Assembly (NCBI GenBank): GCA_004292755.1 | Contig: RDXE01000028.1 | Span: forward strand, 1-64,000 | Length of the DNA stretch: 64,000 nt | Origin: Alphaproteobacteria bacterium | Lineage (GTDB): Bacteria > Pseudomonadota > Alphaproteobacteria > Elsterales > Elsteraceae | Reading direction: 5' to 3' | In this document: positions 1-64,000 of the stretch, one piece after another | Layout: the number at the start of each line of letters is the position of its first letter | Numbering within the stretch: position 1 is the first letter of the stretch | Made by a program: the position numbers and the translations under genes | Notes under the pieces: generated by a model | What the model saw: only the letters and a program-made list of their open reading frames with translations | What the model was told of the DNA's origin: nothing | The model's database searches: none

Positions 1-664
1 GCCGCCGCGCGGCCGCCAGCACGATGTTGCCCTTGTCTGAAGCGCCAACCAGCGTGGCGATGCGATCCCCTGAGGGATCAACCAGCACCGCGGTCACCTC
101 TGAGCCGACGCTGCGCTTTACGCTCAAGGGGAGCAGGCGCGCGACCTCGGTCTCGACTGTCAGCACCCAGCCGCCCGCCAAGGGCACCACCAGATTGACC
201 AGCGCCTCATCTGCTCGCAAGTCCCACACGACCTGCCCGGTGGCGCGCACAGCAGCGATCATGACCGGATCGATGTCCGTTGGGGACCGACTGCCGATCA
301 GCGGCGTCAGCACTCCGTCACGGTCGATGATCGCGGCGCGGGAGACCAACCCTGGCGGCTCCCTGGTCAGCAAGCGGTTGAAACGCCGAATCACAACCTT
401 GGAATCCTGCGCGACGTCAACGACGGCCTCGGTCAACCCCAAGGGCCGGATCAACGCCGCGGCGACATCTTCGGCCATCGCATTGGCCAAACGTTGAAGA
501 TACCCTTCCACCTCGGCGCGTTGTCTGGTGAGGGCGGCGTGCGTGACCAGCAAAGCGATTACAAGCCCGATGCCGGCACAACAAAGCACCCCAAGCAGGG
601 CCAGCCATGCTTGCGACAGCACGCCCAATTGGCTCCGAGCCACCCCCTGTTGGGTTCCCCTCAT
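1..664 (-). CDS. Membrane-anchored sensor protein, N-terminal part (cut by window edge)
   Basis: An open frame on the minus strand runs from an ATG at 664 to the window edge with no stop. A purine-rich stretch (AGGGGCAGGG) lies directly upstream of the ATG. The protein begins with a short basic segment and one clear transmembrane helix (about residues 18-38, rich in Leu, Ala, Val and Gly), then a charged helix and an alpha/beta segment. This layout matches the extracytoplasmic sensing part of a Cache-like sensor kinase, diguanylate cyclase or chemoreceptor. The output domain lies outside the window, so its class cannot be told. It is divergent from hemA, with about 130 bases between the two starts. 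Confidence 0.6.
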
Positions 665-784
665 CCCTGCCCCTGTACCTGCAACTGCACCTATTGGACG
701 TCAGATTGCCACGGGTCGCAGTCATACGCCCTTGAGAAACTGCGCCTGCGGCATTCGGTCAGGTCGGCACCCCTGTCGGCCAAG

Positions 785-800
785 CATACGGTTACGTATG
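785..800 (+). promoter_or_regulatory. Inverted repeat spanning the hemA start codon
   Basis: CATACG and CGTATG form perfect 6-base arms around a GTTA loop, and the ATG chosen as the hemA start is the end of the right arm. No convincing Shine-Dalgarno sequence precedes this ATG. A hairpin could mask the start codon, or the palindrome could be a DNA-binding site. Only the sequence is seen; the function is inference. Confidence 0.35.
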
Positions 801-2069
801 TTCGATTCTCTGCCATCCCAAGCCACCGCCGTTGCGTCGGGCGCCGGGTTCCCTGGCCCCGCGGCGACCCAGCATAACCACGACCAGCCGTTCCAGGCCT
901 ATCTTGCAGGTCTGAAGGCGGAGGGGCGCTACCGGGTGTTTGCAGACTTGGAGCGCTCGGCTGCGGATTTCCCCTGCGCCCGGTATCGGCAGGCACCAGA
1001 GGATGCAGGCCGCATGGTCACCGTCTGGTGTTCCAATGACTATCTGGGCCAGGGCCGCCACCCAGCAGTGATCGCCGCCATGCAGGAGGCGGCAACGGCT
1101 GGTGGTGTCGGTGCGGGTGGCACGCGGAATATCTCTGGCACCTCGGCTTGGCATGTGCGGCTGGAGGCCTCGCTGGCCGATTGGCATGGGACCGAGGCGG
1201 CACTGCTGTTCAATTCGGGCTATGTTGCCAACTCGGCGACGCTCAGCACCTTGGGCAAGCTGCTGCCGGGCCTTGTGATCCTGTCCGATGCGAAGAATCA
1301 CGCCTCGATGATCGACGGCATCCGCCAGTCAGGGGCGGAGCGGGTGATTGTCGGCCACAACGATCCCGAGGATCTGGCGCGCAAGCTGGCGTTGGTGGCA
1401 CCGGAGCGACCGAAGCTGGTAGCGTTCGAATCGCTCTATTCGATGGACGGCGACATCGCCCCGCTCGAGGCGATGCTGACCGTTGCCGAGCGCTTTGGTG
1501 CGATGACGTATGTCGACGAAGTGCATGCCGTTGGCCTCTACGGCCCACGGGGGGCTGGCATTGCCGATCGCGACGGGCTTGCCCACCGCATCACGATCAT
1601 CGAGGGCACGCTCGGCAAGGCGGTTGGATGTCATGGCGGCTATATCGCCGCCAGCAGGGCGATTGTGGATGCCATACGCTCGGCCGCTGCCGGATTCATC
1701 TTCACCACCTCGATGGCTCCCCCCGTTGCAGCCGCAGCCTGCGCCAGCCTTGCCGTGCTGAAGCAGGCTGCAGACCTTCGCATCCGGCATCAGGACCGCG
1801 CCGCCACCTTGAAAGCAGCCCTCACTGCTGCAGGGTTGCCCGTGCTGCCAACCGATACCCACATCGTGCCGGTGATGATCGGCGACCCCGTGCGCTGCAA
1901 AGCCATCACCGACGCGCTGTTGGAGCGGTTTGACATTTATGTTCAGCCGATCAACTACCCGACCGTCGCGCGCGGAACCGAACGGCTGCGCCTGACCCCA
2001 ACCCCCTATCACACCGATGCCATGATCGCGCACTTGGTCAAAGCACTGAGCGAATTGGTGCTAAAATAG
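798..2069 (+). CDS. hemA: 5-aminolevulinate synthase (C4 pathway)
   Basis: Condenses glycine with succinyl-CoA to 5-aminolevulinate, the first step of tetrapyrrole synthesis in alphaproteobacteria and mitochondria. The 423-residue product has the fold type I alpha-oxoamine synthase layout: the GSGGTRN-type region as [10 protein letters not shown], the SGYVAN and [13 protein letters not shown] segments, the [14 protein letters not shown]-ring segment, the Schiff-base lysine at about residue 274 (GTLGKAVG) and the ALAS-typical C-terminal [16 protein letters not shown]. These favour ALAS over BioF or KBL relatives. The frame is open further upstream, but ATG 798 gives a near-normal length, with about 28 extra N-terminal residues before the conserved [11 protein letters not shown]. 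The URC operon follows about 85 bases downstream, with no obvious functional link. Confidence 0.93.
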
Positions 2070-2154
2070 AGCGAACCCCAGCGGATCAGGTCTCGCGTGC
2101 GACTTGACGTCGCGTTAGGGTACGGCTTTCGCCTTGCTGCTGCGGAGCCGTGCC

Positions 2155-3396
2155 TTGACCCGACCGATTGTTCTTGCCTCCCACCCCCTGGCGGCCAGCC
2201 CGCAGAAAGTGCCGTTGCGCTGGGGAGCGGCGACGGCGGCAGAACGCGGACCCGTGGTCGCCTCGCTGACCCGCCCGGCAGAGCGCAACGTGATCGGCAC
2301 CCATGGCGGCTCGTACGCCGTTTACCGGGCCTTGGCAGTCGCCGCGGGAACACTTGACCGCGACCATCGCCCGGACCTGACCGACACTCACCCAGCGGCT
2401 GACATTGTCGCCAATCCCCGCTGGCACGACCCCGATGCCATTGTCTCCCTCGACCCCTGGGGGCATTGCGTGACCGAGGTGTTCGCAGACCGGCTGGCGG
2501 CTGGTGTCGATGTCCGCCCGACCATCGCCGTCACCCGCGCTCACATCCAGATGCCGGAACTGGCGGACGCGATCCGCGCCGGGCGGTTGGTTCCCGACGG
2601 GGCTGTGCTGCGCGAGAGTGGGCATGTCCGCACCACCAAGATCGCGATTGATCCCGTCTGGTGGCTGCCAGGCATTGCCCGGCGGTTTGACATTCCGGTG
2701 GCGCGTCTGCGCCGTGAGTTGTTTGAACAGACTGGCGGCATGTTTCCAGAGCTGATCACGCGCTCTGACTTGGACGTGTTTCTGCCACCCATTGGCGGCA
2801 CCACCTTGTACCTGTTCGGCGATCCGGCCCGGCTGTCGGATCCGGCGGTGCGGGTGGCCTGCCGCGTCCACGATGAGTGCAACGGCTCGGACGTGTTCGG
2901 CTCGGACATCTGCACCTGCCGCCCCTACCTGACCCATGGCATTGAAGTGTGTGTGGAGATGGCGCAACAGGGCGGTCTTGGGCTGATTGTCTATAACCGC
3001 AAGGAGGGCCGCGCGCTGGGCGAGGTGACCAAATTCCTGGTCTACAACGCACGCAAACGCCACCCCGCCGGTGACCGCGCCGATGCCTACTTCCAGCGCA
3101 CGGAATGTGTGGCAGGCGTCCAGGACATGCGCTTTCAGGAATTGATGCCAGACATCTTCCACTGGCTTGGCATCCGCCGGATCGAGCGCTGGGTGTCGAT
3201 GTCGAATATGAAGCACGGCGCGTTGACGGCTGCCGGTATCACTGTCGACACCCAGGTGCCGATCCCCGACGAGTTGATCCCCGCTGACGCGCAAGTGGAG
3301 ATGGAGGCGAAAAAGGCGGCTGGCTACTTCACCGCCACCCCTGCCCCAACCCTGGAGGATTTGAGCCAAGTGACGGGACGGGGCCTCGACCAGTGA
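2155..3396 (+). CDS. GTP cyclohydrolase II-like protein of the URC uracil catabolism operon (URC1-type)
   Basis: About 413 residues. The C-terminal half resembles RibA: a zinc-site-like DEC...CTC arrangement (HDECNGSDVFGSDICTC, around residues 235-260), then YNRKEGRALG, a variant of the RibA YxRQEGRG loop. The long N-terminal extension (THGGSYAVYRALA) and the pairing with a DUF1688 protein and UPRTase identify the URC1-type relative rather than riboflavin-pathway RibA. In Lachancea kluyveri URC1 is required for uracil catabolism. TTG 2155 is preferred because GGAG lies 7 bases upstream; an in-frame TTG at 2134 lacks this. The 3' end overlaps the next gene (GTGA), so the two are translationally coupled. 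The exact chemistry of the bacterial enzyme is not evident from sequence. Confidence 0.85.
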   Translation: MTRPIVLASHPLAASPQKVPLRWGAATAAERGPVVASLTRPAERNVIGTHGGSYAVYRALAVAAGTLDRDHRPDLTDTHPAADIVANPRWHDPDAIVSLDPWGHCVTEVFADRLAAGVDVRPTIAVTRAHIQMPELADAIRAGRLVPDGAVLRESGHVRTTKIAIDPVWWLPGIARRFDIPVARLRRELFEQTGGMFPELITRSDLDVFLPPIGGTTLYLFGDPARLSDPAVRVACRVHDECNGSDVFGSDICTCRPYLTHGIEVCVEMAQQGGLGLIVYNRKEGRALGEVTKFLVYNARKRHPAGDRADAYFQRTECVAGVQDMRFQELMPDIFHWLGIRRIERWVSMSNMKHGALTAAGITVDTQVPIPDELIPADAQVEMEAKKAAGYFTATPAPTLEDLSQVTGRGLDQ

Positions 3397-4562
3397 GCCA
3401 TCCCCTGTTGTCGGCTGCGGCCGTCCGCCGCTCCGCCGACCATCTGTTCGCCCTGGCTGGGGCGGGCAGCCTTACCCATTGGCACATCGATCCAGAGGCG
3501 CTGCCCCGTGCAGTAGACACGGTGGCAACCACCATCCGCAGCGCCTATCCCGACCTTGCGATCCCCTATCATGCGCGGTGGCGCCACTTTGCCGTTGGCG
3601 GGCGCGACCGCTGGGCACAGTTGAGTGCGGACCTTTCTGCTGCCGAGCGGTTGGAAGCCGCTGTCGAGGCGGTGATCGTGTCCGTCCTGCTGGATGCCGG
3701 GGCTGGCACCACGTGGCACGTGGCTGAGGATGGCAGGCGCTATCACCGCTCCGAAGGTTTGGCCGTCGCCAGCCTTGCCGCCTATGGCGCTGGCGTGTTT
3801 TCCGCCGGGCCGTCGCCCAGACGAGTCGATGCCGCTGCCTTGCAACGCCTGGACGAATCGGCCCTGGCCCCGGCGTTTCAAGTCAGTGCGGCCAATCCGC
3901 TGCCGGGGATGGCGGGCCGGGTGGCCTTGCTTCAGCGGTTGGGCGCAGTGGTTGCAGCGCGCACCGACGTGTTCCCGACCGGGCGTCTCGGCGCCTTCGC
4001 CCACAGTCTGGCCCACCGCCCGGCCGTGGCGGCTGAGGATATCCTGGCCGCTGTGCTGGAAGTGTTCGGTCCAGTCTGGCCGGGTGGTCGCCAGGTGGCG
4101 GGCGTGGACCTGGGCGATGCTTGGCCACACGACCAAGCGCTGGAGGCTGGCCATGTGCCCTTCCATAAGCTGAGCCAATGGCTAAGCTACTCTCTGCTGG
4201 AGCCGTTGGAGGCGGCGGGCATCACTGTGACCGGCCTCGATGGCCTAACCGGCCTGCCGGAGTATCGCAACGGCGGCTTGATGATCGACACCGGCCTGAT
4301 CGTGCCGCGCGATCCGGGGCTGCTGACCACGCCGCTCAGTGTCGGGCATCCCGCCGTGGTGGAATGGCGCGCGCTCACCGTCGCGTGGCTGGACCGGTTG
4401 CGGGCCCCAGTGGCGCGCGCCCTTACCCTCGATCCGGACCAGTTTCCCCTCGCCCGCCTGTTGGAGGGTGGCACCTGGGCCGCTGGACGCGCCATCGCCG
4501 CACGGCTGCGCGCCGATGGTGGCCCTCCTCTGCAGCTTTTGCTCGATGGAACCGTGTTCTGA
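3393..4562 (+). CDS. URC4/urg3 family protein (DUF1688), uracil catabolism
   Basis: A 389-residue protein starting at a GTG that overlaps the upstream stop. It matches the DUF1688 (URC4/Urg3) family by its N-terminal run of conserved motifs (SLTHWHIDPEALPRAVD, IPYHARWRHF) and its later LSQWLSYSLLEPLEAAGI and GLTGLPEYRNGGL segments. The family has no signal peptide or membrane helices and no well-established catalytic mechanism; in yeast URC4 is essential for growth on uracil as nitrogen source. Position between a URC1-type protein and UPRTase supports a role acting on a uracil-derived nucleotide intermediate. It overlaps the next gene by TGATG, giving a coupled three-gene operon. Confidence 0.87.
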   Translation: MSHPLLSAAAVRRSADHLFALAGAGSLTHWHIDPEALPRAVDTVATTIRSAYPDLAIPYHARWRHFAVGGRDRWAQLSADLSAAERLEAAVEAVIVSVLLDAGAGTTWHVAEDGRRYHRSEGLAVASLAAYGAGVFSAGPSPRRVDAAALQRLDESALAPAFQVSAANPLPGMAGRVALLQRLGAVVAARTDVFPTGRLGAFAHSLAHRPAVAAEDILAAVLEVFGPVWPGGRQVAGVDLGDAWPHDQALEAGHVPFHKLSQWLSYSLLEPLEAAGITVTGLDGLTGLPEYRNGGLMIDTGLIVPRDPGLLTTPLSVGHPAVVEWRALTVAWLDRLRAPVARALTLDPDQFPLARLLEGGTWAAGRAIAARLRADGGPPLQLLLDGTVF

Positions 4563-5203
4563 TGACCAGCGCTGACCCTGCCCTGCACCTGCTCGGCCAC
4601 CCGTTGATCCAACACAAGCTGTCGGTGATGCGCGCCGCGGCAACGCCGACTGGCGAGTTCCGCCGCCTGATGCGCGAGATCGCGACCTTGATGGCCTATG
4701 AGCTCACCCGCGATCTGCCGATGGAAGAAACCGAGATCGAGACGCCGCTCGCCTTCACTCGCGTCCCGATGCTGACCGGCAAAAAGCTGTGCCTCGTTTC
4801 GGTCTTGCGCGCGGGTCATGGCTTGCTCGACGGCATGCTGGACCTGCTGCCATCAGCCCGCGTCGGCCATATCGGCCTTTATCGCGAGCCCGCCACGCGT
4901 GTTCCAGTGGAGTATTATCTGAAGCTGCCGGAGGATTTGGCGGATCGCGATGCCATCGTGATCGACCCATTGCTCGCCACCGGTAACTCCATGGCGGCGG
5001 CCGTGCAGCGTTTGATCGACTACCATGCTCGCTCGATCAAAGTTGCCGTGCTGATCGCGGCACCTGAGGGGTTGGCGACCTTCCGCCTTGCTCACCCGGA
5101 CGTACCGGTGTTCGCGTGCGCCGTCGATGCCGGGTTGGATACCAATGGCTTCATTCTCCCCGGCCTGGGCGACGCCGGGGATCGGTTGTTCGGAACGCGA
5201 TAG
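4562..5203 (+). CDS. Uracil phosphoribosyltransferase (URC6-type)
   Basis: A 213-residue type I phosphoribosyltransferase that makes UMP from uracil and PRPP. Visible motifs are the N-terminal HPLIQHKLSVMR, the ETPLAFTRVP region, SVLRAGHGLLDGML, the PRPP-binding loop VIDPLLATGNSM and the uracil-binding C-terminal end DAGLDTNGFILPGLGDAGDR. ATG 4562 overlaps the DUF1688 stop codon. The family is normally called Upp in salvage; here the operon with URC1- and URC4-type genes indicates the catabolic URC6 role, in which uracil must first be ribosylated. A pair of identical hairpins begins about 30 bases after the stop. Confidence 0.9.
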   Translation: MTSADPALHLLGHPLIQHKLSVMRAAATPTGEFRRLMREIATLMAYELTRDLPMEETEIETPLAFTRVPMLTGKKLCLVSVLRAGHGLLDGMLDLLPSARVGHIGLYREPATRVPVEYYLKLPEDLADRDAIVIDPLLATGNSMAAAVQRLIDYHARSIKVAVLIAAPEGLATFRLAHPDVPVFACAVDAGLDTNGFILPGLGDAGDRLFGTR

Positions 5204-5233
5204 GCAAACCATGCAGAGCCGCGCGCGACCCGA

Positions 5234-5272
5234 GCGGCTAAAGCCGCGAGTTCAAAATGCGGCTAAAGCCGC
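5234..5272. repeat. Tandem pair of identical hairpins between convergent genes
   Basis: The 14-mer GCGGCTAAAGCCGC occurs at 5234-5247 and again at 5259-5272, separated by 11 A+T-rich bases. Each copy folds into a 5-bp GCGGC/GCCGC stem with a TAAA loop. The second copy contains the stop codon of the minus-strand gene that follows. The position suits bidirectional transcription termination, or copies of a genome-wide short palindromic repeat. No U-tract is evident. Confidence 0.6.
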
Positions 5273-5943
5273 GGGGGGCGGCGGCAGTGGTCAATGATGA
5301 TGCGGCCCAAGGCGCCGCGGACCCGCCCCCACTGCTCCTCATCGGTGAAGTCAAGGTCGGCCAGCGGTTCCAGCAGATCGCGCAGGCGACCCTCTTCCGG
5401 GGGCGGTTCGCGCTCCGGTCGGCGGCTGTGTAAATCGATGGCACCGGTGATGATAAGCGACTGCGTGCCATCGAACGGGCCGACCATGCTGGCACGCGCA
5501 TACATCTGCCGCTCTCGATCCAGGATGGTGCGCTCGGCCTCCACCCAGTCTGGCGGCGGGGTGCCAGTGGCAGGTACCATGGCCAGATCGAACATCGAAT
5601 GCCCCTGGGCGCCGACCAGCATCACCAATGTCAAACCATCGCTGGGTGGCAGCAGGAGCGGCACTTCCGCCCGGAAACCCTGGTGCTTCCGCAAGTCCCA
5701 GTCGGCTGTGGACCCTGTCGGGTCGGTCACAGTCAAGGTGCGGCGAACCACCATCACCGGGCCAAACCGCCCGATGTGCGACCAGGGATCGGCAGGTCGA
5801 TCCTCGGCAACGGCCAATGGACCCAACAGCGGCTCCAAGTCAACCTCGACTGAGCGACGGCGTGGTAACACCCAAGTCGCCAAGTTTGGCCCGCGATCAT
5901 ACACTTGTAAGATCACACCGGATTCGATGGTTGGAGCCGTCAT
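5263..5943 (-). CDS. Uncharacterized cytosolic protein
   Basis: About 226 residues with no signal peptide, membrane helix or family motif that I recognise. The middle contains a possible strand-rich core (FGPVMVVRRTLTV, LTLVMLVGAQGHSMFDLAMV), and the C-terminal third is acidic and Pro/Arg-rich (ERTILDRERQMYARASMVG, DFTDEEQWGRVRGALGRIIID). ATG 5943 is preferred over an upstream in-frame GTG at 5955 because GAGTGG lies at a suitable distance. Its 3' end runs into the duplicated hairpin shared with the convergent URC operon. Codon use and G+C look like the neighbours, so it is probably a native gene; no function is assigned. Confidence 0.6.
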   Translation of the reverse strand: MTAPTIESGVILQVYDRGPNLATWVLPRRRSVEVDLEPLLGPLAVAEDRPADPWSHIGRFGPVMVVRRTLTVTDPTGSTADWDLRKHQGFRAEVPLLLPPSDGLTLVMLVGAQGHSMFDLAMVPATGTPPPDWVEAERTILDRERQMYARASMVGPFDGTQSLIITGAIDLHSRRPEREPPPEEGRLRDLLEPLADLDFTDEEQWGRVRGALGRIIIDHCRRPPRL

Positions 5944-6198
5944 CTCAATATCCACTCAATGGTTGCGCCCGCGCGACAAAAACACAAGTGAGCCACCGCC
6001 AGTCTTAGCGGCAATACAGCAGCCTCAAAGGACGCCATCGAACCAGTACACACATTCCCTGCGTCGGGCTTCGCACCACTTCCAAGCAGTTGCTGTGATC
6101 GACATGGTTATTCTGACGCCCAATTTCAGGAGCATGCCTGACCAGATCGATTGCGACAATCCTGTTTCTTGAACCGCAGAACCCCAATCCTCCGCCCG
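5944..6198. other. Intergenic region upstream of the hypothetical gene
   Basis: About 255 bases between the start of the minus-strand hypothetical gene and the stop of the downstream-most Liv gene. It is less G+C-rich than its surroundings and presumably holds the promoter for the hypothetical gene. A 65-codon minus frame entering from 6202 has no family resemblance or ribosome-binding site and was not called. Confidence 0.4.
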
Positions 6199-6936
6199 TC
6201 ACGCCTCGCTGCCCAGGTAGGCACGGCGAACCGCAGGGTTCGCGCGCACGGACGCGGGTGATCCTTCAGCTATCAACTTACCTGCATCCAGCACCAGCAC
6301 ACGATCGGCGAAGGCGAAAACAACATCCATATCATGCTCGGTGAATAGTACCGCGACATGGTCGCGACGGGCAAGGGTAACAGCGACTGTCATCAAGGTT
6401 CGACGTTCGGCCGGGGCTGTCCCCGCCGTGGGCTCATCCAACAGCAGCAGGCGCGGACGATTGCTGAGCGCCAGTGCCAGCTCCAGCCGCTTCAAGTCGC
6501 CATACGCAAGGTCCCCCGCTGGCCGGTCGGCTTGATCTGCTAACTCGACGGCGGCCAGCAGGCTGTCGGCGTCAGCGACGGCGGTGCTGGCAAGCCGCCG
6601 CCAGAGTCGCCACAAGCCGCGGTCCCGTGCCACCAGCGCAGTTTGAAGATTCTCGCGCACGGTCATTGAGGCAAAGGCTTGCGCGATTTGAAAGCCGCGA
6701 CCCACGCGATGGCGGGCAAGGCGTCGCGGACTCCACCCAGTGGTGTCGACACCCGCAATCGCAAGCCGCCCGCGGTCGGGCATCAACTGACCCGTCAAGA
6801 GATTGAACAGGGTGGTCTTACCCGCCCCATTGGGGCCGATCAGCGCCACCACCTCCCCCGCCATCACGCGGAGCGACACCCCATCGACGGCCCTCACGCC
6901 GCCAAAGGTTTTGACAAGGTCGGTCGCCTCAAGCAT
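6199..6936 (-). CDS. Branched-chain amino acid-type ABC transporter ATPase (LivG-like)
   Basis: A 245-residue ABC ATPase that would energise the adjacent permease at the inner membrane. Walker A is GPNGAGKTT, Walker B is LLLLDEPTAG, and the H-loop is TEHDMD. The region before Walker B reads AYGDLKRLELALAL, the LivG-type form of the signature instead of LSGGQ. FGGVRAVDGVSL near the N-terminus is also LivG-like. ATG 6936 lies within the end of the permease gene (8-base overlap), so it is the last gene of a coupled set. No LivF partner follows, so either this ATPase works as a homodimer or LivF is encoded elsewhere. Confidence 0.88.
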   Translation of the reverse strand: MLEATDLVKTFGGVRAVDGVSLRVMAGEVVALIGPNGAGKTTLFNLLTGQLMPDRGRLAIAGVDTTGWSPRRLARHRVGRGFQIAQAFASMTVRENLQTALVARDRGLWRLWRRLASTAVADADSLLAAVELADQADRPAGDLAYGDLKRLELALALSNRPRLLLLDEPTAGTAPAERRTLMTVAVTLARRDHVAVLFTEHDMDVVFAFADRVLVLDAGKLIAEGSPASVRANPAVRRAYLGSEA

Positions 6937-8761
6937 CGCGCGTGCGCCGACTCACCGCGCCCACCACCCCCTGAGGGAACACGAGCACCACACCCAAGAT
7001 GATCAGCCCTAAGGCCATACGCCACAGGTCCGTGGCGCGGGTCAGCACATCCTCCAGCCCAACGAACACCAGCGCCCCGACAAGCGGGCCAGACAGGGTG
7101 TGGATGCCGCCCAGCAACACCATCAGCAAGCCGTCCACGGACTTTGGAATCGCAAGATAGGTTGGAAACACCGAGCCCTTGGCATAGGCGAACAAGCCGC
7201 CAGCCATCCCCGCTGCGGCGCCCGCAATGGCAAACGCAGCCCACTGCAGACGCACCACGGGGATGCCGAGAGCCGCTGCACGCAGCGGTGCATCGCGCCC
7301 GGCACGCAAGCCATAGCCCCACGGCGCCAGGATCGCCCGGCGCAACACCAGCATTCCGCCGAGGCAGAGGGTCAGGGTGAGGTAATAGAACGCAAGGCCA
7401 CCCCCCTCCCAGCCTGCGGCGCGCACGCCCAGGATGCCGTTATCGCCACCGGTCAGGGCAACCCACTGGAACGCTGCCGACCATAGGATTTGCGCGAAGG
7501 CAAGGCTCAGCATCGCGAGATAAACACCCGAGAGATGGGCGCACATCACGCCAAACGCAGCCCCCGCCAAACCCGCGGCGAAGGGCGCGAGCGCCAAACC
7601 GACAGCCATCGGCGCAGCCCAGTGCTTGACGGCCAGCGCGACCGCGTAGGCGCCCACGCCAAACAGGCCCGCATGCCCGAAGGAGACCAACCCCGCTGGT
7701 CCCAACAGCAAGTGGAGCGAGGCTGCAAACAGGATGAACACAGCGGCCTCAGTCGCCAGTGTGACCACATGCTGAGAGCCAGCCAGCGGCAGCAGTATGG
7801 CCGCCGTCAAGGCAACCCAGGCAATCTGGCGAACCCGCGGCCCGGCAGCCCGCAACACCGCCACGGCCTCACCACCGCGAGCATGGGCCAATGGGCGGCC
7901 CAGCAATCCATGGGGGCGCACCACCAGCACGGCCGCCATCACCAGAAAGATCAGCACCAGGGTGATCTCTGGCAGCACAAGGATGCCGAAGGCGTGAACT
8001 TGGCCAATCAGCAACGCCGCCAGATAGGCGCCGGGAACCGAGCCAAGACCACCGACCACCACCACCACAAACACTTCGGCAATGATCGCAAGGTCCATGT
8101 GGCTGGTCACAGCCTCACGCGGCAGCTGCAGCGCGCCGCCCAGACCAGCGAGGGTGGAGCCAAGGGCAAACACCGCGGTGAACAGCAGGCGCTGGTCGAC
8201 GCCAAGGGCGGCAACCGTCTCCCGATCATGGGTTGCCGCACGCACCAGCATGCCAAAGCGGGTGTGACGCACCAGTGCCCACAGCCCGGCCAGCACCACG
8301 GGACCAATGGTAATCAACACCAAGTCATAGACAGGGAAGGGTTGGCCCAGAATCTCGATGGAAAACCGCAACCCCGGTGCGCGCGGCCCCAGAATGTCCT
8401 GCGGGCCCCAGATCAACAGCACCAGATCCTGAACGATCAGCACCACGCCGAAGGTGGCGAGCAATTGAAACAACTCCGGCGCGCGGTAGATGCGGCGCAG
8501 CAGCACCATCTCCAGCACCGTGCCAATCACACCAACAGCCAGCGCAGCACCAAGCACGCCGAGCCACCACCACATCGGGTCACCGCGTGGCAGCAACGCC
8601 AGCAGGCTGACGGCCAGATAGGCGCCCAGCATGTAGAAGCTGCCATGGGCAAAGTTGACAATGCGGGTGACGCCGAAGATCAGCGACAGCCCGCTCGCCA
8701 CTAGGAACAACGAGGAGGCGCTGGCCAAGCCGGTCAACGCCTGAATGATCAGTGCCTCCAC
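6929..8761 (-). CDS. Fused LivH-LivM ABC permease
   Basis: About 610 residues, roughly twice a single Liv permease. The first half is LivH-like: multiple helices, GLSLIFGVTRIVNFAHGSFYM near the start and the VVVVGGLGSVPGAYLAALLIG segment. The second half is LivM-like, with the LVSFGHAGLFGVGAYA, GVYLAMLSLAFAQI and LLGGIHTLSGPLVGAL segments. The frame is open to 8833, but GTG 8761 starts right after the upstream binding-protein stop and yields the usual VEALIIQALTGLA beginning. Both pore halves in one chain give a heterodimer-like permease from a single gene. Substrate is unknown; a nitrogen compound is suggested by the ureohydrolase upstream. Confidence 0.85.
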   Translation of the reverse strand: MEALIIQALTGLASASSLFLVASGLSLIFGVTRIVNFAHGSFYMLGAYLAVSLLALLPRGDPMWWWLGVLGAALAVGVIGTVLEMVLLRRIYRAPELFQLLATFGVVLIVQDLVLLIWGPQDILGPRAPGLRFSIEILGQPFPVYDLVLITIGPVVLAGLWALVRHTRFGMLVRAATHDRETVAALGVDQRLLFTAVFALGSTLAGLGGALQLPREAVTSHMDLAIIAEVFVVVVVGGLGSVPGAYLAALLIGQVHAFGILVLPEITLVLIFLVMAAVLVVRPHGLLGRPLAHARGGEAVAVLRAAGPRVRQIAWVALTAAILLPLAGSQHVVTLATEAAVFILFAASLHLLLGPAGLVSFGHAGLFGVGAYAVALAVKHWAAPMAVGLALAPFAAGLAGAAFGVMCAHLSGVYLAMLSLAFAQILWSAAFQWVALTGGDNGILGVRAAGWEGGGLAFYYLTLTLCLGGMLVLRRAILAPWGYGLRAGRDAPLRAAALGIPVVRLQWAAFAIAGAAAGMAGGLFAYAKGSVFPTYLAIPKSVDGLLMVLLGGIHTLSGPLVGALVFVGLEDVLTRATDLWRMALGLIILGVVLVFPQGVVGAVSRRTRDA

Positions 8762-8768
8762 CGTCCCA

Positions 8769-9962
8769 TCAGCCCTGAGGACGCCACTGCCGGACGATGT
8801 CGTCCGCTGGCAGATAGGCCCGGCCATCGGCATAGCGCCAATCCACCATCACGCCGCGGCCGCCGCGCACGGCTGTGCGACCGACATAGGCCCCAAGGGT
8901 GGCTTGATGATCGATGGCGCGGAACTCCGTTGGCCCGAACGGGCTCACCCAGGTCAAGCCGCGGAAGGCTTCCACCAGGGCTTCGGTTTCAGCACTGCCC
9001 GCCCGCGCCACAGCCGCAGCAATCGCCTGCATGGTGACATAGCCGACGATGGAGCCCAGCTTCGGCAATTCGTTGAACCGCGCACGGTAGGCGTCACGGA
9101 ACATCGTGTGCTCCGGCGTGGCGATCTGCTCGGCTGGATAGCCAGTCACGATCCACCCCTCGGGGGCTTCATCGCCCAAGGGCTCCAGATACTCCGGCTC
9201 GCCCGACAGCAGGCTGACCACGGCGCGATTGCGGAACAACCCACGGCTTTGACCCTGGCGGACGAAGGCCAGCAAGTCAGCCGCGAACGTAGCGTTGAAG
9301 ATCGCCTCCGGCTGCATGCCGAGCAGCGCTTGCACCGTCGCCCCGGCGTCAATCCGGCCTTGGGCCGGCCACTGCTCGCCGACCCACACCACGTCCGGGC
9401 GGGCGCGCGACAGCAACTCCTTAAACCAGCGCACTGCTGACTGGCCGTATTCATAGTTCGGGGCCACGGTCGCCCAGCGGCGGGCGGGCAATTTCGCCGC
9501 CTCCTCCGCCAGCATCGCTGCCTGCATATAGGTGGACGGGCGCAGGCGGAAGCAGTAGCGATGCCCTTGGGACCACACCAACGCGTCGGTCAATGGCTCG
9601 GAGGCGACAAACAGGCGCCGATTTGCGCGTGCAAAGTCCGACACTGCCAAGCCGACATTGGACAGAAAGGTACCCGCCAGGAAATCGCAGCCATCGGTGG
9701 ACAGCAGCGCCTGGGCCTGGCTGAGCGCCTGATCTGGGCGGCCACCATCATCGCGGAACAGGGTTTCAAAGGGGCGTGCCGCGGTTCGATTGGCTTGTTC
9801 CTGCGCCAACATCCAGCCCTTGCGGTAAGGCTCGGTGAAGGCGGCAAGCGTGGTGTAGCTGTTGATCTCACCGATGCGGATCGGGCGCGCCTGCGCCGAT
9901 GCAATCCGCGTGGTGGCAAGCGTGGCGGCTCCGGCCATCAGGGCGGTGCGACGGGACAGCAT
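8769..9962 (-). CDS. ABC transporter periplasmic substrate-binding protein (Liv/amide type)
   Basis: A 397-residue type I periplasmic-binding protein (Peripla_BP_6 class). The N-terminus has a twin-arginine-like signal (LSRRTALMAGAATLATTRIASAQA) with a probable cut after AQA. Mature-protein segments such as IRIGEINSYTTLAAFTEPYRKGW, FRDDGGRPDQALSQAQALL and RWATVAPNYEYGQSAVRWF are typical of branched-chain amino acid, urea or amide binders. A strong AAGGAG lies 8 bases before the ATG. It precedes the fused permease and ATPase on the same strand and probably delivers their substrate. Which ligand is bound cannot be read from the sequence. Confidence 0.87.
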   Translation of the reverse strand: MLSRRTALMAGAATLATTRIASAQARPIRIGEINSYTTLAAFTEPYRKGWMLAQEQANRTAARPFETLFRDDGGRPDQALSQAQALLSTDGCDFLAGTFLSNVGLAVSDFARANRRLFVASEPLTDALVWSQGHRYCFRLRPSTYMQAAMLAEEAAKLPARRWATVAPNYEYGQSAVRWFKELLSRARPDVVWVGEQWPAQGRIDAGATVQALLGMQPEAIFNATFAADLLAFVRQGQSRGLFRNRAVVSLLSGEPEYLEPLGDEAPEGWIVTGYPAEQIATPEHTMFRDAYRARFNELPKLGSIVGYVTMQAIAAAVARAGSAETEALVEAFRGLTWVSPFGPTEFRAIDHQATLGAYVGRTAVRGGRGVMVDWRYADGRAYLPADDIVRQWRPQG

Positions 9963-10082
9963 GGGCTAGTCTCCTTGCGGGGGTTACGACAGCGCCGGAT
10001 GCGCCGCGGCAACACCGCATCTGCTAGGTGGGGAACAAGGCGAGTGGCGACAAGCGCGACGGTTTACCCCCCAATTGGCCGA

Positions 10083-11027
10083 TCAGCCCCGGCGTCGGGC
10101 GACGCTCTCGGCGGCGAGGCATAGGATTTCATACAGGATGGTGGCGCCGGTCAGCGCCGTCATACCAGAGGGGTCCCAGGGCGGGGCCACCTCCACAACA
10201 TCGCCACCGATGCAATCAATGCCGCGCAGCCCGCGCAGGATTGCCAGCGCCTCAACAGTGGTGATGCCGCCCACTTCCGGTGTGCCGGTCCCAGGGGCGT
10301 AGACCGGGTCCAGGCCATCAACATCAAAACTGACATAGGTTGGGCCATCGCCCACCACCCGCCGCGCTTCGGCGATCACCGCGTCGATGCCCATGCGTGT
10401 GAATTCATCCATCATGATCACGCGCATGCCGCTGTCGAAGCTGAACTTCCACAGGTCGATATCGTTCAAGCCACCCCGGATGCCGATCTGGATGGTGCGC
10501 TTGGGGTCCAACAAGCCCTCCTCCACTGCTCGTCGGAAGGGCGCGCCGTGGTGGAACTTGCAGCCGTGATACTGGTCGCCTGTGTCGCAATGGGCATCGA
10601 AATGCACCATGCCAACGGGCCGGTCGCGGGCAATGCCGCGAAAAATCGGCAGCGTGACCGAATGATCACCACCCGCTGACACAGGAATGATCCCGGCATC
10701 CTGCACCCGATGGAAGTAGCGGGTGAGATCCTCGATCGAGGCCGTGCAATCGTAGGGGTGGTCGGGGATGGCGTCCCCCAGGTCGGCGATGCGCGCCAAT
10801 TGGAACGGCATGGTGCGGGTCATCTGATTGCCCGCCCGCATCAAGGTGGATGCCTCGCGCAGGCCACGCGGACCATGGCGCGCACCCGTACGGTTGGTCA
10901 CCCCACCGTCAAACGGCACACCGATCAGCCCGATCTCCACGCCCGTCCAGTCAGTGGCGATGGGGGCGCGCATAAAGCTGGCGATGCCGGTATAGCGCGG
11001 CTGCAGGATGGCGTCAGTCGGTGTCAT
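10083..11027 (-). CDS. Ureohydrolase (agmatinase/arginase family)
   Basis: A 314-residue binuclear manganese or nickel hydrolase that splits a guanidino compound to urea plus an amine. Metal-ligand motifs are present: SAGGDHSV, HFDAHCDTGD and SFDVDGLDP, together with APGTGTPEVGG and the early GVPFDGGVTNRTGARHGPRGLR. ATG 11027 follows a GGGGGAAC ribosome-binding site; the longer open frame upstream is not conserved-looking. It is on the same strand as the ABC importer, 120 bases upstream of its binding protein. The family includes agmatinase, guanidinobutyrase, guanidinopropionase and guanidine hydrolase, and the sequence alone does not decide among them. The context suggests uptake and breakdown of a guanidino compound. 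Confidence 0.88.
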   Translation of the reverse strand: MTPTDAILQPRYTGIASFMRAPIATDWTGVEIGLIGVPFDGGVTNRTGARHGPRGLREASTLMRAGNQMTRTMPFQLARIADLGDAIPDHPYDCTASIEDLTRYFHRVQDAGIIPVSAGGDHSVTLPIFRGIARDRPVGMVHFDAHCDTGDQYHGCKFHHGAPFRRAVEEGLLDPKRTIQIGIRGGLNDIDLWKFSFDSGMRVIMMDEFTRMGIDAVIAEARRVVGDGPTYVSFDVDGLDPVYAPGTGTPEVGGITTVEALAILRGLRGIDCIGGDVVEVAPPWDPSGMTALTGATILYEILCLAAESVARRRG

Positions 11028-11237
11028 GCGGTCGGTTCCCCCAGAAGCTTGCCGGTCGCTGTCTTGCCGTTCGAGTGGACGTTCGATCTGGCGCGGAGTG
11101 AGCCGGTTCCGCTGCTGTTTATGCAAGCCCGCCCCAAATCGAGCAAGTCAGCCCCGCGTTTGTGGCGCTGGACTTGCAAAACAGCCCGCGTCGCCGTAGC
11201 TGTCGCCGCTTTGCCTAGCAGGGTTCGGGATCACAGT

Positions 11238-11750
11238 ATGGACACGCCGCCGACGTTGCCAACCAGCCCAGAAGCGATGCTGGCCGTGCTGGACAGCTTG
11301 GGCATTACCCATCACACGCTGCACCATGAACCCGTCGCCACTGTGGAGGAGGCCCGGCGCTTGCGCGGCCCTGTGGATGGCTGGCACACCAAGAATCTGT
11401 TCGTGAAGGACAAGCGCGATCAGCTCTGGCTGATCACCGCGCGCGCCGACGTGGCAGTGGATTTGAACGGTCTTGCCAAACAGGTCGGCGGCAAGCGGTT
11501 CACCTTTGGCTCAGCCGACCTGCTGGTTGAGGTGCTTGGGGTGACACCTGGATCGGTCACGCCACTGGGCCTGTGGAATGATCGCACGGCGCGACGGGTG
11601 CGGTTCATCCTGGACGCACCATTGCTGGATGGCCGCACGATCCACGTCCACCCGCTGACCAATCGAATGACCACGGCGATCAGTGCTGACGGGATGCGCC
11701 GGTTCCTGGCCGCCACCGGCCATGATGTGACGGAGTTGGACCTTGGCTGA
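11238..11750 (+). CDS. Prolyl-tRNA deacylase, PrdX/YbaK family
   Basis: A 170-residue trans-editing protein that hydrolyses mischarged aminoacyl-tRNAs, typically Ala-tRNA(Pro). It shows the INS/YbaK-like fold motifs: HEPVATVEEARRL, the catalytic-lysine region HTKNLFVKDKRDQLWL, VDLNGLAKQVGGKRF, GVTPGSVTPLGLWND and VHPLTNRMTTAIS, ending with FLAATGHDV. This pattern is that of the free-standing PrdX (ProX) subfamily. ATG 11238 is the natural start; the frame is open upstream only through the shadow of the divergent ureohydrolase. The roughly 210 bases between the two starts must hold both promoters; no riboswitch-like fold was recognised there. Confidence 0.88.
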   Translation: MDTPPTLPTSPEAMLAVLDSLGITHHTLHHEPVATVEEARRLRGPVDGWHTKNLFVKDKRDQLWLITARADVAVDLNGLAKQVGGKRFTFGSADLLVEVLGVTPGSVTPLGLWNDRTARRVRFILDAPLLDGRTIHVHPLTNRMTTAISADGMRRFLAATGHDVTELDLG

Positions 11751-11773
11751 CGCCACTGGAGCGACCGGCGCCG

Positions 11774-12346
11774 TCAATCAAGGGCGCGGGCAAACACCAG
11801 CAGGAAATCCGCACTGCCAGACCGGCCCGCGAACGGCATCACCAAGCGCTCCCACACTCTTGCGGTGATCTGCAAGCGAGCCGGGCGCGTGTTGCGGGAG
11901 TAAACCGGTCTGAGGGCCGAGGTCACGAGGCTGTACTGATCAATGTAAAAGCGCTGCACAATCGGTGCAAAGCTGTCGGACAACCGCCGCCCGGTCAGAT
12001 CAAACCCAGCAGCTTCGGCCAGAGTTGAGCCATAAAGGCGGTATCGCCAGTCCTCCTCCACCCGTTCCAGCAAGGATAAGTTGCCAAGCCAGGAGCGTAG
12101 GGAGAACGGATCAATCACGGCCCGCGCGGGCAACGCCGCGTCTGCCCGCACATCCTCCCACCAACAGTACAGGGCGGTCAGATCGTCAGGCAGGTGCGCT
12201 GGGGGCGTGCCAGACAGCACCACCTGCTCCAAGACGACCACTGCGCTGTCATGAACCGCCGCTTGCACCGCGGACCCCCCGCCTACCTGAAGTCGGGACA
12301 GTGCCCCGGCAGGGCGACAAGCGCAATACATAAGTGAAAAAATCAA
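11774..12346 (-). CDS. PAS_5-type single-domain PAS protein
   Basis: A small protein of up to 190 residues. The segment from about residue 58 (CWWEDVRADAALPARAVID...) through LRSWLGNLSLLERV, WRYRLYGSTLAEAAGFDLTGRR and the C-terminal ITARVWERLVMPFAG follows the PAS_5 family common in Rhodospirillales, usually without an attached output domain. The longest frame begins at a TTG that overlaps the stop of the amidohydrolase gene (TTGA), which suggests translational coupling. An internal GTG about 35 codons downstream, behind a GGAG, would give a more family-typical length, so the start is uncertain. Role is unknown. Confidence 0.7.
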   Translation of the reverse strand: MIFSLMYCACRPAGALSRLQVGGGSAVQAAVHDSAVVVLEQVVLSGTPPAHLPDDLTALYCWWEDVRADAALPARAVIDPFSLRSWLGNLSLLERVEEDWRYRLYGSTLAEAAGFDLTGRRLSDSFAPIVQRFYIDQYSLVTSALRPVYSRNTRPARLQITARVWERLVMPFAGRSGSADFLLVFARALD

Positions 12347-13176
12347 CCGGTGAGCAAATCCCGAATTCCCATCAGCATGTAGGTAATGTGCTGCTTCACC
12401 TCAGTGTACCGACCGATCGGGGTTCGATACTCTTCGTTCATATACAAGGCTCGGTTGATTTCGATCTGGATGGAATGGCGACCATCAGCTGGGCGACCAT
12501 AGCGCCGAATGATCTCCGCCCCCAGGTAGGGATCGTTGATGCGCACATCATAGCCAAATCGACGCAGCTGGTCGGCGGCGAACTCAGTAAGAGACGATGC
12601 CGAGGTGGTCCCCCGGTAGTCAGAAATGCAAAAATCCGGGCGCTTCTGCCCAGGATCCGTCCCCATCTCATTGCCGACCGATTTCATGGAGTGCGCGTTG
12701 ATGTGTAGCACCACGCCTGCTTCTTGATGGCACTGGTCCAACTCGGCCTTCAACGCCTCGTGGTAGGGCATGTAGTAGTAGTCAATTCGGCGCTTCACCT
12801 CGGCAACCGACAGCTTGCGGCCATAGACCGGCACGTCCGGCAGCGCCATCTTGCGAATCAACCCCATGCCGAAGCCGGATTTTTGACCGGGCTTCAGCGG
12901 CGTCGGCCATGGCTCCGCCAGCATCTCTGGATCAATGTCATCCACCGCGCGGTTGGTGTCGATGTAGCAGCGCGGGAAATTGGCATAGAGCAAGGTGCCG
13001 CCCATGACGATGGTGCCCATGAACAAATCATGCACCAGCGTGTCACAAGACTGCGCTAACTGATCCTTCCGGCATGCAAAGCCGAAATCGTCGGGATACC
13101 ATTCGCCAGAATGCGGGGAATCCACCACTAAGGGGATCAGTGCGTCCTGCGGATAGAGAAGCTGATAGGGTTCCAT
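12343..13176 (-). CDS. N-formylglutamate amidohydrolase family protein
   Basis: A 277-residue zinc hydrolase of the N-formylglutamate amidohydrolase (FGase) family, which releases formate from N-formylglutamate in histidine catabolism. Motifs: the N-terminal VVDSPHSGEWYP, the DTNRAVDDID substrate-arginine segment, LHINAHSMKSVG and the C-terminal HSIQIEINRALYMNE. ATG 13176 (MEPYQLLYP) is chosen; a TTG 10 codons upstream extends the frame without support. No other hut genes are nearby, so it may act on another N-formyl or N-acyl amino acid, in keeping with the deacylase-rich neighbourhood. It overlaps the PAS gene downstream by four bases. Confidence 0.85.
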   Translation of the reverse strand: MEPYQLLYPQDALIPLVVDSPHSGEWYPDDFGFACRKDQLAQSCDTLVHDLFMGTIVMGGTLLYANFPRCYIDTNRAVDDIDPEMLAEPWPTPLKPGQKSGFGMGLIRKMALPDVPVYGRKLSVAEVKRRIDYYYMPYHEALKAELDQCHQEAGVVLHINAHSMKSVGNEMGTDPGQKRPDFCISDYRGTTSASSLTEFAADQLRRFGYDVRINDPYLGAEIIRRYGRPADGRHSIQIEINRALYMNEEYRTPIGRYTEVKQHITYMLMGIRDLLTG

Positions 13177-13246
13177 TGGAGATCCATCTGCGGCCTGCCA
13201 GGCCAAGAGTGCCGTTCTCAGCGGCAGGCCGCAAGCTGCACCAGCG

Positions 13247-14947
13247 TCAGGCTGCCTGAGCGTCGGTGCGCAAATCGGTCAAGAAGCGCTGGATATCACT
13301 CGCCAGACGCTTCGAGACGCCCGATAGATGGTCGGCTGCCCACAACAACTCGATGGAGCCTGCCACAGCCGAGATGGAGCCCTGCCCCACTTGACCGATG
13401 CGGCCTGCCACCGTGCTCATCTCCTCGGTGATGGAGACGATGGTGCGCGCTATGTCGGTGGTCACGGCGCGCTGCTCCTCCACCGAACCTGCGATGCCAG
13501 CGATCCGGCGCTCGATGGAAACAATCACCCCGCCGATGCGCTGCATTGCCGAGACAGTGTCATCGGTGCGCTGTTGCACGGCTGTGATGCGCTGCGCGAT
13601 GTCGGAGGTGGCCTGCGCTGTTTGCTGCGCCAGCGATTTCACCTCGCTGGCAACAACCGCAAACCCGCGCCCAGCTTCGCCAGCGCGCGCCGCCTCAATG
13701 GTGGCGTTCAGGGCCAGCAGGTTGGTCTGCTCCGCAATTTCCGCGATCACGGTGGCAACCGTGCCGATCTCCCGCGCCGCTGCCGACAGGGCGGCAATGT
13801 CTTGCTCAGAGTGGCGGACATCGGCCACGGCTTCTTGTGCTGCCAGGGACGCATCGGCTGCCTGACGTCCAATTTCCGCGATCGAGGCCGACAGCTGCTC
13901 CCCCGCTGCAGACAATTGCGAGACGCGCATGCTGGTCGCCTCGGCGGTTTCTGCCACTTGCACCGAGTGGCCAGAGCCCGCTGCCTGACGCTGCGCGGTC
14001 GCATTGGAAATCTGATCGATCTGGCTGGCAGCCCCACTAACCTCCATCACCACTGTGTTGACGGACGTGTCGAGACTATCGGCCATTTTCAGCAAGGTTT
14101 GCTTGCGCTGTTCACGCTGCGCAGCCTCGTCCAGCGCGCGCTCCTCCTCCAGGCGACGGACCGCCAGCATCTGGGCGCGAAACACCTCCAGGGCACCCGC
14201 AAGCACCCCCAGTTCGTCCCGCCGGTTTTGACCCGTGATCGTCACCTCGAGTTCGCCTTCCGACAAACGGCGCACTGTGTCCGTCGTCTGGCGCAGGGGT
14301 CGGGAAACCGCCATCACCAGGATCAACCCAGCCGATGCGCTGCCACCCACCAGGGCGACACCAACCACGATCAGCATCAGCAGGCTGTTTTGGGCCTCGA
14401 TCGCCGCGATCGCGGTCTTTGCCGCTGCCATCTCCTGCTCCATCGCCTGCAGGAACGGGTCGGTCAGGCGGGATGCCGTCCGCTCCCGCTCGCGCACATC
14501 GGTGCGAAAGCGCTGGATCGCGGCCTCGCTGCGTCCAGCCACCGCGTCTTCGACCACAGCGGCAAGGCTGGACAGCACAGCGTTTTGCACGGCGGCATAC
14601 CCCGGTAACCGCACCTCGGCCTCGCCGCCCAGCACCGTGAGCAAGCGGGTGATGCGGGCCTGCATCTCGGCACTGCGCCGGTTGACTGTCGCTGCAAACC
14701 CCGCGCGATCGGCCACAGGCTCGTGGATTGCATTCAGAGCATCGCGTTGAATGGCGCGGCTCAACGCCCGCACCTCCGAAGCCTCCAGCGCAATCGCGCT
14801 GGCGCGGGTCATGTGCGCAGTCACTTCGCTGATCTGGCGGCCAGACCAATGGGCAACCCCGGCCATTGCGACCAGGGCCAGGGCCATCACCCCAATCGGC
14901 AGAAACCCTTTTGTTGTCAGGGACATTGGAACACCTGTTTCCGTCAC
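13247..14947 (-). CDS. Membrane methyl-accepting chemotaxis protein
   Basis: A 566-residue chemoreceptor with the classic layout: an N-terminal transmembrane helix (about residues 15-32), a helical periplasmic bundle to about residue 185, a second helix ([26 protein letters not shown]), a HAMP domain, and a signalling domain whose hairpin tip reads [34 protein letters not shown]. It would pass ligand information to CheA/CheW. The chosen GTG at 14947 follows AGGGAG; an ATG seven codons downstream (MSLTTKGFL) is an equal alternative. A QRQAAGSG stretch in the adaptation region precedes the tip. The next gene upstream is a second, soluble receptor on the same strand. Confidence 0.92.
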
Positions 14948-15046
14948 TTTCTCCCTGCGCCAGGAACCGACGATAGGGAAATTTTTCAGAATCGCAACAC
15001 CACATTTGCGATTTTGTGACAGATAGGCGGTGCCGCCTTCCCGCCG

Positions 15047-16483
15047 TCAGCGCGCCTTAATGCACATGCGGATCACACCCCACTTGCGCCCATCGATGAT
15101 CACGGGGGCTGACACATCCTTCAGCACTTGATGCTCGCCGTTGCCAAGCGCACGGCGATAGGTCTGCACCAGAAAGGGTCGATTTGAGGCAATGCAGTTG
15201 GCTTGGGTGCGGTCCGCCAACTTGATCCGATTGCGCGAGTGGGTGCGATTCCAATCCGGATCATTCACCCGGGGCGGGTGGGAGTAACGCTTGTTGTGCA
15301 CTGGCATATGACCATTGCGATCGACCAGTGCACACAACACCACATCGGGGGTCATCGAGCCCAATGGCTCGGTGATGGGGGAGACCCACGTCTCCAGCCG
15401 AGTGGTCGCGCGCGTCATGTATTTCGGCGGCTCGATACCGGGATCCTGGATGTAACTCTCATCCCACAGATCATTGGCTGGCAACTGGCCGGAGCGCACC
15501 CGCTCCGCCAACAACCGGCTCACTTCTGCCGCCGCCGTCACCACTGCGCGGACATAGGGCGTGTCAACAGTGTCAAGACCGGCGTCAACAGTGAAGCCGA
15601 TCAACTCCTCCGACAACGACAACAGGGTCTGGGTGCGATCGCGGGCAGCCGACAAGTCCGCATCGGACTGCGCCTGCAGGCGGGCCAAATCACTGATGCC
15701 CACCGCGACGGAGCGGCAACCTTCTTGATTGGTGCGCGCCGCATCAGCAATCGCCGTGACCTTGGCATCAACAAAGGTCATGCCGCCGGTTAGATTGTCC
15801 AACTGCGCCAACGCTTCGCCTATGGCGCCAGAGCCGCTCTCCGCGGCTTGAGCCTTGCCGGAGGCATCTGCACTCTCGGCAATCAGCGCCGCGACCAGAC
15901 GTGTGAGGTCGCTGATGGTTTGCTGGATTTGCTCCACGGCACCGGCAGTCTGGCGCGACAGTGCCTTCACTTCTCCCGCCACCACGGCAAAGCCCTTGCC
16001 CGCCTCCCCAGCGCGCGCGGCTTCGATGGTGGCATTCAGCGCCAACAGGTTGGTCTGCTTGGCGATGCGGTCAATGTCCGTGGAGACCTTGGACACTTGC
16101 CCCAAAGCCGCGCTGAGTTCTGGCAAGCGCCGCTCAATGCGCTGCATCCCCGCCCCAAGAGCCAGCACATCGGTCAGTGCGGCGCGAATCTGCTCGCGAC
16201 TGGATGACATGGAGGTGGCAATTTCGGCGGTGGTGCTGTGACAGTCCTCAGCCAGTTCGACAATGCGCGCATTATCGGTGGTCATGGTCTGCGCTTCGCG
16301 CGTGATTTCCTCAGCCGACGCAGCTTGCTGGCGTGCGCGCTCCGACACTTGGTCGATTCGACCGGCAATGTCGGCACATTCAATCCCAAGCACGCCAGAC
16401 CGTTCGGCGATGCGCTGAACGAACTGCCCCAGCGCTGCTTGATCTGGGTTTGCGGCTACCGGAACCAATCCGTCGCGCGCCAT
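15047..16483 (-). CDS. Cytosolic chemoreceptor with C-terminal sensor-like domain
   Basis: A 478-residue protein with no transmembrane helix. The N-terminal half is an MCP signalling domain; its tip reads [34 protein letters not shown] at about residues 140-175. The C-terminal 170 or so residues (from about DTPYVRAVV to the end) look like a Cache/PDC-type alpha/beta domain: [44 protein letters not shown]. The order signalling-then-sensor is reversed compared with ordinary receptors. ATG 16483 sits behind a GGGGGG tract; upstream in-frame codons are discounted. It lies about 100 bases upstream of the membrane receptor on the same strand. Confidence 0.85.
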
Positions 16484-16543
16484 GATTAACCCCCCAACGT
16501 CAGTTGTAGGGGGTTTTAGCCACATTTCGACCAAAGTCCAATC

Positions 16544-16566
16544 CATGATCGGTCAAACCGACCATG
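16544..16566. repeat. Imperfect inverted repeat upstream of the soluble chemoreceptor
   Basis: CATGATCGGT and ACCGACCATG form 10-base arms with one mismatch around a CAA loop. It lies between the end of the oligopeptide ATPase gene and the start of the soluble receptor, so it could be a weak terminator of the ABC operon or an operator for the receptor. No U-tract follows on the minus strand. Confidence 0.35.
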
Positions 16567-16603
16567 ATTGTATCAATTCTAGAACAATGCCTGGAGAAGA
16601 CGA

Positions 16604-17611
16604 TCACATATCATTTAAATGACAGGCAGAGAGCCGCCCGGGAGCGATCTCCCGAAGGGCCGGTCGCTCGCTGCGGCAACGATCCGTTGCGAACGCGCAC
16701 CGCGGATGGAAATGGCATCCAGACGGCGGGTTCAGCGGCGATGGAATCTCACCCTCGACTGGTTTGAAGCTGGCCTTGCGCTGATCCAGCCGGGGCACGG
16801 CTGACAACAGGGCGCGTGTGTAGGGATGATTCGGTGCGCCAAACAGCGCCTCTGTCGGCGCCGCCTCCACCACACGGCCCAGATACATGATCACAACACG
16901 GTCGGAGATGTGCTCAACCACCCCCAAGTCGTGGCTGATGAACAAATAGGTTAGGTTCAAGTCGCGCCGCAGGTCCATGAACAGGTTCAGCACCTGCGCC
17001 TGAATCGACACATCCAGCGCCGCCACCGCCTCGTCACAGACGATGAACTCCGGCTTCACCGCCAGCGCGCGCGCAATCCCGATCCGCTGGCGCTGACCAC
17101 CGGAGAATTGGTGCGGATAGCGCGCCCGATAAGAAGGGTCCAGGCCGACCCGGCGCATCACGTCAGAGACGTAATCATCAACCTGGGCACGATCAACCAA
17201 ACCGTGCACCATCGGGGCTTCACCGACGATGTCGCGCACCTTCATGCGCGGATTCAAACTGGCGAACGGGTCCTGAAAGATCATCTGCACGGCGAGGGCG
17301 GCGTCGCGGGCGGCTTTACCCGACAGCGCCCCCCGATCCTGGCCGCGCCAGCGCACACTGCCGCCAGACGCAGGCAGAATGCCCGCCACAATCCGGCCTA
17401 GGGTGGACTTGCCGCACCCGCTTTCGCCCACCAAGCCAACCACCTCGCCCTGGCGGATGCTGAGGTTGACACCATCCACCGCGTGGACCGTCTCTTCCGT
17501 GATCTTGGACCCCAGGGCGCGGGCTATCTTGCCCGCCACGTCCAGTGGCTTGGAGAAGCGCCGGGAGACATCGACCAACTCAATCATACCAGTGGCGGCT
17601 TCGGCGCTCAT
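16604..17611 (-). CDS. Dipeptide/oligopeptide ABC transporter ATPase (DppF/OppF-like)
   Basis: A 335-residue ABC ATPase. Walker A GESGCGKST, signature FSGGQRQR, Walker B EFIVCDEAVAALD, H-loop ISHDLG, and the C-terminal oligopeptide-binding extension with the cysteine-rich SGCHFHPRCAFATDRC segment that carries an iron-sulfur cluster in this family. ATG 17611 overlaps the stop of the preceding ATPase (ATGA); the longer upstream frame is a shadow. It is the last gene of a five-gene importer: binding protein, two permeases, two ATPases. Confidence 0.92.
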   Translation of the reverse strand: MSAEAATGMIELVDVSRRFSKPLDVAGKIARALGSKITEETVHAVDGVNLSIRQGEVVGLVGESGCGKSTLGRIVAGILPASGGSVRWRGQDRGALSGKAARDAALAVQMIFQDPFASLNPRMKVRDIVGEAPMVHGLVDRAQVDDYVSDVMRRVGLDPSYRARYPHQFSGGQRQRIGIARALAVKPEFIVCDEAVAALDVSIQAQVLNLFMDLRRDLNLTYLFISHDLGVVEHISDRVVIMYLGRVVEAAPTEALFGAPNHPYTRALLSAVPRLDQRKASFKPVEGEIPSPLNPPSGCHFHPRCAFATDRCRSERPALREIAPGRLSACHLNDM

Positions 17612-18582
17612 GCCAGCGCCTCCTGATGGGGGTGGACACAGCGCACAAATTGCCCCTCGCGCAGCTCGGTCATGCCGATGTTGTGACGGCACGCAGCGTC
17701 GGCGCGCGGACAACGGGTCTGGAACGCACAGCCCTGGGGTAGGGACAGGAGGGACGGCGTCATTCCTGGAATTTGGCGCAACGGCTCGCCCCGGCGGTTG
17801 CGGCTGGGCACCGAACCCAGCAGGCCGTTGGTATAGGGATGCAGCGGATGGTCCAGCACATCGTCCACGCTACCCTGCTCCACCACCTTGCCTGCATACA
17901 TCACGCAGATGTCATCGGCGAGACCGGCCACCACCGACAAATCATGGGTGATCCAGATCAGGCTGGTGCCGGTGTCGCGCGCCAAGCTCTGCACCTCGGC
18001 CAGGATTTGCCCTTGGATGGTGACATCCAGCGCCGTGGTTGGCTCATCCGCCACGATAAGATCGGGTTTGTGCAGCAGTGCGATGGCAATCGCCACGCGC
18101 TGACGCATACCGCCCGAGAATTGATGGGGGTAGGCCTTCAGACGTTCCTCGGGCGAGGGAATGCCCACCTGCCCCAGTGCGTCGCGCGCGCGTTTGCGCG
18201 CCTCCTCGGCTGACACCCGCTCATGCGCCTGCACGGCTTCAATCATCTGGGTGTCGATGCGCAGCACTGGGTTCAGGGTCATCATCGGGTCCTGGAAGAT
18301 CATCGCGATGCGTGCCCCACGCAGGCTGCGCCACGCCTCCTCCGACTTGCCGACTAGGTTTTCGCCCTTAAACCGTATGGCGCCGGATACGATGCGCCCA
18401 GGTGGGTCAACCAGCCCCATCACGGAAAACCCGGTGACAGACTTGCCCGACCCGCTCTCCCCAACCAACCCCAGCACCTTGCCGCGGCCAACCCGGAAAG
18501 ACACGCCATCGACCGCCTTCACCACCCCAGCCTTGGTGAAGAAGTGGGTCGCGAGATTCTCGACAACCAGCGTCTCGGTCAC
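17608..18582 (-). CDS. Dipeptide/oligopeptide ABC transporter ATPase (DppD/OppD-like)
   Basis: A 324-residue ABC ATPase pairing with the DppF-like subunit. Walker A GESGSGKS, the [12 protein letters not shown] segment, signature FSGGMRQR, Walker [15 protein letters not shown]-loop ITHDLS, and the C-terminal [16 protein letters not shown] cysteine motif. It overlaps the upstream permease gene by four bases and the downstream ATPase gene by four, consistent with coupled translation and fixed stoichiometry. Confidence 0.92.
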
Positions 18583-19508
18583 TTCTTCAACCTCGGATTC
18601 AGAATGTCGCGCAGTTGATCGCCGACCAGATTGATCGCGACGATGGTCACCAGCAAGGCGATGCCCGGGAAGAAACTGATCCAGTACTTGCCCGACAGCA
18701 GGTACTCAAAGCCATTGGCGATCAGCAACCCAAGCGACGGCTCGGTGATCGGCAGGCCCAAGCCCAGGAATGACAGTGTCGCCTCAAGGGCGATTGCACC
18801 GGCCACCTGAACCGTCGCCACCACGATCAAGGGCGGCAGGCAATTCGGCAGCAGATGGCGGAACAAGATGCGCGGACGCGACAGTGCAAGGCAGGTCGCC
18901 GCCTCAATGTACTCGCGCCGCCGCTCCACCAGGGCTGTGCCACGCACCGTGCGTGCATAATATGCCCATTGCACCGTGATCAGCGCGATCACCACTTTAT
19001 CCACACCCTGACCCAACACCGCGATCAGGATCAATGCGATCAGGATTGCGGGGAAGGACAACTGGATGTCGACGATTCGCATGATCAGGGAGTCGACCCA
19101 GCCGCCGAAAAATGCCGCCACCATGCCCATCACCGTGCCGAGGGCGAGGGCAACCAGCGCGCTGACCACGCCGACTGCAAGGCTGATGCGCAGGCCATAG
19201 AAGATCGCCGACAGCATGTCGCGACCCTGATCGTCAGAGCCAAGCCAGAAGGTCAGCCCCTCCATCGACTGGGTCCCCGGCGGCTGACGGCCATCCATGA
19301 TGTCGATCTGGGCGAGGTCGTAGGGGTTCTGCGGGCTGATCCACGGCGCGAACACCGCGATGATGACCACGCCCAGCAGCAGCACCAAGCCCACCACGGC
19401 CACTGGACTGGCAAAGAATTCCTCAATCGCCAAGCGCCAGGGCGAGGCGCTGGCAGCTGCCGCTTTAGGTTCTGTTGTGCCGGCAGACTTTGCAGCAGGA
19501 CCGCTCAT
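18579..19508 (-). CDS. Dipeptide/oligopeptide ABC transporter permease (DppC/OppC-like)
   Basis: A 309-residue inner-membrane permease with six predicted helices. It begins with the cytoplasmic leader and N-terminal helix typical of OppC (WRLAIEEFFASPVAVVGLVLLLGVVII), includes the WISPQNPYDLAQIDIMDGRQPPG-type periplasmic segment and WLGSDDQGRDMLSAIFYGLR, and carries the EAATCLALSRPRILFRHLLPN coupling loop that contacts the ATPases. It overlaps DppB-like and DppD-like genes by four bases on each side. Confidence 0.92.
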   Translation of the reverse strand: MSGPAAKSAGTTEPKAAAASASPWRLAIEEFFASPVAVVGLVLLLGVVIIAVFAPWISPQNPYDLAQIDIMDGRQPPGTQSMEGLTFWLGSDDQGRDMLSAIFYGLRISLAVGVVSALVALALGTVMGMVAAFFGGWVDSLIMRIVDIQLSFPAILIALILIAVLGQGVDKVVIALITVQWAYYARTVRGTALVERRREYIEAATCLALSRPRILFRHLLPNCLPPLIVVATVQVAGAIALEATLSFLGLGLPITEPSLGLLIANGFEYLLSGKYWISFFPGIALLVTIVAINLVGDQLRDILNPRLKK

Positions 19509-20482
19509 GACCCCGAATCCTTCAGGCGCACCCGCGGGTCGAGCACTGAGTACAGTACATCGACTGCGAAGTTGATCAAGATCACGAGAAACACTGTCAT
19601 CATCAGGTAAGCGACGACAATCGGACGGTCGAGCAGATTGATCGAGTCGATGATCAACTTACCCATGCCAGGCCAGGCAAAAATAGACTCCGTCACCACG
19701 GCGAACGCGATCAGCGAGCCCAGCTCCAACCCGAGCACGGTGACAATCGGGATCATGATGTTTTTCATCACGTGCACCCCGATCACCCGGCGCTGGGTGA
19801 GGCCCTTGGCGCGGGCGAATTTCACATAGTCCATCAACATGGCTTCGCGCACGCCCGCGCGCGTCAGCCGGATCACCAAGGCGATCTGACCCAGAGCCAA
19901 GTTGACGGAGGGCAGCATCACATGCGCCCAACCCTTTGCCGTCCAGAGGCTGGAGGTGATGCCGAACATTGTCACCGGCTCTGCCCGCCCCGTCGATGGC
20001 AGCCAGCCGAGCATGACCGCAAAGGTCATGATCAACATCAACCCAACCCAGAAGGAGGGGAGTGAAAAGCCCAGGATCGAGCCTGCCATAATGGTCTTGC
20101 CCGACACCGAGTTGGGCTTGAGCCCAGCCCACAGGCCAAGCGGCACGCCAAACAGCACCGTCCAGAGCATGGCAACCAGTGCCAATTCCAGCGTGGCTGG
20201 AAATCGCATCAAGATTACCTGGATGGCTGGCATGTTGAACACGAAGGAGCGACCAAGGTCTCCCTGGACCGCATTCTCCAAAAACACCAGATACTGCTGC
20301 CACAAAGGCAGGTCGAGACCAAGGGCGCGCCGCGCCTCTTCTTTCTCAAACTGTGTGGCCTCTGGCGAAATCAGAATCTCAATCGGGTCGCCAACGGCAA
20401 ACACACCCAGAAACACCAGTACCGACATGACTGCCAGCACCAGCCCGGCCTGCATCAGTCGACGAATCAGATAGACCGTCAC
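19505..20482 (-). CDS. Dipeptide/oligopeptide ABC transporter permease (DppB/OppB-like)
   Basis: A 325-residue permease partner of the DppC-like protein. It starts TVYLIRRLMQAGLVLAVMSVLVF, has the GDP motif, ALGLDLPLWQQYLVFLENAVQGDLG periplasmic segment, and the ARAKGLTQRRVIGVHVMKN coupling loop. GTG 20482 is chosen because GGCGAGGG lies just upstream and homologues begin here; the open frame to 20620 is not supported. Its start is about 85 bases after the binding-protein stop. Confidence 0.9.
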   Translation of the reverse strand: MTVYLIRRLMQAGLVLAVMSVLVFLGVFAVGDPIEILISPEATQFEKEEARRALGLDLPLWQQYLVFLENAVQGDLGRSFVFNMPAIQVILMRFPATLELALVAMLWTVLFGVPLGLWAGLKPNSVSGKTIMAGSILGFSLPSFWVGLMLIMTFAVMLGWLPSTGRAEPVTMFGITSSLWTAKGWAHVMLPSVNLALGQIALVIRLTRAGVREAMLMDYVKFARAKGLTQRRVIGVHVMKNIMIPIVTVLGLELGSLIAFAVVTESIFAWPGMGKLIIDSINLLDRPIVVAYLMMTVFLVILINFAVDVLYSVLDPRVRLKDSGS

Positions 20483-20567
20483 GCCACCCTCGCCTTCCAG
20501 CGGGTAACCCCCGCGCTGGTGAGCAGACTGGGGTGTCTGATCACCAGCACGAGGGTCACAGCCAACA

Positions 20568-22154
20568 TCACGCCGGGCGGACCGACATGGCAAGGGTGTA
20601 CTGATCGGCGCGGCCTTCATACTTCAGGCCAGCGCGGGTCGCCCAGGACGACACCTCATAGTGCAGCGGGATAATGGCGAGGTCGTTGATCGCCAAATCC
20701 GACGCTTCGGCCAGCAATGCTGCGCGCTGGGTGTCATCAACTGTTTGCAGCGCGCGCCGCAGCACTTGGTCCATCGCCGGGTTGGAGTAGCGCCCACGGT
20801 TGGAGGCACCGAACCCAGTGGCGGAATCGAAGGTTGCCACCAAGGAGCGCAGCGGCGACGACGTCTCACCCGTGCCAGCGCCCCAGCCGACCAGGAAGAT
20901 CGAGAATTCCTGACGCGACGCGCGCGAGGAGTAGGTGGCCCATGGGCTGACATCAACCACAGTCTCAACACCAATGCGCGTCCACATCTGCGCAACGGCT
21001 TGCAGCACTTGCGGGCTGTTGATGTAGCGGTCGTTCGGCCCATGCAGCGTGATCTTGAAGCCTTGCGGGTAGCCAGCCTCGGCCAGGAGGCGGCGCGCCC
21101 GGTCGGCATCAAACCCAGTCACCTGCAGACGCGGCGAGATGCCAAAGAATCCGTCGGGCAGGAATTGGCTGGCCGGAATGCCGGCACCATCCAGCGTGCG
21201 CTCAGTGATGCCCCGACGATTGATCGCCATCGACAGCGCTTGGCGAACGCGCAGGTCGTTCAGCGGGTTCTTGTCCAGCGGCTGGCCGTTCTTTTGGGTG
21301 ACAAACGGTGTTGGCCCATCCCCGCGGGAGCGGTCCATGTGCAGGTAGATCACCCGGTTCGACGGCGCGGACACCACGGAGATATCCCGATTGTTGCGCA
21401 TCGCGCTCACGTCCTGGGTCGGGACATCGTCAATGATGTCCACATCGCCAGCACGCAGGGCCGCCACGCGGGCCGAGCCGTTGGTGATGATGCGCCAAGT
21501 CACGCGCTGCCATGGCTCCTTGTCGCCCCAGTATCCGTCGAAGCGCTGCAACACCACGCGCTCGCCTGGGGTGTATTCGCCAAACCGATAGGGGCCGGTG
21601 CCCACCATCGCGCGGCCGCTGTTGAAGTCGGCCGTGGAGGCCTCAACATGCGCCTTCGAGATAATCGCGATGTTGGAGATGTCGTTCAGCAGCAGCGGAT
21701 ACGGCCCATTGGTCACCATGTGGATGGTATGGGCGTCGATCACTTGGATTTCCCGCACCGGGCGGGTGTAGATCCCGAAGGAAGACGGGCTGTTCGGCAC
21801 CGCCGGGGCGCGCTTGAACGACGCCACCACATCCTCGGCCGTGAAGTCGCTGCCGTCGTGGAACTTCACCCCGCGGCGCAGTTTCAGTTCCCAGGTCGTG
21901 TCATTCACCACCCGCCAGCTTTCCGCCAAGCCCGGCATCAACCGCTGGCGAGCATCCTGCTCCACCAAACCGTCGAAGAAATGCTGGCGCATCATGTTGT
22001 TGGGCCCGAGATTGTGGAAATACGGGTCCATTGAGGTCACAGCTTGCGACGAGCCGATCCGCAATTCCTGGGTCTGCCCCAGAGCGATCCGGCTGGTCAT
22101 AACGGCAGACGCGGCAGCGCCAGCGCCCACACCGAACTGACGGCGTGTGATCAT
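20568..22154 (-). CDS. ABC transporter substrate-binding protein (SBP_bac_5, peptide type)
   Basis: A 528-residue periplasmic solute-binding protein of the family that binds di- and oligopeptides, nickel or related ligands. It starts with a twin-arginine signal (ITRRQFGVGAGAAASAVMTSRIALGQ). Family landmarks: SMDPYFHNLGPNN, the WELKLRRGVKFHDGSDFTAEDV segment, GTGPYRFGEYTPGERVVLQRFDGYW, and NDLRVRQALSMAINR. It heads the importer operon, 151 bases after the M81 hydrolase gene on the same strand. The hydrolases on both sides suggest peptides or acylated amino acids as ligand, but that is inference. Confidence 0.9.
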   Translation of the reverse strand: MITRRQFGVGAGAAASAVMTSRIALGQTQELRIGSSQAVTSMDPYFHNLGPNNMMRQHFFDGLVEQDARQRLMPGLAESWRVVNDTTWELKLRRGVKFHDGSDFTAEDVVASFKRAPAVPNSPSSFGIYTRPVREIQVIDAHTIHMVTNGPYPLLLNDISNIAIISKAHVEASTADFNSGRAMVGTGPYRFGEYTPGERVVLQRFDGYWGDKEPWQRVTWRIITNGSARVAALRAGDVDIIDDVPTQDVSAMRNNRDISVVSAPSNRVIYLHMDRSRGDGPTPFVTQKNGQPLDKNPLNDLRVRQALSMAINRRGITERTLDGAGIPASQFLPDGFFGISPRLQVTGFDADRARRLLAEAGYPQGFKITLHGPNDRYINSPQVLQAVAQMWTRIGVETVVDVSPWATYSSRASRQEFSIFLVGWGAGTGETSSPLRSLVATFDSATGFGASNRGRYSNPAMDQVLRRALQTVDDTQRAALLAEASDLAINDLAIIPLHYEVSSWATRAGLKYEGRADQYTLAMSVRPA

Positions 22155-22305
22155 GATTGGTATCCCCTCTATCCCATGCGCCGTCTTGTCGCGGCGCCCC
22201 TCTTCTGGCTGGTATGACAGGGCCGACCGGCGCTCTGCAAGTCATAAGGCATCCTAGTGCCACAAGATCCTGCCGTGCGGCAGCAACCTGCGGTCCTGCC
22301 GCAGG

Positions 22306-23829
22306 CTACATCGGCGCCGTCCAATTCGCTTCCGTGTCCAGGGGAAACACAGGCCGCGGCAGACGGACGAAATCAAACCGCGATAGCATTGGCGAGGTTA
22401 ACCCCGGCGCATCAACTTCTATGATTTGCTCGGCGGTGAAGTACGGCGAGAACCCCGCGCGGAAATGACCGCGACTCTTGACCACCACCACCCGCGCCGC
22501 CGTCAGGTCAATGCCGAGACTGGTTAGAAAGGCGGGATCCGCGCATTGCTTGCGATGAGAGGCGACCACCACGATGTTGCCGTCAATCTCCAGCGCCGCA
22601 CAGGGCCCGAGATCAATGCTGCGACCTGCGAAGATGCCGGGGCTAGAGCCAGTGAGCTTGCCGTCAAAGTGCGCCAGCAGCTTGGCCTCGGTTTGAAAGC
22701 GGCGGGTGAAACCGGAGTTACCCTGCCGGTTCAAGGTCGCGAGGAACCGCTTGCCCAGGGTCCGCTGCTGGCATTCCTCCGCGAGTTTTGGATCGATGTG
22801 CAGGCCCAGAACGGCACCGGTCACACCACCTTGGATCAGCGCTTGCAACACCCACACCGTGTTGCCGCGCGCCCCTCCCCCTGGATTGTCCGCCACGTCC
22901 GCGATCAAGACCGGCGGGCGGCGCCCCTCCATGGCTTGCTTGGCATAGCTGACCGTGGTTTCCAGGCTGGTCAGATGGGCCTGGAACTTCTCCCGCGTTT
23001 CCCACGCCATGCGGCACAGTTGGCGTACGGCCATCCGGGCTGTTTCGGGGGAGTGCCCGGTCACGCACACTCTCAACCCATTGTGCGGCGTGTCGCTGAA
23101 GGCGAAGCCCGGCAGGATCGTGACATTGGCGATAGAGCGTTGCTGGCGCTGCACCTCCTGGCCGGCACGCACGAGGTCGGCAAACGGACCGTGCTCGGTC
23201 AGCAGCGTGACGGTTGGCGCCACCAGAGGAATGCGCGCCGTCAGCATGTGCAGCTCCACCTTTTGCAGGAGAGAGCGAATCAATCGGGCTGCATCCGCGC
23301 CACGCTCGCGCTGGTCCACATGGGGGTTGGTGCGATACCCGATGACCGCATCGATTGCCCCGATGGCGATGTCTGACAGGTTGGCGTGCAGATCGACGGT
23401 TGCCACCATCGGCGTCCGACTGCCCACGAATCCGCGCACTGTCGACCAGACCATCCCATCGCCATCGGGATGATGGGTGGTGGTCAGCGCACCATGGGCG
23501 CTGATGTAGACCGCGTCGATCAGGCCAGCCTGCCGGATACGCTTGACCACCTCGGTCAGCCAAGCCTCCATATCCTCATGCACAACGGGGCCGCCGGGCT
23601 CTGCTGCCCACAACCGAATCGGTACCGGCGTCCAGGGACCCGCAGCGGTCATCTCCCGGATAAAGCCTACCATCTCCATCGGCATGGCGGGGTTGGGCTT
23701 GCGCGCCTCATCCAGAATCTCGGCACCGTCCAGAGCGCACAACGCTTCAAAATCGCCACGCTCCGTCGGCGGTGCAAAGGCATTCGCCTCCAGGTGCAGC
23801 CCCAGCAACGCCACCCGCGGACCCGTCAT
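22306..23829 (-). CDS. M81 family metallopeptidase (MlrC-like)
   Basis: A 507-residue protein of the M81/MlrC family, zinc enzymes first known from microcystin degradation. The N-terminal part has LGLHLEANAFAP and AEPGGPVVHEDMEAW, then YISAHGALTTTHHPDGDG and VATVDLHANLSD, which supply likely metal ligands, and a second domain with VLIADVADNPGGGARGNTV and the C-terminal VVVVKSRGHFRAGFSPYF. MlrC homologues beside dipeptide-type ABC importers are common and probably act on imported small peptides or lactams rather than microcystin. ATG 23829 gives the expected MTGPRVALLG beginning. It is divergent from the M20 deacylase gene. Confidence 0.9.
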   Translation of the reverse strand: MTGPRVALLGLHLEANAFAPPTERGDFEALCALDGAEILDEARKPNPAMPMEMVGFIREMTAAGPWTPVPIRLWAAEPGGPVVHEDMEAWLTEVVKRIRQAGLIDAVYISAHGALTTTHHPDGDGMVWSTVRGFVGSRTPMVATVDLHANLSDIAIGAIDAVIGYRTNPHVDQRERGADAARLIRSLLQKVELHMLTARIPLVAPTVTLLTEHGPFADLVRAGQEVQRQQRSIANVTILPGFAFSDTPHNGLRVCVTGHSPETARMAVRQLCRMAWETREKFQAHLTSLETTVSYAKQAMEGRRPPVLIADVADNPGGGARGNTVWVLQALIQGGVTGAVLGLHIDPKLAEECQQRTLGKRFLATLNRQGNSGFTRRFQTEAKLLAHFDGKLTGSSPGIFAGRSIDLGPCAALEIDGNIVVVASHRKQCADPAFLTSLGIDLTAARVVVVKSRGHFRAGFSPYFTAEQIIEVDAPGLTSPMLSRFDFVRLPRPVFPLDTEANWTAPM

Positions 23830-24022
23830 CCTGCACCCCTGCTCTGTTCGCACACCCACCTTGGCGGGGTTGTTATATTAGTGCAGCCAGAAACCGAAGG
23901 TCCATGCTGACCATCCCGCTGCCCAGCTTGCTGGAAGCACCATCCCGTGCGGGGAGCCTTGCGGGGGGACACAGGCGGCCTTAGGGTCGAAAGCATGCGT
24001 TCATGAAGGGGGATCACGGGAC

Positions 24023-25189
24023 GTGAACAGTCCACCACGGCCGATTAGTCTGCCGATGATCGAGCGCTTGATTGCGTTCGACACCACCTCCCGGCTCTCG
24101 AATTTGAGCCTTATCCATTGGGTCCGCGACTATCTCGCCCAGCACGGCATCGCCGCTGAGTTGACCCACGATGCCGCAGGGGAAAAGGCAAACCTGTTTG
24201 CCACCATCGGGCCGACCGATGTCGGTGGCATTGTCCTGTCAGGCCACACCGATGTTGTCCCCGTTGATGGCCAGCCCTGGACCACCGACCCGTTCCAGGT
24301 GGTGGAGCGCGATGGCAGGCTGTACGGGCGCGGCACCTCAGACATGAAGAGCTTTGTCGCTGCCTGCTTGGCGCTGGTGCCGCACTTCACCAGTCGGCCC
24401 TTGAGCGTGCCGATCCACCTCGCCTTCTCCTTCGATGAAGAGGTGGGCTGCCGCGGTGTGCCGCTCTTGCTGGCCGAGGTTGCCAAGCGCCCGGTGCGAC
24501 CGCGCGGGTGCATCGTTGGGGAGCCAACGAACATGCGCGTGGTCGATGGGCACAAGGGCAAACTATCCTTGCGCTGCGATGTGCGCGGGTTGGAGTGCCA
24601 CTCCTCCCTCGTCCACCTCGGTGTCAATGCTGTGGAGTATGCCGCTGAGGCGATTGCCTTCCTCAAGGCGATGGCGCGGCGCAAGAAGGCGGAAGGCCCG
24701 CACGATGCGCGCTTTGACCCGCCGCACACCTCGGTCCATGTCGGCACAGTCGCGGGTGGGACCGCGTTGAACATCGTCCCGCTGGCCTGCGGCTTCGATT
24801 TCGAATTCCGCACCATCCCTGGCGAGGATGCGTCGGTGCTGTTGGCGGAGTTGGAAACCTACGTCCGTACGGTGTTAGAGCCGGAGATGCACGCCGTTGA
24901 CCCGACCACCGGCTTCACCATCGAAGAAGTCGCAACTTTCCCCGGCCTGGACACGCCGGAGGATTCGGACATCGTCACCCTCGCCAAGCAGTTGGCGGGG
25001 CAGAACCACACCGAGAAAGTGCCCTACGGCACAGAAGCCGGACTGTTCCAAGCGACCGGCATTCCCACGGTGGTGTGCGGGCCCGGCTCGATCGAGCAGG
25101 CCCACAAACCCAATGAATTCATCGATCTGTCCCAGGTCGCCCAGTGCGAGGCGTTCCTGTTGAAGCTGCTGGAGCGCTGCGCGCGATGA
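24023..25189 (+). CDS. argE: Acetylornithine deacetylase-type M20 metallohydrolase
   Basis: A 388-residue di-zinc M20 hydrolase. Metal and catalytic motifs are visible: LSGHTDVVPVDG, GRGTSDMKSFVAACL, FSFDEEVGCRGVP (catalytic Glu-Glu), GEPTNMRVVDGHKGK and the C-terminal GPGSIEQAHKPNEFI. It best fits the proteobacterial ArgE subfamily, which removes acetyl from N-acetylornithine, but relatives cleave other N-acyl amino acids and dipeptides. GTG 24023 opens the frame with CGGGA upstream. It overlaps the next hydrolase gene (ATGA). In this setting it may act on imported N-acylated amino acids rather than in arginine synthesis. Confidence 0.85.
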   Translation: MNSPPRPISLPMIERLIAFDTTSRLSNLSLIHWVRDYLAQHGIAAELTHDAAGEKANLFATIGPTDVGGIVLSGHTDVVPVDGQPWTTDPFQVVERDGRLYGRGTSDMKSFVAACLALVPHFTSRPLSVPIHLAFSFDEEVGCRGVPLLLAEVAKRPVRPRGCIVGEPTNMRVVDGHKGKLSLRCDVRGLECHSSLVHLGVNAVEYAAEAIAFLKAMARRKKAEGPHDARFDPPHTSVHVGTVAGGTALNIVPLACGFDFEFRTIPGEDASVLLAELETYVRTVLEPEMHAVDPTTGFTIEEVATFPGLDTPEDSDIVTLAKQLAGQNHTEKVPYGTEAGLFQATGIPTVVCGPGSIEQAHKPNEFIDLSQVAQCEAFLLKLLERCAR

Positions 25190-26124
25190 GCCATCCCTAT
25201 CCTGTTACGCTGCTGCCGCCCGATATCACGGCCTTCCGGGAGGGCACTGTCGGCATCCCCTACGTTCACAGCTTTGCTGCCACTGCCCCTGGTCCGGCGG
25301 TGATGGTGATGGCACTGACCCATGGCAACGAGCTGTGCGGCGCTCACGCCGTCAAGAAAGCCCTGGACATGGCGCTGCGGCCACGGCGCGGCACGCTAAC
25401 CTTTGCCTTTGCCAATGTCGCAGCGTTCGACCGGTTCGACCCCGCCGACCCCGACGCCACGCGCTTTGTTGATGAGGATGGCAATCGGGTGTGGGGTGCG
25501 AAGCTGGACAGCAGCGCCACCTCAACCGAGTTGGAGCGCGCACGCCAGCTGCGCCCCATTGTCGAAGCGCAGGACCTAGTGCTCGACATCCACTCCATGC
25601 AACACCCGACGGCACCGTTGATGCTGTCGGGCTGGACCGCCAAAGGGCGCGCGCTCGCGCAGCGGGTGGGCGTGCCCGCGACGATCGTCGCCGATCGCGG
25701 CCACGCTGCGGGCACCCGAATGATCGATCACGGCGCATTTGCCGATGAGACCGCGCCGCAGACCGCCCTGCTGGTCGAATGCGGTCAGCATTGGGACCCA
25801 GCGTCGGTTGTGGTGGCGGAGGAGACGATGTGGCGGTTTCTTGCCACCTCCGGCCTGTTTGATGCAGGCGATCTGCCGGCCCTGCCGCCACCGCCACCAC
25901 AAACTCTGATCGAGGTGACCGAGGCGGTGACGGTCCGGACGGAGCGCTTCACCTTCACCCAACCTTTCATCGGGTTGGAGCGGATTGCCAAGCAGGGGGA
26001 CCTCATCGGCATGGATGGCGACACACCCGTGACCGCCCCCTACGATGAGTGCGTGTTGATCATGCCCAGCCGTCGGTTGCGGGTTGGCCAAACCGCGGTG
26101 CGCCTCGGCCGCATCCTTGGCTGA
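25186..26124 (+). CDS. Succinylglutamate desuccinylase/aspartoacylase-type hydrolase
   Basis: A 312-residue zinc carboxypeptidase-like protein. ALTHGNELCGAHAV supplies the HxxE-type zinc ligands, VLDIHSM the third ligand, and FANVAAFDRFD and DEDGNRVWG fit the AstE/AspA superfamily substrate region. These enzymes split N-acyl amino acids to the amino acid plus a carboxylate. ATG 25186 overlaps the upstream stop; the frame is open a further 14 codons upstream without support. With the M20 gene it forms a two-enzyme deacylase unit. Confidence 0.83.
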   Translation: MSHPYPVTLLPPDITAFREGTVGIPYVHSFAATAPGPAVMVMALTHGNELCGAHAVKKALDMALRPRRGTLTFAFANVAAFDRFDPADPDATRFVDEDGNRVWGAKLDSSATSTELERARQLRPIVEAQDLVLDIHSMQHPTAPLMLSGWTAKGRALAQRVGVPATIVADRGHAAGTRMIDHGAFADETAPQTALLVECGQHWDPASVVVAEETMWRFLATSGLFDAGDLPALPPPPPQTLIEVTEAVTVRTERFTFTQPFIGLERIAKQGDLIGMDGDTPVTAPYDECVLIMPSRRLRVGQTAVRLGRILG

Positions 26125-26132
26125 GGCCGGGG

Positions 26133-27251
26133 GTGGGCCGCCCGCCAATTCCTGAAGCCGCAACTGGTCCTGCCTGGACCTGGCCGCGCCTTGCCCTCAC
26201 CCTCGCCATCGGTGGGGTTGGGGGCTTGGTTGCAGCGTGGTTGCGCATGCCGCTCGCCTGGATGATCGGCGCGATGTTGGCAGTGACGGCAGCCGCATTG
26301 ATGCGTGCGCCCGTCGGCCTGCCGATGCCGCTGCGCCGGGTGATGATCACTGTGCTGGGGGTCATGCTGGGCTCCACCTTCTCGCCAGAGATTGTGGACC
26401 GGGCTGGTGCCTGGGCGATCTCGCTGATCGGTCTGTTGGTGTACATTATCGCCACCGGTGTGCTGCTGTGGTGGCTGCTGCGCCGCTTTGCGGGCTATGA
26501 CCACCCGACAGCCTTTTTTGCGGGCATGCCCGGTGGCTTGAATGAGATGGTGATCTTGGGGGCCGCTGCGGGTGGTGATGACCGCACGCTCGCCCTAACC
26601 CACTCCCTGCGTGTCTTGCTGGTGGTGCTGATCATCCCGATCTGGTTCCGCCTGACCATTGGCTATGACACCGGCGGCTTGCTGGGACCCGCGCCGAAGG
26701 CGGCACCCGGCTGGCTGGACCTCGCCATCTTGATCGGTTGCGCGGTGGTGGGGGCACCCACTGGACGATTGGTGCGCCTGCCCGCACCGGACCTCGTGGG
26801 GCCGATGATGGTGTCGGCGATTGTCCATTTGACGGGACTGACCGCATCCTCCCCGCCGCCGCTGGCGATTGCAGCGGCGCAATTGATCATCGGTTCGGCA
26901 ATTGGCTGTCGCTTCGCGGGCGCCTCGGTTCCGGCATTGGTGCGGGTGGCACGCATCGGTATCGCACAGACCATTGCGATGATCCTGATCTCGCTAGGGT
27001 TTGCCGTCGGCCTGTCGCTGCTGACCGGGGCACCGGTGCCTGCCCTGCTGCTTGCCTATGCACCGGGCGGGCTGGCTGAAATGTCGCTGATCGCTTTGTA
27101 TCTTGATACCGACACGGCGTTTGTCGCCACCCACCACATTATTCGTATCTTTTTGGTCGTGTCTCTTGCCTCATTATTGTTCACAGTGCTCACGCGGCTT
27201 TGGGGACCTGCCGCGAAAGCGGGCAATGACAAAGCTATGACCAAAGATTAA
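26133..27251 (+). CDS. AbrB family membrane protein (AmoA-like regulator/transporter family)
   Basis: A 372-residue polytopic protein with two similar halves, each with a glycine-rich repeat: WPRLALTLAIGGVGGLVAAWLRMPLAWMIGAM..., and later RLPAPDLVGPMMVSAIVHLTGL. The FAGMPGGLNEMVILG and LLAYAPGGLAEMSLIALY segments are hallmark loops of the AbrB (pfam05145) family, often labelled ammonia monooxygenase by old annotation. No biochemical role is firmly known; transport is likely. GTG 26133 is 8 bases after the previous stop and follows GAGGCCGGGG. It completes the deacylase operon. Confidence 0.82.
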   Translation: MGRPPIPEAATGPAWTWPRLALTLAIGGVGGLVAAWLRMPLAWMIGAMLAVTAAALMRAPVGLPMPLRRVMITVLGVMLGSTFSPEIVDRAGAWAISLIGLLVYIIATGVLLWWLLRRFAGYDHPTAFFAGMPGGLNEMVILGAAAGGDDRTLALTHSLRVLLVVLIIPIWFRLTIGYDTGGLLGPAPKAAPGWLDLAILIGCAVVGAPTGRLVRLPAPDLVGPMMVSAIVHLTGLTASSPPPLAIAAAQLIIGSAIGCRFAGASVPALVRVARIGIAQTIAMILISLGFAVGLSLLTGAPVPALLLAYAPGGLAEMSLIALYLDTDTAFVATHHIIRIFLVVSLASLLFTVLTRLWGPAAKAGNDKAMTKD

Positions 27252-27331
27252 TCGTTTTTGCTGAAAGCAGGGCTTGCTGTTATCGCCGACCAGCACTAGG
27301 TTCCGAGCGCTGCCCGAAGATCGGTCGCTCC

Positions 27332-28939
27332 ATGACACCTATAACATCTGCCGTCCCACTGCCTCGTGTCTCCCGCACCAAACTGGCACTGGTGCTGGCT
27401 TGGACCGTTGTCGCAATGGTCCTGACGTTGCGCGCCGGGTTCTACCCTGCGGTGATGACCGGGGACGAAGTTTGGTTTGCGGAGTCAGCATTTCAGTTCC
27501 TACACCATGGCCAGCCCTTGCGCGCCATCCATGCCGATGCGGTGGGCAGCGCGACGGCTGATTTCCTGCCGCCGGTAACCATGCTGGTGCAGGCCGCGGC
27601 GTTTGCCGTCTTCGGCGTCTCGCCGCTGGCTGTCGCGGCGCAAAGCGTGATTGCCCCCCTGGCTGTGTCGGTTTTGATTTATCTGGCGGCGCGTCGCGCC
27701 GGTGTTGGTACTTTGTGGGCGGGGTTGGCCGCACTGGCGCTGATGGGGTCTCCCATCTTCCTCCGGGCGGGGTTGTACATCCGCTATGAATCCCTGGTCA
27801 CCGCCTGCTTCCTGGCATATCTCGCAGCGACGTTGCACGCCCGACGGGCGGACAATCCCTATGCGTGGCGCGGCCTAGCCGGGTTCTGGCTGGCGCTGGC
27901 AGGCCTGTCCTACTACCCGCTGGCGCCGTTTGTCGGCTTGGCTGCCGCAGTGGTGGAGGGAATGGCTCTGCAGCGCCCGTTGCGCCCAACCAGGGAGGAT
28001 GGCCGCGCTATCATCTCTCTCGTTGCAGGCTTTGCTGTCCCGGCGATCTTGTTCGCGTGGTATGTGGGTGAGAACTGGGCGGTGTTTGCCATCCAGGTGC
28101 TGCAAAACGGCTCCAACAACTACTTGGTGTTTGAGCTGCCGCGCCGGATGTTTGAGGTGGAATTCTGGCTGGCCTCCCGCGATGTCCTGCCGGAATTGGT
28201 GATCATCATTGGTGCCTTGGTGGTGATTGGTCGGCGCCTCGGGCGGCTGGCACCGCTTGATCGTTCTCTGTTCCTCGCTGCAGCCGTGTTGATGGTTCCG
28301 GCGGTGATCTATCCGTTCCAACCACGCCTGCTGGCCCCTTCGATTGCCGTGCTGCTGGTGCTTGGCGCGATCTGGGCCGAACGGGCGGAGGCTCATCGCC
28401 TCTGGGCGCGCGCTGCCCTGTTCATCGGCGCTGGCGCCGCCAGTGCCGTGGGTTTGCTGCTGGTGTGGACCAGTGCGACACAATTTGACGGTCGCGACTA
28501 TGCCGCTGTCGCCAGCCGGTTGGAGCGGTTGACCGTGGGCGAGGGGCCGGTCGCGATCGACCAGCGCGCCTGGCTGGCCTTGCGCGCCCACAATCCCAAC
28601 CGCGAGCTGCATCATGTGATGCCCGGTTGGGCGCCTGCCCAGGTACGGGTGTTTGAAAGCTCCATCCTGCGCGACCCGACGCTGGGCACCCACTTCGAAT
28701 ATGTCGTGCTGAACGCTGCCGATGCCGTGGAAACCGTGCGCGAAACCCCTGCCTTGGCTCGCGCCTTCCAGGACGGCCAGTTTATGGCCATTGGTCGCGT
28801 TCAGCCCCTGTTCCGGCCATTGCCCTGGGCAAAAGATCCGCCCTACGACTTGATCGTGTTCGCCCGCCGCGATGCCGACACGATGCGGATGGCTGCCCGC
28901 GCTGCCCCGCTGCCCGAGCCTTACTGGTTCGGGCCGTAG
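27332..28939 (+). CDS. GT39/PMT-like membrane glycosyltransferase
   Basis: A 535-residue integral membrane protein with about 10-11 helices followed by a soluble C-terminal region of some 130 residues. The first periplasmic loop contains VMTGDEVWFAESAFQFLHHGQP, with the acidic pair expected of GT39/ArnT-type GT-C enzymes that use polyprenyl-phosphate sugars. The rest follows the family pattern but without strong subtype clues. It starts at ATG 27332 on the plus strand, 80 bases after the AbrB gene. Acceptor (protein, lipid A or other glycan) is unknown. Confidence 0.75.
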   Translation: MTPITSAVPLPRVSRTKLALVLAWTVVAMVLTLRAGFYPAVMTGDEVWFAESAFQFLHHGQPLRAIHADAVGSATADFLPPVTMLVQAAAFAVFGVSPLAVAAQSVIAPLAVSVLIYLAARRAGVGTLWAGLAALALMGSPIFLRAGLYIRYESLVTACFLAYLAATLHARRADNPYAWRGLAGFWLALAGLSYYPLAPFVGLAAAVVEGMALQRPLRPTREDGRAIISLVAGFAVPAILFAWYVGENWAVFAIQVLQNGSNNYLVFELPRRMFEVEFWLASRDVLPELVIIIGALVVIGRRLGRLAPLDRSLFLAAAVLMVPAVIYPFQPRLLAPSIAVLLVLGAIWAERAEAHRLWARAALFIGAGAASAVGLLLVWTSATQFDGRDYAAVASRLERLTVGEGPVAIDQRAWLALRAHNPNRELHHVMPGWAPAQVRVFESSILRDPTLGTHFEYVVLNAADAVETVRETPALARAFQDGQFMAIGRVQPLFRPLPWAKDPPYDLIVFARRDADTMRMAARAAPLPEPYWFGP

Positions 28940-29212
28940 TGGCCTGACCCTAAGGGGTCACAGCATCCTGGGGTGGAGATCACTCATGGGGTTTCAGGAC
29001 TGACAGACAAGGCGATTTAGCGCCAACGATGTCGCCCCGGTGTCCCAGCAAGCCGCACGATTGGAGTGGTTCGATCAATCGCCGCTGCGATGAGCATACC
29101 CCACGACTTAAAGCGGGTGTGACGGCATGCCCTTTTGTGCCGAAGCCTTTTTGCTCGCTAGACACTGCAATTTCTGTATGGTGCCGCCGACTGTTCCTTC
29201 ACGGAGTGTGTT
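28940..29212. other. Intergenic region before the lipoprotein gene
   Basis: About 270 bases with no convincing gene. Short plus frames exist but lack ribosome-binding sites and family resemblance. It should contain the end of the glycosyltransferase transcript and the lipoprotein promoter. I see no clear terminator hairpin. Confidence 0.4.
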
Positions 29213-29821
29213 ATGTCGCGTCGGTCTGCTATCTTAATCGCGTCTCTCGTTGTGGCTGGCTGTGCCACGGTGGTGTCGGGCACTGAGTCTCAAGTCCTGT
29301 TTCAATCTCAACCCCCGCGCACGACCTGCACCGTCACCCGCGACGGTCAGGCCATCGCCACCCTCGTCACGCCGCAGGCCGTCAAAATCAGCAACTCACG
29401 CCTCCCGCTGACGGTAAGCTGCACCAGCCCCGGCTATCTGGACGGTGAGCAGATCGTTGAGTCGGAGTTCACGGGCACCACCTTCGGCAACGTCTTGCTC
29501 GGTGGGTTCATTGGCATCGCCGTCGATGCTGCCAGCGGCGCCAACAACCGGTACCCGGAGCGCGTCGACATCAATCTGATCCCAACGAAATTTGACAGCC
29601 CTGCCGCGCGCGATCAGTTCTTCGACCAACGCATTGCCGAGCGCCAAGCACGCCAGCAACGCGAGGCGACGGCAGCACGCCAGAGCTGCCCGCAGACGCC
29701 GAACCAGTCAACCGCTCAGGCTCAGGCGTGCCAGGACGCTGTGGATGCGATCAACCGCAAGGCAGAGCAGGACATCACCCGCTTGAACGCCCAGCGCGCC
29801 AGCACGACTGTCGGCTCCTAG
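29213..29821 (+). CDS. Outer-membrane lipoprotein, uncharacterized
   Basis: A 202-residue protein with a lipoprotein signal: MSRRSAILIASLVVAGC, with the lipobox LVVAGC cysteine at residue 17. The mature part begins with VSGTESQVLFQSQPPRTTCTVTRDGQAIATL, reminiscent of short beta-sandwich PEGA-like modules, then contains a glycine-rich hydrophobic stretch (GNVLLGGFIGIAVDAASG) and a long Gln/Ala/Arg-rich, probably coiled-coil tail (RQARQQREATAARQ onward) with two further Cys residues. Function unknown. It is convergent with the polyamine-type transporter, with only about 15 bases between the stops. Confidence 0.8.
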   Translation: MSRRSAILIASLVVAGCATVVSGTESQVLFQSQPPRTTCTVTRDGQAIATLVTPQAVKISNSRLPLTVSCTSPGYLDGEQIVESEFTGTTFGNVLLGGFIGIAVDAASGANNRYPERVDINLIPTKFDSPAARDQFFDQRIAERQARQQREATAARQSCPQTPNQSTAQAQACQDAVDAINRKAEQDITRLNAQRASTTVGS

Positions 29822-29835
29822 CAGGCCCGATCGGG

Positions 29836-30615
29836 CTATCGCTCGCGCCGGGCCAGGACGGCAGTGGTCGCCAAGACGGCCACTGCCACCACGGCAACCG
29901 TGAGTGTCCCCAGCGCGTTGATCCGGGGGTCGAGACCCAGGCGGACAGAGGCGAACACCTGCATGGGCAGCGTGGTCGCCCCGGGGCCGGAGACAAAGCT
30001 GGCGATCACCAAATCATCCAGCGACAGCGTGAAGGCCAGCAACCACCCTGCCGCGAGGGCTGGCAGCAGCAGCGGCAGTGTCACACACCATAGCACTTGC
30101 CATGGTGCAGCGCCCAAGTCGGCCGCGGCCTCCTCCAGCGCAGGGTCTGTGCCATCCAGGCGCGCACGCACCACCACGGCAACATAGCCGATGGCAAAGG
30201 TGGCGTGGGCAATGGCAAGGGTGTCAACGCCGCGCTCGATCGGCCAGCCGATCAACTGCTCCAACTCCACAAAGGTCAACAGCAAGGCAAGGCCGGTGAT
30301 AACCTCTGGCAACACCAACGGGGCCAGCACAATCGCCAACAGCCAAGCACGCCCGCGAAATCGCCCGAAGCGGGCAAGGGCATAACCAACCGCCGCCCCC
30401 AGCAGCGTCGCAAGCGATGCCGCCAGTGCTGCAACCTGCAGGGAGACCACCACCGCCTCCCACATCCGCTCGTCGCGCGCCAACGCGACGTACCAGCGCA
30501 GCGAGGCGCCCGACCACTGGGTAACCAGCCGGGAATCGTTAAACGACAAGACGATCAACACAGCCAGCGGCAGATACAGAAAGCCGAAGCCTGCAGCCAG
30601 CGCCAAGCGCCTCAT
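29836..30615 (-). CDS. Polyamine-type ABC transporter permease (PotC-like)
   Basis: A 259-residue inner-membrane permease with six predicted helices. It starts RLALAAGFGFLYLPLAVLIVLSFNDS, matching PotC, and carries the EAAADLGAAPWQVLWCVTLPLL coupling-loop motif. ATG 30615 overlaps the PotB-like stop (ATGA); the longer frame upstream is a shadow. Substrate could be spermidine, putrescine or a related cation; the binding protein is not in the window. Confidence 0.88.
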   Translation of the reverse strand: MRRLALAAGFGFLYLPLAVLIVLSFNDSRLVTQWSGASLRWYVALARDERMWEAVVVSLQVAALAASLATLLGAAVGYALARFGRFRGRAWLLAIVLAPLVLPEVITGLALLLTFVELEQLIGWPIERGVDTLAIAHATFAIGYVAVVVRARLDGTDPALEEAAADLGAAPWQVLWCVTLPLLLPALAAGWLLAFTLSLDDLVIASFVSGPGATTLPMQVFASVRLGLDPRINALGTLTVAVVAVAVLATTAVLARRER

Positions 30616-31496
30616 CGAACCACCCCATCGCGACGCAGGGTTTGCAGCCAAAGGATGGGCACCAGCACCAGGGCCAACAGAACAATCGCCAGCGCTGCGG
30701 CCAGCGGCCAATCGCGATTGCCGAAAAACTCTGTCCACACCACGCCACCGATCAACACTTGGTCGGCACCACCCAACAAGGCTGGCACGACGTACTCGCC
30801 CAAGACGGGAATGAACACCAGCAGACTACCCGCCAGTAACCCTGGGACAGCCAGCGGTAGCGTCACCGACCAGAACGCGCGCGTCGGCGTCGCGCCCAAA
30901 TCAGCCGCAGCCTCCAGCAACTGCCAATCGAACTTTTCCAGCGCAGCATAGAGCGGCAGCACCATGAAGGGCAGATAGGTGTAAACCACACCAATCAGCA
31001 CTGCCCCATCGGTCGCAATCAATGACAGCGGCTCGCGAACCAAGCCGAGCGCCAGCAAGGCCCCATTGATCAACCCCTCGGTTTGCAACAACGCTACCCA
31101 GGCATAGGTGCGGATCAGGAACGAGGTCCAGAACGGCACCATCACCAGCATCACCAGCAGGACGCGGTGAGGGGCCGGTGCCCGCGCAATGGCGTACGCG
31201 AGCGGAAACCCAATCGCCAGACAGCCGAGCGTGGCGAACCCGGCCAGCGTGACCGAGCCGACCACGGCATCCCAATAAATCGGGTCGTCCAGCAGCAGCT
31301 GGTAGTTGGCGAGTGACGCTTGGAGCCGGGGCCAGCCCTCCACCATCACCCACACCGGCTCAAACGGTGGGCTGCCAAGACGTGCTGTGGAGACGCTGAG
31401 GCCCGCAACCAACACCATCGGCACCAGGAAGAACAGCGCAAGCCAGACAGCGGGCACCGCGAGAATCACCCGCCGCCAGCGGGTCGGCAGGCTCAT
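30612..31496 (-). CDS. Polyamine-type ABC transporter permease (PotB-like)
   Basis: A 294-residue permease. It has the PotB landmarks: an N-terminal helix, YQLLLDDPIYWDAVVGSV, FWTSFLIRTYAWVALL, the YTYLPFMVLPLYAALEKFDWQLLEAAADLGATPTRAFWSVTLP coupling region and GEYVVPALLGGADQVLIGG. ATG 31496 overlaps the ATPase stop (ATGA). It pairs with the PotC-like permease downstream. Confidence 0.9.
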   Translation of the reverse strand: MSLPTRWRRVILAVPAVWLALFFLVPMVLVAGLSVSTARLGSPPFEPVWVMVEGWPRLQASLANYQLLLDDPIYWDAVVGSVTLAGFATLGCLAIGFPLAYAIARAPAPHRVLLVMLVMVPFWTSFLIRTYAWVALLQTEGLINGALLALGLVREPLSLIATDGAVLIGVVYTYLPFMVLPLYAALEKFDWQLLEAAADLGATPTRAFWSVTLPLAVPGLLAGSLLVFIPVLGEYVVPALLGGADQVLIGGVVWTEFFGNRDWPLAAALAIVLLALVLVPILWLQTLRRDGVVR

Positions 31497-32590
31497 GCTG
31501 CCACCACCACACCAGCATCGTCTGACCAGGAGACCCAGACCCGGTCGTCCCAACTGATCGCGCGGTCGGACCAGCCGATATGGTTGGCGGTGGTCACCTT
31601 CAGCACCAGTCCCGCGTCGCTGCGCACGTGATACAGCGTGCGATCACCCAGAAACACCACAGCCTCCACAGTGCCTGGCACGGCGTTGGCGATGGCTGGC
31701 CGGGTGGTGGTGAGCCGCAACACCTCTGGCCGCAGCATCAAACTGACCTCCGCGCCGACATCGAAGCCGGGCGATTCAACGCCTGGGGCCAAGTAGAGCG
31801 TGCTGGCCAGCGCGTCGCAGTCCAGCAGCGTCGCGCCATCGCTGCTGCGCCGTATCCGTCCGCTCAACTGGGTGGAGGTGCCGATGAAGCCAGCGACAAA
31901 GCGGCTGACTGGTCGCTCATACACATCGACCGGTGTGCCAAGCTGTGCAATCCGACCGTCCTGCATCACGGCGATGCGACAGGCAATTGCCAGGGCTTCG
32001 TCCTGGTCGTGAGTGACCATCACGAAGGTGATGCCCAACCGATCCTGCAGGGTTGCCAGTTCCACCTGGGTGCGCTCGCGCAAGCCCTTGTCGAGTGCCG
32101 CCAGCGGTTCGTCCAGCAACAGCACCTTCGGCTGCTTGACCAGGGCCCGGGCCAGCGCCACGCGCTGGCGCTGTCCACCTGACAGGGCCGCGGGTTTGCG
32201 GTCTTCCAGGCCGCGCAAGTCCACCAGAGCCAGCGCCTCTGCCACGCGGGTGGCGCGCTGCTGACGCGGCACCCCCTCCATCTTCAAGCCGAAGGCCACG
32301 TTATCCGCAACCGAAAGGTGTGGAAACAGGGCGTAGGACTGAAACATCATATTGACTGGGCGTCGGTGCGGCGGCACACCCGCCATATCTTGACCATCAA
32401 TCACCACCCGACCGCTATCGGGTGTTTCAAACCCAGCCATCAGCCGCAGTAAGGTGGTTTTGCCGCAGCCACTCTCCCCCAGCAGCGCGAAGAACTCGCT
32501 ACGCATAATAGTCAGACTCAGCTGGTCGACCGCGAGGTGATCGCTATACCGTTTGGTTACCCCCTCAATATCGATAATCGGCGCTGCCAT
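31493..32590 (-). CDS. Polyamine-type ABC transporter ATPase (PotA-like)
   Basis: A 365-residue ATPase with a C-terminal TOBE regulatory region. Walker A GESGCGKTT, the NMMFQSYALFPHLSVADNVAFGLK Q-loop segment, signature LSGGQRQR, Walker B VLLLDEPLAALD, H-loop VTHDQDEAL, and IGTSTQLSGRI leading into the TOBE domain. First gene of a three-gene operon; a PotD/PotF-type binding protein would be expected next to it but is absent. Confidence 0.9.
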   Translation of the reverse strand: MAAPIIDIEGVTKRYSDHLAVDQLSLTIMRSEFFALLGESGCGKTTLLRLMAGFETPDSGRVVIDGQDMAGVPPHRRPVNMMFQSYALFPHLSVADNVAFGLKMEGVPRQQRATRVAEALALVDLRGLEDRKPAALSGGQRQRVALARALVKQPKVLLLDEPLAALDKGLRERTQVELATLQDRLGITFVMVTHDQDEALAIACRIAVMQDGRIAQLGTPVDVYERPVSRFVAGFIGTSTQLSGRIRRSSDGATLLDCDALASTLYLAPGVESPGFDVGAEVSLMLRPEVLRLTTTRPAIANAVPGTVEAVVFLGDRTLYHVRSDAGLVLKVTTANHIGWSDRAISWDDRVWVSWSDDAGVVVAA

Positions 32591-32877
32591 CGTGCGGTCT
32601 GGCTCCGGTGCTGGAAGTCCCAGGCGGAGTCTGCCACAGCGCAGGCTAGATGGGGAGATATAGGCGGATCGCTGAGCCAGCCTTCGACCGACTATCGGAT
32701 TGCCTACAAGCTTGATAGGGGCTTACGCAGTCAGGCTCTCTTTTGATTGCTGCGATAGTGATGTTCTCTCCTGGCGGCGGTGGCGCCACCGAACGTGATG
32801 GCCAGAAACGGCAAAGGTCAAACCGACCCTGCCATGATGGAGAGGACCATCATGCTCAACACAAATGGAGAACAGCC
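32591..32877. other. Leader region of the RTX protein gene
   Basis: About 287 bases between the start of the PotA-like gene and the plus-strand RTX gene, so both promoters lie here. The only clear structure is the hairpin at 32834-32853. No convincing sigma-70 promoter boxes were placed. Confidence 0.4.
32834..32853 (+). promoter_or_regulatory. 5'-leader hairpin with an AGAGGA loop
   Basis: ATGATGG and CCATCAT are perfect 7-base arms around the loop AGAGGA, 25 bases before the RTX start codon. The loop resembles a Shine-Dalgarno sequence presented on a stem. It could influence ribosome loading or mRNA stability, or be chance. Confidence 0.35.
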
Positions 32878-34740
32878 ATGTCCTTCGGGTTCTATTTTCC
32901 AGCTTATGCCGGTCAAACCATCACGGGTGCTGACGGCACGGTTTCGGTCTACGGAACCGCGGGTTCGGACACCATCACAGCATCTGCAAACAAACTGCGT
33001 GTTGATGTCACCAGTGGTGACGACTTTGTCACGATTTCCGGCAGCAATACCAGCTTCTGGCTGGGCACTGGCAATGACAGCGTCGTCTACAATGCTCCTG
33101 CCGGGGCTGCAACGGTCATTGGAGACGCTGGCGACGGCAACGATACCATCTCGGTTGGCGATGTGGTCGGTTTGGTCAGCATCAACGGCGGTGAATACTC
33201 GAATGGCACTGGTTCAGTGAACGATGTGATCACTGTCGGCACCGTGACTGGATCGCTGACGGTGATTGACACATTCGGCTCCAACAAAATCACGATCGGT
33301 TCGGGAACAGGATTCGTCACCACTGGCGCAGGGAACGACACCATCAGTGTCGGGGGTGGCGCCATGACCATAAAAGGCGGCGCGGGGAATGATTATGTTC
33401 AACTCGGCGGCGGCAACCATGTTGTTGAATTCGCCGGCGGTGTCTCTGCAATTGACAACACGCTCGAACTGGGGGGCGGCTTCGCAGCGGTCAATCTGTC
33501 CCTAAGCACGCCGCTGGAGGCAACTGTCACCTCCGGCACTCTGTCGGTCACGGGGGGCGGCAATGTGACCATCTCGGCCGCGTCGGCTGACAAAGTCGTC
33601 TACACCAAAGGCTCCGGTGGATCGAGCACGATCTCAATCATCAGCGGCTCCGGCGATGATCTAGTCAACACACTTGTTGGTAACTCCTTCTTCAATCTGG
33701 GTGATGGATTGAACAACATCACTCTGAATGGTTTGACTGCGGGCAATAGTACGATTATCACCGGTAATGATAATGATCGAATTGTTTTCACCGGCATCAG
33801 CCTCCAACTCAACGTTAACAGCGGTGGTGGCAATGACGTGGTGACCGTGTCTGGCGGTGGAATCACCGTTGATGTCGGTACTGGCGATGACAGGCTGTCC
33901 ATGACAGCGTCCAATGCCTCGACCGCTATACTTGGCGATGGGATGGATACCATCCTCGGTACGGCCCGTTCCTCGACGATCTATGGGGGTGATGGCGCCG
34001 ACTCGATCTCCATGACTGTCGCGGGTGCAAACAGCTCATTCATCGCTGGCAACGGCGACGATGTGGTGTCTCTGACCGGGTCTTCGGCAACGGGACTCTT
34101 CGTCGGCTTGGGTGATGGCAACAACACAGCATCTCTGGCAAGCATCACCTCGGTGAATATCCTGACAGGGACTGGCAACAATACCATCACCATCTCCGGC
34201 ACAACCGAGGCTGCGGTTGCCTTTGGTGATGGCGCCAACAAGCTGACCTTCGGCTCTGGCAAGCTGCAAGTCTATGGTGGCGCTGGCAATGATACCGTGG
34301 CGGCCAGCTCGGTTTCTGGCGGCTCCTATATCGGCCTTGGCGGTGGGGATGATGTCCTCAGCGTCGGCGCCGGTAGCGTTGGCATTGCCATGGGCAGTGG
34401 CAATGACAGCGTTGTCGGCGGCACCGGCTATCAGGAAATCTATGGCGAGGACGGCAATGACACGCTGGACGGCGGTGCTGGGTCCGACTTCCTGCAAGGC
34501 GGCGCCGGTGCGGACGTGTTTTCCTTCCGGGGCTACACCAGCAGCTCCGCCCAAGTGGATGTGATTGCCGACTTTGAAGTGGGTGTTGACACCATCTGGG
34601 CACCAAGTGCCGCTGCGGGCCAAGTGACGGAGTCGGTCTCGGCGGCTGGCTTGGTGTACACCTTCGCCAACGGCAACACGATCACGCTCCAGGGCATCAC
34701 CAGTTCCACTGGGATCGTGATCGACTACATCCTCACCTAG
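32878..34740 (+). CDS. RTX-type calcium-binding repeat protein, secreted (620 aa)
   Basis: An acidic, glycine- and aspartate-rich protein without an N-terminal signal peptide. From about residue 15 nearly the whole chain is short beta-repeat units, many of the form GxGNDxx (GTGNDSVV, GAGNDTIS, GDDRLSM), ending in classic RTX nonapeptides GEDGNDTLDGGAGSDFLQGGAGADVFSF and a C-terminal domain (QVDVIADFEVGVDTIW) typical of type I secretion substrates. ATG 32878 has GGAGAA upstream. Calcium-induced folding outside the cell is known for the family. It converges on a second RTX gene; no type I secretion genes are in the window. Enzymatic role, if any, is unknown. Confidence 0.87.
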   Translation: MSFGFYFPAYAGQTITGADGTVSVYGTAGSDTITASANKLRVDVTSGDDFVTISGSNTSFWLGTGNDSVVYNAPAGAATVIGDAGDGNDTISVGDVVGLVSINGGEYSNGTGSVNDVITVGTVTGSLTVIDTFGSNKITIGSGTGFVTTGAGNDTISVGGGAMTIKGGAGNDYVQLGGGNHVVEFAGGVSAIDNTLELGGGFAAVNLSLSTPLEATVTSGTLSVTGGGNVTISAASADKVVYTKGSGGSSTISIISGSGDDLVNTLVGNSFFNLGDGLNNITLNGLTAGNSTIITGNDNDRIVFTGISLQLNVNSGGGNDVVTVSGGGITVDVGTGDDRLSMTASNASTAILGDGMDTILGTARSSTIYGGDGADSISMTVAGANSSFIAGNGDDVVSLTGSSATGLFVGLGDGNNTASLASITSVNILTGTGNNTITISGTTEAAVAFGDGANKLTFGSGKLQVYGGAGNDTVAASSVSGGSYIGLGGGDDVLSVGAGSVGIAMGSGNDSVVGGTGYQEIYGEDGNDTLDGGAGSDFLQGGAGADVFSFRGYTSSSAQVDVIADFEVGVDTIWAPSAAAGQVTESVSAAGLVYTFANGNTITLQGITSSTGIVIDYILT

Positions 34741-34763
34741 GCGCGGACCCACGCCGCGAACAC

Positions 34764-34797
34764 CCTGTCCGTGACGGGCGCCCCCGTCACGGACAGG
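34764..34797. terminator. Perfect 15-bp hairpin between convergent RTX genes
   Basis: CCTGTCCGTGACGGG and CCCGTCACGGACAGG are exact inverted arms with a CGCC loop, lying 23 bases after the plus-strand stop and 60 bases before the minus-strand stop. Stability and place fit a bidirectional terminator. A U-tract is missing, so it may stop transcription with help or protect 3' ends. Confidence 0.75.
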
Positions 34798-34856
34798 ATC
34801 GTGTCACGCTGTCTGGATTAGTGGCAGCGTCGCCCGCGCTCAGCTGGCCACTGATG

Positions 34857-37598
34857 TTAGAGAACCACCACGTCGCTGATCGATACAGCCGAAAGCCCAA
34901 CAATGCTGATCGATTGTGTAGCGCTGATCCACAGGATGACGCCATTGGTCGCAGCAGTTTGACTCAACGTGCCAAAACTGGCCGCCGTGATGCTGCAATC
35001 CCTCAGGTCAATCGTGTCGCTGCCGACCTGAAAGTCGGCGATAACGTCAAAGCCGCCGCCAAGCTGGATGCGAAACGAATCGCCGCCCGCATCACCAAAC
35101 AGCAGGTCATTGCCAGCGCCGCCAGAGATCGTATCGGCATCGCTGCCGCCGCGCACAACATCGTCACCATCGCCGCCAAACAGCTGGTTGGCGCCACTGA
35201 CGCCGAACAGGGTGTCTGATCCCGCATCACCGGTGACAGTGTCATTTCCGGTTCCACCAACCAGCACGCCAGCCCCTGTGATGCTGTCGTTACCAGCACC
35301 GCCGAATATCAAGTTCGCCGTGGTGTCGCCAACTGAACCGCCCAGCAGGGTGTCGTCTCCGCCACCGCCGACAAGGGTGTCCGCATCATCGCCCCCAGAA
35401 AGCCAGGAGGAGGCTGTGCCGCCGAACAATGTGTCGGCGCCGCTCCCACCATCCAAGGTGTCTGACCCGCCTTCACCAATGGCAAGGTCAGCCCCGGCCA
35501 GGCCGCTAAAACTGTCATTGCCAGTGCCGAGGAACAGGCGATCGGCATCCGTTGAGCCGGTGATGGTGTCATCGCCAGCGCCGAGGCCGAAGGTCCGGGA
35601 GTCGGCCGCAGGCAGTGTCAGCGTTTGCGCCGAGGAGCCGCTGTAGAGAACAGCCTCGATACCGCTGGTCACCGGGATCGTAAGACTGCCTGTGCCCGTG
35701 AACACCAGGGAGTCAGTTCCCAAACCGCCCGTGACGGTGGATGTGTTGCCAACGCTCAGAGTGATTACATCGTCGCCGATACCGCCAGTGATGGTGCCTA
35801 CCCAAGCCGTTGGTGGGGTAATGGCCGTCCCCGTTGTGCTTAGACTTTCTATATGGTTGATATTGATCAGCGTTTTTCCAACCAACATCATCACGGGCTC
35901 TGCTGTGGCAAGTGTGTCGGTTCCACCAGCACTCGCTGTCTCAATCTTCGAGATGGTCGCCAAGTCCGACGCTCTGACAATCAGAGTTGTGGTGCCACTA
36001 TCATTGATATAAAACTCTTCAATGTTCACGAATTCAGTACCAAATGTTTGCAAATCGATTGGTGCGTTTGAGATGAAGAAATTGATCTTGTCATACCCAG
36101 CTGCGCCATCGATTGTTTGAATCCCTCGCGCACTATTCAAGATAATCTCGTCGTCTACTGCAGTTCCGACGAGGCGCTCGACAGCCACGATGCTTGCGGG
36201 GGTGCGGAGATCGAAAGACGGCCCGGCAGTTATCTCGAGAACGTCGATACCGCCGCCACCATTGATGGTATCACCCGGTTGCAAATCACCGTTGGCGCCG
36301 GTGAGGGTGTCGTTCGCGGAGGTCCCTGTGATTGCATCAACTCCCGCTGACAGCAAAAAGAGGTTCGGGTTTACCGGGGTCGTGAACATCTGGGCTCGGA
36401 CGGCTGTTCCGCTGGCATCGCTGCCCGTTGCACTTGAGTCGACCCAACTAATCACAAAACCACCACCCGGCAGCCCAGCTACCGTTGGCGCTGTTTGATC
36501 AAGATGTGTTGTCGTATTGACGAGAAAATCGCTTCCAATCTTCGCACCAGTATTGTCAAATTGTTGAGCCCGCACAGCACCGCTGCTAAGGTCAGGACTT
36601 GTCAGACTGTCGCACTGCCACGCAACCACAAATCCACCGGTGCTAAGCGCCGCAACACTGGGAATCCATTGGGAGCCTGTCGTCACTGTATTGATCAGAA
36701 ACTCACCTCCCTGCATCCCGCCTGTGGCGTCGTAGATTTGGCCTCGAACGGCACTGTAGCTTGTGTCTGCGCCACTGGTACTGGCATCCTGCCATACGAC
36801 AACAAAGCCACCATTGGTCAGTGGCGCAATGCTCGGTTGGTCTTGGCTGTTAGCCACCGTAGTATTGACTCGAAACTGCCCCCCGACTTTGCTTCCTGCA
36901 CCATCATAAATCTGAGCTCGAACAGCGTGATTGCTTGGATCATCACCAGTAGTATTGTTATCGAACCACGTAACAACGAATCCGCCGCCGGACAAAGCGG
37001 CAATTCTGGGGTTTCCTTGAAGGCCAATCGTGGTTGTGTTGACTAAAAATTCATTGCCAATCTTAGTTCCGGTACTACTGAACATCTGCGCCCGGATTCC
37101 TGAGTCGCTCGTATCACCTGCTGCTCCGCTGAAATCCTGCCATGCAACGACAAAACTGCCGCTGGTGAGTGCCGCTATGCTTGGTCGAATTTGACCTCCT
37201 ATCGTATTCGTATTTACCAGAAACTCACCACCGTCCTTTGCACCATAGTTGGTAAATAATTGGCCGCGAACTGCCGCGTCATTATTATCGGGATTACTTC
37301 CACTGTTATCGCGCCAGACTATCGCAAAACCCGAAGACGCGAAGTTTGCTACAGCTGGAGTTGTCTGTGCATCGAAGGTCGCGGAGTTCACCAGAAATTC
37401 GCCGCCTGTCTTGACGCCAGTCGCGGTGTATATCTGGCCCCGAATTGCAGCATCGCTGACGTCACCGCCTGTGTTACTGCCATCGGTCCAACTGATGACG
37501 AACCCACCATTGGCGAGACCGCTAATGTTTGGCTGAATTTGACCACCAATTGTTGTAGTGTTGACCAGAAACTCGCCGCCAGTCTTCGTCCAACTCAT
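34857..37598 (-). CDS. Large RTX protein with seven 58-residue N-terminal repeats (913 aa)
   Basis: Residues 6-411 are seven consecutive 58-residue units with consensus GGEFLVNTTT...ALxxGGFVVxWxD...AVRxQIYxxxG, likely beta-propeller or beta-sandwich blades. After a short hydrophobic linker, residues of about 425-690 form an irregular beta-rich region, and from about 690 classic RTX nonapeptides (GAGDDTITG, GGDGDDVVRG, GGAGNDLLFG) lead to a terminal IADFQVGSDTIDL and hydrophobic tail SISDVVVL, as in type I secreted proteins. ATG 37598 has AAGGAG 9 bases upstream; an upstream GTG is less likely. The repeat DNA is visibly poorer in G+C than the RTX part. Probably a secreted surface or matrix protein. 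Confidence 0.85.
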   Translation of the reverse strand: MSWTKTGGEFLVNTTTIGGQIQPNISGLANGGFVISWTDGSNTGGDVSDAAIRGQIYTATGVKTGGEFLVNSATFDAQTTPAVANFASSGFAIVWRDNSGSNPDNNDAAVRGQLFTNYGAKDGGEFLVNTNTIGGQIRPSIAALTSGSFVVAWQDFSGAAGDTSDSGIRAQMFSSTGTKIGNEFLVNTTTIGLQGNPRIAALSGGGFVVTWFDNNTTGDDPSNHAVRAQIYDGAGSKVGGQFRVNTTVANSQDQPSIAPLTNGGFVVVWQDASTSGADTSYSAVRGQIYDATGGMQGGEFLINTVTTGSQWIPSVAALSTGGFVVAWQCDSLTSPDLSSGAVRAQQFDNTGAKIGSDFLVNTTTHLDQTAPTVAGLPGGGFVISWVDSSATGSDASGTAVRAQMFTTPVNPNLFLLSAGVDAITGTSANDTLTGANGDLQPGDTINGGGGIDVLEITAGPSFDLRTPASIVAVERLVGTAVDDEIILNSARGIQTIDGAAGYDKINFFISNAPIDLQTFGTEFVNIEEFYINDSGTTTLIVRASDLATISKIETASAGGTDTLATAEPVMMLVGKTLININHIESLSTTGTAITPPTAWVGTITGGIGDDVITLSVGNTSTVTGGLGTDSLVFTGTGSLTIPVTSGIEAVLYSGSSAQTLTLPAADSRTFGLGAGDDTITGSTDADRLFLGTGNDSFSGLAGADLAIGEGGSDTLDGGSGADTLFGGTASSWLSGGDDADTLVGGGGDDTLLGGSVGDTTANLIFGGAGNDSITGAGVLVGGTGNDTVTGDAGSDTLFGVSGANQLFGGDGDDVVRGGSDADTISGGAGNDLLFGDAGGDSFRIQLGGGFDVIADFQVGSDTIDLRDCSITAASFGTLSQTAATNGVILWISATQSISIVGLSAVSISDVVVL
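36366..37583 (-). repeat. Seven tandem 174-bp coding repeats
   Basis: The DNA encodes seven protein units of exactly 58 residues with no insertions or deletions between them. Units are diverged at the sequence level but share the GG-E/Q-F-x-V/I-N start, the GGF(V/I)(V/I)xW centre and the RxQ(I/M/L)(Y/F) end. Exact length with sequence divergence points to old duplication under structural constraint. Confidence 0.85.
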
Positions 37599-37938
37599 GG
37601 CACTCAGCTCCTTCACTCGTCCTGATACCGAAAAGCCGCATACAATTTTTAATTGGTTTATGTGCTTTTCAAGCTATTTAAACGCTCCTCATAATGCAAG
37701 ATGTACTTTGATGCGACATGCCTGATTTTTTGCACCCTTATAATTCCTTGCGCTCAAACGCACAATCCGGATTCGTATCCAGTGTCATTTCCTCAATTAT
37801 TTACTTCAATCCGGGATAGATACTGAACGATCCTCCCCCACGGAGGTGCAGCGCATAGCCCCCTGCTGCCCGCCCCCCTGGTTTGTCGGATCGCGCGGCT
37901 TACCCTTTGGCCGAACGCGCATCGCAGGGGGATAGGGC
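37599..37938. other. A+T-rich intergenic region between divergent RTX and molybdoenzyme genes
   Basis: About 340 bases without a gene. The half nearest the RTX gene is A+T-rich and holds the promoter candidate listed separately. The half nearest the molybdoenzyme is G+C-rich and contains a CCTCC...GGAGG inverted pair near 37832-37847. A short minus frame across it lacks coding character. Confidence 0.4.
37645..37672 (-). promoter_or_regulatory. Candidate sigma-70 promoter of the large RTX gene
   Basis: On the minus strand TTGAAA (37672-37667) and AAAAAT (37650-37645) are 16 bases apart in an A+T-rich tract, about 45 bases before ATG 37598. Match to TTGACA/TATAAT is partial, so this is a guess from spacing and composition. 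Confidence 0.35.
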
Positions 37939-40272
37939 ATGAGCAATCGCGGCATCGGCCTCGGGACTGAGCGGTTTGGCATTGGGCAGCCGGTGCGCCG
38001 CACCGAGGATCCTGTGTTGCTGCGCGGCGAGGGACGCTACACCGATGACCTCTCCCTGCCCGGCCAAGCCTATGCCGTGATGGTGCGCAGCCCGCACGCC
38101 CATGGCCGCATCCGGCGGATTGACCGGACCGCGGCAACCGCAATGCCAGGTGTTCTGCTGATCCTGACCGGGTCTGACCTCGCGGCTGCAGGCTACGGCG
38201 GGCTAACCGTGATGTCGGTGATCACCGGTGCCGATGGTCAACCGATCCGCCAGCCGCCCCGCCTGTCGCTGCAGCCGGAGGTGGTGCGCTTTGTCGGCGA
38301 TGCTGTCGCCTGCGTGGTGGCTGAAACCCTGGCACAAGCGCGCGATGCAGCCGAGGCGCTGGTGGTGGAGATTGACCCGCTGCCCGCGGTCACCGACCCC
38401 GAGGCCGCACTCGCCCCAGGTGCGCCGCAATTGCATGCCGAGGCACCGGGCAATCTCGCGGTCACCTTCCGCTATGGCGATCAGGATGCCGTCGCGGCAG
38501 CGTTTGCGCGCGCCGCACACAAGGTCAGCTTGCGCCTGGTCAACAACCGGGTGGTGGTGGCGGCGATGGAGCCGCGCGCTGCGCTTGGCAGCTTTGAGGA
38601 TGGGCGGTTTGTGTTGCGCGTCGGCTGTCAGGGTGTGTGGGGCCTGCGCGCCAATCTTGCCCGCGACGTGCTGAAGGTCCCACCAGAGCAGGTGCGCATT
38701 CTCACCGGTCATGTCGGCGGATCGTTCGGCATGAAGGCCGCCCCCTATCCTGAATATGCCCCGGTCCTGCACGCAGCCAAGTTGCTCGGCCGTCCCGTGA
38801 AATGGACCGATGACCGCTCCGGTGCGTTCCTGTCCGACAGCGGTGGGCGCGGACATGTGGTGGAGGCTGCTTTAGCGCTGGATGCAGACGGCACGTTCCT
38901 GGCCGTGTCGCTGAACAGTGTTGGCGACCTTGGCGCCTACCTCGCCCAGTTCGGGCCGATCCCCGCCACCGCCAACGCCGTCAAGAACATTCAAAGCGTG
39001 TATCGCACGCCGCTGATCGCCGTCACCACGCGTCTGGCCTTCACCAACACCACGCCGATTGGCCCCTATCGCGGTGCTGGGCGGCCCGAGGGCAACTACT
39101 ACATGGAGCGGTTGATCGACACCGCCGCCAGCCTCTCCGGCATTGACCGGGTGGAGCTTCGGCGGCGCAACTTGATCGCACCAACGGAGTTGCCCCGCCG
39201 CATGGCCTCGGGCATGGATTATGACAGTGGCGACTTTCCCGCCATCCTCACCCACGCCCTTGCGCTGGCAGACTGGGATGGGTTTGAGGCCCGCCGCCGG
39301 GACAGCGCCACCCGTGGTCGGTTGCGCGGTCGTGGCATCGGCTGCTTCCTCGAAGTCACCGCACCACCGGCGGCAGAGATGGGCGGGATCAGCTTTGACG
39401 CCGATGGTGGCGTGACCATTCGCACCGGCACGCTGGACTATGGCCAGGGCCACCACGCTCCGTTCGCCCAGGTGCTGGTCGACAGGCTGGGCCTGCCGTT
39501 CGAGCGCATCCGCCTGATCCAAGGCGACAGTGATGAACTGATCGCCGGGGGCGGCACCGGCGGCTCGAAATCCATGATGGCCTCTGGGGCAGCTTTGGTG
39601 GAAGCAGCCGAGCAGGTGGTGACCCGCGGTCGCAGCCTGGCAGCCGACGTGTTGGAAGCAGCCGAAGCCGACATCGAGTTCGGCCAGGGGCGGTTCCAAG
39701 TGGTTGGCACCGACCGGGGGATCGACCTTCTGGAGCTTGCGGCCACCGCCCGCGCCCGTGGCACAAGCTTGGATGTTGCCCACATCCACACCGCCAGTCC
39801 CTCCGCCTTCCCCAATGGCTGCCACATCGCCGAGGTGGAGGTGGACCCGGACACCGGCGTGGTCCAGGTGGTTGCCTACAGCGCCGTCAATGACTTCGGC
39901 ACCGTGGTCAACCCACTCCTGGTCGAAGGCCAAGCCCATGGCGGAATTGTTCAAGGCATCGGCCAAGCCCTGTTTGAGCAGGTGGTGTTTGACGAGGCTG
40001 GTCAACCATTGACTGGGTCGTTCATGGACTATGCTGTGCCGCGGGCTGATGCGGCCCCTTGGTTCCGCTTTGCCCTCCACAGCGTTCCGGCCACCACCAA
40101 TCCCTTAGGCGTTAAGGGGTGTGGGGAGGCCGGCTGTGCCGGTGCGCTGCCGTCGGTCATGAACGCGGTGGTGGATGCGCTGCGTCCCCTGGGCATCCAC
40201 CACATCGACATGCCAGCGACGCCTCAGCGGGTTTGGCAGGCGCTCGCGACTAAGCTATCGTCAGCCGCATGA
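37939..40272 (+). CDS. Xanthine dehydrogenase-family molybdopterin-binding subunit
   Basis: A 777-residue large subunit of a molybdenum hydroxylase. The N-terminal a/b-hammerhead domain (GIGQPVRRTEDPVLLRGEGRYTDDL) precedes the cofactor domains, with GVWGLRANLARDVLKV, GGSFGMKA, PIGPYRGAGRPEG, GQGHHAPFAQVL and the catalytic-glutamate segment GVKGCGEAGCAG. The active-site loop is GPYRGAGRPE, as in aldehyde- or xanthine-oxidase-like form II enzymes, not the CO-dehydrogenase Cys loop. The iron-sulfur and FAD subunits that normally accompany it are missing from both sides. Substrate unknown. ATG 37939 overlaps nothing upstream; its stop overlaps the next gene (ATGA). Confidence 0.87.
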   Translation: MSNRGIGLGTERFGIGQPVRRTEDPVLLRGEGRYTDDLSLPGQAYAVMVRSPHAHGRIRRIDRTAATAMPGVLLILTGSDLAAAGYGGLTVMSVITGADGQPIRQPPRLSLQPEVVRFVGDAVACVVAETLAQARDAAEALVVEIDPLPAVTDPEAALAPGAPQLHAEAPGNLAVTFRYGDQDAVAAAFARAAHKVSLRLVNNRVVVAAMEPRAALGSFEDGRFVLRVGCQGVWGLRANLARDVLKVPPEQVRILTGHVGGSFGMKAAPYPEYAPVLHAAKLLGRPVKWTDDRSGAFLSDSGGRGHVVEAALALDADGTFLAVSLNSVGDLGAYLAQFGPIPATANAVKNIQSVYRTPLIAVTTRLAFTNTTPIGPYRGAGRPEGNYYMERLIDTAASLSGIDRVELRRRNLIAPTELPRRMASGMDYDSGDFPAILTHALALADWDGFEARRRDSATRGRLRGRGIGCFLEVTAPPAAEMGGISFDADGGVTIRTGTLDYGQGHHAPFAQVLVDRLGLPFERIRLIQGDSDELIAGGGTGGSKSMMASGAALVEAAEQVVTRGRSLAADVLEAAEADIEFGQGRFQVVGTDRGIDLLELAATARARGTSLDVAHIHTASPSAFPNGCHIAEVEVDPDTGVVQVVAYSAVNDFGTVVNPLLVEGQAHGGIVQGIGQALFEQVVFDEAGQPLTGSFMDYAVPRADAAPWFRFALHSVPATTNPLGVKGCGEAGCAGALPSVMNAVVDALRPLGIHHIDMPATPQRVWQALATKLSSAA

Positions 40273-41414
40273 CCACGCCTGCATCCTTGACCATCGGCGC
40301 GCCGTTTCCCTTCTTCGTCGCACCAACCTTGAGCAATCCTCGTTTCCAGTTCGGATCCGTTGCCGGTCGCTGGATCTGCTTGGTGTTTATTGGCTCGGCT
40401 GGCAATGAGCGTACTGCCAGCTTCCTGTCTACTCTGTTTCAGCGCGCTGATCGCTTCGATGGTGTCCGCTGCGCCTTCTTCGGCGTTTCGGTGGACCCGG
40501 AAGACGTGCAGCGCCAGCCCGACCGCGTGCCCGGCATTCGCTGGTTCCGCGACCATCAGGGGGAGCTGTCGCGGGCCGTTGGCGTCCTGTCCCCTCCGGT
40601 GCCGGAGTATCGACCCGTGGCGCTGGTGCTGGACCCGACCTTGCGCATCCACACCATCATCCCCGCCTCACCCGAGGCGGCCGAGCCGCTGGGCGCCTTG
40701 CTTGACGCGCTACCCGCCCCCGCTGACCATGTCGGCGTGCCACAAACGGCACCGGTGCTGGTGGTGCCGCGGGTGCTATCGCCAGACCTCTGCAATCGAT
40801 TGATTGCGCACTATCACGAGGTCGGCGGCAAACCCTCCGGCTTTATGCGCGAAGTCGATGGCAAAACCGTCGGCGCCTATGATGAGGCTGCCAAGCGCCG
40901 CACCGATGCCGAGATCACCTCGGAAGCGCTGCGCACCGAAGTTCGCGACGGTGTGGTGCGCGCTCTGGTGCCGATGATTCAGCGCGCCTTCCAGTTCAAT
41001 GCCACCCGAATCGAGCGTTACATCGTCGCCTGTTATGATGGTGCCGATCAGGGCTTCTTCCGCGCCCATCGCGACAACACCACCCCCGGTACCGCCCATC
41101 GGCGCTTTGCTGTGTCGATCAACTTGAACACCGGCGAGTATGAGGGTGGCGGAATCACCTTTCCCGAATTCGGCAACACGGTCTATCACGCACCCCTTGG
41201 CGGGGCGGTTGTGTTCTCCTGCTCCCTGTTGCACGAGGCGCAACCCGTCACCCGCGGCAAGCGCTACGCCACCCTGCCCTTCCTTTATGACGAGGCGAGC
41301 GCGCGCCTTCGCCAAGCCAATGCTGGCACCTTGGTCAGCGGTCAGACGCCACTGGAACAGCCAGGCGCCGTGTCCAAAATCCAGGTCAGCCAAGCGGCCC
41401 CCGTGCGCGCCTGA
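40269..41414 (+). CDS. Peroxiredoxin-like domain fused to 2-oxoglutarate/Fe(II) oxygenase
   Basis: A 381-residue two-domain protein. Residues 1-155 follow a thioredoxin-fold peroxiredoxin (GAPFPFFVAP..., FGVSVDPEDV, WFRDHQGELSRAVGV, YRPVALVLDPTLRI), but the catalytic PxxxTxxC motif is replaced by GSAGNERTASF with no Cys there. Residues of about 165-370 are a prolyl-4-hydroxylase-type double-stranded beta-helix: the iron ligands are H267 and D269 (FRAHRD) and H322 (LLHEAQPV), with RGKRY supplying the 2-oxoglutarate-binding Arg. It is translationally coupled to the molybdoenzyme gene. A hydroxylase acting on a protein or small molecule is likely; the degenerate N-domain may bind a partner. Confidence 0.83.
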   Translation: MTTPASLTIGAPFPFFVAPTLSNPRFQFGSVAGRWICLVFIGSAGNERTASFLSTLFQRADRFDGVRCAFFGVSVDPEDVQRQPDRVPGIRWFRDHQGELSRAVGVLSPPVPEYRPVALVLDPTLRIHTIIPASPEAAEPLGALLDALPAPADHVGVPQTAPVLVVPRVLSPDLCNRLIAHYHEVGGKPSGFMREVDGKTVGAYDEAAKRRTDAEITSEALRTEVRDGVVRALVPMIQRAFQFNATRIERYIVACYDGADQGFFRAHRDNTTPGTAHRRFAVSINLNTGEYEGGGITFPEFGNTVYHAPLGGAVVFSCSLLHEAQPVTRGKRYATLPFLYDEASARLRQANAGTLVSGQTPLEQPGAVSKIQVSQAAPVRA

Positions 41415-41415
41415 G

Positions 41416-41482
41416 AATGGACCTATCGCGGACATAGAAATCGGTCCACTCTCCGGTCCATTCAGCCGGTGTGGAGTGGACC
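41416..41482. promoter_or_regulatory. Four-half-site operator before the MocR regulator
   Basis: Two nested perfect inverted pairs occur: AATGGACC (41416-41423) with GGTCCATT (41455-41462), and GGTCCACT (41443-41450) with AGTGGACC (41475-41482). The last arm abuts the start codon at 41483 and overlaps the likely GGAG ribosome-binding site. The shared core is GGTCCAYT. MocR-type regulators bind repeated sites and control their own genes, so this is probably their autoregulatory operator. Confidence 0.65.
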
Positions 41483-42937
41483 ATGGCGAAGCGGCCAGAC
41501 GGGGCAGTGGTGGCAGTGTTTGCGGATCGCGAGGCAGCGACTGCCCTGCATCGGCAAATTTTTGACCGCCTGCGCGCAGCGATTCTGGATCGTTCCCTCG
41601 CACCAGGGGCGCGCCTGCCCTCCACCCGCACACTCGCCCGCGACTTGGGGGTTAGCCGGAACACGGTCGTTGCCGCGGTTGAACAGCTGGTGGCCGAAGG
41701 CTATCTGGAAGCCAAGGTTGGCGCTGGCACCTATGTCGCCTCCACATTGCCCGACGATCTGCTGACAGCCGCACCGCTGAAGCCGCCACCGGCACCGAAG
41801 CCGATGCCGGTGCACGCCGATGATTTGCGGCCACTGCCATTCCGCGTCGGCATGCCAGCGCTTGATCTGGTTCCCATTGAAACGTGGCGCCGCCTGATGG
41901 CGCGAACCTGGCGGACCTTGGATGCTGGATCCCTGCACTATGGTGCAGCCGAGGGCTGGCCGCCCTTACGCCGCGCGGTCGCGAGCTATCTCGCCACTGC
42001 CCGCGGCGTGCGGTGCGCGCCGGAGCAAGTGCTGGTGCTATCCTCCTGCCAAGCCGCACTCGACCTCTGCGCGCGCCTGTTGGTGCAGCCGGGGGAGCGG
42101 GTGTGGGTGGAGGAGCCCGGTTACATCGGCGCGCGCGAAGCCTTTCGCGCCCGCGGCTGCCGTTTGGTGCCGGTGCCAGTGGACCAGGAAGGGATCGACA
42201 TCGCCCGGGTGGCGCCTGAGGACAGCGCTGCCCGCCTCGCCTATGTCACGCCGTCCTGCCAGTACCCGCTGGGCATGACGCTATCCCTGCGCCGCCGTCT
42301 GGCGCTGTTGGCCTGGGCGCGCGACACCGGCAGCTGGATTGTCGAGGATGATTATGACAGCGAGTACCGCTACGAGGGTCGCCCCCTCGCCGCCCTTCAG
42401 GGGTTGGATCAAGCGGGTCGCGTGCTCTATGTCGGCACTTTCAACAAGGTGCTGTTCCCGACCCTGCGCCTCGCCTATCTGGTCGTGCCGCCGGACCTTG
42501 TTGATCGCTTCGCCGAGGCGCGCCGCTACATTGACGGCCATTCGCCCATCCCCGAGCAGCGCACCCTGCACGCCTTCATTGAGGAGGGGCACTTCGCAGC
42601 CCATCTCCGCCGCACCCGCATCGCCTATCACCAGCGTCAATCAACCCTGGTGCAAGCCCTGGCTGCCCGCCTTGGTGGCCTCGTCGAGGCGACGCCTCAG
42701 CCCGCTGGCATGCAGATCGTCGCCCGTCTGACCGCAGGCATCGACGACGCCCTGTTGCAGCGTGAGGCCGACCGCATCCACCTAACCGTCACCCCGCTCA
42801 GCCGCTACCACCTGGGCGCCGCCTCCAGCCCCGGCGTGCTGCTGGGCTATTCCGGCTTCACCCCGGAAACCCTGCTGCGCGCCGTCGACCGCCTAACGCC
42901 GCTGGTCGAACGGCTGGCGGCACGGCGGGCAGCGTAG
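41483..42937 (+). CDS. MocR/PdxR-type GntR-aminotransferase transcriptional regulator
   Basis: A 484-residue fusion of an N-terminal winged-helix GntR domain (LHRQIFDRLRAAILDRSLAPGARLPSTRTLARDLGVSRNTVVAAVEQLVAEGYLEAKVGAGTYVA) and a fold type I aminotransferase domain (LHYGAAEGWPPLRRAVASYL, VEEPGYIGAREAF, EDDYDSEYRYEGRP, and the PLP-lysine segment GTFNKVLFPTLRLAYLV). In this family the second domain binds PLP, sometimes with an amino acid, and acts as sensor rather than enzyme. Starts at ATG 41483, immediately after an operator-like arm. Its own gene is the obvious target; no divergent target gene exists. Confidence 0.9.
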   Translation: MAKRPDGAVVAVFADREAATALHRQIFDRLRAAILDRSLAPGARLPSTRTLARDLGVSRNTVVAAVEQLVAEGYLEAKVGAGTYVASTLPDDLLTAAPLKPPPAPKPMPVHADDLRPLPFRVGMPALDLVPIETWRRLMARTWRTLDAGSLHYGAAEGWPPLRRAVASYLATARGVRCAPEQVLVLSSCQAALDLCARLLVQPGERVWVEEPGYIGAREAFRARGCRLVPVPVDQEGIDIARVAPEDSAARLAYVTPSCQYPLGMTLSLRRRLALLAWARDTGSWIVEDDYDSEYRYEGRPLAALQGLDQAGRVLYVGTFNKVLFPTLRLAYLVVPPDLVDRFAEARRYIDGHSPIPEQRTLHAFIEEGHFAAHLRRTRIAYHQRQSTLVQALAARLGGLVEATPQPAGMQIVARLTAGIDDALLQREADRIHLTVTPLSRYHLGAASSPGVLLGYSGFTPETLLRAVDRLTPLVERLAARRAA

Positions 42938-42943
42938 GGGGCG

Positions 42944-43651
42944 CTACTGCGTTGGGACGGTGCCGCTGAGCGTCGACAGCAGCTGGTCCGCACGGACAAT
43001 GCTGGTGTAAACACTCTGCGGACCCATCAAGTTAAAGCGTCGGCCGAAAGCCATACGGACTTCAGCATCGTTGTTCGGGGTAAACCGGGCGATTTCCCCC
43101 CGCGGCGCCACAGACAGTGGTGGGATTGCTACTGAGAGTGAGGGGAGGACGTGAACAACGCCAGCCTTCACCTCGAACATGCCCACTTCATTGTTCAGAT
43201 TGCGGCGGGGCGGGCGGGCCAAAAGATCAACCAAACCACCATGACCGCTGACGCTTGACCTCACACCTCCCGCTCGAACGTAGGCAACGGTGTGTCGCTC
43301 AAGAACGTAGTATCCCGGCGTCAACTGATGAAACCAATAGCATGCGGCTCGTGGGCCCTGAACCCATGTATAGTCTGACGAGCTAGGTTTACTGCACTCT
43401 GCCCGGTCATAGAGGATCGTGTCTGATCGATCCGTTGTGTATTCAAGCCGACCATCCACAACAGTAACCCGTCGAAACGAGATCGTCGCGTCGAAGGGAA
43501 CAGCCTCGCCACTGGTGTCGCGCACCGACGCAATTACAACAATGCCCTGGGCTGGATCGATCGCCGTGTCAGGCGTGAAACGCGGGCGCGGCGACGTCAC
43601 ACAACCAGCGACCATCATCGCGAACAGCAGTGCGGCCAATGCCCGGTTCAT
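42944..43651 (-). CDS. Uncharacterized lipoprotein
   Basis: A 235-residue protein with a lipoprotein signal: MNRALAALLFAMMVAGC, lipobox VAGC. The mature part is beta-rich (GIVVIASVRDTSGEAVPFDATISFRRVTV, YYVLERHTVAYVRAGG, VHVLPSLSVAIPPLSVAP) with two further Cys residues that could pair (YDRAEC and RAACYWF). No family is recognised. ATG 43651 is preferred over an in-frame ATG three codons upstream. It is convergent with the MocR gene, only 6 bases from its stop. Confidence 0.75.
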   Translation of the reverse strand: MNRALAALLFAMMVAGCVTSPRPRFTPDTAIDPAQGIVVIASVRDTSGEAVPFDATISFRRVTVVDGRLEYTTDRSDTILYDRAECSKPSSSDYTWVQGPRAACYWFHQLTPGYYVLERHTVAYVRAGGVRSSVSGHGGLVDLLARPPRRNLNNEVGMFEVKAGVVHVLPSLSVAIPPLSVAPRGEIARFTPNNDAEVRMAFGRRFNLMGPQSVYTSIVRADQLLSTLSGTVPTQ

Positions 43652-43789
43652 CCAACACACTCCATAAGCCCGCGCTACCGGAGCGGTACTCTGCGGGCAG
43701 CAGAGCTGTACCGATCAGTTTGGCGCTGTGACGACCACCACTTTTTAACGGAAAACTCTGGGACTGAGTCAATTCTGCAAAAACGCCGC

Positions 43790-45358
43790 TCACCACACCA
43801 CAGCCACGGCCAAACCGGGCACGTCGGTGCCACGATCGCGTCGGGTGGTGCAGGGGCGGAGGATGGTGCGCTGGGCATCCCCTGTCAGGCGGGTGAGGTA
43901 GGCTTCGCTGTGGGTGAAGCGATTGCCGTCATGCAGGGTCCAGTCCGCACCCTCACCTGCTTCGACCGTGAATAGCAGCGCCCCGCCCGGCGCTAGCACA
44001 CGGCGGCACTGGGTGAGGACAGCACCAAGATCGCCCAGGTACACCAGCACGTCAGCCGCCAAGATCAAATCGGCAGACGCGGCTGGCGCCTCGGCGAGCG
44101 CGGTTTCGATATCGCCCTCAACCAAGTGGCGATAGAGGCCGCGCGCACGGGCGCGCAGCAGCATTTGGCCGGACAGATCCACCCCATCGATCACCGCGCC
44201 CAGATCCGCAAAGGCCGCAGCACCCAAGCCGGTGCCACAGCCAAGGTCGAGCACATGAGCTGGCGGCGGTAGCACCAAGTCGCCCCACAGGTCGCGCAGA
44301 ATGGCTGGCGCGCGATAGTCCAGCCGGTCCACCAACTCCCGGTCAAATCGGCCAGCATAATCGTCGAACAGGCGACGGACGAAGGCGGCCGACGCGCGGT
44401 CGGTCACCTCCCCGGTCAACCGCGCGAGCGCCAGACGGGCACCGATGCCATCGGCTGGGTCTTCCACCAGGGCCTGACGCAGCGCCGAGATGGCAGCCGC
44501 GGTATCGCCCAGTGCTTCGTGGGCGGCGGCCCGGGTGGCGCAGGTGAGCGCCCCGTCCGGCAGCGGTGCCAATACGCTCAACGCCGCAGCGGGTTCGCCC
44601 CGCGCAATCTCCACCGCGGCCAAGTCCAGGCGCAGCATCGCCTGATCCGCTGGTGCGGCACTGGTCAACAGATCGGCCAGCAACGACGCCGCGGCGTCAT
44701 AGCGGTGGGCGGCTTTGTGGGCGAGTGCGAGATTGCGCGCCGTGGTGCGATTGTCTGGCTCAGCCCGGTGGGCATGGTCCAAATCATGCGCGGCCTCAGC
44801 AGGAAGGCCGAGAGTCATCAGTGCCGTGCCGCGATTGGCACGCGCGCGCGGATAGTCTGGCCGCAGCGACAGCGCTTGATTGAACGCATCCAAGGCCGCT
44901 TCGGCCAAGCCAACCTCCAGCCGGGCGGAGCCGAGATTGTTCCACAGCTCCGGCTGCTTGGCGCCAGGGGCGGCGCGCTCCAGGAAGGCAACGGCAAGCT
45001 CCAGCCGTCCCCCGGCACGGGCGACGGCTGCCGCCTCGGCCAGCAGCACGGGGTCGCTCAACCCCGCCTCCAACGCGCGGGCATAGACCGGAATGGGGTC
45101 ACCGCCCGCCCCGGCCTCGGCGCGGGCCAGCGCCACCAGCACTGGTACAGCTGCCGGACCATGGGCAAGCGCCTGACGGCAATGGGCCCGTGCCTTCACG
45201 GCTCGTCCCTGCCCCAGCGCGATCAGGCCCAACAGATAGTGCGCGCCTGCGAGAGTTGCTTGACGGCGCAACAGCGCCTCCGCCCGGCGCATCGCCGCAT
45301 CGGGTCGCCCGGCCTCAAACAGCTGGAACGCCGTCTCCAAATCTTGGGCGAGGCTCAC
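43790..45358 (-). CDS. TPR-repeat protein with C-terminal SAM methyltransferase domain
   Basis: A 522-residue protein. Residues 1-310 are helical tetratricopeptide repeats (for example AGAHYLLGLIALGQGRAVKARAHCRQAL, PELWNNLGSARLEVGLAEAALDAFNQALSLRP, RARANRGTALMTLGLPAEAAHDLDHAHRAEP). The remainder is a class I methyltransferase: motif I VLDLGCGTGLGAAAF, VDLSGQMLLRARARGLY, ADLILAADVLVYLGDL and LAPGGALLFTVEAG. This TPR-methyltransferase architecture is common in alphaproteobacteria; substrates are not known. The gene overlaps the aminotransferase upstream by four bases, so they are co-transcribed. Confidence 0.88.
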   Translation of the reverse strand: MSLAQDLETAFQLFEAGRPDAAMRRAEALLRRQATLAGAHYLLGLIALGQGRAVKARAHCRQALAHGPAAVPVLVALARAEAGAGGDPIPVYARALEAGLSDPVLLAEAAAVARAGGRLELAVAFLERAAPGAKQPELWNNLGSARLEVGLAEAALDAFNQALSLRPDYPRARANRGTALMTLGLPAEAAHDLDHAHRAEPDNRTTARNLALAHKAAHRYDAAASLLADLLTSAAPADQAMLRLDLAAVEIARGEPAAALSVLAPLPDGALTCATRAAAHEALGDTAAAISALRQALVEDPADGIGARLALARLTGEVTDRASAAFVRRLFDDYAGRFDRELVDRLDYRAPAILRDLWGDLVLPPPAHVLDLGCGTGLGAAAFADLGAVIDGVDLSGQMLLRARARGLYRHLVEGDIETALAEAPAASADLILAADVLVYLGDLGAVLTQCRRVLAPGGALLFTVEAGEGADWTLHDGNRFTHSEAYLTRLTGDAQRTILRPCTTRRDRGTDVPGLAVAVVW

Positions 45359-46521
45359 GCGCGACCAAACCGTTTGGCGATGCGGGCCACTGCTTCGTCC
45401 AACACCTCATCGCGCTTGGCAAAGCAGAACCGGGCATAGCCGCCGGGTGCGGCGGCACTGGCATAAAAGGCACCGACGGGGATTGCAGCCACGCCAACTT
45501 CTTGGGTGAGGTAGCGGCAGAACGCCTCGTCCGTGCCATCAAAGCCGGTGGAGGCCACGTCAATCGACAGGAAGTAGGTGCCCTCCGCCGGCAGCACGCC
45601 CAGGCCGCAGCGCTCCAACCCCGCGGCCAGCCGGTCGCGCTTGGCCTGCATCTCATCAATCAAGCCGGTGTAGTACTCGTCTGACTGGTTGAGGCCTGCC
45701 GCCACGGCGGCCTGCAGATTGGGCGGCGTGGTGAACACCAGGAATTGGTGCGCACGGGCGATGCGATCAATCAAGGCCGGGGCGGCCGTCAAGTAACCAA
45801 CCTTCCAGCCGGTCAGGCTGAAGGTTTTGCCTGCACTGCCAATCTTGATCGCCCGCTCGGCCATGCCCGGCAGGCTCAAAAGTGGGATGTGCTGGCGACC
45901 ATCAAACAGGATGTGTTCATAAACTTCGTCGCACAGGGCGTAGCAGTCCCACTGCTGCACCAACCGGGCGATCAGCGCCAATTCAGCGGCTGTGAACACC
46001 TTGGCCGAGGGGTTCATTGGCGTGTTGTACAAGATCAACTTGGTCTTGGGCCCAAACGCAGCTGTCAACTCTGCCTCCGGCAGCGACCAGTCCGGTGGAT
46101 TCAGGCGGACTGAGCGCGGAATACCCCCGGCACGGCGGATGATCGGCAGGTAGCTGTCATACAGCGGCTCGATCACCACCACTTCGTCGCCTGGCTCGAT
46201 CAGTGCGAACAAACATGCGGCCAGCGCCTCGGTGGCGCCTGAGGTGACCATGGTTTGCGTGGCCCAATCGACCTCCAACCCATAAAAGCGCCGGTCGTGG
46301 GCCGCCACTGCTTGGCGCAGCTCCGGCAGGCCCAGCATCGGCGGGTATTGGTTCGAGATGTCGGTCAAGGCCGCGGCGGCCGCAGCCACCACCGGGGCCG
46401 GGCCGTTCCCCTCTGGAAAGCCCTGGCCCAGATTGATTGCCCCATGCTCTCGGGCCAAGCGGCTCATCACTTCAAAGATCGTCGTGCCATACTGGGCCAG
46501 CGTGCTGTTGGTCGGCTTCAC
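45355..46521 (-). CDS. Class I/II aminotransferase (YbdL/kynurenine aminotransferase-like)
   Basis: A 388-residue fold type I PLP enzyme. Motifs: NLGQGFPEGNGP, the ISNQYPPMLGLPELRQAVA segment, TSGATEALAACLFALIEPGDEVVV, YNTPMNPSAKVF, CDEVYEHILFDG, and the PLP lysine in IGSAGKTFSLTGWKVGY. Closest by these signatures to methionine or kynurenine-type aminotransferases that use 2-oxo acids. ATG 46521 is the start. It is the upstream member of a two-gene unit with the TPR-methyltransferase and divergent from the 46.7-49.2 kb cassette. Confidence 0.88.
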   Translation of the reverse strand: MKPTNSTLAQYGTTIFEVMSRLAREHGAINLGQGFPEGNGPAPVVAAAAAALTDISNQYPPMLGLPELRQAVAAHDRRFYGLEVDWATQTMVTSGATEALAACLFALIEPGDEVVVIEPLYDSYLPIIRRAGGIPRSVRLNPPDWSLPEAELTAAFGPKTKLILYNTPMNPSAKVFTAAELALIARLVQQWDCYALCDEVYEHILFDGRQHIPLLSLPGMAERAIKIGSAGKTFSLTGWKVGYLTAAPALIDRIARAHQFLVFTTPPNLQAAVAAGLNQSDEYYTGLIDEMQAKRDRLAAGLERCGLGVLPAEGTYFLSIDVASTGFDGTDEAFCRYLTQEVGVAAIPVGAFYASAAAPGGYARFCFAKRDEVLDEAVARIAKRFGRA

Positions 46522-46722
46522 CGCACCCGCTCCTTGTCATCCCACCGCGTGCAAACGGCGGCGGAGGATACCGCAATCCGACACAGGAGCCAGCCCCGAT
46601 GGCGGGGGGAAGATCGGGTGGCCTTGCGCAGAGGTACACGCTACGCTAGTTGATGTGCGGCGTGTGACAGCAACCGGATTCTCAGAGGTGCCGTTTTATC
46701 AATTTCAGAGGGTAACGACGCC

Positions 46723-48048
46723 ATGACACAGCCCGCATTGAAGCCACTGTGCTTTGTGTTGATGCCGTTCGGAAACAAGCTCAGTGCAACCGGGGCCACA
46801 GTTGATTTTGACGCCGTGTATCAGGACGTGTTCCGCCCTGCGATCGAGGCTGCGGGGCTAGAGCCGTTGCGGGCGGACGAGGAGTTGGCGGGCGGTGTGA
46901 TCCATCGCGCGATGTTTGAGCGGCTGATCTTGTGTGACTATGCCCTGGCTGATCTCACCACGGCCAACGCCAATGTGTTCTATGAATTGGGGGTGAGGCA
47001 CGCCACCAAACGGCACACCACAGTGCTGACCTTCGCCAAGGACCAAGGCCAGCTACCCTTCGACGTCGCCTCTCTGCGCGCCACGCCCTACAGTCTTGGG
47101 GCCGACGGCGCGCCAAGCGATGTGGCTGCCGCCCGCGCCGCCTTGACCGAACGTCTGCGAGCAGCGCAGGAGCCCTCTGTCGACAGCCCGCTCTATCAAC
47201 TGATCGACAGCTATCCAGACCTCGGCCACACCAGCACCGATACGTTCCGCGACCGGGTTCGCTATGCGCAAGGCGCGAAAGACGCCCTCGCCACGGCGCG
47301 GCGCAAGGGGATGGACGCTGTGCGCGCGGTGGAGGCGGAGTTCGCCGCGCCGCTCGCCACTGTCGACCCAGCGGTGCTGATCGATCTGATGCTGTCCTAT
47401 CGCGCCGTCTCTGCCTGGGCCGACATGGTGCGGGTGGCAGACGCGATGACGCGCCCCCTTGCCACCTCCGTGATGGTGCAGGAGCAACTTGCCCTCGCCC
47501 TCAATCGGATGGGAGAGCGGGACCGGGCCGAAAACGTGATTGAGGCGTTGATCGCAAGGCGCGGCCCCAGCAGTGAGAGCTACGGCATCCTGGGCCGCAT
47601 CCGGAAGGACCAGTGGGAAGACGCGCACAAGGCGGGCCAGAGCCTGAAGGCCAAGGGTCTGCTGGAGCGCGCCATAGCCGCCTACCGCCTGGGCTTTGAG
47701 GCAGACTGGCGCGACGCGTACCCCGGCATCAACGCCCTCACCCTGATGACTCTGCACGGCGGGATGGAGAGCGACATCCAGGCGCTTGTTCCCGTCGTGC
47801 GCTATGCTGTCGAGCGAAAAATCGCAGCCGGTCGCCCCGACGATTGGGACCACGCCACGCTGGTGGAGCTGGCCGTCATCGCGGCCGATCGCACCCGCGC
47901 CGCAAACGCCCTCGCGGCCGCCCTCGCCTGCCAGACCGAGCCCTGGATGCGCGAAACCACCGCCCGCAACCTCCGCCTCCTCCGCAACGCCCCGGACCGA
48001 GAGGCTGAGACAGGGTGGGTGGATGAGCTGATTGGGGAGTTGGGATGA
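46723..48048 (+). CDS. NDRT-like/TRAFs-binding-domain protein, putative conflict or signalling component
   Basis: A 441-residue soluble protein. Residues 9-110 form a Rossmann-like nucleoside deoxyribosyltransferase-type module: VLMPFG (12-17), LRADEELAGGVIHRAMFERL, YALADLT (73-79) and NVFYELGVRHA with Glu88 at the position of the family's catalytic glutamate. The remainder is alpha-helical with TPR-like repeats (VMVQEQLALALNRMGERDRAENVIEALI, SYGILGRIRKDQWEDA, GLLERAIAAYRLGFEADWRDAYPGINALTL), matching the bacterial TRAFs-binding/DUF4071-type region known from ASK kinases. The base composition is normal for the window. ATGA overlap couples it to a second protein with the same module. Nucleotide cleavage or sensing is inference. 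Confidence 0.72.
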   Translation: MTQPALKPLCFVLMPFGNKLSATGATVDFDAVYQDVFRPAIEAAGLEPLRADEELAGGVIHRAMFERLILCDYALADLTTANANVFYELGVRHATKRHTTVLTFAKDQGQLPFDVASLRATPYSLGADGAPSDVAAARAALTERLRAAQEPSVDSPLYQLIDSYPDLGHTSTDTFRDRVRYAQGAKDALATARRKGMDAVRAVEAEFAAPLATVDPAVLIDLMLSYRAVSAWADMVRVADAMTRPLATSVMVQEQLALALNRMGERDRAENVIEALIARRGPSSESYGILGRIRKDQWEDAHKAGQSLKAKGLLERAIAAYRLGFEADWRDAYPGINALTLMTLHGGMESDIQALVPVVRYAVERKIAAGRPDDWDHATLVELAVIAADRTRAANALAAALACQTEPWMRETTARNLRLLRNAPDREAETGWVDELIGELG

Positions 48049-49016
48049 TGAGAAATGTTGAAAGAGTATCTTGCCCAGTTTGCGAAACGACCGAAAACAC
48101 AGGATTGGGATCGAGTGCCTCAGGCTTGGGGGACCATGGAAACGCACTCTTAGTCGATTGCACAAGATGCGGAGACTTTTCGGTGCAGCCGGGTATATTA
48201 AGAATGTTTCTTAGTCGTCATAGCCATTTAGAATTTCTAAGGTATTTTCTTTCATACCGCATTAGGAGTGTTTTTGATCGGAAACAAGAACGTGTTAAAA
48301 TTGATGAAGCGTTCTTACAAGACAGTCTTTCTATCGAATTTCCAGATTTTGATCACCAGATGCACAACACCCTCCTATATATTGGAAATCATTCTCCAAA
48401 ACCTGGACATGTCGTTGAGATGAAAGATACACTACAAGGCGGAATCATTGGGACAAAGACAGGAAGTAGCTTCACTGTCATCATCGAATGGCTAATGGAG
48501 GAAAAATTAATACAAGAGACATCAAGGATGAATTACCGCTTAACACTCTCAGGATGGAAAAGATACGTTGATCTAAAGACGAAATTCTCCCTGTCAGAAA
48601 ACGCCTTCATTGCTATGAAATTTGGAGATGAAGAATTCGACAAGTTCGTTGATAAGCACATGCGCAGAGCAGTCGCACAAACGGGTTACCAATTAAAACG
48701 AGCAGATGACCAACAGAAGGCTGGGTTGATCGATGCTCAAATGCGGCTGGACATCAAGAACGCGCGGTTCGTTATTGCGGACCTTACGCATGGGAGTCAC
48801 GGCGCCTACTGGGAAGCTGGATATGCTGAAGGACTTGGGAAACCGGTGATCTACACCTGCCGCGCAGATGTTTTTGAGAAAGAAAATGGGACCCACTTCG
48901 ATACCAATCACCACGTTACGATCAAGTGGTCCTACAATGATCCAAAACCAGCGATGGACAGGCTAAAAGCGACGATCCGCTACACAATTCCCGAGGCAAA
49001 GCAGCATGACAATTAG
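48045..49016 (+). CDS. Zinc-ribbon protein with C-terminal NDRT-like module, on A+T-rich DNA
   Basis: A 323-residue protein. Four cysteines (10, 13, 39, 42; CPVC...CTRC) make an N-terminal zinc ribbon. Residues 60-180 are helical with a winged-helix-like stretch (FTVIIEWLMEEKLIQET, YRLTLSGWKRYVDL). Residues 187-315 repeat the module of the preceding gene: AFIAMKFG (187-194), KRADDQQKAGLIDAQM, FVIADLT (242-248) and AYWEAGYAEGLGKPVIY with Glu257 in the catalytic-glutamate position. The DNA is far poorer in G+C than neighbours (21 of 60 at 48241-48300), suggesting recent transfer. The start overlaps the preceding stop. A DNA- or RNA-binding sensor with a nucleotide-handling domain is plausible. 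Confidence 0.75.
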   Translation: MMRNVERVSCPVCETTENTGLGSSASGLGDHGNALLVDCTRCGDFSVQPGILRMFLSRHSHLEFLRYFLSYRIRSVFDRKQERVKIDEAFLQDSLSIEFPDFDHQMHNTLLYIGNHSPKPGHVVEMKDTLQGGIIGTKTGSSFTVIIEWLMEEKLIQETSRMNYRLTLSGWKRYVDLKTKFSLSENAFIAMKFGDEEFDKFVDKHMRRAVAQTGYQLKRADDQQKAGLIDAQMRLDIKNARFVIADLTHGSHGAYWEAGYAEGLGKPVIYTCRADVFEKENGTHFDTNHHVTIKWSYNDPKPAMDRLKATIRYTIPEAKQHDN

Positions 49017-49161
49017 CGAAACCAGCGCCGCAGCGGTCCTGGCACTCCTGTGCCGAATTGACCAGCGATTGGACCATTTGGAAGACCTGCTGGCGGTACA
49101 ATCCAATCAGCTTCAGCGACTGGAGGCAGTTCTGGGCCTAACGGGCTCAGAACCAGCCTAA
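49006..49161 (+). CDS. Small coiled-coil ORF ending the cassette
   Basis: A 51-residue frame begins at an ATG 11 bases before the end of the zinc-ribbon gene and ends at TAA 49161. It encodes a hydrophilic helix with a heptad-like pattern (RIDQRLDHLEDLLAVQS, NQLQRLEAVLGL). The overlap continues the coupling seen between the first two genes, but there is no clear Shine-Dalgarno sequence, and the 3' end overlaps the convergent acetyltransferase by 15 bases. It could be a small partner protein or a chance frame. Confidence 0.45.
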   Translation: MTISETSAAAVLALLCRIDQRLDHLEDLLAVQSNQLQRLEAVLGLTGSEPA

Positions 49162-49725
49162 CCCCCCCCACCCAAGCAACGGCACCGTCTCGTCGCGCCA
49201 CGCCACGGTGGTGCGCACGGTGAAGCCACAGCGTTCGGCGAGGCGGTGGGAGGGGTGGTTGTCGGTGGCGATCAGAGCGAGCGCGCGCACGCCGCCGAAG
49301 CACGGATGCGCGGTCAGGTGGGTTGCGGCCCAGCCAAGGGCGAGGGTCAGGGCTTCTCGGGCGAAGCCGTGGCCGTGGGCCGCGGGTAGGAAGGCCCAGC
49401 CAGCTTCGGCGATGCCCGCGATGCTGGGGGTGGTGGTGCGCTTGAAGTCAGCAAAGCCAAGATCGCCCAGATAACGACCCGTCGCCCGCTCCTCCACTGC
49501 CCAATACCCGTAGCCCAGCAGTGGCCACAGGCCGCGATAGCGCAGCAGGCGCGCCCAACTCTCGGTCGGGGTGGAGGGGGTGCCGCTGATGTGGCGCACG
49601 ACAACGGGGTCGGCCCACAGGGCGGTGACATCCGGCCAATCCTCCGGCCGATGGCCGCGCAATCGCAAGCGGTCGCTGGTCAGGATTGGCGGCTCGGTCA
49701 GGGCGGGGGTGGGATCGGGGGGCAT
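49147..49725 (-). CDS. GNAT N-acetyltransferase (RimJ/RimL type)
   Basis: A 192-residue GCN5-related acetyltransferase that transfers acetyl from acetyl-CoA to an amine. TSDRLRLRGHRPEDWPDV opens the fold, YWAVEERATGRYLGDLGFADF and AEAGWAFLPAAHGHGFAREALTLALGWAA contain the acetyl-CoA binding loop, and IATDNHPSHRLAERCGFT the C-terminal part typical of RimJ/RimL-like enzymes. It lies 3 bases downstream of putA on the same strand and is probably transcribed with it. Substrate unknown. Confidence 0.85.
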   Translation of the reverse strand: MPPDPTPALTEPPILTSDRLRLRGHRPEDWPDVTALWADPVVVRHISGTPSTPTESWARLLRYRGLWPLLGYGYWAVEERATGRYLGDLGFADFKRTTTPSIAGIAEAGWAFLPAAHGHGFAREALTLALGWAATHLTAHPCFGGVRALALIATDNHPSHRLAERCGFTVRTTVAWRDETVPLLGWGGLGWF

Positions 49726-49728
49726 CGC

Positions 49729-52700
49729 CTAGTCCTCCCCCTCCGCCAGCAAGGTCGCATTGCCACCCGCAGCCGCTGTGTTGGTGGTGATCACTTGCTC
49801 CAACGCCAAGCGCTTCAGGTACGACGGCCCGCCCGCCTTCGGCCCTGTGCCAGACAAGCCAGAACCACCGAATGGCTGCGTGCCAACCACCGCCCCGATC
49901 ATCGAGCGGTTGACGTAGAGGTTACCCACCTGCACCCGCTCGCGCACGGCGTCGACTGTGCCTGCGATCCGGCTGTGAACCCCCAGGGTCAGGCCATAGC
50001 CCGTGCTGGCAATCGCGTCGATCACCTGGGTCAGCCGCTCCGCCCGCCACCGCACCACATGCAGCACGGGGCCAAACACCTCCGCCGTCAAATCCTGCAC
50101 CCGGTCCAGGCGGACAATCGCGGGGCCAACAAAGTGCCCCTGAACTGGCGCTGCGGCCTGCCACACCAGACGACCCGCCGCGCGACACTCCGCCAGATAG
50201 GCATCGATGCTGGCCTTTGCCTCGGCATCGATCACCGGGCCGATATGGGTGGCGGGGTTGCGCGGATCGCCCAGCGCCAACTCCTGTGCCGCCCCCTGGA
50301 TCAGCGCCAGCATGCCATCGGCAACATCCTCCTGCACGCACAGCAACCGCAACGCAGAGCAGCGTTGACCCGCACTGCGGAAGGCCGAGGTCAACACATC
50401 ATCGGCCACTTGCTCGGCCAGCGCAGTCGCATCGACGATCATGGCGTTCAGGCCACCGGTCTCGGCAATCAGCGGCACAATCGGGCCAGACTTCGCGGCC
50501 AGCGCGCGGTTGATCCGCCATGCTGTCTCGGTCGAGCCGGTGAATACAACAGCCGCTGTGGCCGGATGCTCCACCAGCGCCGCCCCAACTGCCCCATCCC
50601 CTGGCAGCAGATGCAGGGCGGAGGTGGGCACACCCGCGCGATGCAGCAAGGCGACCGCCGCCGCGGCAATCAGCGGTGTTTGCTCGGCTGGTTTTGCCAC
50701 CACGGCATTGCCCGCCGCCAGCGCGGCCGCCACTTGCCCCAGGAAGATCGCGAGCGGAAAGTTCCAGGGCGAGATCGCCACCACCACCCCGCGCCCGCGA
50801 TGAAGCAGCAGGTTCTCCTCCCCTGTCGGGCCGGGCAAACGCTCCACCTGCCCGAGGCTGGTTTCCGCCTCGTGGGCGTAGTAGCGCAGGAAATCAATGG
50901 CTTCGCGCAACTCGCCCAGCGCATCGTCCAGGGTTTTGCCTGCTTCCGCTTGTAACAGCGCCAGAAGAGGGCCGCGCTCTGCCTGCAGCAGGTCCGCGGC
51001 TTGGCGCAAGATGGCGGCACGTCGGGTGATCGGCGTGCGATCCCACCCAGGGAAACCGCGAACGGCGGCCGCCATCGCGGTCGCGGCATCGGCTGCGCGC
51101 GCTTCCACCACGGTGCCAACCACCAGCGCCGGATCAAACGGGGCGACCACGGCGCGGCTGCTGCCGGGCAACGGGTTTCCGGCGACCAGGGGCTCAGCCC
51201 TGCTGGTCTTTGGCGCCGCTGCCACCTCCACCAGCAGGCGGGAGAGGGCGGTGTGGTCGCCAAACTCCACCCCGTCAGCTGCCGCGCGGGAGGCACCATA
51301 AAGCGCCGTCGGCGGACCCAGGCGCTTCGCCCTGATCCCACCGGTGTGGATGGCGGCCAGAGCCGGCTGTACCAACTGCGCCGGTGGCACGGCGGGATCG
51401 GCAGCGACAGCGACAAAGCTGGAATTGGCGCCATTCTCCAGCAAGCGCCGCACCAGATAGGCCAACAAATCGCGATGGCCGCCGACGGGGGCATAAACCC
51501 GGACCGCGGAGTCCGGTCGATCCTGGCGCAGGCGGCGATACAGCGCCTCGCCCATGCCATGCAGGCGCTGGAACTCAAACCCGCCCGTGGAGCCTGCAAG
51601 CTCCAACACCTCCGCCACTGTGCGGGCATTGTGGGTGGCGAACTGTGGGTAGAGCCGCGGGCGCAGCGCCAACAGCCGCCGCGCCGCTGCCAGATAGGCA
51701 ACGTCCGTCACCGGCTTGCGGGTCCACACTGGATAGTCGGCAAGGCCGCGTTCCTGCGCGCGCTTCACCTCCGTATCCCAATACGCGCCCTTGACCAGGC
51801 GCAACATCAGGCGGCGATCAAACTGCTCGGCCAGCGCTGCCATATGCTCCACCACTGGCAGCACGCGCTTGTGATAGGCCTGGATTGCGATGCCAAAGCC
51901 GCTCCACCCGGCAAGACTGGGGTCGGCCAGGGTTTTGCCAATCACCTGGAGGGAGAGTTCCAGGCGATCCGCCTCCTCCGCATCGATGGTGAAGTTCAAG
52001 TCAGCCGCACGCGCCAGCCGGGCGAGGTCCACCACCCGCGGCACCAAGTCCGCCAGCACGCGTGCCGCCCCAACCGCCTCGTAGCGCGGATGCAGCGCGG
52101 ACAGCTTAACGGAGATACCAGCACGCGCAGGCAGGGAACTGGTCCCCGCCCGTCGCCCGATCGCCAGGATGGCGTGACGATAGGCTTCGAAATAGCGATG
52201 GGCGTCCTCGGCCGAGCGTGCGCCCTCGCCCAGCATGTCAAAGGAATGGCGCACGCCTTGACGCTCCGCCTCGGCCGCACGGTCGAGGGCGGCGTCAATC
52301 GTCTCGCCCAACACAAAGTGATCGGCCATCGCGCGCATCGCCTGCCGGGTGGCGACCCGCACAGCTGGCAGCCCTAGGCGCTTGACCACACCCGCGATCA
52401 GGCTCGACGGTGTTTCACCGGGATGGATCAGCCGAGCCGTCAAGCCCAGCGCCCAGGCGGAGGCGGAGACCAGCAGCGCGTCGCCCTTGGGTTCATGGTG
52501 AACCCAGTCACCCTGGCCCAGCTTGTCTTCCAGAAACCGATTGGCCGTGGCGGCATCTGGCACCCGCAGCAGGGCCTCGGCCAGCATCATCAGCGCCAAG
52601 CCTTCCCGCGTGCTGAGCGAATAGGCGCGCAGCACATCTTCCACCCCACCCATGACGCTGGCATCGGCGCGGATCGCCTCAATCAAGCCCGTGGCGGTGG

Positions 52701-52827
52701 CCTGAATGCGCGCCTCGGCTGCGGCGTCAAAGCTGGCCGCGGCTGCCAGCGCAGGCACCAAGGCCTCATCCGGCGGGCAGTAAGCGGCTTGGAAGACAGG
52801 CAGCGCACTCGACAGCGGTGATGACAT
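49729..52827 (-). CDS. putA: Bifunctional proline dehydrogenase/P5C dehydrogenase
   Basis: A 1032-residue enzyme that oxidises proline to glutamate in two steps with substrate channelling. Residues of about 190-480 are the FAD-binding proline dehydrogenase barrel (SVKLSALHPRYEA, LNFTIDAEEADRLELSL, MLRLVKGAYWDTEVKRAQERGL, FATHNARTVAEVLEL, EFQRLHGMGEALY). Residues of about 540-1015 are the NAD-dependent aldehyde dehydrogenase, with ISPWNFPLAIFLGQ, VFTGSTETAW, LIAETGGLNAMIV and the catalytic Cys in RSAGQRCSALRLL. The DNA-binding ribbon-helix-helix of enteric PutA is absent. GGGAGGG precedes ATG 52827. A LysR gene sits directly upstream. Confidence 0.95.
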   Translation of the reverse strand: MSSPLSSALPVFQAAYCPPDEALVPALAAAASFDAAAEARIQATATGLIEAIRADASVMGGVEDVLRAYSLSTREGLALMMLAEALLRVPDAATANRFLEDKLGQGDWVHHEPKGDALLVSASAWALGLTARLIHPGETPSSLIAGVVKRLGLPAVRVATRQAMRAMADHFVLGETIDAALDRAAEAERQGVRHSFDMLGEGARSAEDAHRYFEAYRHAILAIGRRAGTSSLPARAGISVKLSALHPRYEAVGAARVLADLVPRVVDLARLARAADLNFTIDAEEADRLELSLQVIGKTLADPSLAGWSGFGIAIQAYHKRVLPVVEHMAALAEQFDRRLMLRLVKGAYWDTEVKRAQERGLADYPVWTRKPVTDVAYLAAARRLLALRPRLYPQFATHNARTVAEVLELAGSTGGFEFQRLHGMGEALYRRLRQDRPDSAVRVYAPVGGHRDLLAYLVRRLLENGANSSFVAVAADPAVPPAQLVQPALAAIHTGGIRAKRLGPPTALYGASRAAADGVEFGDHTALSRLLVEVAAAPKTSRAEPLVAGNPLPGSSRAVVAPFDPALVVGTVVEARAADAATAMAAAVRGFPGWDRTPITRRAAILRQAADLLQAERGPLLALLQAEAGKTLDDALGELREAIDFLRYYAHEAETSLGQVERLPGPTGEENLLLHRGRGVVVAISPWNFPLAIFLGQVAAALAAGNAVVAKPAEQTPLIAAAAVALLHRAGVPTSALHLLPGDGAVGAALVEHPATAAVVFTGSTETAWRINRALAAKSGPIVPLIAETGGLNAMIVDATALAEQVADDVLTSAFRSAGQRCSALRLLCVQEDVADGMLALIQGAAQELALGDPRNPATHIGPVIDAEAKASIDAYLAECRAAGRLVWQAAAPVQGHFVGPAIVRLDRVQDLTAEVFGPVLHVVRWRAERLTQVIDAIASTGYGLTLGVHSRIAGTVDAVRERVQVGNLYVNRSMIGAVVGTQPFGGSGLSGTGPKAGGPSYLKRLALEQVITTNTAAAGGNATLLAEGED

Positions 52828-52897
52828 GGTGTGTTCCCTCCCGCCCGGACACCTAAGCCATCGCCCGCGATTTGGACAGAGTGGTTTGCCAGCGCTG

Positions 52898-53797
52898 CTA
52901 CAGCCGATCCAGCGCGGTGCGTAGACGCGGCGCTACGGATTCGAGGAACGCCCGCACCTTGGGGGCGATCAGCCGCGTCTCAGGATAGACGAGGCTGACC
53001 GGCACTGCAGCCGGGGTATAGGCATCCAAGAGAGGGACCAGGCGGCCTGCGCGCACCTGCTCCCCCACCATGTAGGACAGCGCCAGGGTAACACCGTCGC
53101 CCGCTTCGGCCGCAGCCAAGGCGGCTAGGGCATCGTTGACTTCAAGGCGCGGATGCAGGCCAACGCTTTGGCCCCGGCGCCCATCCAGATAACGCCACTC
53201 GCGATTGGGCATCAGGCCGGTGAATGCGATCACGTCATGATGGCTGAGATCGGCCGGCACCATCGGCTGGCCGCGGCGGGCAACATACTCCGGGCTTGCG
53301 ACAAGGATTTGGCGCACGGCGCCCACAGTCTTGGCAATCAGGCGGGAGTCCGGCAGCGGACCAATGCGCACGGCAACGTCAATCCCCTCCTCCACCAGAT
53401 TGGTCACGCGGTCGACCAGCAGGACCGACACCGACACCAGCGGGTACTGGGCGAGGAAGGCGCGCACCGCGGGCAGCAGCGCCGTGCGCCCGAAGGTGAC
53501 AGAGGACGTCACCGTGAGATGACCGCTCGGCGCCGCGACATCGCCGACGGCATCCCGCTCGGCGGCATCCAACTCGGCTAGAATTCGGCGCGCAGTGTCC
53601 AGAAAGCGCTGGCCAACATCGGTGATGCTGAGGCTGCGGGTGGTGCGGTGGAACACCCGTGCGCCGAGGCGCTCTTCCAGGGCAGCAATCGCACGCGTCA
53701 CGGCAGGCGGTGAGAGGCGCAGGCGCGCACCCGCCTTGGCAAGGCTGCCAGCCTCCGCCACGGCGACAAACACCTCAAGCTCGTGCAAGCGATCCAT
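52898..53797 (-). CDS. LysR family transcriptional regulator
   Basis: A 299-residue regulator with an N-terminal winged helix (LHELEVFVAVAEAGSLAKAGARLRLSPPAVTRAIAALEERLGARVFHRTTRSLSITDVG) and a two-lobed ligand-binding domain. It resembles the single-target CrgA/DmlR-type group by its LTVTSSVTFGRTALLP and VAVRIGPLPDSRLIAKTVG segments. It is divergent from a flavin-fold oxidase gene at 53963 and 70 bases upstream of putA on the same strand, so it could control either. Confidence 0.9.
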   Translation of the reverse strand: MDRLHELEVFVAVAEAGSLAKAGARLRLSPPAVTRAIAALEERLGARVFHRTTRSLSITDVGQRFLDTARRILAELDAAERDAVGDVAAPSGHLTVTSSVTFGRTALLPAVRAFLAQYPLVSVSVLLVDRVTNLVEEGIDVAVRIGPLPDSRLIAKTVGAVRQILVASPEYVARRGQPMVPADLSHHDVIAFTGLMPNREWRYLDGRRGQSVGLHPRLEVNDALAALAAAEAGDGVTLALSYMVGEQVRAGRLVPLLDAYTPAAVPVSLVYPETRLIAPKVRAFLESVAPRLRTALDRL

Positions 53798-53825
53798 GCA
53801 GTCTTCCCTTCAACGGAATAATGAA

Positions 53826-53850
53826 TTGCAATCCTCGAGTATTCTTGCAA
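53826..53850. promoter_or_regulatory. Paired TTGCAA motif in the LysR/oxidase divergent region
   Basis: TTGCAA occurs at 53826-53831 and 53845-53850 with 13 bases between, forming an overall inverted repeat, 30 bases upstream of the LysR start codon. A spaced dyad in the divergent spacer is the expected setting for a LysR binding site. Assignment is inference. Confidence 0.4.
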
Positions 53851-53962
53851 GTGACGACCTGTGCCAGAGTGCTGGCACGCGGACCTTGCATCCCCATCCC
53901 CGCCGCCATCGCGCGCGAGGCACCAACCGGGGCGCTACCTCCGCGGCGTAAAGGAGCCAGCC

Positions 53963-54586
53963 ATGGCGCACAAGTTCGCCGACATCACGTTCACGCCAAC
54001 GGTCAAAGACCTGCAAACCCAGATGGGCAGCCGTTCCAGCTATGCCCGGTGGGAAGAGGCACCGGAGGCCATCAATCACCTGTTGACCGGCGCTGAGGCG
54101 GGATTCATCGCTGCGCGCGATTCCGTTTACATGGCCAGCGTGGGGGAGACCGGTTGGCCCTACATCCAGCACCGGGGTGGTCCCATCGGCTTTGTCAAAG
54201 TGCTGGACGAACACACACTCGGCTTTGCCGATTTCCGCGGCAATCGCCAGTACATCACCGTTGGCAACGTGACCAACAACAACCGCGTCTCGCTGTTCTT
54301 CATGGATTACGCGAACAAGCGGCGGCTGAAGTTGCTTGGTCGCGCGCAGATCATCGGCACGGAGGACACTGCCACACTCGAGCGCCTCGCCCTGCCCGAC
54401 TACCGGGCGCGCGTCGAACGCGGCATCCTGATTACCGTGGAGGGGTTCGACTGGAACTGCCCGCAGCACATCACGGAGCGGTTCACCCTGGCCGAGGTGA
54501 GCGCGATGGCAGCTTCACTGACCACCCGTATCGCCGAACTGGAAGCAGAACTCGCCGCCCGCCCGCTGCCACCCGTGGGGTCATAG
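53963..54586 (+). CDS. Pyridoxamine 5'-phosphate oxidase family flavin-fold protein
   Basis: A 207-residue split-barrel FMN-binding protein. AEAGFIAARDSVYMASVGETGWPYIQHRGGP, DFRGNRQYITVGNVTNNNRVSLFFMDYANKRRLKLLGRAQII and the C-terminal VEGFDWNCPQHITERF are typical of the PNPOx-like family in which FMN or heme binding is common and true PNPOx activity is rare. ATG 53963 has AAAGGAG upstream; the frame is open earlier without support. Divergent from the LysR gene and followed by a TetR regulator. Confidence 0.85.
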   Translation: MAHKFADITFTPTVKDLQTQMGSRSSYARWEEAPEAINHLLTGAEAGFIAARDSVYMASVGETGWPYIQHRGGPIGFVKVLDEHTLGFADFRGNRQYITVGNVTNNNRVSLFFMDYANKRRLKLLGRAQIIGTEDTATLERLALPDYRARVERGILITVEGFDWNCPQHITERFTLAEVSAMAASLTTRIAELEAELAARPLPPVGS

Positions 54587-54598
54587 CGCGATTGCGCC

Positions 54599-54627
54599 TT
54601 GACACCCTACCAACTGGTAGGCAGATT
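54599..54627 (+). promoter_or_regulatory. Promoter with embedded TetR operator
   Basis: TTGACA (54599-54604) is a perfect -35 box. CTACCAACTGGTAG (54607-54620), a near-perfect dyad of CTACCA and TGGTAG, fills the spacer, and CAGATT at 54622 is a possible -10 box. A repressor at this dyad would block the polymerase; the TetR gene starts at 54634, so the transcript may be almost leaderless. Confidence 0.6.
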
Positions 54628-54633
54628 TGGGCC

Positions 54634-55203
54634 ATGGCACAGGGAACAACCCGCGAGCAGTTGCTGGACGCCGCTGAACGGCTGGTACGGACCCGCGGCT
54701 ATAGTGCCATCAGCTACGCTGACCTGGCACAGGCCGTGGGCATCCGAAAGGCCAGCATTCACCACCACTTTCCCGCCAAGGCCGATCTGGGGGCGGCGCT
54801 GACGCAAGAGTATGCCGCCCGCTTCGCACAGCTGCTGGACGGTATTGATCGCGACGGGGGACCATCCCTTGAGCGGTTGAGGCGCTATGCGGACATCTAC
54901 GCCGCCAGTGTTGAGCAGGGCATGCTGTGCCTGTGCGGGATGCTGGTGACCGAACTACAGGTTCTGCCTGAGGAGGTTCAGGCAGGCGTGCGCCGCTTCT
55001 TTGCCCAACAGCTGGCGTGGCTGCGCCGGGTGCTGGCTGACGGTGCGGCGCGGGGTGAGCTCACCCTCACAACCTCGCCAGAGATCGCAGCCGAGCGCAG
55101 TTTGTCCGCCCTGGAAGGGGCAACTCTGGTGGCGTGGGGAACAGGTGACCCAGCAGTGGTCACGCGCGCAACCAACGATCTGATCGCAACCTTAAGCGCC
55201 TGA
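54634..55203 (+). CDS. TetR family transcriptional repressor
   Basis: A 189-residue regulator. The N-terminal helix-turn-helix is TREQLLDAAERLVRTRGYSAISYADLAQAVGIRKASIHHHFPAKADLGAAL, followed by an all-helical ligand-binding domain with a conspicuous CLCGMLVTE segment seen in members that sense reactive electrophiles or aldehydes. ATG 54634 follows the operator-containing promoter. A near-identical site precedes the following SDR gene, so autoregulation and control of the SDR are likely. Confidence 0.9.
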   Translation: MAQGTTREQLLDAAERLVRTRGYSAISYADLAQAVGIRKASIHHHFPAKADLGAALTQEYAARFAQLLDGIDRDGGPSLERLRRYADIYAASVEQGMLCLCGMLVTELQVLPEEVQAGVRRFFAQQLAWLRRVLADGAARGELTLTTSPEIAAERSLSALEGATLVAWGTGDPAVVTRATNDLIATLSA

Positions 55204-55257
55204 CCCCCCGCCGACGGTCCAGAACCGCCGGAGTGGGTCTTTTGCTGACTTCTCTCC

Positions 55258-55271
55258 CTACCAACTAGAAG
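55258..55271 (+). promoter_or_regulatory. Second TetR operator-like site before the SDR gene
   Basis: CTACCAACTAGAAG matches the upstream operator CTACCAACTGGTAG in 12 of 14 positions. It overlaps the AAGGA ribosome-binding sequence of the SDR gene, 11 bases before its start codon. Confidence 0.5.
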
Positions 55272-55281
55272 GATGAAATCC

Positions 55282-56058
55282 ATGACGACCCAGTCCTCCC
55301 GAACCCTGTTCATCGGCGGTGCAAGCGGCATGAGCAAGACAGCCGCCCGCTTGATGCTGGCCAGCGGTGGCCGCGTCGTTCTGCTGGGCCGCCAGCAGGC
55401 CAAGCTTGACGCAGCCTATGCCGAGTTGTCGCCCCTCGGCCCCGTCGATCTGGTGTGCCTGGACATCACCGACCAAGCCGCTGTGCATCAGTTTGCGGCG
55501 CGGATACCAACGAACTTCGCCGATCTCACGGGCCTCGTGAATGGGGCGGGCGTGTTTGTGCCTAAGCCCTTCCTCGACCACACGGAGGAGGACTACAACC
55601 GCTATCACGATCTCAACCGCGGCACCTTTTTCCTCACCCAAGCCGTGGCGCGCGCCATGGTGACAGCGGGCAAAGGCGGGGCGATTGTGACCATCGGCTC
55701 CATGTGGGCCAAGCAAGCCGTCGCAGCCACACCCTCCTCCGCCTATTCCATGGCGAAGGCGGGGCTGCACGCCTTGACCCAACACCTCGCGATGGAATTG
55801 GCGGGCCATGGCATTCGGGTGAATGGCGTATCGCCAGCCGTCGTGGAAACGCCGATCTACGAAGGCTTCATCCCGAAGGACCAAGTGCATAGCGCCCTGC
55901 AAGGCTTCAACAGCTTCCACCCGCTGGGGCGCATCGGCACACCGACTGACGTGGCGGAGGTGATCGCCTTCCTGCTGTCCGACAAGGCGGGCTGGGTCAC
56001 GGGCGCCATCTGGGATGTGGATGGTGGCGTGATGGCAGGGCGCAACGCCTATGCGTGA
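55282..56058 (+). CDS. Short-chain dehydrogenase/reductase
   Basis: A 258-residue NAD(P)-dependent oxidoreductase of the classical SDR type. Cofactor motif [18 protein letters not shown]-like VNGAGVF, catalytic Ser in TIGSMWAK, Tyr and Lys in [10 protein letters not shown], and the C-terminal WDVDGGV. ATG 55282 is chosen because AAGGA is 8 bases upstream; ATG 55273 is too close. It probably detoxifies or converts a carbonyl compound under control of the preceding TetR protein. Confidence 0.9.
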
Positions 56059-56178
56059 TCGGCGCACGGGCTGATCCATCCAGGTGCTGGGGGCGTGTTC
56101 GCCCCCAGCAAACCCAGCTGCTGGACCCGTCAATCGAATTGACGCCAGCCCTCCCCGGGAACCGCGCATAGTGGAGCG

Positions 56179-57387
56179 ATGGAGCGGTCCTTACCCCAAC
56201 TACCCCATCCGCAGCGCTGGGCGCTGCTGGTGGCTGTTGCACTCGGCAGTGCTGGGGCGCTGGCGGCTGGCGGCGTACTTGGCTGGCGCGGTGTGGGGGT
56301 GTGGGTGTTGGCGCTGGGCTTGGGGCTCGCGCTCTCCCATGGGGGATTTGGCTTTGCGGCTGGCTATCGCGGCGTGTTGGCGGGTACCTCCAGCCGGCAG
56401 GTGCGCGCCCAGGTGATCGCCGTCGCGGTGGTGATCCTGCTGGGCCAGCCGCTGGTCAGTGCTGGCGGGCTGGGCGGCCTGCCCGTGCGCGGGTTCGAGG
56501 CAGAGATCGGGTTGGAACTGGTGCTGGGCGCGTTCGTGTTCGGGATCGGCATGCAACTCGCCAATGGCTGCGCCTCGGGCACGCTCTACAGCATTGGCGA
56601 TGGCTCTGGCCGCATGGTGATCGTGCTGGCCGCAATGGTTGCGGGTGCCAGCATCGCCGCCTTGAGTTTTCCCGCGTGGGAGGGGCTGCCCGCCCTGCCC
56701 GCCCTGTCCCTGCCGCGCAGCTTGGGGCTGCTGCCGGCAGTGCTGCTGCAGGGGGCAATCCTGGCTGGACTGTGGTGGGGGCTGAATCAACTGGACCGCT
56801 GGCGCGGCACCAAGGCCGAGCCGCTGTTCACGCCAATGCCGTCCAGCGCGTGGTGGCGCGGGCCGTGGCCCCAGGGCTGGAGTGCCCTGGTGCTCGCCCT
56901 GCTGGCAATTCTGGTGATGCTGGTCGCGGGGCGCCCCTGGAATGTCACCCAAGCCTTTGCCCTGTGGGGCGGCTGGGGCGTGGAGGCCAGTGGCCTCGAC
57001 GATCCCTACTTCTGGCCGTACTGGGACCATCCCTTGCGGGTGGAACTGCTGCCGCGTGCCTTCTGGGCAGACATCACGTCAGTGATGGCGCTGGGGGTGA
57101 TGGCGGGCGCGTTCCTGGCCGCCACCAGCGGGGGGCGCTGGCACCTGCGCTGGCCAACCTCTTTCGGCGGGCTGGCCTCGGCGGTACTGGGCGGATTGCT
57201 GACCGGGTTCGGCGGCATCCTCGCCCTTGGCTGCAACATCGGTGCGTTTCTCGCGGGCGTTGCCTCTGGCAGCGCCCATGGATGGGTTTGGCTGCTGGCG
57301 GCACTGCCCGGCTGTGCTGTCGGCCTGTGGCTGCGCCCGTGGTTCGGCCTTGAGCCCGCCCGCGCCACGGCGCGTCACTCTTCGTGA
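56179..57387 (+). CDS. YeeE/YedE family sulfur (thiosulfate) transporter
   Basis: A 402-residue inner-membrane protein with about nine helices. The GMQLANGCASGTLYSIGDGS and GCNIGAFLAGVASGSAHGW segments carry the conserved cysteines of the YeeE/YedE (TsuA-like) fold, in which thiosulfate is passed along a chain of Cys residues. It heads a sulfur-oxidation gene set on the same strand. In Escherichia coli and Spirochaeta YeeE imports thiosulfate; here it could supply or export sulfur species for the Sox/Fcc proteins. ATG 56179 is the annotated start. Confidence 0.87.
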   Translation: MERSLPQLPHPQRWALLVAVALGSAGALAAGGVLGWRGVGVWVLALGLGLALSHGGFGFAAGYRGVLAGTSSRQVRAQVIAVAVVILLGQPLVSAGGLGGLPVRGFEAEIGLELVLGAFVFGIGMQLANGCASGTLYSIGDGSGRMVIVLAAMVAGASIAALSFPAWEGLPALPALSLPRSLGLLPAVLLQGAILAGLWWGLNQLDRWRGTKAEPLFTPMPSSAWWRGPWPQGWSALVLALLAILVMLVAGRPWNVTQAFALWGGWGVEASGLDDPYFWPYWDHPLRVELLPRAFWADITSVMALGVMAGAFLAATSGGRWHLRWPTSFGGLASAVLGGLLTGFGGILALGCNIGAFLAGVASGSAHGWVWLLAALPGCAVGLWLRPWFGLEPARATARHSS

Positions 57388-57407
57388 TTGGGAAAGGAGA
57401 TGGTTTG

Positions 57408-57719
57408 ATGTCGCTCGTTCACATCCTGGCCCTGGTGGGCGTTGTCGGTGCCGCCGCGCCCGCGGTTGCGCAAACTGCCGCCCCGCAGCCGCTTCCCACT
57501 CCGTTGATCGCGCAAGCCTGCCGGGGTTGCCACGGCCAAGCAGGATTGGGCATGGAGGGCACCCCAGCCATTGTTGGCATGGACCCCGCCACCTTCCAGC
57601 GCCTCTGGGGCGAGTTCCGCGCCAACCAGCGCCCGGCCACCATCATGAACCGTATCGCGCGCGGCTATAGCGACCAGGAGGTCGCCACCCTCGCCGCCTA
57701 CTTCGCAGTTCGGCAGTAG
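57408..57719 (+). CDS. Small c-type cytochrome (sulfide dehydrogenase cytochrome subunit-like)
   Basis: A 103-residue secreted monoheme cytochrome. Signal peptide MSLVHILALVGVVGAAAPAVAQ, heme motif CRGCH, and the likely axial Met in RPATIMNRIARGYSDQEV. Length and partner suggest the FccA/SoxE subunit that takes electrons from the flavoprotein encoded next. AAAGGAG precedes ATG 57408; the frame begins earlier at 57384. It starts 20 bases after the transporter stop. Confidence 0.85.
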   Translation: MSLVHILALVGVVGAAAPAVAQTAAPQPLPTPLIAQACRGCHGQAGLGMEGTPAIVGMDPATFQRLWGEFRANQRPATIMNRIARGYSDQEVATLAAYFAVRQ

Positions 57720-57732
57720 GAGACCCCTTGCC

Positions 57733-59031
57733 ATGACCCGCTCCAGCCCCTCCCTCAGCCGCCGCCGCGTGTTGGCCCTTGGCGCTGCTGCCGCCTTGAC
57801 TGCCCCCTCGATCGCGCGCAGCCAAAGCCAGGCGCGCTTGCTGATCATTGGCGGTGGCTTCGGCGGCGCCAGCGCTGCCCGCTTCGCGCGTCTGACCTAC
57901 CCCGAGATCGCCGTGACGGTGATCGAGCCGAACCCGGTGTTCGTTACCTGCCCCTATGGCAACCTGCTGCTGGCGGGGGAGCGCACTCTGGACCAGATCA
58001 CCCATTCCTACGATGGGTTGAAGGCGCGCGGTGTCACCTTCGTGCATGACCGGGTGGTGGCGATCGACCCGGTCGCAAAGTCGGTGCGCACCAATGGCGG
58101 CCAGACGCTGGGCTATGACAAGCTGATCGTCTCCCCCGGTATTGCGCTGCGCTGGGGCGCGATTGAGGGCTATGACGAAGCAGCAGCCGACGTGATGCCG
58201 CACGCCTGGATACCCGGCACCGGCCAACAGACCACACTGTTGCGTCGTCAGTTGGAAGCGATGCCGGATGGCGGCGTGTTTGCCATGGTGATCCCGCCCA
58301 ACCCGTTCCGCTGCCCACCGGGGCCCTATGAGCGTTTGAGCATGGTGGCCAGCTATTTGAAGCAGCATAAGCCGCGTGCCAAAATCCTGGCGCTGGACGC
58401 CAAGGATGCCTTCTCCAAACAAGCGCTGTTCCAGGATGCCTGGGCCGAACTCTATCCCAACATGATCGAGTGGGTGCCCGCCAACAAGGACGGCAAAGTG
58501 GTGCGCGTGGACGTGCGCGAGACGGTGCTGGAAACGGAGTTCGGCACCCGCCACAAGGTGGATGTCGCGAATGTCGTCCCACCGCAGTCAGCAGCCGCGT
58601 TGGCGATCAGCAGTGGCCTTGCCAACAACACGGGCTGGGTGCCAGTCAACCCGCGCACCTTCGAAGCCACGGTCGCGCGCGACATCCATGTGATCGGCGA
58701 CGCCAACAACGGCGCCCCGATGCCAAAGTCTGGCTATATTGCCAACAGCACGGCCAAACAGGCGGTGACCGCTGCCATCGCCAGCCTGCAAGGCCGCCCC
58801 GTGCCCGCAGACCCGGTGTACTTCAACACCTGCTACAGCCATGTTGGCCGCGACTACGGCATCTCGGTTGTCGGTGTGTTCCGACCAACCGACACAGGCT
58901 TTGCCGAGACGCCGAATTCCGGTGGTGTGTCGCCGCGCGGGCCGCTGGCGCAGCATCGCCTGCAGCGGCGGATGGAATCGATCTACGCCGATTCCTGGTA
59001 TGCCTCAATCACCGCTGATATGTTCAGCTAA
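57733..59031 (+). CDS. fccB: Flavocytochrome c sulfide dehydrogenase flavoprotein (FccB/SoxF-like)
   Basis: A 432-residue periplasmic FAD protein that oxidises sulfide to sulfur and passes electrons to a cytochrome c. A twin-arginine signal (SRRRVLALGAAAALTAPSIA) precedes the FAD-binding IIGGGFGGASAARFARL. Three conserved cysteines are visible: VTCPYGN (covalent FAD attachment in FccB), FRCPPGPYER and FNTCYSHVG, the last two forming the redox disulfide in characterised enzymes. It follows the cytochrome by 13 bases and precedes soxYZ. Confidence 0.9.
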   Translation: MTRSSPSLSRRRVLALGAAAALTAPSIARSQSQARLLIIGGGFGGASAARFARLTYPEIAVTVIEPNPVFVTCPYGNLLLAGERTLDQITHSYDGLKARGVTFVHDRVVAIDPVAKSVRTNGGQTLGYDKLIVSPGIALRWGAIEGYDEAAADVMPHAWIPGTGQQTTLLRRQLEAMPDGGVFAMVIPPNPFRCPPGPYERLSMVASYLKQHKPRAKILALDAKDAFSKQALFQDAWAELYPNMIEWVPANKDGKVVRVDVRETVLETEFGTRHKVDVANVVPPQSAAALAISSGLANNTGWVPVNPRTFEATVARDIHVIGDANNGAPMPKSGYIANSTAKQAVTAAIASLQGRPVPADPVYFNTCYSHVGRDYGISVVGVFRPTDTGFAETPNSGGVSPRGPLAQHRLQRRMESIYADSWYASITADMFS

Positions 59032-59051
59032 CCGTCGACGGGGGGTGTTGA

Positions 59052-59498
59052 ATGGCTGCGCAGGATCTATCGCGACGCGGAGTGGTCGCGGGGCTGGTGC
59101 TGGTGGTGACCGCGCCCGCCCTCGCCACCACCCTGCCCCCTGACGCGGAGGCGGAGCAAAAGCGCTTGATCGGCGACGCCATCCCGCAGGATGGCGGTGT
59201 CATCCTGCGCCTGCCCGAAACAGCCGAGAACGGCGCGCAGGTGCCAGTCACGGTGGGGGTGGAGGCTGCCCAGACTGTGGAGCGGCACGTGACCGCCATC
59301 CACTTGATTGCCACCCGCAACCCCACCCCCGGCATCGCCACCCTGCGCTTCACCCCAGCCTCTGGTCGCGCACAAGCCACCACCCGCATCCGGCTGGCGG
59401 AGGGTCAAACCGTGGTAGCGCTGGCGGTGTGGAACGACGGCACGGTGCGCCGGGCCACGGCCACGGTGCAAGTCGCCGTCGGCGGCTGCATCACCTGA
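59052..59498 (+). CDS. soxY: Sulfur carrier protein SoxY
   Basis: A 148-residue Tat-exported carrier (SRRGVVAGLVLVVTAPALA). The mature immunoglobulin-like domain ends VAVGGCIT, whose cysteine is the site where sulfur intermediates are bound; the canonical tail is GGCGG, so the final residues differ. It acts with SoxZ, encoded 14 bases downstream, in thiosulfate or sulfide oxidation. Catalytic Sox partners (SoxAX, SoxB, SoxCD) are not in the window. Confidence 0.88.
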   Translation: MAAQDLSRRGVVAGLVLVVTAPALATTLPPDAEAEQKRLIGDAIPQDGGVILRLPETAENGAQVPVTVGVEAAQTVERHVTAIHLIATRNPTPGIATLRFTPASGRAQATTRIRLAEGQTVVALAVWNDGTVRRATATVQVAVGGCIT

Positions 59499-59512
59499 CG
59501 ACGAGGCACCCC

Positions 59513-59830
59513 ATGAGCACCCCCCGCGTCCGCATCCCCTCCAGCGCCCGCCCCGGCGAGGTGGTGGAAATTCGCACGCTGCTGGAACACCCGATGGAAT
59601 CCGGCATCAACCCCGACGCCTCGGGCCGCCGCCGCCCGCGCACAATGCTGAAACGCTTCGAAGCCCGCGCCGACGGCGCCGTGGTGTTCGCCGTCGATTT
59701 CGGCAACGGCAGCGCCACCAACCCCTCCGTCAGCTTCTTCTATCGCGTTGAGCGCACGACTCGGTTGGAACTGGTGTGGGAACCGGAAAGCGGCTCCGCC
59801 ATCCGCGCGGAGGGGATGATCCGGGTGTGA
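59513..59830 (+). CDS. soxZ: SoxZ, partner of the sulfur carrier SoxY
   Basis: A 105-residue cytoplasm-encoded partner without its own signal, exported with SoxY. RVRIPSSARPGEVVEIRTLLEHPMESG, PRTMLKRFEARADG and PSVSFFYRVERTTRLELVWEP fit SoxZ throughout. ATG 59513 is chosen; the frame is open upstream through soxY. Last gene of the sulfur set; 250 bases with no gene follow. Confidence 0.9.
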   Translation: MSTPRVRIPSSARPGEVVEIRTLLEHPMESGINPDASGRRRPRTMLKRFEARADGAVVFAVDFGNGSATNPSVSFFYRVERTTRLELVWEPESGSAIRAEGMIRV

Positions 59831-60087
59831 TTTGCCTCTTGGCCGGTTGTTTCAACAACAATCCTCAGGGCAGCGCGGCATGAGAGTTTAGCAGAGGTCC
59901 TGGCAGACAACTCTTCGTTCGAGGCCCATTGTTCAGTCAATGATCTAAAGTAGCTGACCGCCGCAAGGGGGGTCGCATGGCGATCCCGCGCGCCGCTATT
60001 TGTCAGTAAGATACTTTTGAAGGCTATGCAGATAGCATCTGATCCGATATAGTGACTTACGACTTTGAAACAAAAGGAGTCAGAGCG
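59831..60087. other. Intergenic region before the third chemoreceptor
   Basis: About 257 bases without a supported gene. It contains GTTGTT-TC-AACAAC at about 59846-59859, a short hairpin shortly after soxZ that may help end its transcript, and a GCTAT/ATAGC pair around 60021-60034. The receptor promoter must lie here but no boxes are clear. Confidence 0.4.
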
Positions 60088-62109
60088 ATGTTGATCGGCT
60101 CAATGAGCGCCCGCTTCATGATTGGGACCCGCATCTCGTTTGGTTTCGGCGTGGTCCTGATGCTTCTATTGGGTGTCGCTGGCATGGGATGGGCAGCCCT
60201 AACCAATGTCCAGACGCTATTTCAGCGGTATGCGTCTATCTCCAATAGTGCATTGAATGTGGCCGACATCCAGTCTGATGTTAATGCCCTCCGGCGATTG
60301 GGAACCATCTATGCGGAAGAGGGGGGCGCCGAGCTGCCTGCAAGAATGGAGAAGCTATCGTCTGAAATTAATCGCCAGATCCAAACAGCGCATCAGTCCA
60401 TTCTATCCAACGAACGGCGCGAGATCATACAGTTGGCAAAATCTGATTTCGCTGAGTATACGACAAACCTTTCAAAACTCACCCAGCTGCGGGCTCAGCG
60501 GGACGAAACTGTTGACCGCGGCATGAACGTTTTGGGATCACAAATGCATCAAGCGATCACAGCAGTGATCGAGAGCGCGATTTCTACCGGTGACTTCAAG
60601 ACGGCTGCGTATGCTGGATCCGCCTTAGAGGACTTATCGCAACTTCGGGTAAGCGCCCTGCGTTTCCAACTGTCTCATGATCAGCAACTGTTTCAGAATG
60701 CTGAGTCGGCATATTTAGACTTCATCAAAAATCTTGCGAGCGCTGCTTCGGCAGCAAGTGAAACCCATAAAGCCGCACTCACTTCAGTCGCGGAGCAAGC
60801 GCCGCAGTATCTGATGAACTTCCGACGTGCCACCGATGCTCTCCGCGCCCTGGATGACATGGTCAAGAATACGAATGCCACCGTTGCCGAGCGGTTGAAT
60901 GATCGGCTGACCACTCTCATGACTCAGCAACAATCTGCCACCACAGAAATTGTGAATGAAGTAAACGTTGCTGTATCAGATAAAATAATCACGATGCTCA
61001 CGATGTCGGGACTATCGATGCTTGTTGGGCTGATTGCAGCATTTGTGATCTCCCGTGGCGTCTCGCAACCAGTCCGCAGCATGACAAGCGCAATGATGAC
61101 GCTTGCCTCAGGCAACCTCACGGTCACGGTACCTGCAACCCAAAACAAAGATGAAATCGGCAATATGGCGCAGGCTGTTCAGGTGTTCAAAGATAACGCC
61201 TTGCGTGTTGAGGCGATGAGACAAGAACAAAAGATGATGGAAGTCAAAGCTGCTACAGAAAAGCGTGCAGCGGTGGAGGCCATGGCCAACCTGTTTGAAG
61301 CCAAGGTCAGCGGCGTTGTCTCTGGTGTTTCCAGCTCTGCCACTCAGTTGCAAGCCTCGGCCAGCAACATGTCGGCAACCGCAGAGGAAACCAGTCGCCA
61401 AGCGATGGCAGTTTCGCTGGCATCAGAAAAGGCCTCAACCAACGTCCAGACAGTCGCCTCCGCCGCTGAAGAACTCTCGTCTTCCATCGCTGAAATTAGT
61501 CGCCGGGTCACCGAGTCGGCGAAGGTTGCTGGCCAAGCGGTTGAACAGGTGCAACGGACTGGAGAAACAGTCGAAGCCCTGGCACAGGTTGCGCAGAAGA
61601 TTGGCGATGTTGTGAAACTGATCTCGGACATCGCTTCCCAAACCAACCTGCTGGCTCTGAATGCGACCATCGAGGCTGCCCGCGCTGGCGAGGCAGGAAA
61701 AGGGTTTGCCGTCGTTGCTTCTGAAGTGAAGAACCTCGCCAGTCAAACTGCAAAAGCAACAGGAGAAATCTCAGATCAGGTTGCCGAAATCCGCAGCGCA
61801 ACTGTCGCATCCGTCACAGCAATGAAGGACATTGCAGCAACGATTATCAAAATCGACCAGATTTCAGCGACTATCGCCTCTGCTGTCGAAGAACAGGGGG
61901 CTGCAACGCAGGAGATTGCAAGGAATGTCCAGCAGGCTGCGCAAGGCACTGGCGAGGTTTCTTCCAACATTGCTGGAGTTACCCAGGCCGCTGACGAAAC
62001 TGGGATATCGGCAAGCCAAGTCCGTGATGCCGCGGTCACCTTGGGCAGCCAATCCATTGAGTTGAAACAGGCAGTTCAAGCGTTCTTGGCTGAGGTTCGC
62101 TCCGCCTGA
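60088..62109 (+). CDS. Membrane methyl-accepting chemotaxis protein
   Basis: A 673-residue receptor. An N-terminal helix ([24 protein letters not shown]) and a second helix ([22 protein letters not shown], near residue 310) frame a helical periplasmic domain of the HBM/4HB kind. HAMP follows ([41 protein letters not shown]), then the signalling domain with tip [50 protein letters not shown] 60088 has AAAGGAG 8 bases upstream; the frame is open 12 codons earlier. Monocistronic; a strong hairpin follows. Base composition of the sensor part is slightly richer in A+T. Confidence 0.92.
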
Positions 62110-62122
62110 CATGAGACGATCA

Positions 62123-62153
62123 AGTGGTGATTGCGCACCGCGCGATCACCACT
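62123..62153. terminator. Terminator hairpin between receptor and thiolase genes
   Basis: AGTGGTGATTGCGC and GCGCGATCACCACT pair over 14 bases with one G-T wobble around an ACC loop, 13 bases after the receptor stop. It can serve both convergent genes. No run of T follows. Confidence 0.7.
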
Positions 62154-62178
62154 GTTCAACCACTGACGGCGCTCTCCC

Positions 62179-63381
62179 CTACACCCCCGCCAACGCCACC
62201 GCCACGCCCTGCCCTACCCCGACACACATGGTCGCCAGCGCCGTTCCTGCGCCAGTACGATGCACTTCCAGCGCCGCAGTCCCAACCAACCGGGCACCAG
62301 TCATGCCAAGTGGATGGCCGAGGGCGATGGCGCCGCCGTTGGGGTTCACATGCGGGGCGTCGGGGGCGACACCGAATGCGTGAAGGCAGGGAATCGCCTG
62401 GGCGGCGAAGGCTTCGTTCAGCTCGATCACCGCGAACTCCGCAGGCGTCAGGCCAAGGCGGGCGCACAGGCGCTGGGTGGCGGGGATGGGGCCGAGGCCC
62501 ATCACGCGCGGCGCGACACCGGCACTGGCGCCGCCCAGCACCCGCGCCAGCGGTGTCAGTCCATGGCGCCGAACAGCGGTTGCACTGGCGAGGATCAGCG
62601 CCGCAGCCCCATCATTCACCCCAGAAGCATTGCCAGCCGTCACCGTCCCGCCAGATCGAAACGGCGTTGAGAGACGGGCCAGCGCCTCGAGCGAGGTTGC
62701 GCGCGGATGCTCGTCCCGGCTCACCAGCACCGGCGGCCCCTTGGCTGGGCGCACGGGGACTGGAACAATCTCAGCCGCCAAGCGGCCCGACGCCTCGGCC
62801 GCCAACGCGCGCTGTTGGGAGCGCAGGGCAAACGCATCTTGATCGACCCGGCTCACGCCCTGTTCGGCCGCGACGATCTCTGCCGTCTCGGGCATGGAGT
62901 CAATGCCGTACTGCGCCTGGATCAGGGGGTTGATGAACCGCCAGCCGATGGTGGTGTCATAGACCTCTGGCGTGCGGGCGAAGGCGGTTTCGGCCTTGGG
63001 CATCACGAAGGGCGCGCGCGACATGCTCTCCACACCGCCTGCGATCACCAACTGGCACTCGCCCGCTGCGATGGCGCGCGCCCCGGCGATCACGGCATCC
63101 ATGCCAGAGCCGCACAGGCGGTTGACCGTGACCGCGGGGACCGAGACCGGCAGTCCCGCCAACAGGCAGGCCATGCGGGCGACATTGCGGTTGTCCTCCC
63201 CCGCTTGGTTGGCACAGCCGAGGATCACCTCATCCACAGCAGCCCAATCAACAGCTTGATGACGCTCAACCAGGGCCGTGAGGGGACGTGCGGCCAGATC
63301 GTCGGTGCGCACTGTTGCCAAAGCACCGCCATACCGACCGATCGGCGTGCGGACATAACCGCAAACAAACACATCCATCAT
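62179..63381 (-). CDS. Thiolase (acetyl-CoA C-acyltransferase, 3-oxoadipyl-CoA thiolase-like)
   Basis: A 400-residue degradative thiolase. The acyl-accepting Cys is C90 in [11 protein letters not shown], the His is in [20 protein letters not shown], and the second Cys in [35 protein letters not shown] and the [14 protein letters not shown] segment resemble PcaF-type 3-oxoadipyl-CoA thiolases, but beta-oxidation thiolases are close. ATG 63381 (or 63378) has GGGGGTG upstream; the frame to 63456 is unsupported. No partner genes of aromatic or fatty acid breakdown are adjacent. Confidence 0.88.
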
Positions 63382-63536
63382 CACCCCCTGTGACTGTCGA
63401 GCCTGCCGGGCCAGCGCGGCGAGGACAAGGGGATAGCGCCCCGGCTCCCCTGCCACCGCAGCAGGCAGCCGACCCGCACCATCCCGCAGGCATATGGATT
63501 TGACTTAGGCCGGGGCATGCACCCATCGTTGTAGCC

Positions 63537-64000
63537 ATGCAAGCGCTATCGCCTCGCTGGATTGGCCCGCTTGCCGCCCTGGTGCTGGCCCCGGTGCTGG
63601 CTCCACCAGCGGCGGCGCAGCAGCGTTTGCCTGCGCCAGTGGAGCGCCCTCCGGCCCCGCCCACCACGGAGCCGTTGGTGATTCCCACCATCGGGTTTGA
63701 GTTGCCCGCTGGTCTGGCACCACCGCCCGGCTTAGCCGAAGACCCGGTGCTGGTCCGCCGTCTGGTCATCCGCGGCGTGGAGCGGCTGGACCCTGGCGAT
63801 GTCCGCGCCGCCACGGACGGGATTGTCGGCGCAACTGTACCGCTGGCCCGCATCTATCAGGTGGCTGCCACCCTCACCCAGCGGGCGCGGGCGCGGGGTC
63901 AGTTCCTCACCACCGTGTTCGTTCCCGATCAGATTGCCGAGGACGGCACCTTTGAGGTTACGGTCCTTGAAGGCCGCCTCAGCCGCATTGATGTCACGGG
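63537..64000 (+). CDS. TpsB/ShlB-type outer-membrane transporter, N-terminal part (cut by window edge)
   Basis: A frame from ATG 63537 runs to the window end with a signal peptide (WIGPLAALVLAPVLAPPAAAQ), a proline-rich linker, and then a POTRA domain: DPVLVRRLVIRGVERLDPGDVRAATDGIVG, LARIYQVAATLTQRARARGQFLTTVFVPDQ and TFEVTVLEGRLSRIDV. This is the start of a two-partner secretion pore of the ShlB/FhaC/HecB family, which exports a large TpsA exoprotein. The beta-barrel and any TpsA gene are beyond the window. Confidence 0.75.
   Translation, partial: MQALSPRWIGPLAALVLAPVLAPPAAAQQRLPAPVERPPAPPTTEPLVIPTIGFELPAGLAPPPGLAEDPVLVRRLVIRGVERLDPGDVRAATDGIVGATVPLARIYQVAATLTQRARARGQFLTTVFVPDQIAEDGTFEVTVLEGRLSRIDVT

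Follow-up and report, generated by a model that had tools for sequence, protein, structure and literature searches.

Two adjacent bacterial genes, ORF1 and ORF2, encode proteins of different architecture that appear to share one nucleotide-processing domain, and the question that they raise is whether they form one system or are two genes that happen to lie side by side. They are found within a window of 64,000 nucleotides (the whole stretch of DNA that was analysed) from an alphaproteobacterium of the Elsteraceae, and a sequence-only reading had singled out the pair as a candidate conflict or nucleotide-signalling locus.

Layout of the locus

The overlap of ORF1 and ORF2 spans 4 nt (Table 1), and its form makes translational coupling of the two genes likely. 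ORF3 was considered as a third component and rejected on the grounds given in the table; it probably lies outside the system, and its last position, 49161, accounts for the end of the interval chosen by the sequence-only reading. A Pfam scan identified the flanking genes as aminotransferase, GNAT, PutA and similar housekeeping genes, with no defence island. A promoter/terminator scan of the locus gave approximately the shuffled expectation, and the only flanking repeat was a single 17-nt imperfect pair, located away from the borders. PADLOC matches of the pair were limited to weak TIR-effector matches (E 3e-7 and 2e-5). The base composition of ORF1 is host-like (GC 66%, GC3 0.80), whereas that of ORF2 is not (GC 44%, GC3 0.45; window GC 63%).

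Table 1. Features of the locus, in window coordinates
Feature	Position	Strand	Description
Intergenic region	46522..46722	.	Short, divergent; from aminotransferase start to ORF1; G001 synteny stops at 46521
ORF1	46723..48048	+	441 aa; DRHyd/NDT-like domain, residues ~8-130 (Glu88); MAP3K-TRAFs-binding/TPR-S helices, ~130-430
Overlap	48045..48048	+	ATGA, ORF1 stop/ORF2 start; basis: sequence
ORF2	48045..49016	+	323 aa; zinc ribbon; winged-helix-like middle, ~100-180; C-terminal DRHyd/NDT-like domain, ~186-315 (Glu257)
ORF3	49006..49161	+	51 aa; overlaps ORF2 stop; no Pfam match, no relative in fetched loci

ORF1 and ORF2 share a homologous domain

The two domains carry corresponding motifs (ORF1/ORF2: MPFG/MKFG, RADEE/RADDQ, ADLT/ADLT and FYELG/YWEAG) and can be aligned directly by BLASTP (E 3e-6, residues 2-90 with 179-259). 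Profile-profile comparison of 19 ORF1 domains with 54 ORF2 relatives gave a probability of 98.3% and an E of 2.4e-14, and the likeness is therefore not due to chance. This confirms the domains as homologous, with the three-layer Rossmannoid fold of the NDT/DRHyd superfamily. A Glu follows the Asp-Leu-Thr strand in both. Among the ORF1 relatives 18/19 retain Glu88 (Asn is found in one relative), and Glu257 is present in 54/54 ORF2 relatives; with the Asp/Gly/His that surround it, this conservation suggests retained catalysis, and from the alignments both residues are likely to be of the catalytic type.

Neither protein appears to be an ordinary nucleoside deoxyribosyltransferase (NDT), an assignment rejected on the Pfam cut-off and the different architecture: ORF2 misses the gathering score of PF05014 (Nuc_deoxyrib_tr) with 23.6 versus 28.8 bits, and ORF1 has no PF05014 match in Pfam. 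The deoxy-specific NDT/DNPH1 enzymes possess an active-site Tyr (PMC11204291). Judged from the sequence alone, no such Tyr is seen in the strand-1 motif of ORF1 or ORF2, and the Phe of MPFG/MKFG is replaced by Tyr in 9/54 ORF2 relatives.

ORF1 contains a bacterial equivalent of the part that regulates ASK1

Two Pfam families cover the helical part of ORF1 well above their cut-offs: PF13281 (MAP3K TRAFs-binding) at residues 85-428 (E 2.6e-41, 142.3 versus 24.1 bits) and PF20308 (TPR-S) at residues 232-342 (E 3e-25, 89.2 versus 27.6 bits). The Pfam name TPR-S stands for "Tetratricopeptide Repeats-Sensor", and the published idea behind it is reportedly a common signal receptor with interchangeable effectors. 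The sole PDB relative of ORF1 by sequence is human ASK1 (5ulm, E 5.7e-4), which is also the best PDB fold match (E 1.7e-4) of a moderate structural model (pLDDT 76, pTM 0.48). ORF1 consists of a DRHyd domain joined to TPR-S, which corresponds in bacteria to the regulatory region of ASK1, and it belongs to a class that was predicted earlier: Burroughs & Aravind 2020 reportedly predicted TPR-S/ASK-signalosome-like bacterial conflict proteins of this kind. Alignment of ASK1 with ORF1 is suggestive of a related N-terminal stretch that has YHLG for YELG, His at the Glu position; this stretch alone scores -1.2 bits. The TPR-S of ORF1 is predicted to bind an NAD+-derived ligand.

A second ORF1-like gene is present in G001, the congeneric genome described below (contig C165; L235: 4997-5530; 62% over residues 6-176), where it is cut by the contig end. 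Phages of Staphylococcus, Streptococcus and Dorea encode phrog_3634 relatives with the ORF1-type DRHyd domain, the match being confined to residues 10-124. Annotated phages yielded only such DRHyd-domain relatives of ORF1 and no ORF2 match, and viral contigs yielded relatives of the ORF1 domain and of ORF2 and no pair.

ORF2 represents a widespread family

The zinc ribbon of ORF2 is formed by cysteines C10, C13, C39 and C42, which are invariant in 54 relatives. In a confident model (pLDDT 89.7), the C-terminal domain matches the PDB folds of NDT, DNPH1, BcmB (CMP-glycosidase), SARM1 TIR and TIR-APAZ at a probability of 1.00, the best E being modest (2e-3); a viral CMP-hydrolase prediction matches the fold at 5e-6. 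Predicted secondary structure gives the middle region a helix-helix-hairpin pattern like that of a winged helix. Searching PDB sequences with an ORF2 profile returned only noise, and the family is without its own Pfam, NCBIfam or PADLOC model. In one scan, no fewer than 537 pattern-confirmed stretches were found to encode relatives, and full-length members occur in many phyla.

The relatives of ORF2 are solo in 79/80 best loci, and 39/50 ORF2-bearing genomes are without an ORF1 relative (cut-off E 1e-10). Their neighbours, in a raw tally without matched control, belong for the most part to housekeeping functions, and the handful of defence hits comprises candidates for type I restriction, SoFic, SduA, TIR and PDC. 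In four Phycisphaerae/Planctomycetota loci (L039, L043, L057 and L059) the ORF2-type gene directly follows an ETF beta-like gene, and in three of the four an ETF alpha-like gene lies close downstream.

For the individual proteins the sequence-only reading has held up. The coupling by overlap is likely, the shared core motifs are as it described, a catalytic role for the Glu remains likely from conservation, and the TRAFs-binding region and zinc ribbon are where it placed them; structure prediction and fold comparison add an NDT/DNPH1/TIR-like fold in ORF2, to which the ORF1 domain is homologous.

The pair is found at a non-homologous site in a congeneric genome

G001, a congeneric genome, contains both genes in an order that matches the window's, separated by 9 nt, with 53% (ORF1) and 44% (ORF2) identity to those of the window. 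In phylogenetic trees the window ORF1 and ORF2 each group with their G001 counterpart (SH-aLRT 99 and 96). Leftwards from the aminotransferase start (46521), the window is syntenic with G001 contig C138, and beyond the aminotransferase, where the window has the pair, C138 has an unrelated gene. Conversely, the HPPD-like gene that adjoins the pair in G001 has an 86% identical counterpart in the window's genome, on contig C46, and the pair is not beside it there. The two sites are non-homologous. Core genes are 76-86% identical between the genomes (PutA 76%, HPPD 86%, aminotransferase 85%), and the pair has therefore evolved faster. The most parsimonious account is that the two genes are mobile as one cassette, which changes rapidly. 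Joint acquisition of both genes from related sources would leave an identical picture, and it too implies that ORF1 and ORF2 travel together.

The GC contrast between the genes had suggested that ORF2 was acquired recently, downstream of an ORF1 already in place. This is rejected by G001: the co-descended pair at another site shows the same contrast (GC 46% in the ORF2 counterpart), and the GC mixture is therefore older than such an event. Low GC in the ORF2-type gene, seen in the window (48000-49000) and in G001, has been either maintained or repeatedly acquired.

Many ORF1 relatives lie near TIR or other TPR-S genes

A third case of adjacency was found on a plasmid of Aliarcobacter cryaerophilus, where an NDT-like gene (29% to ORF2; PF05014 E 1.1e-5) is separated by 2 nt from a downstream ORF1 relative (44%), the reverse of the window's gene order, with a run of TIR, TIR, patatin and TIR genes upstream of the two. 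Upstream of the NDT-like gene, other frames encode pairs of cysteines that resemble those in the zinc ribbon of ORF2 (L023: 4900-5998), which suggests that the ORF2-like gene is frameshifted or mis-sequenced.

When 14 ORF1 relatives were sampled independently of ORF2, the Aliarcobacter protein was the only one with an ORF2-type neighbour (13/14 are without). Hydrolase- or patatin-TPR-S genes adjoin seven (G452, G551, G449, two in G565, G891 and G833), TIR genes are near five (G449, one in G565, G861, Rhizobium and Paraburkholderia), and no recognised partner is near three (G332, G535 and G520). Among ORF1 relatives, hydrolase-TPR-S neighbours are found in G551, G449, G565, G891, G833, G430 and G420, patatin-TPR-S neighbours in G452 and G565, and TIR neighbours, including ThsB_TIR, on Pseudomonas and Rhizobium plasmids and in G449, G565 and G861. 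On a Pseudomonas plasmid, 6 nt separate the gene of a more distant DRHyd-TPR-S protein from the ThsB_TIR gene that follows it, and on Rhizobium plasmids a 2TM protein (SLATT_3/SLATT_1) is encoded beside the ORF1 relative. The simple gene caller may pick wrong frames in GC-rich loci, and neighbours were therefore trusted only with Pfam, homology or annotation backing; the counts, which rest on that caller with Pfam support, are a tally and not a statistical test.

The Rhizobium and Agrobacterium plasmid loci (L024 and L025) combine the ORF1 relative and the SLATT_3/SLATT_1 protein with a divergent block of two TIR, QueC-like, HhH-GPD and PfkB-like genes, followed in Rhizobium by ThsB_TIR. In a member of the Chlorobiota (L230, G420 contig C51), ORF1-type and hydrolase-TPR-S genes lie just before a contractile injection/phage-tail-like cluster, its sheath- and tube-like genes having been judged by reading.

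Discussion

We consider it slightly better than an even bet that the two genes are a small mobile immune-type (conflict) cassette, in which ORF1 would be the receptor-effector and ORF2 its zinc-ribbon/winged-helix-like/DRHyd partner. The cassette is supported by the shared fold family, the conserved Glu, the TPR-S identity of ORF1, the co-descent of the genes, their two non-homologous sites and the conflict-type company of ORF1. The pair is best read as a mobile conflict module of the TPR-S type, with a zinc-ribbon DRHyd protein in place of the usual TIR or second effector, and the best explanation for ORF2 is that it occupies the place held in relatives by a ThsB-type TIR, SLATT, hydrolase-TPR-S or patatin-TPR-S gene. 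TPR-S is common to DRHyd, hydrolase and patatin proteins, often together near TIR genes, which suggests that a shared receptor reads a single signal and can be combined with exchangeable effectors.

The substrate of the pair, the course of its signalling, contact between its two proteins and protection against phage are inferred. The N-terminal part of ORF2 would sense infection or stress, and ORF2, through its predicted catalytic Glu257, would make an NAD+- or nucleotide-derived product or consume the pool. The TPR-S repeat of ORF1, whose predicted binding target is a nucleotide-derived signal or a partner, would respond, and the DRHyd domain of ORF1, predicted to cleave an N-glycosidic bond of NAD(P)+ or another ribonucleotide via Glu88, would amplify the depletion until growth stops. 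Since it stands alone elsewhere, ORF2 is probably equipped with both a sensor and an enzyme, and because it holds the partner position we favour ORF2 as sensor and signal maker or first effector, with ORF1 as the amplifying responder. NAD(P)+ is the favoured substrate since active NDT-like/TIR-like defence effectors hydrolyse it (Swarozyc, PMC13174449; Retron-Eco1, according to PMC12405507). A bolder and doubtful proposal is that the ORF2 family consists of undescribed stand-alone immune glycohydrolases, wired in this genus to a TPR-S receptor, so that the maker and the responder share an enzyme fold.

Counting against the cassette are the housekeeping genes that flank the pair, the mainly housekeeping surroundings of ORF2 relatives and the moderate quality of the ORF1 model. 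The idea that the two genes are a necessary unit is weakened by the mostly solo occurrence of ORF2, by ORF1 relatives that mostly have other partners and by the strong GC difference. These same observations favour an explanation that we regard as rather unlikely, although it carries appreciable weight: a stand-alone ORF2 effector and a stand-alone ORF1 DRHyd-TPR-S protein, both conflict genes, have become adjacent without functional coupling. Against it are the G001 pair, co-descended in the same order with near-zero spacing at a non-homologous site, the similar adjacency on the Aliarcobacter plasmid, and the repeated finding of TPR-S genes next to another TIR/DRHyd-fold gene. The joint system proposed by the sequence-only reading gains from co-mobility in two congeneric genomes and from Aliarcobacter, and is weakened by the lack of the other gene at nearly all of the best ORF2 loci and sampled ORF1 relatives. 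The conflict-system flavour that it perceived is evident in the TIR, SLATT, patatin-TPR-S and hydrolase-TPR-S neighbours of ORF1 relatives.

It is improbable that one or both proteins are ordinary nucleoside deoxyribosyltransferases or nucleotide hydrolases of salvage or housekeeping metabolism. NDT, DNPH1 and CMP-glycosidase are among the closest folds, ORF2 has a sub-threshold PF05014 match, and some ORF2-type genes reside in housekeeping operons such as those with ETF in Phycisphaerae; yet the score that falls short of the cut-off, the fused zinc ribbon or TPR-S, the patchy distribution with two sites within one genus, the fast divergence and the TIR/patatin/SLATT company of ORF1 relatives all speak against salvage. 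More improbable still are catalytically idle sensors, whose DRHyd domains would be limited to binding NAD+/ADP-ribose derivatives, perhaps like the degenerate domain of ASK1. The ASK1 His, in a very weak alignment, and the Asn of one ORF1 relative indicate that non-catalytic versions may exist, but the near-complete retention of Glu in both families, with its surrounding residues, suggests that catalysis has been kept.

If the mobile cassette reading is true, the bacterial equivalent of the part that regulates an animal stress kinase, ASK1, would be tied to a testable NAD+/nucleotide signal. The two genes are small enough as a cassette for expression, mutation and assay, which could reveal the TPR-S ligand, and a function would be gained for a zinc-ribbon DRHyd family that is widespread and strictly conserved and has no model in Pfam, NCBIfam or PADLOC.

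Comparison with known systems

No description of the pair was found in the open literature searched, as the sequence-only reading had supposed, but this novelty does not extend to the kind of protein that ORF1 is, which had been predicted before. Prior mention is possible in Burroughs & Aravind 2020, a work cited in PMC8195603. ORF1 falls within a kind of protein already known from prediction, and the ORF2 family and the pairing are without a named model in the libraries searched.

The NDT/DNPH1/CMP N-glycosidase enzymes (BcmB, MilB) resemble both domains in the Rossmannoid fold and the Glu in (Y/W)E-x-G, and differ in that the window domains are below the PF05014 cut-off, are fused to regulatory domains and have Phe at the MPFG/MKFG position. 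Retron-Eco1, a type II retron, has an NDT-family effector, and the retron system hydrolyses NAD+; PMC12405507, citing Carabias 2024, attributes NAD+ hydrolysis to the NDT-like effector. Type II retron membership was rejected, there being no reverse transcriptase among the scanned flanking genes. In Swarozyc, a DUF4062 TIR-like effector hydrolyses NAD+ and an HTH/winged auxiliary domain recognises the phage portal (PMC13174449). Like ORF2, it joins a catalytic-Glu TIR/NDT-like domain to a winged-helix-like part, and the middle part of ORF2 may by analogy be compared with the portal-recognising domain; the domain order of ORF2 is reversed, with an extra zinc ribbon, and membership was rejected since neither ORF1 nor ORF2 has a DUF4062 match in Pfam.

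Thoeris (ThsB TIR with ThsA SIR2-SLOG or TM-macro) is possibly alike in combining an NAD+-processing partner with a receptor-effector in two genes, and some ORF1 relatives adjoin ThsB_TIR genes. The window pair has no TIR gene, SLOG, SIR2 or macro domain, and its receptor would be TPR-S; Thoeris membership was rejected because no such Pfam domains are present in ORF1, ORF2 or the flanking genes scanned. The TPR-S/ASK-signalosome-like proteins share with ORF1 the PF20308 and PF13281 regions, here fused to a DRHyd domain, as well as the company of TIR, SLATT, patatin-TPR-S and hydrolase-TPR-S genes seen in its relatives. The difference lies in the partner: the window has a zinc-ribbon DRHyd protein where the others have a TIR, SLATT or hydrolase protein.
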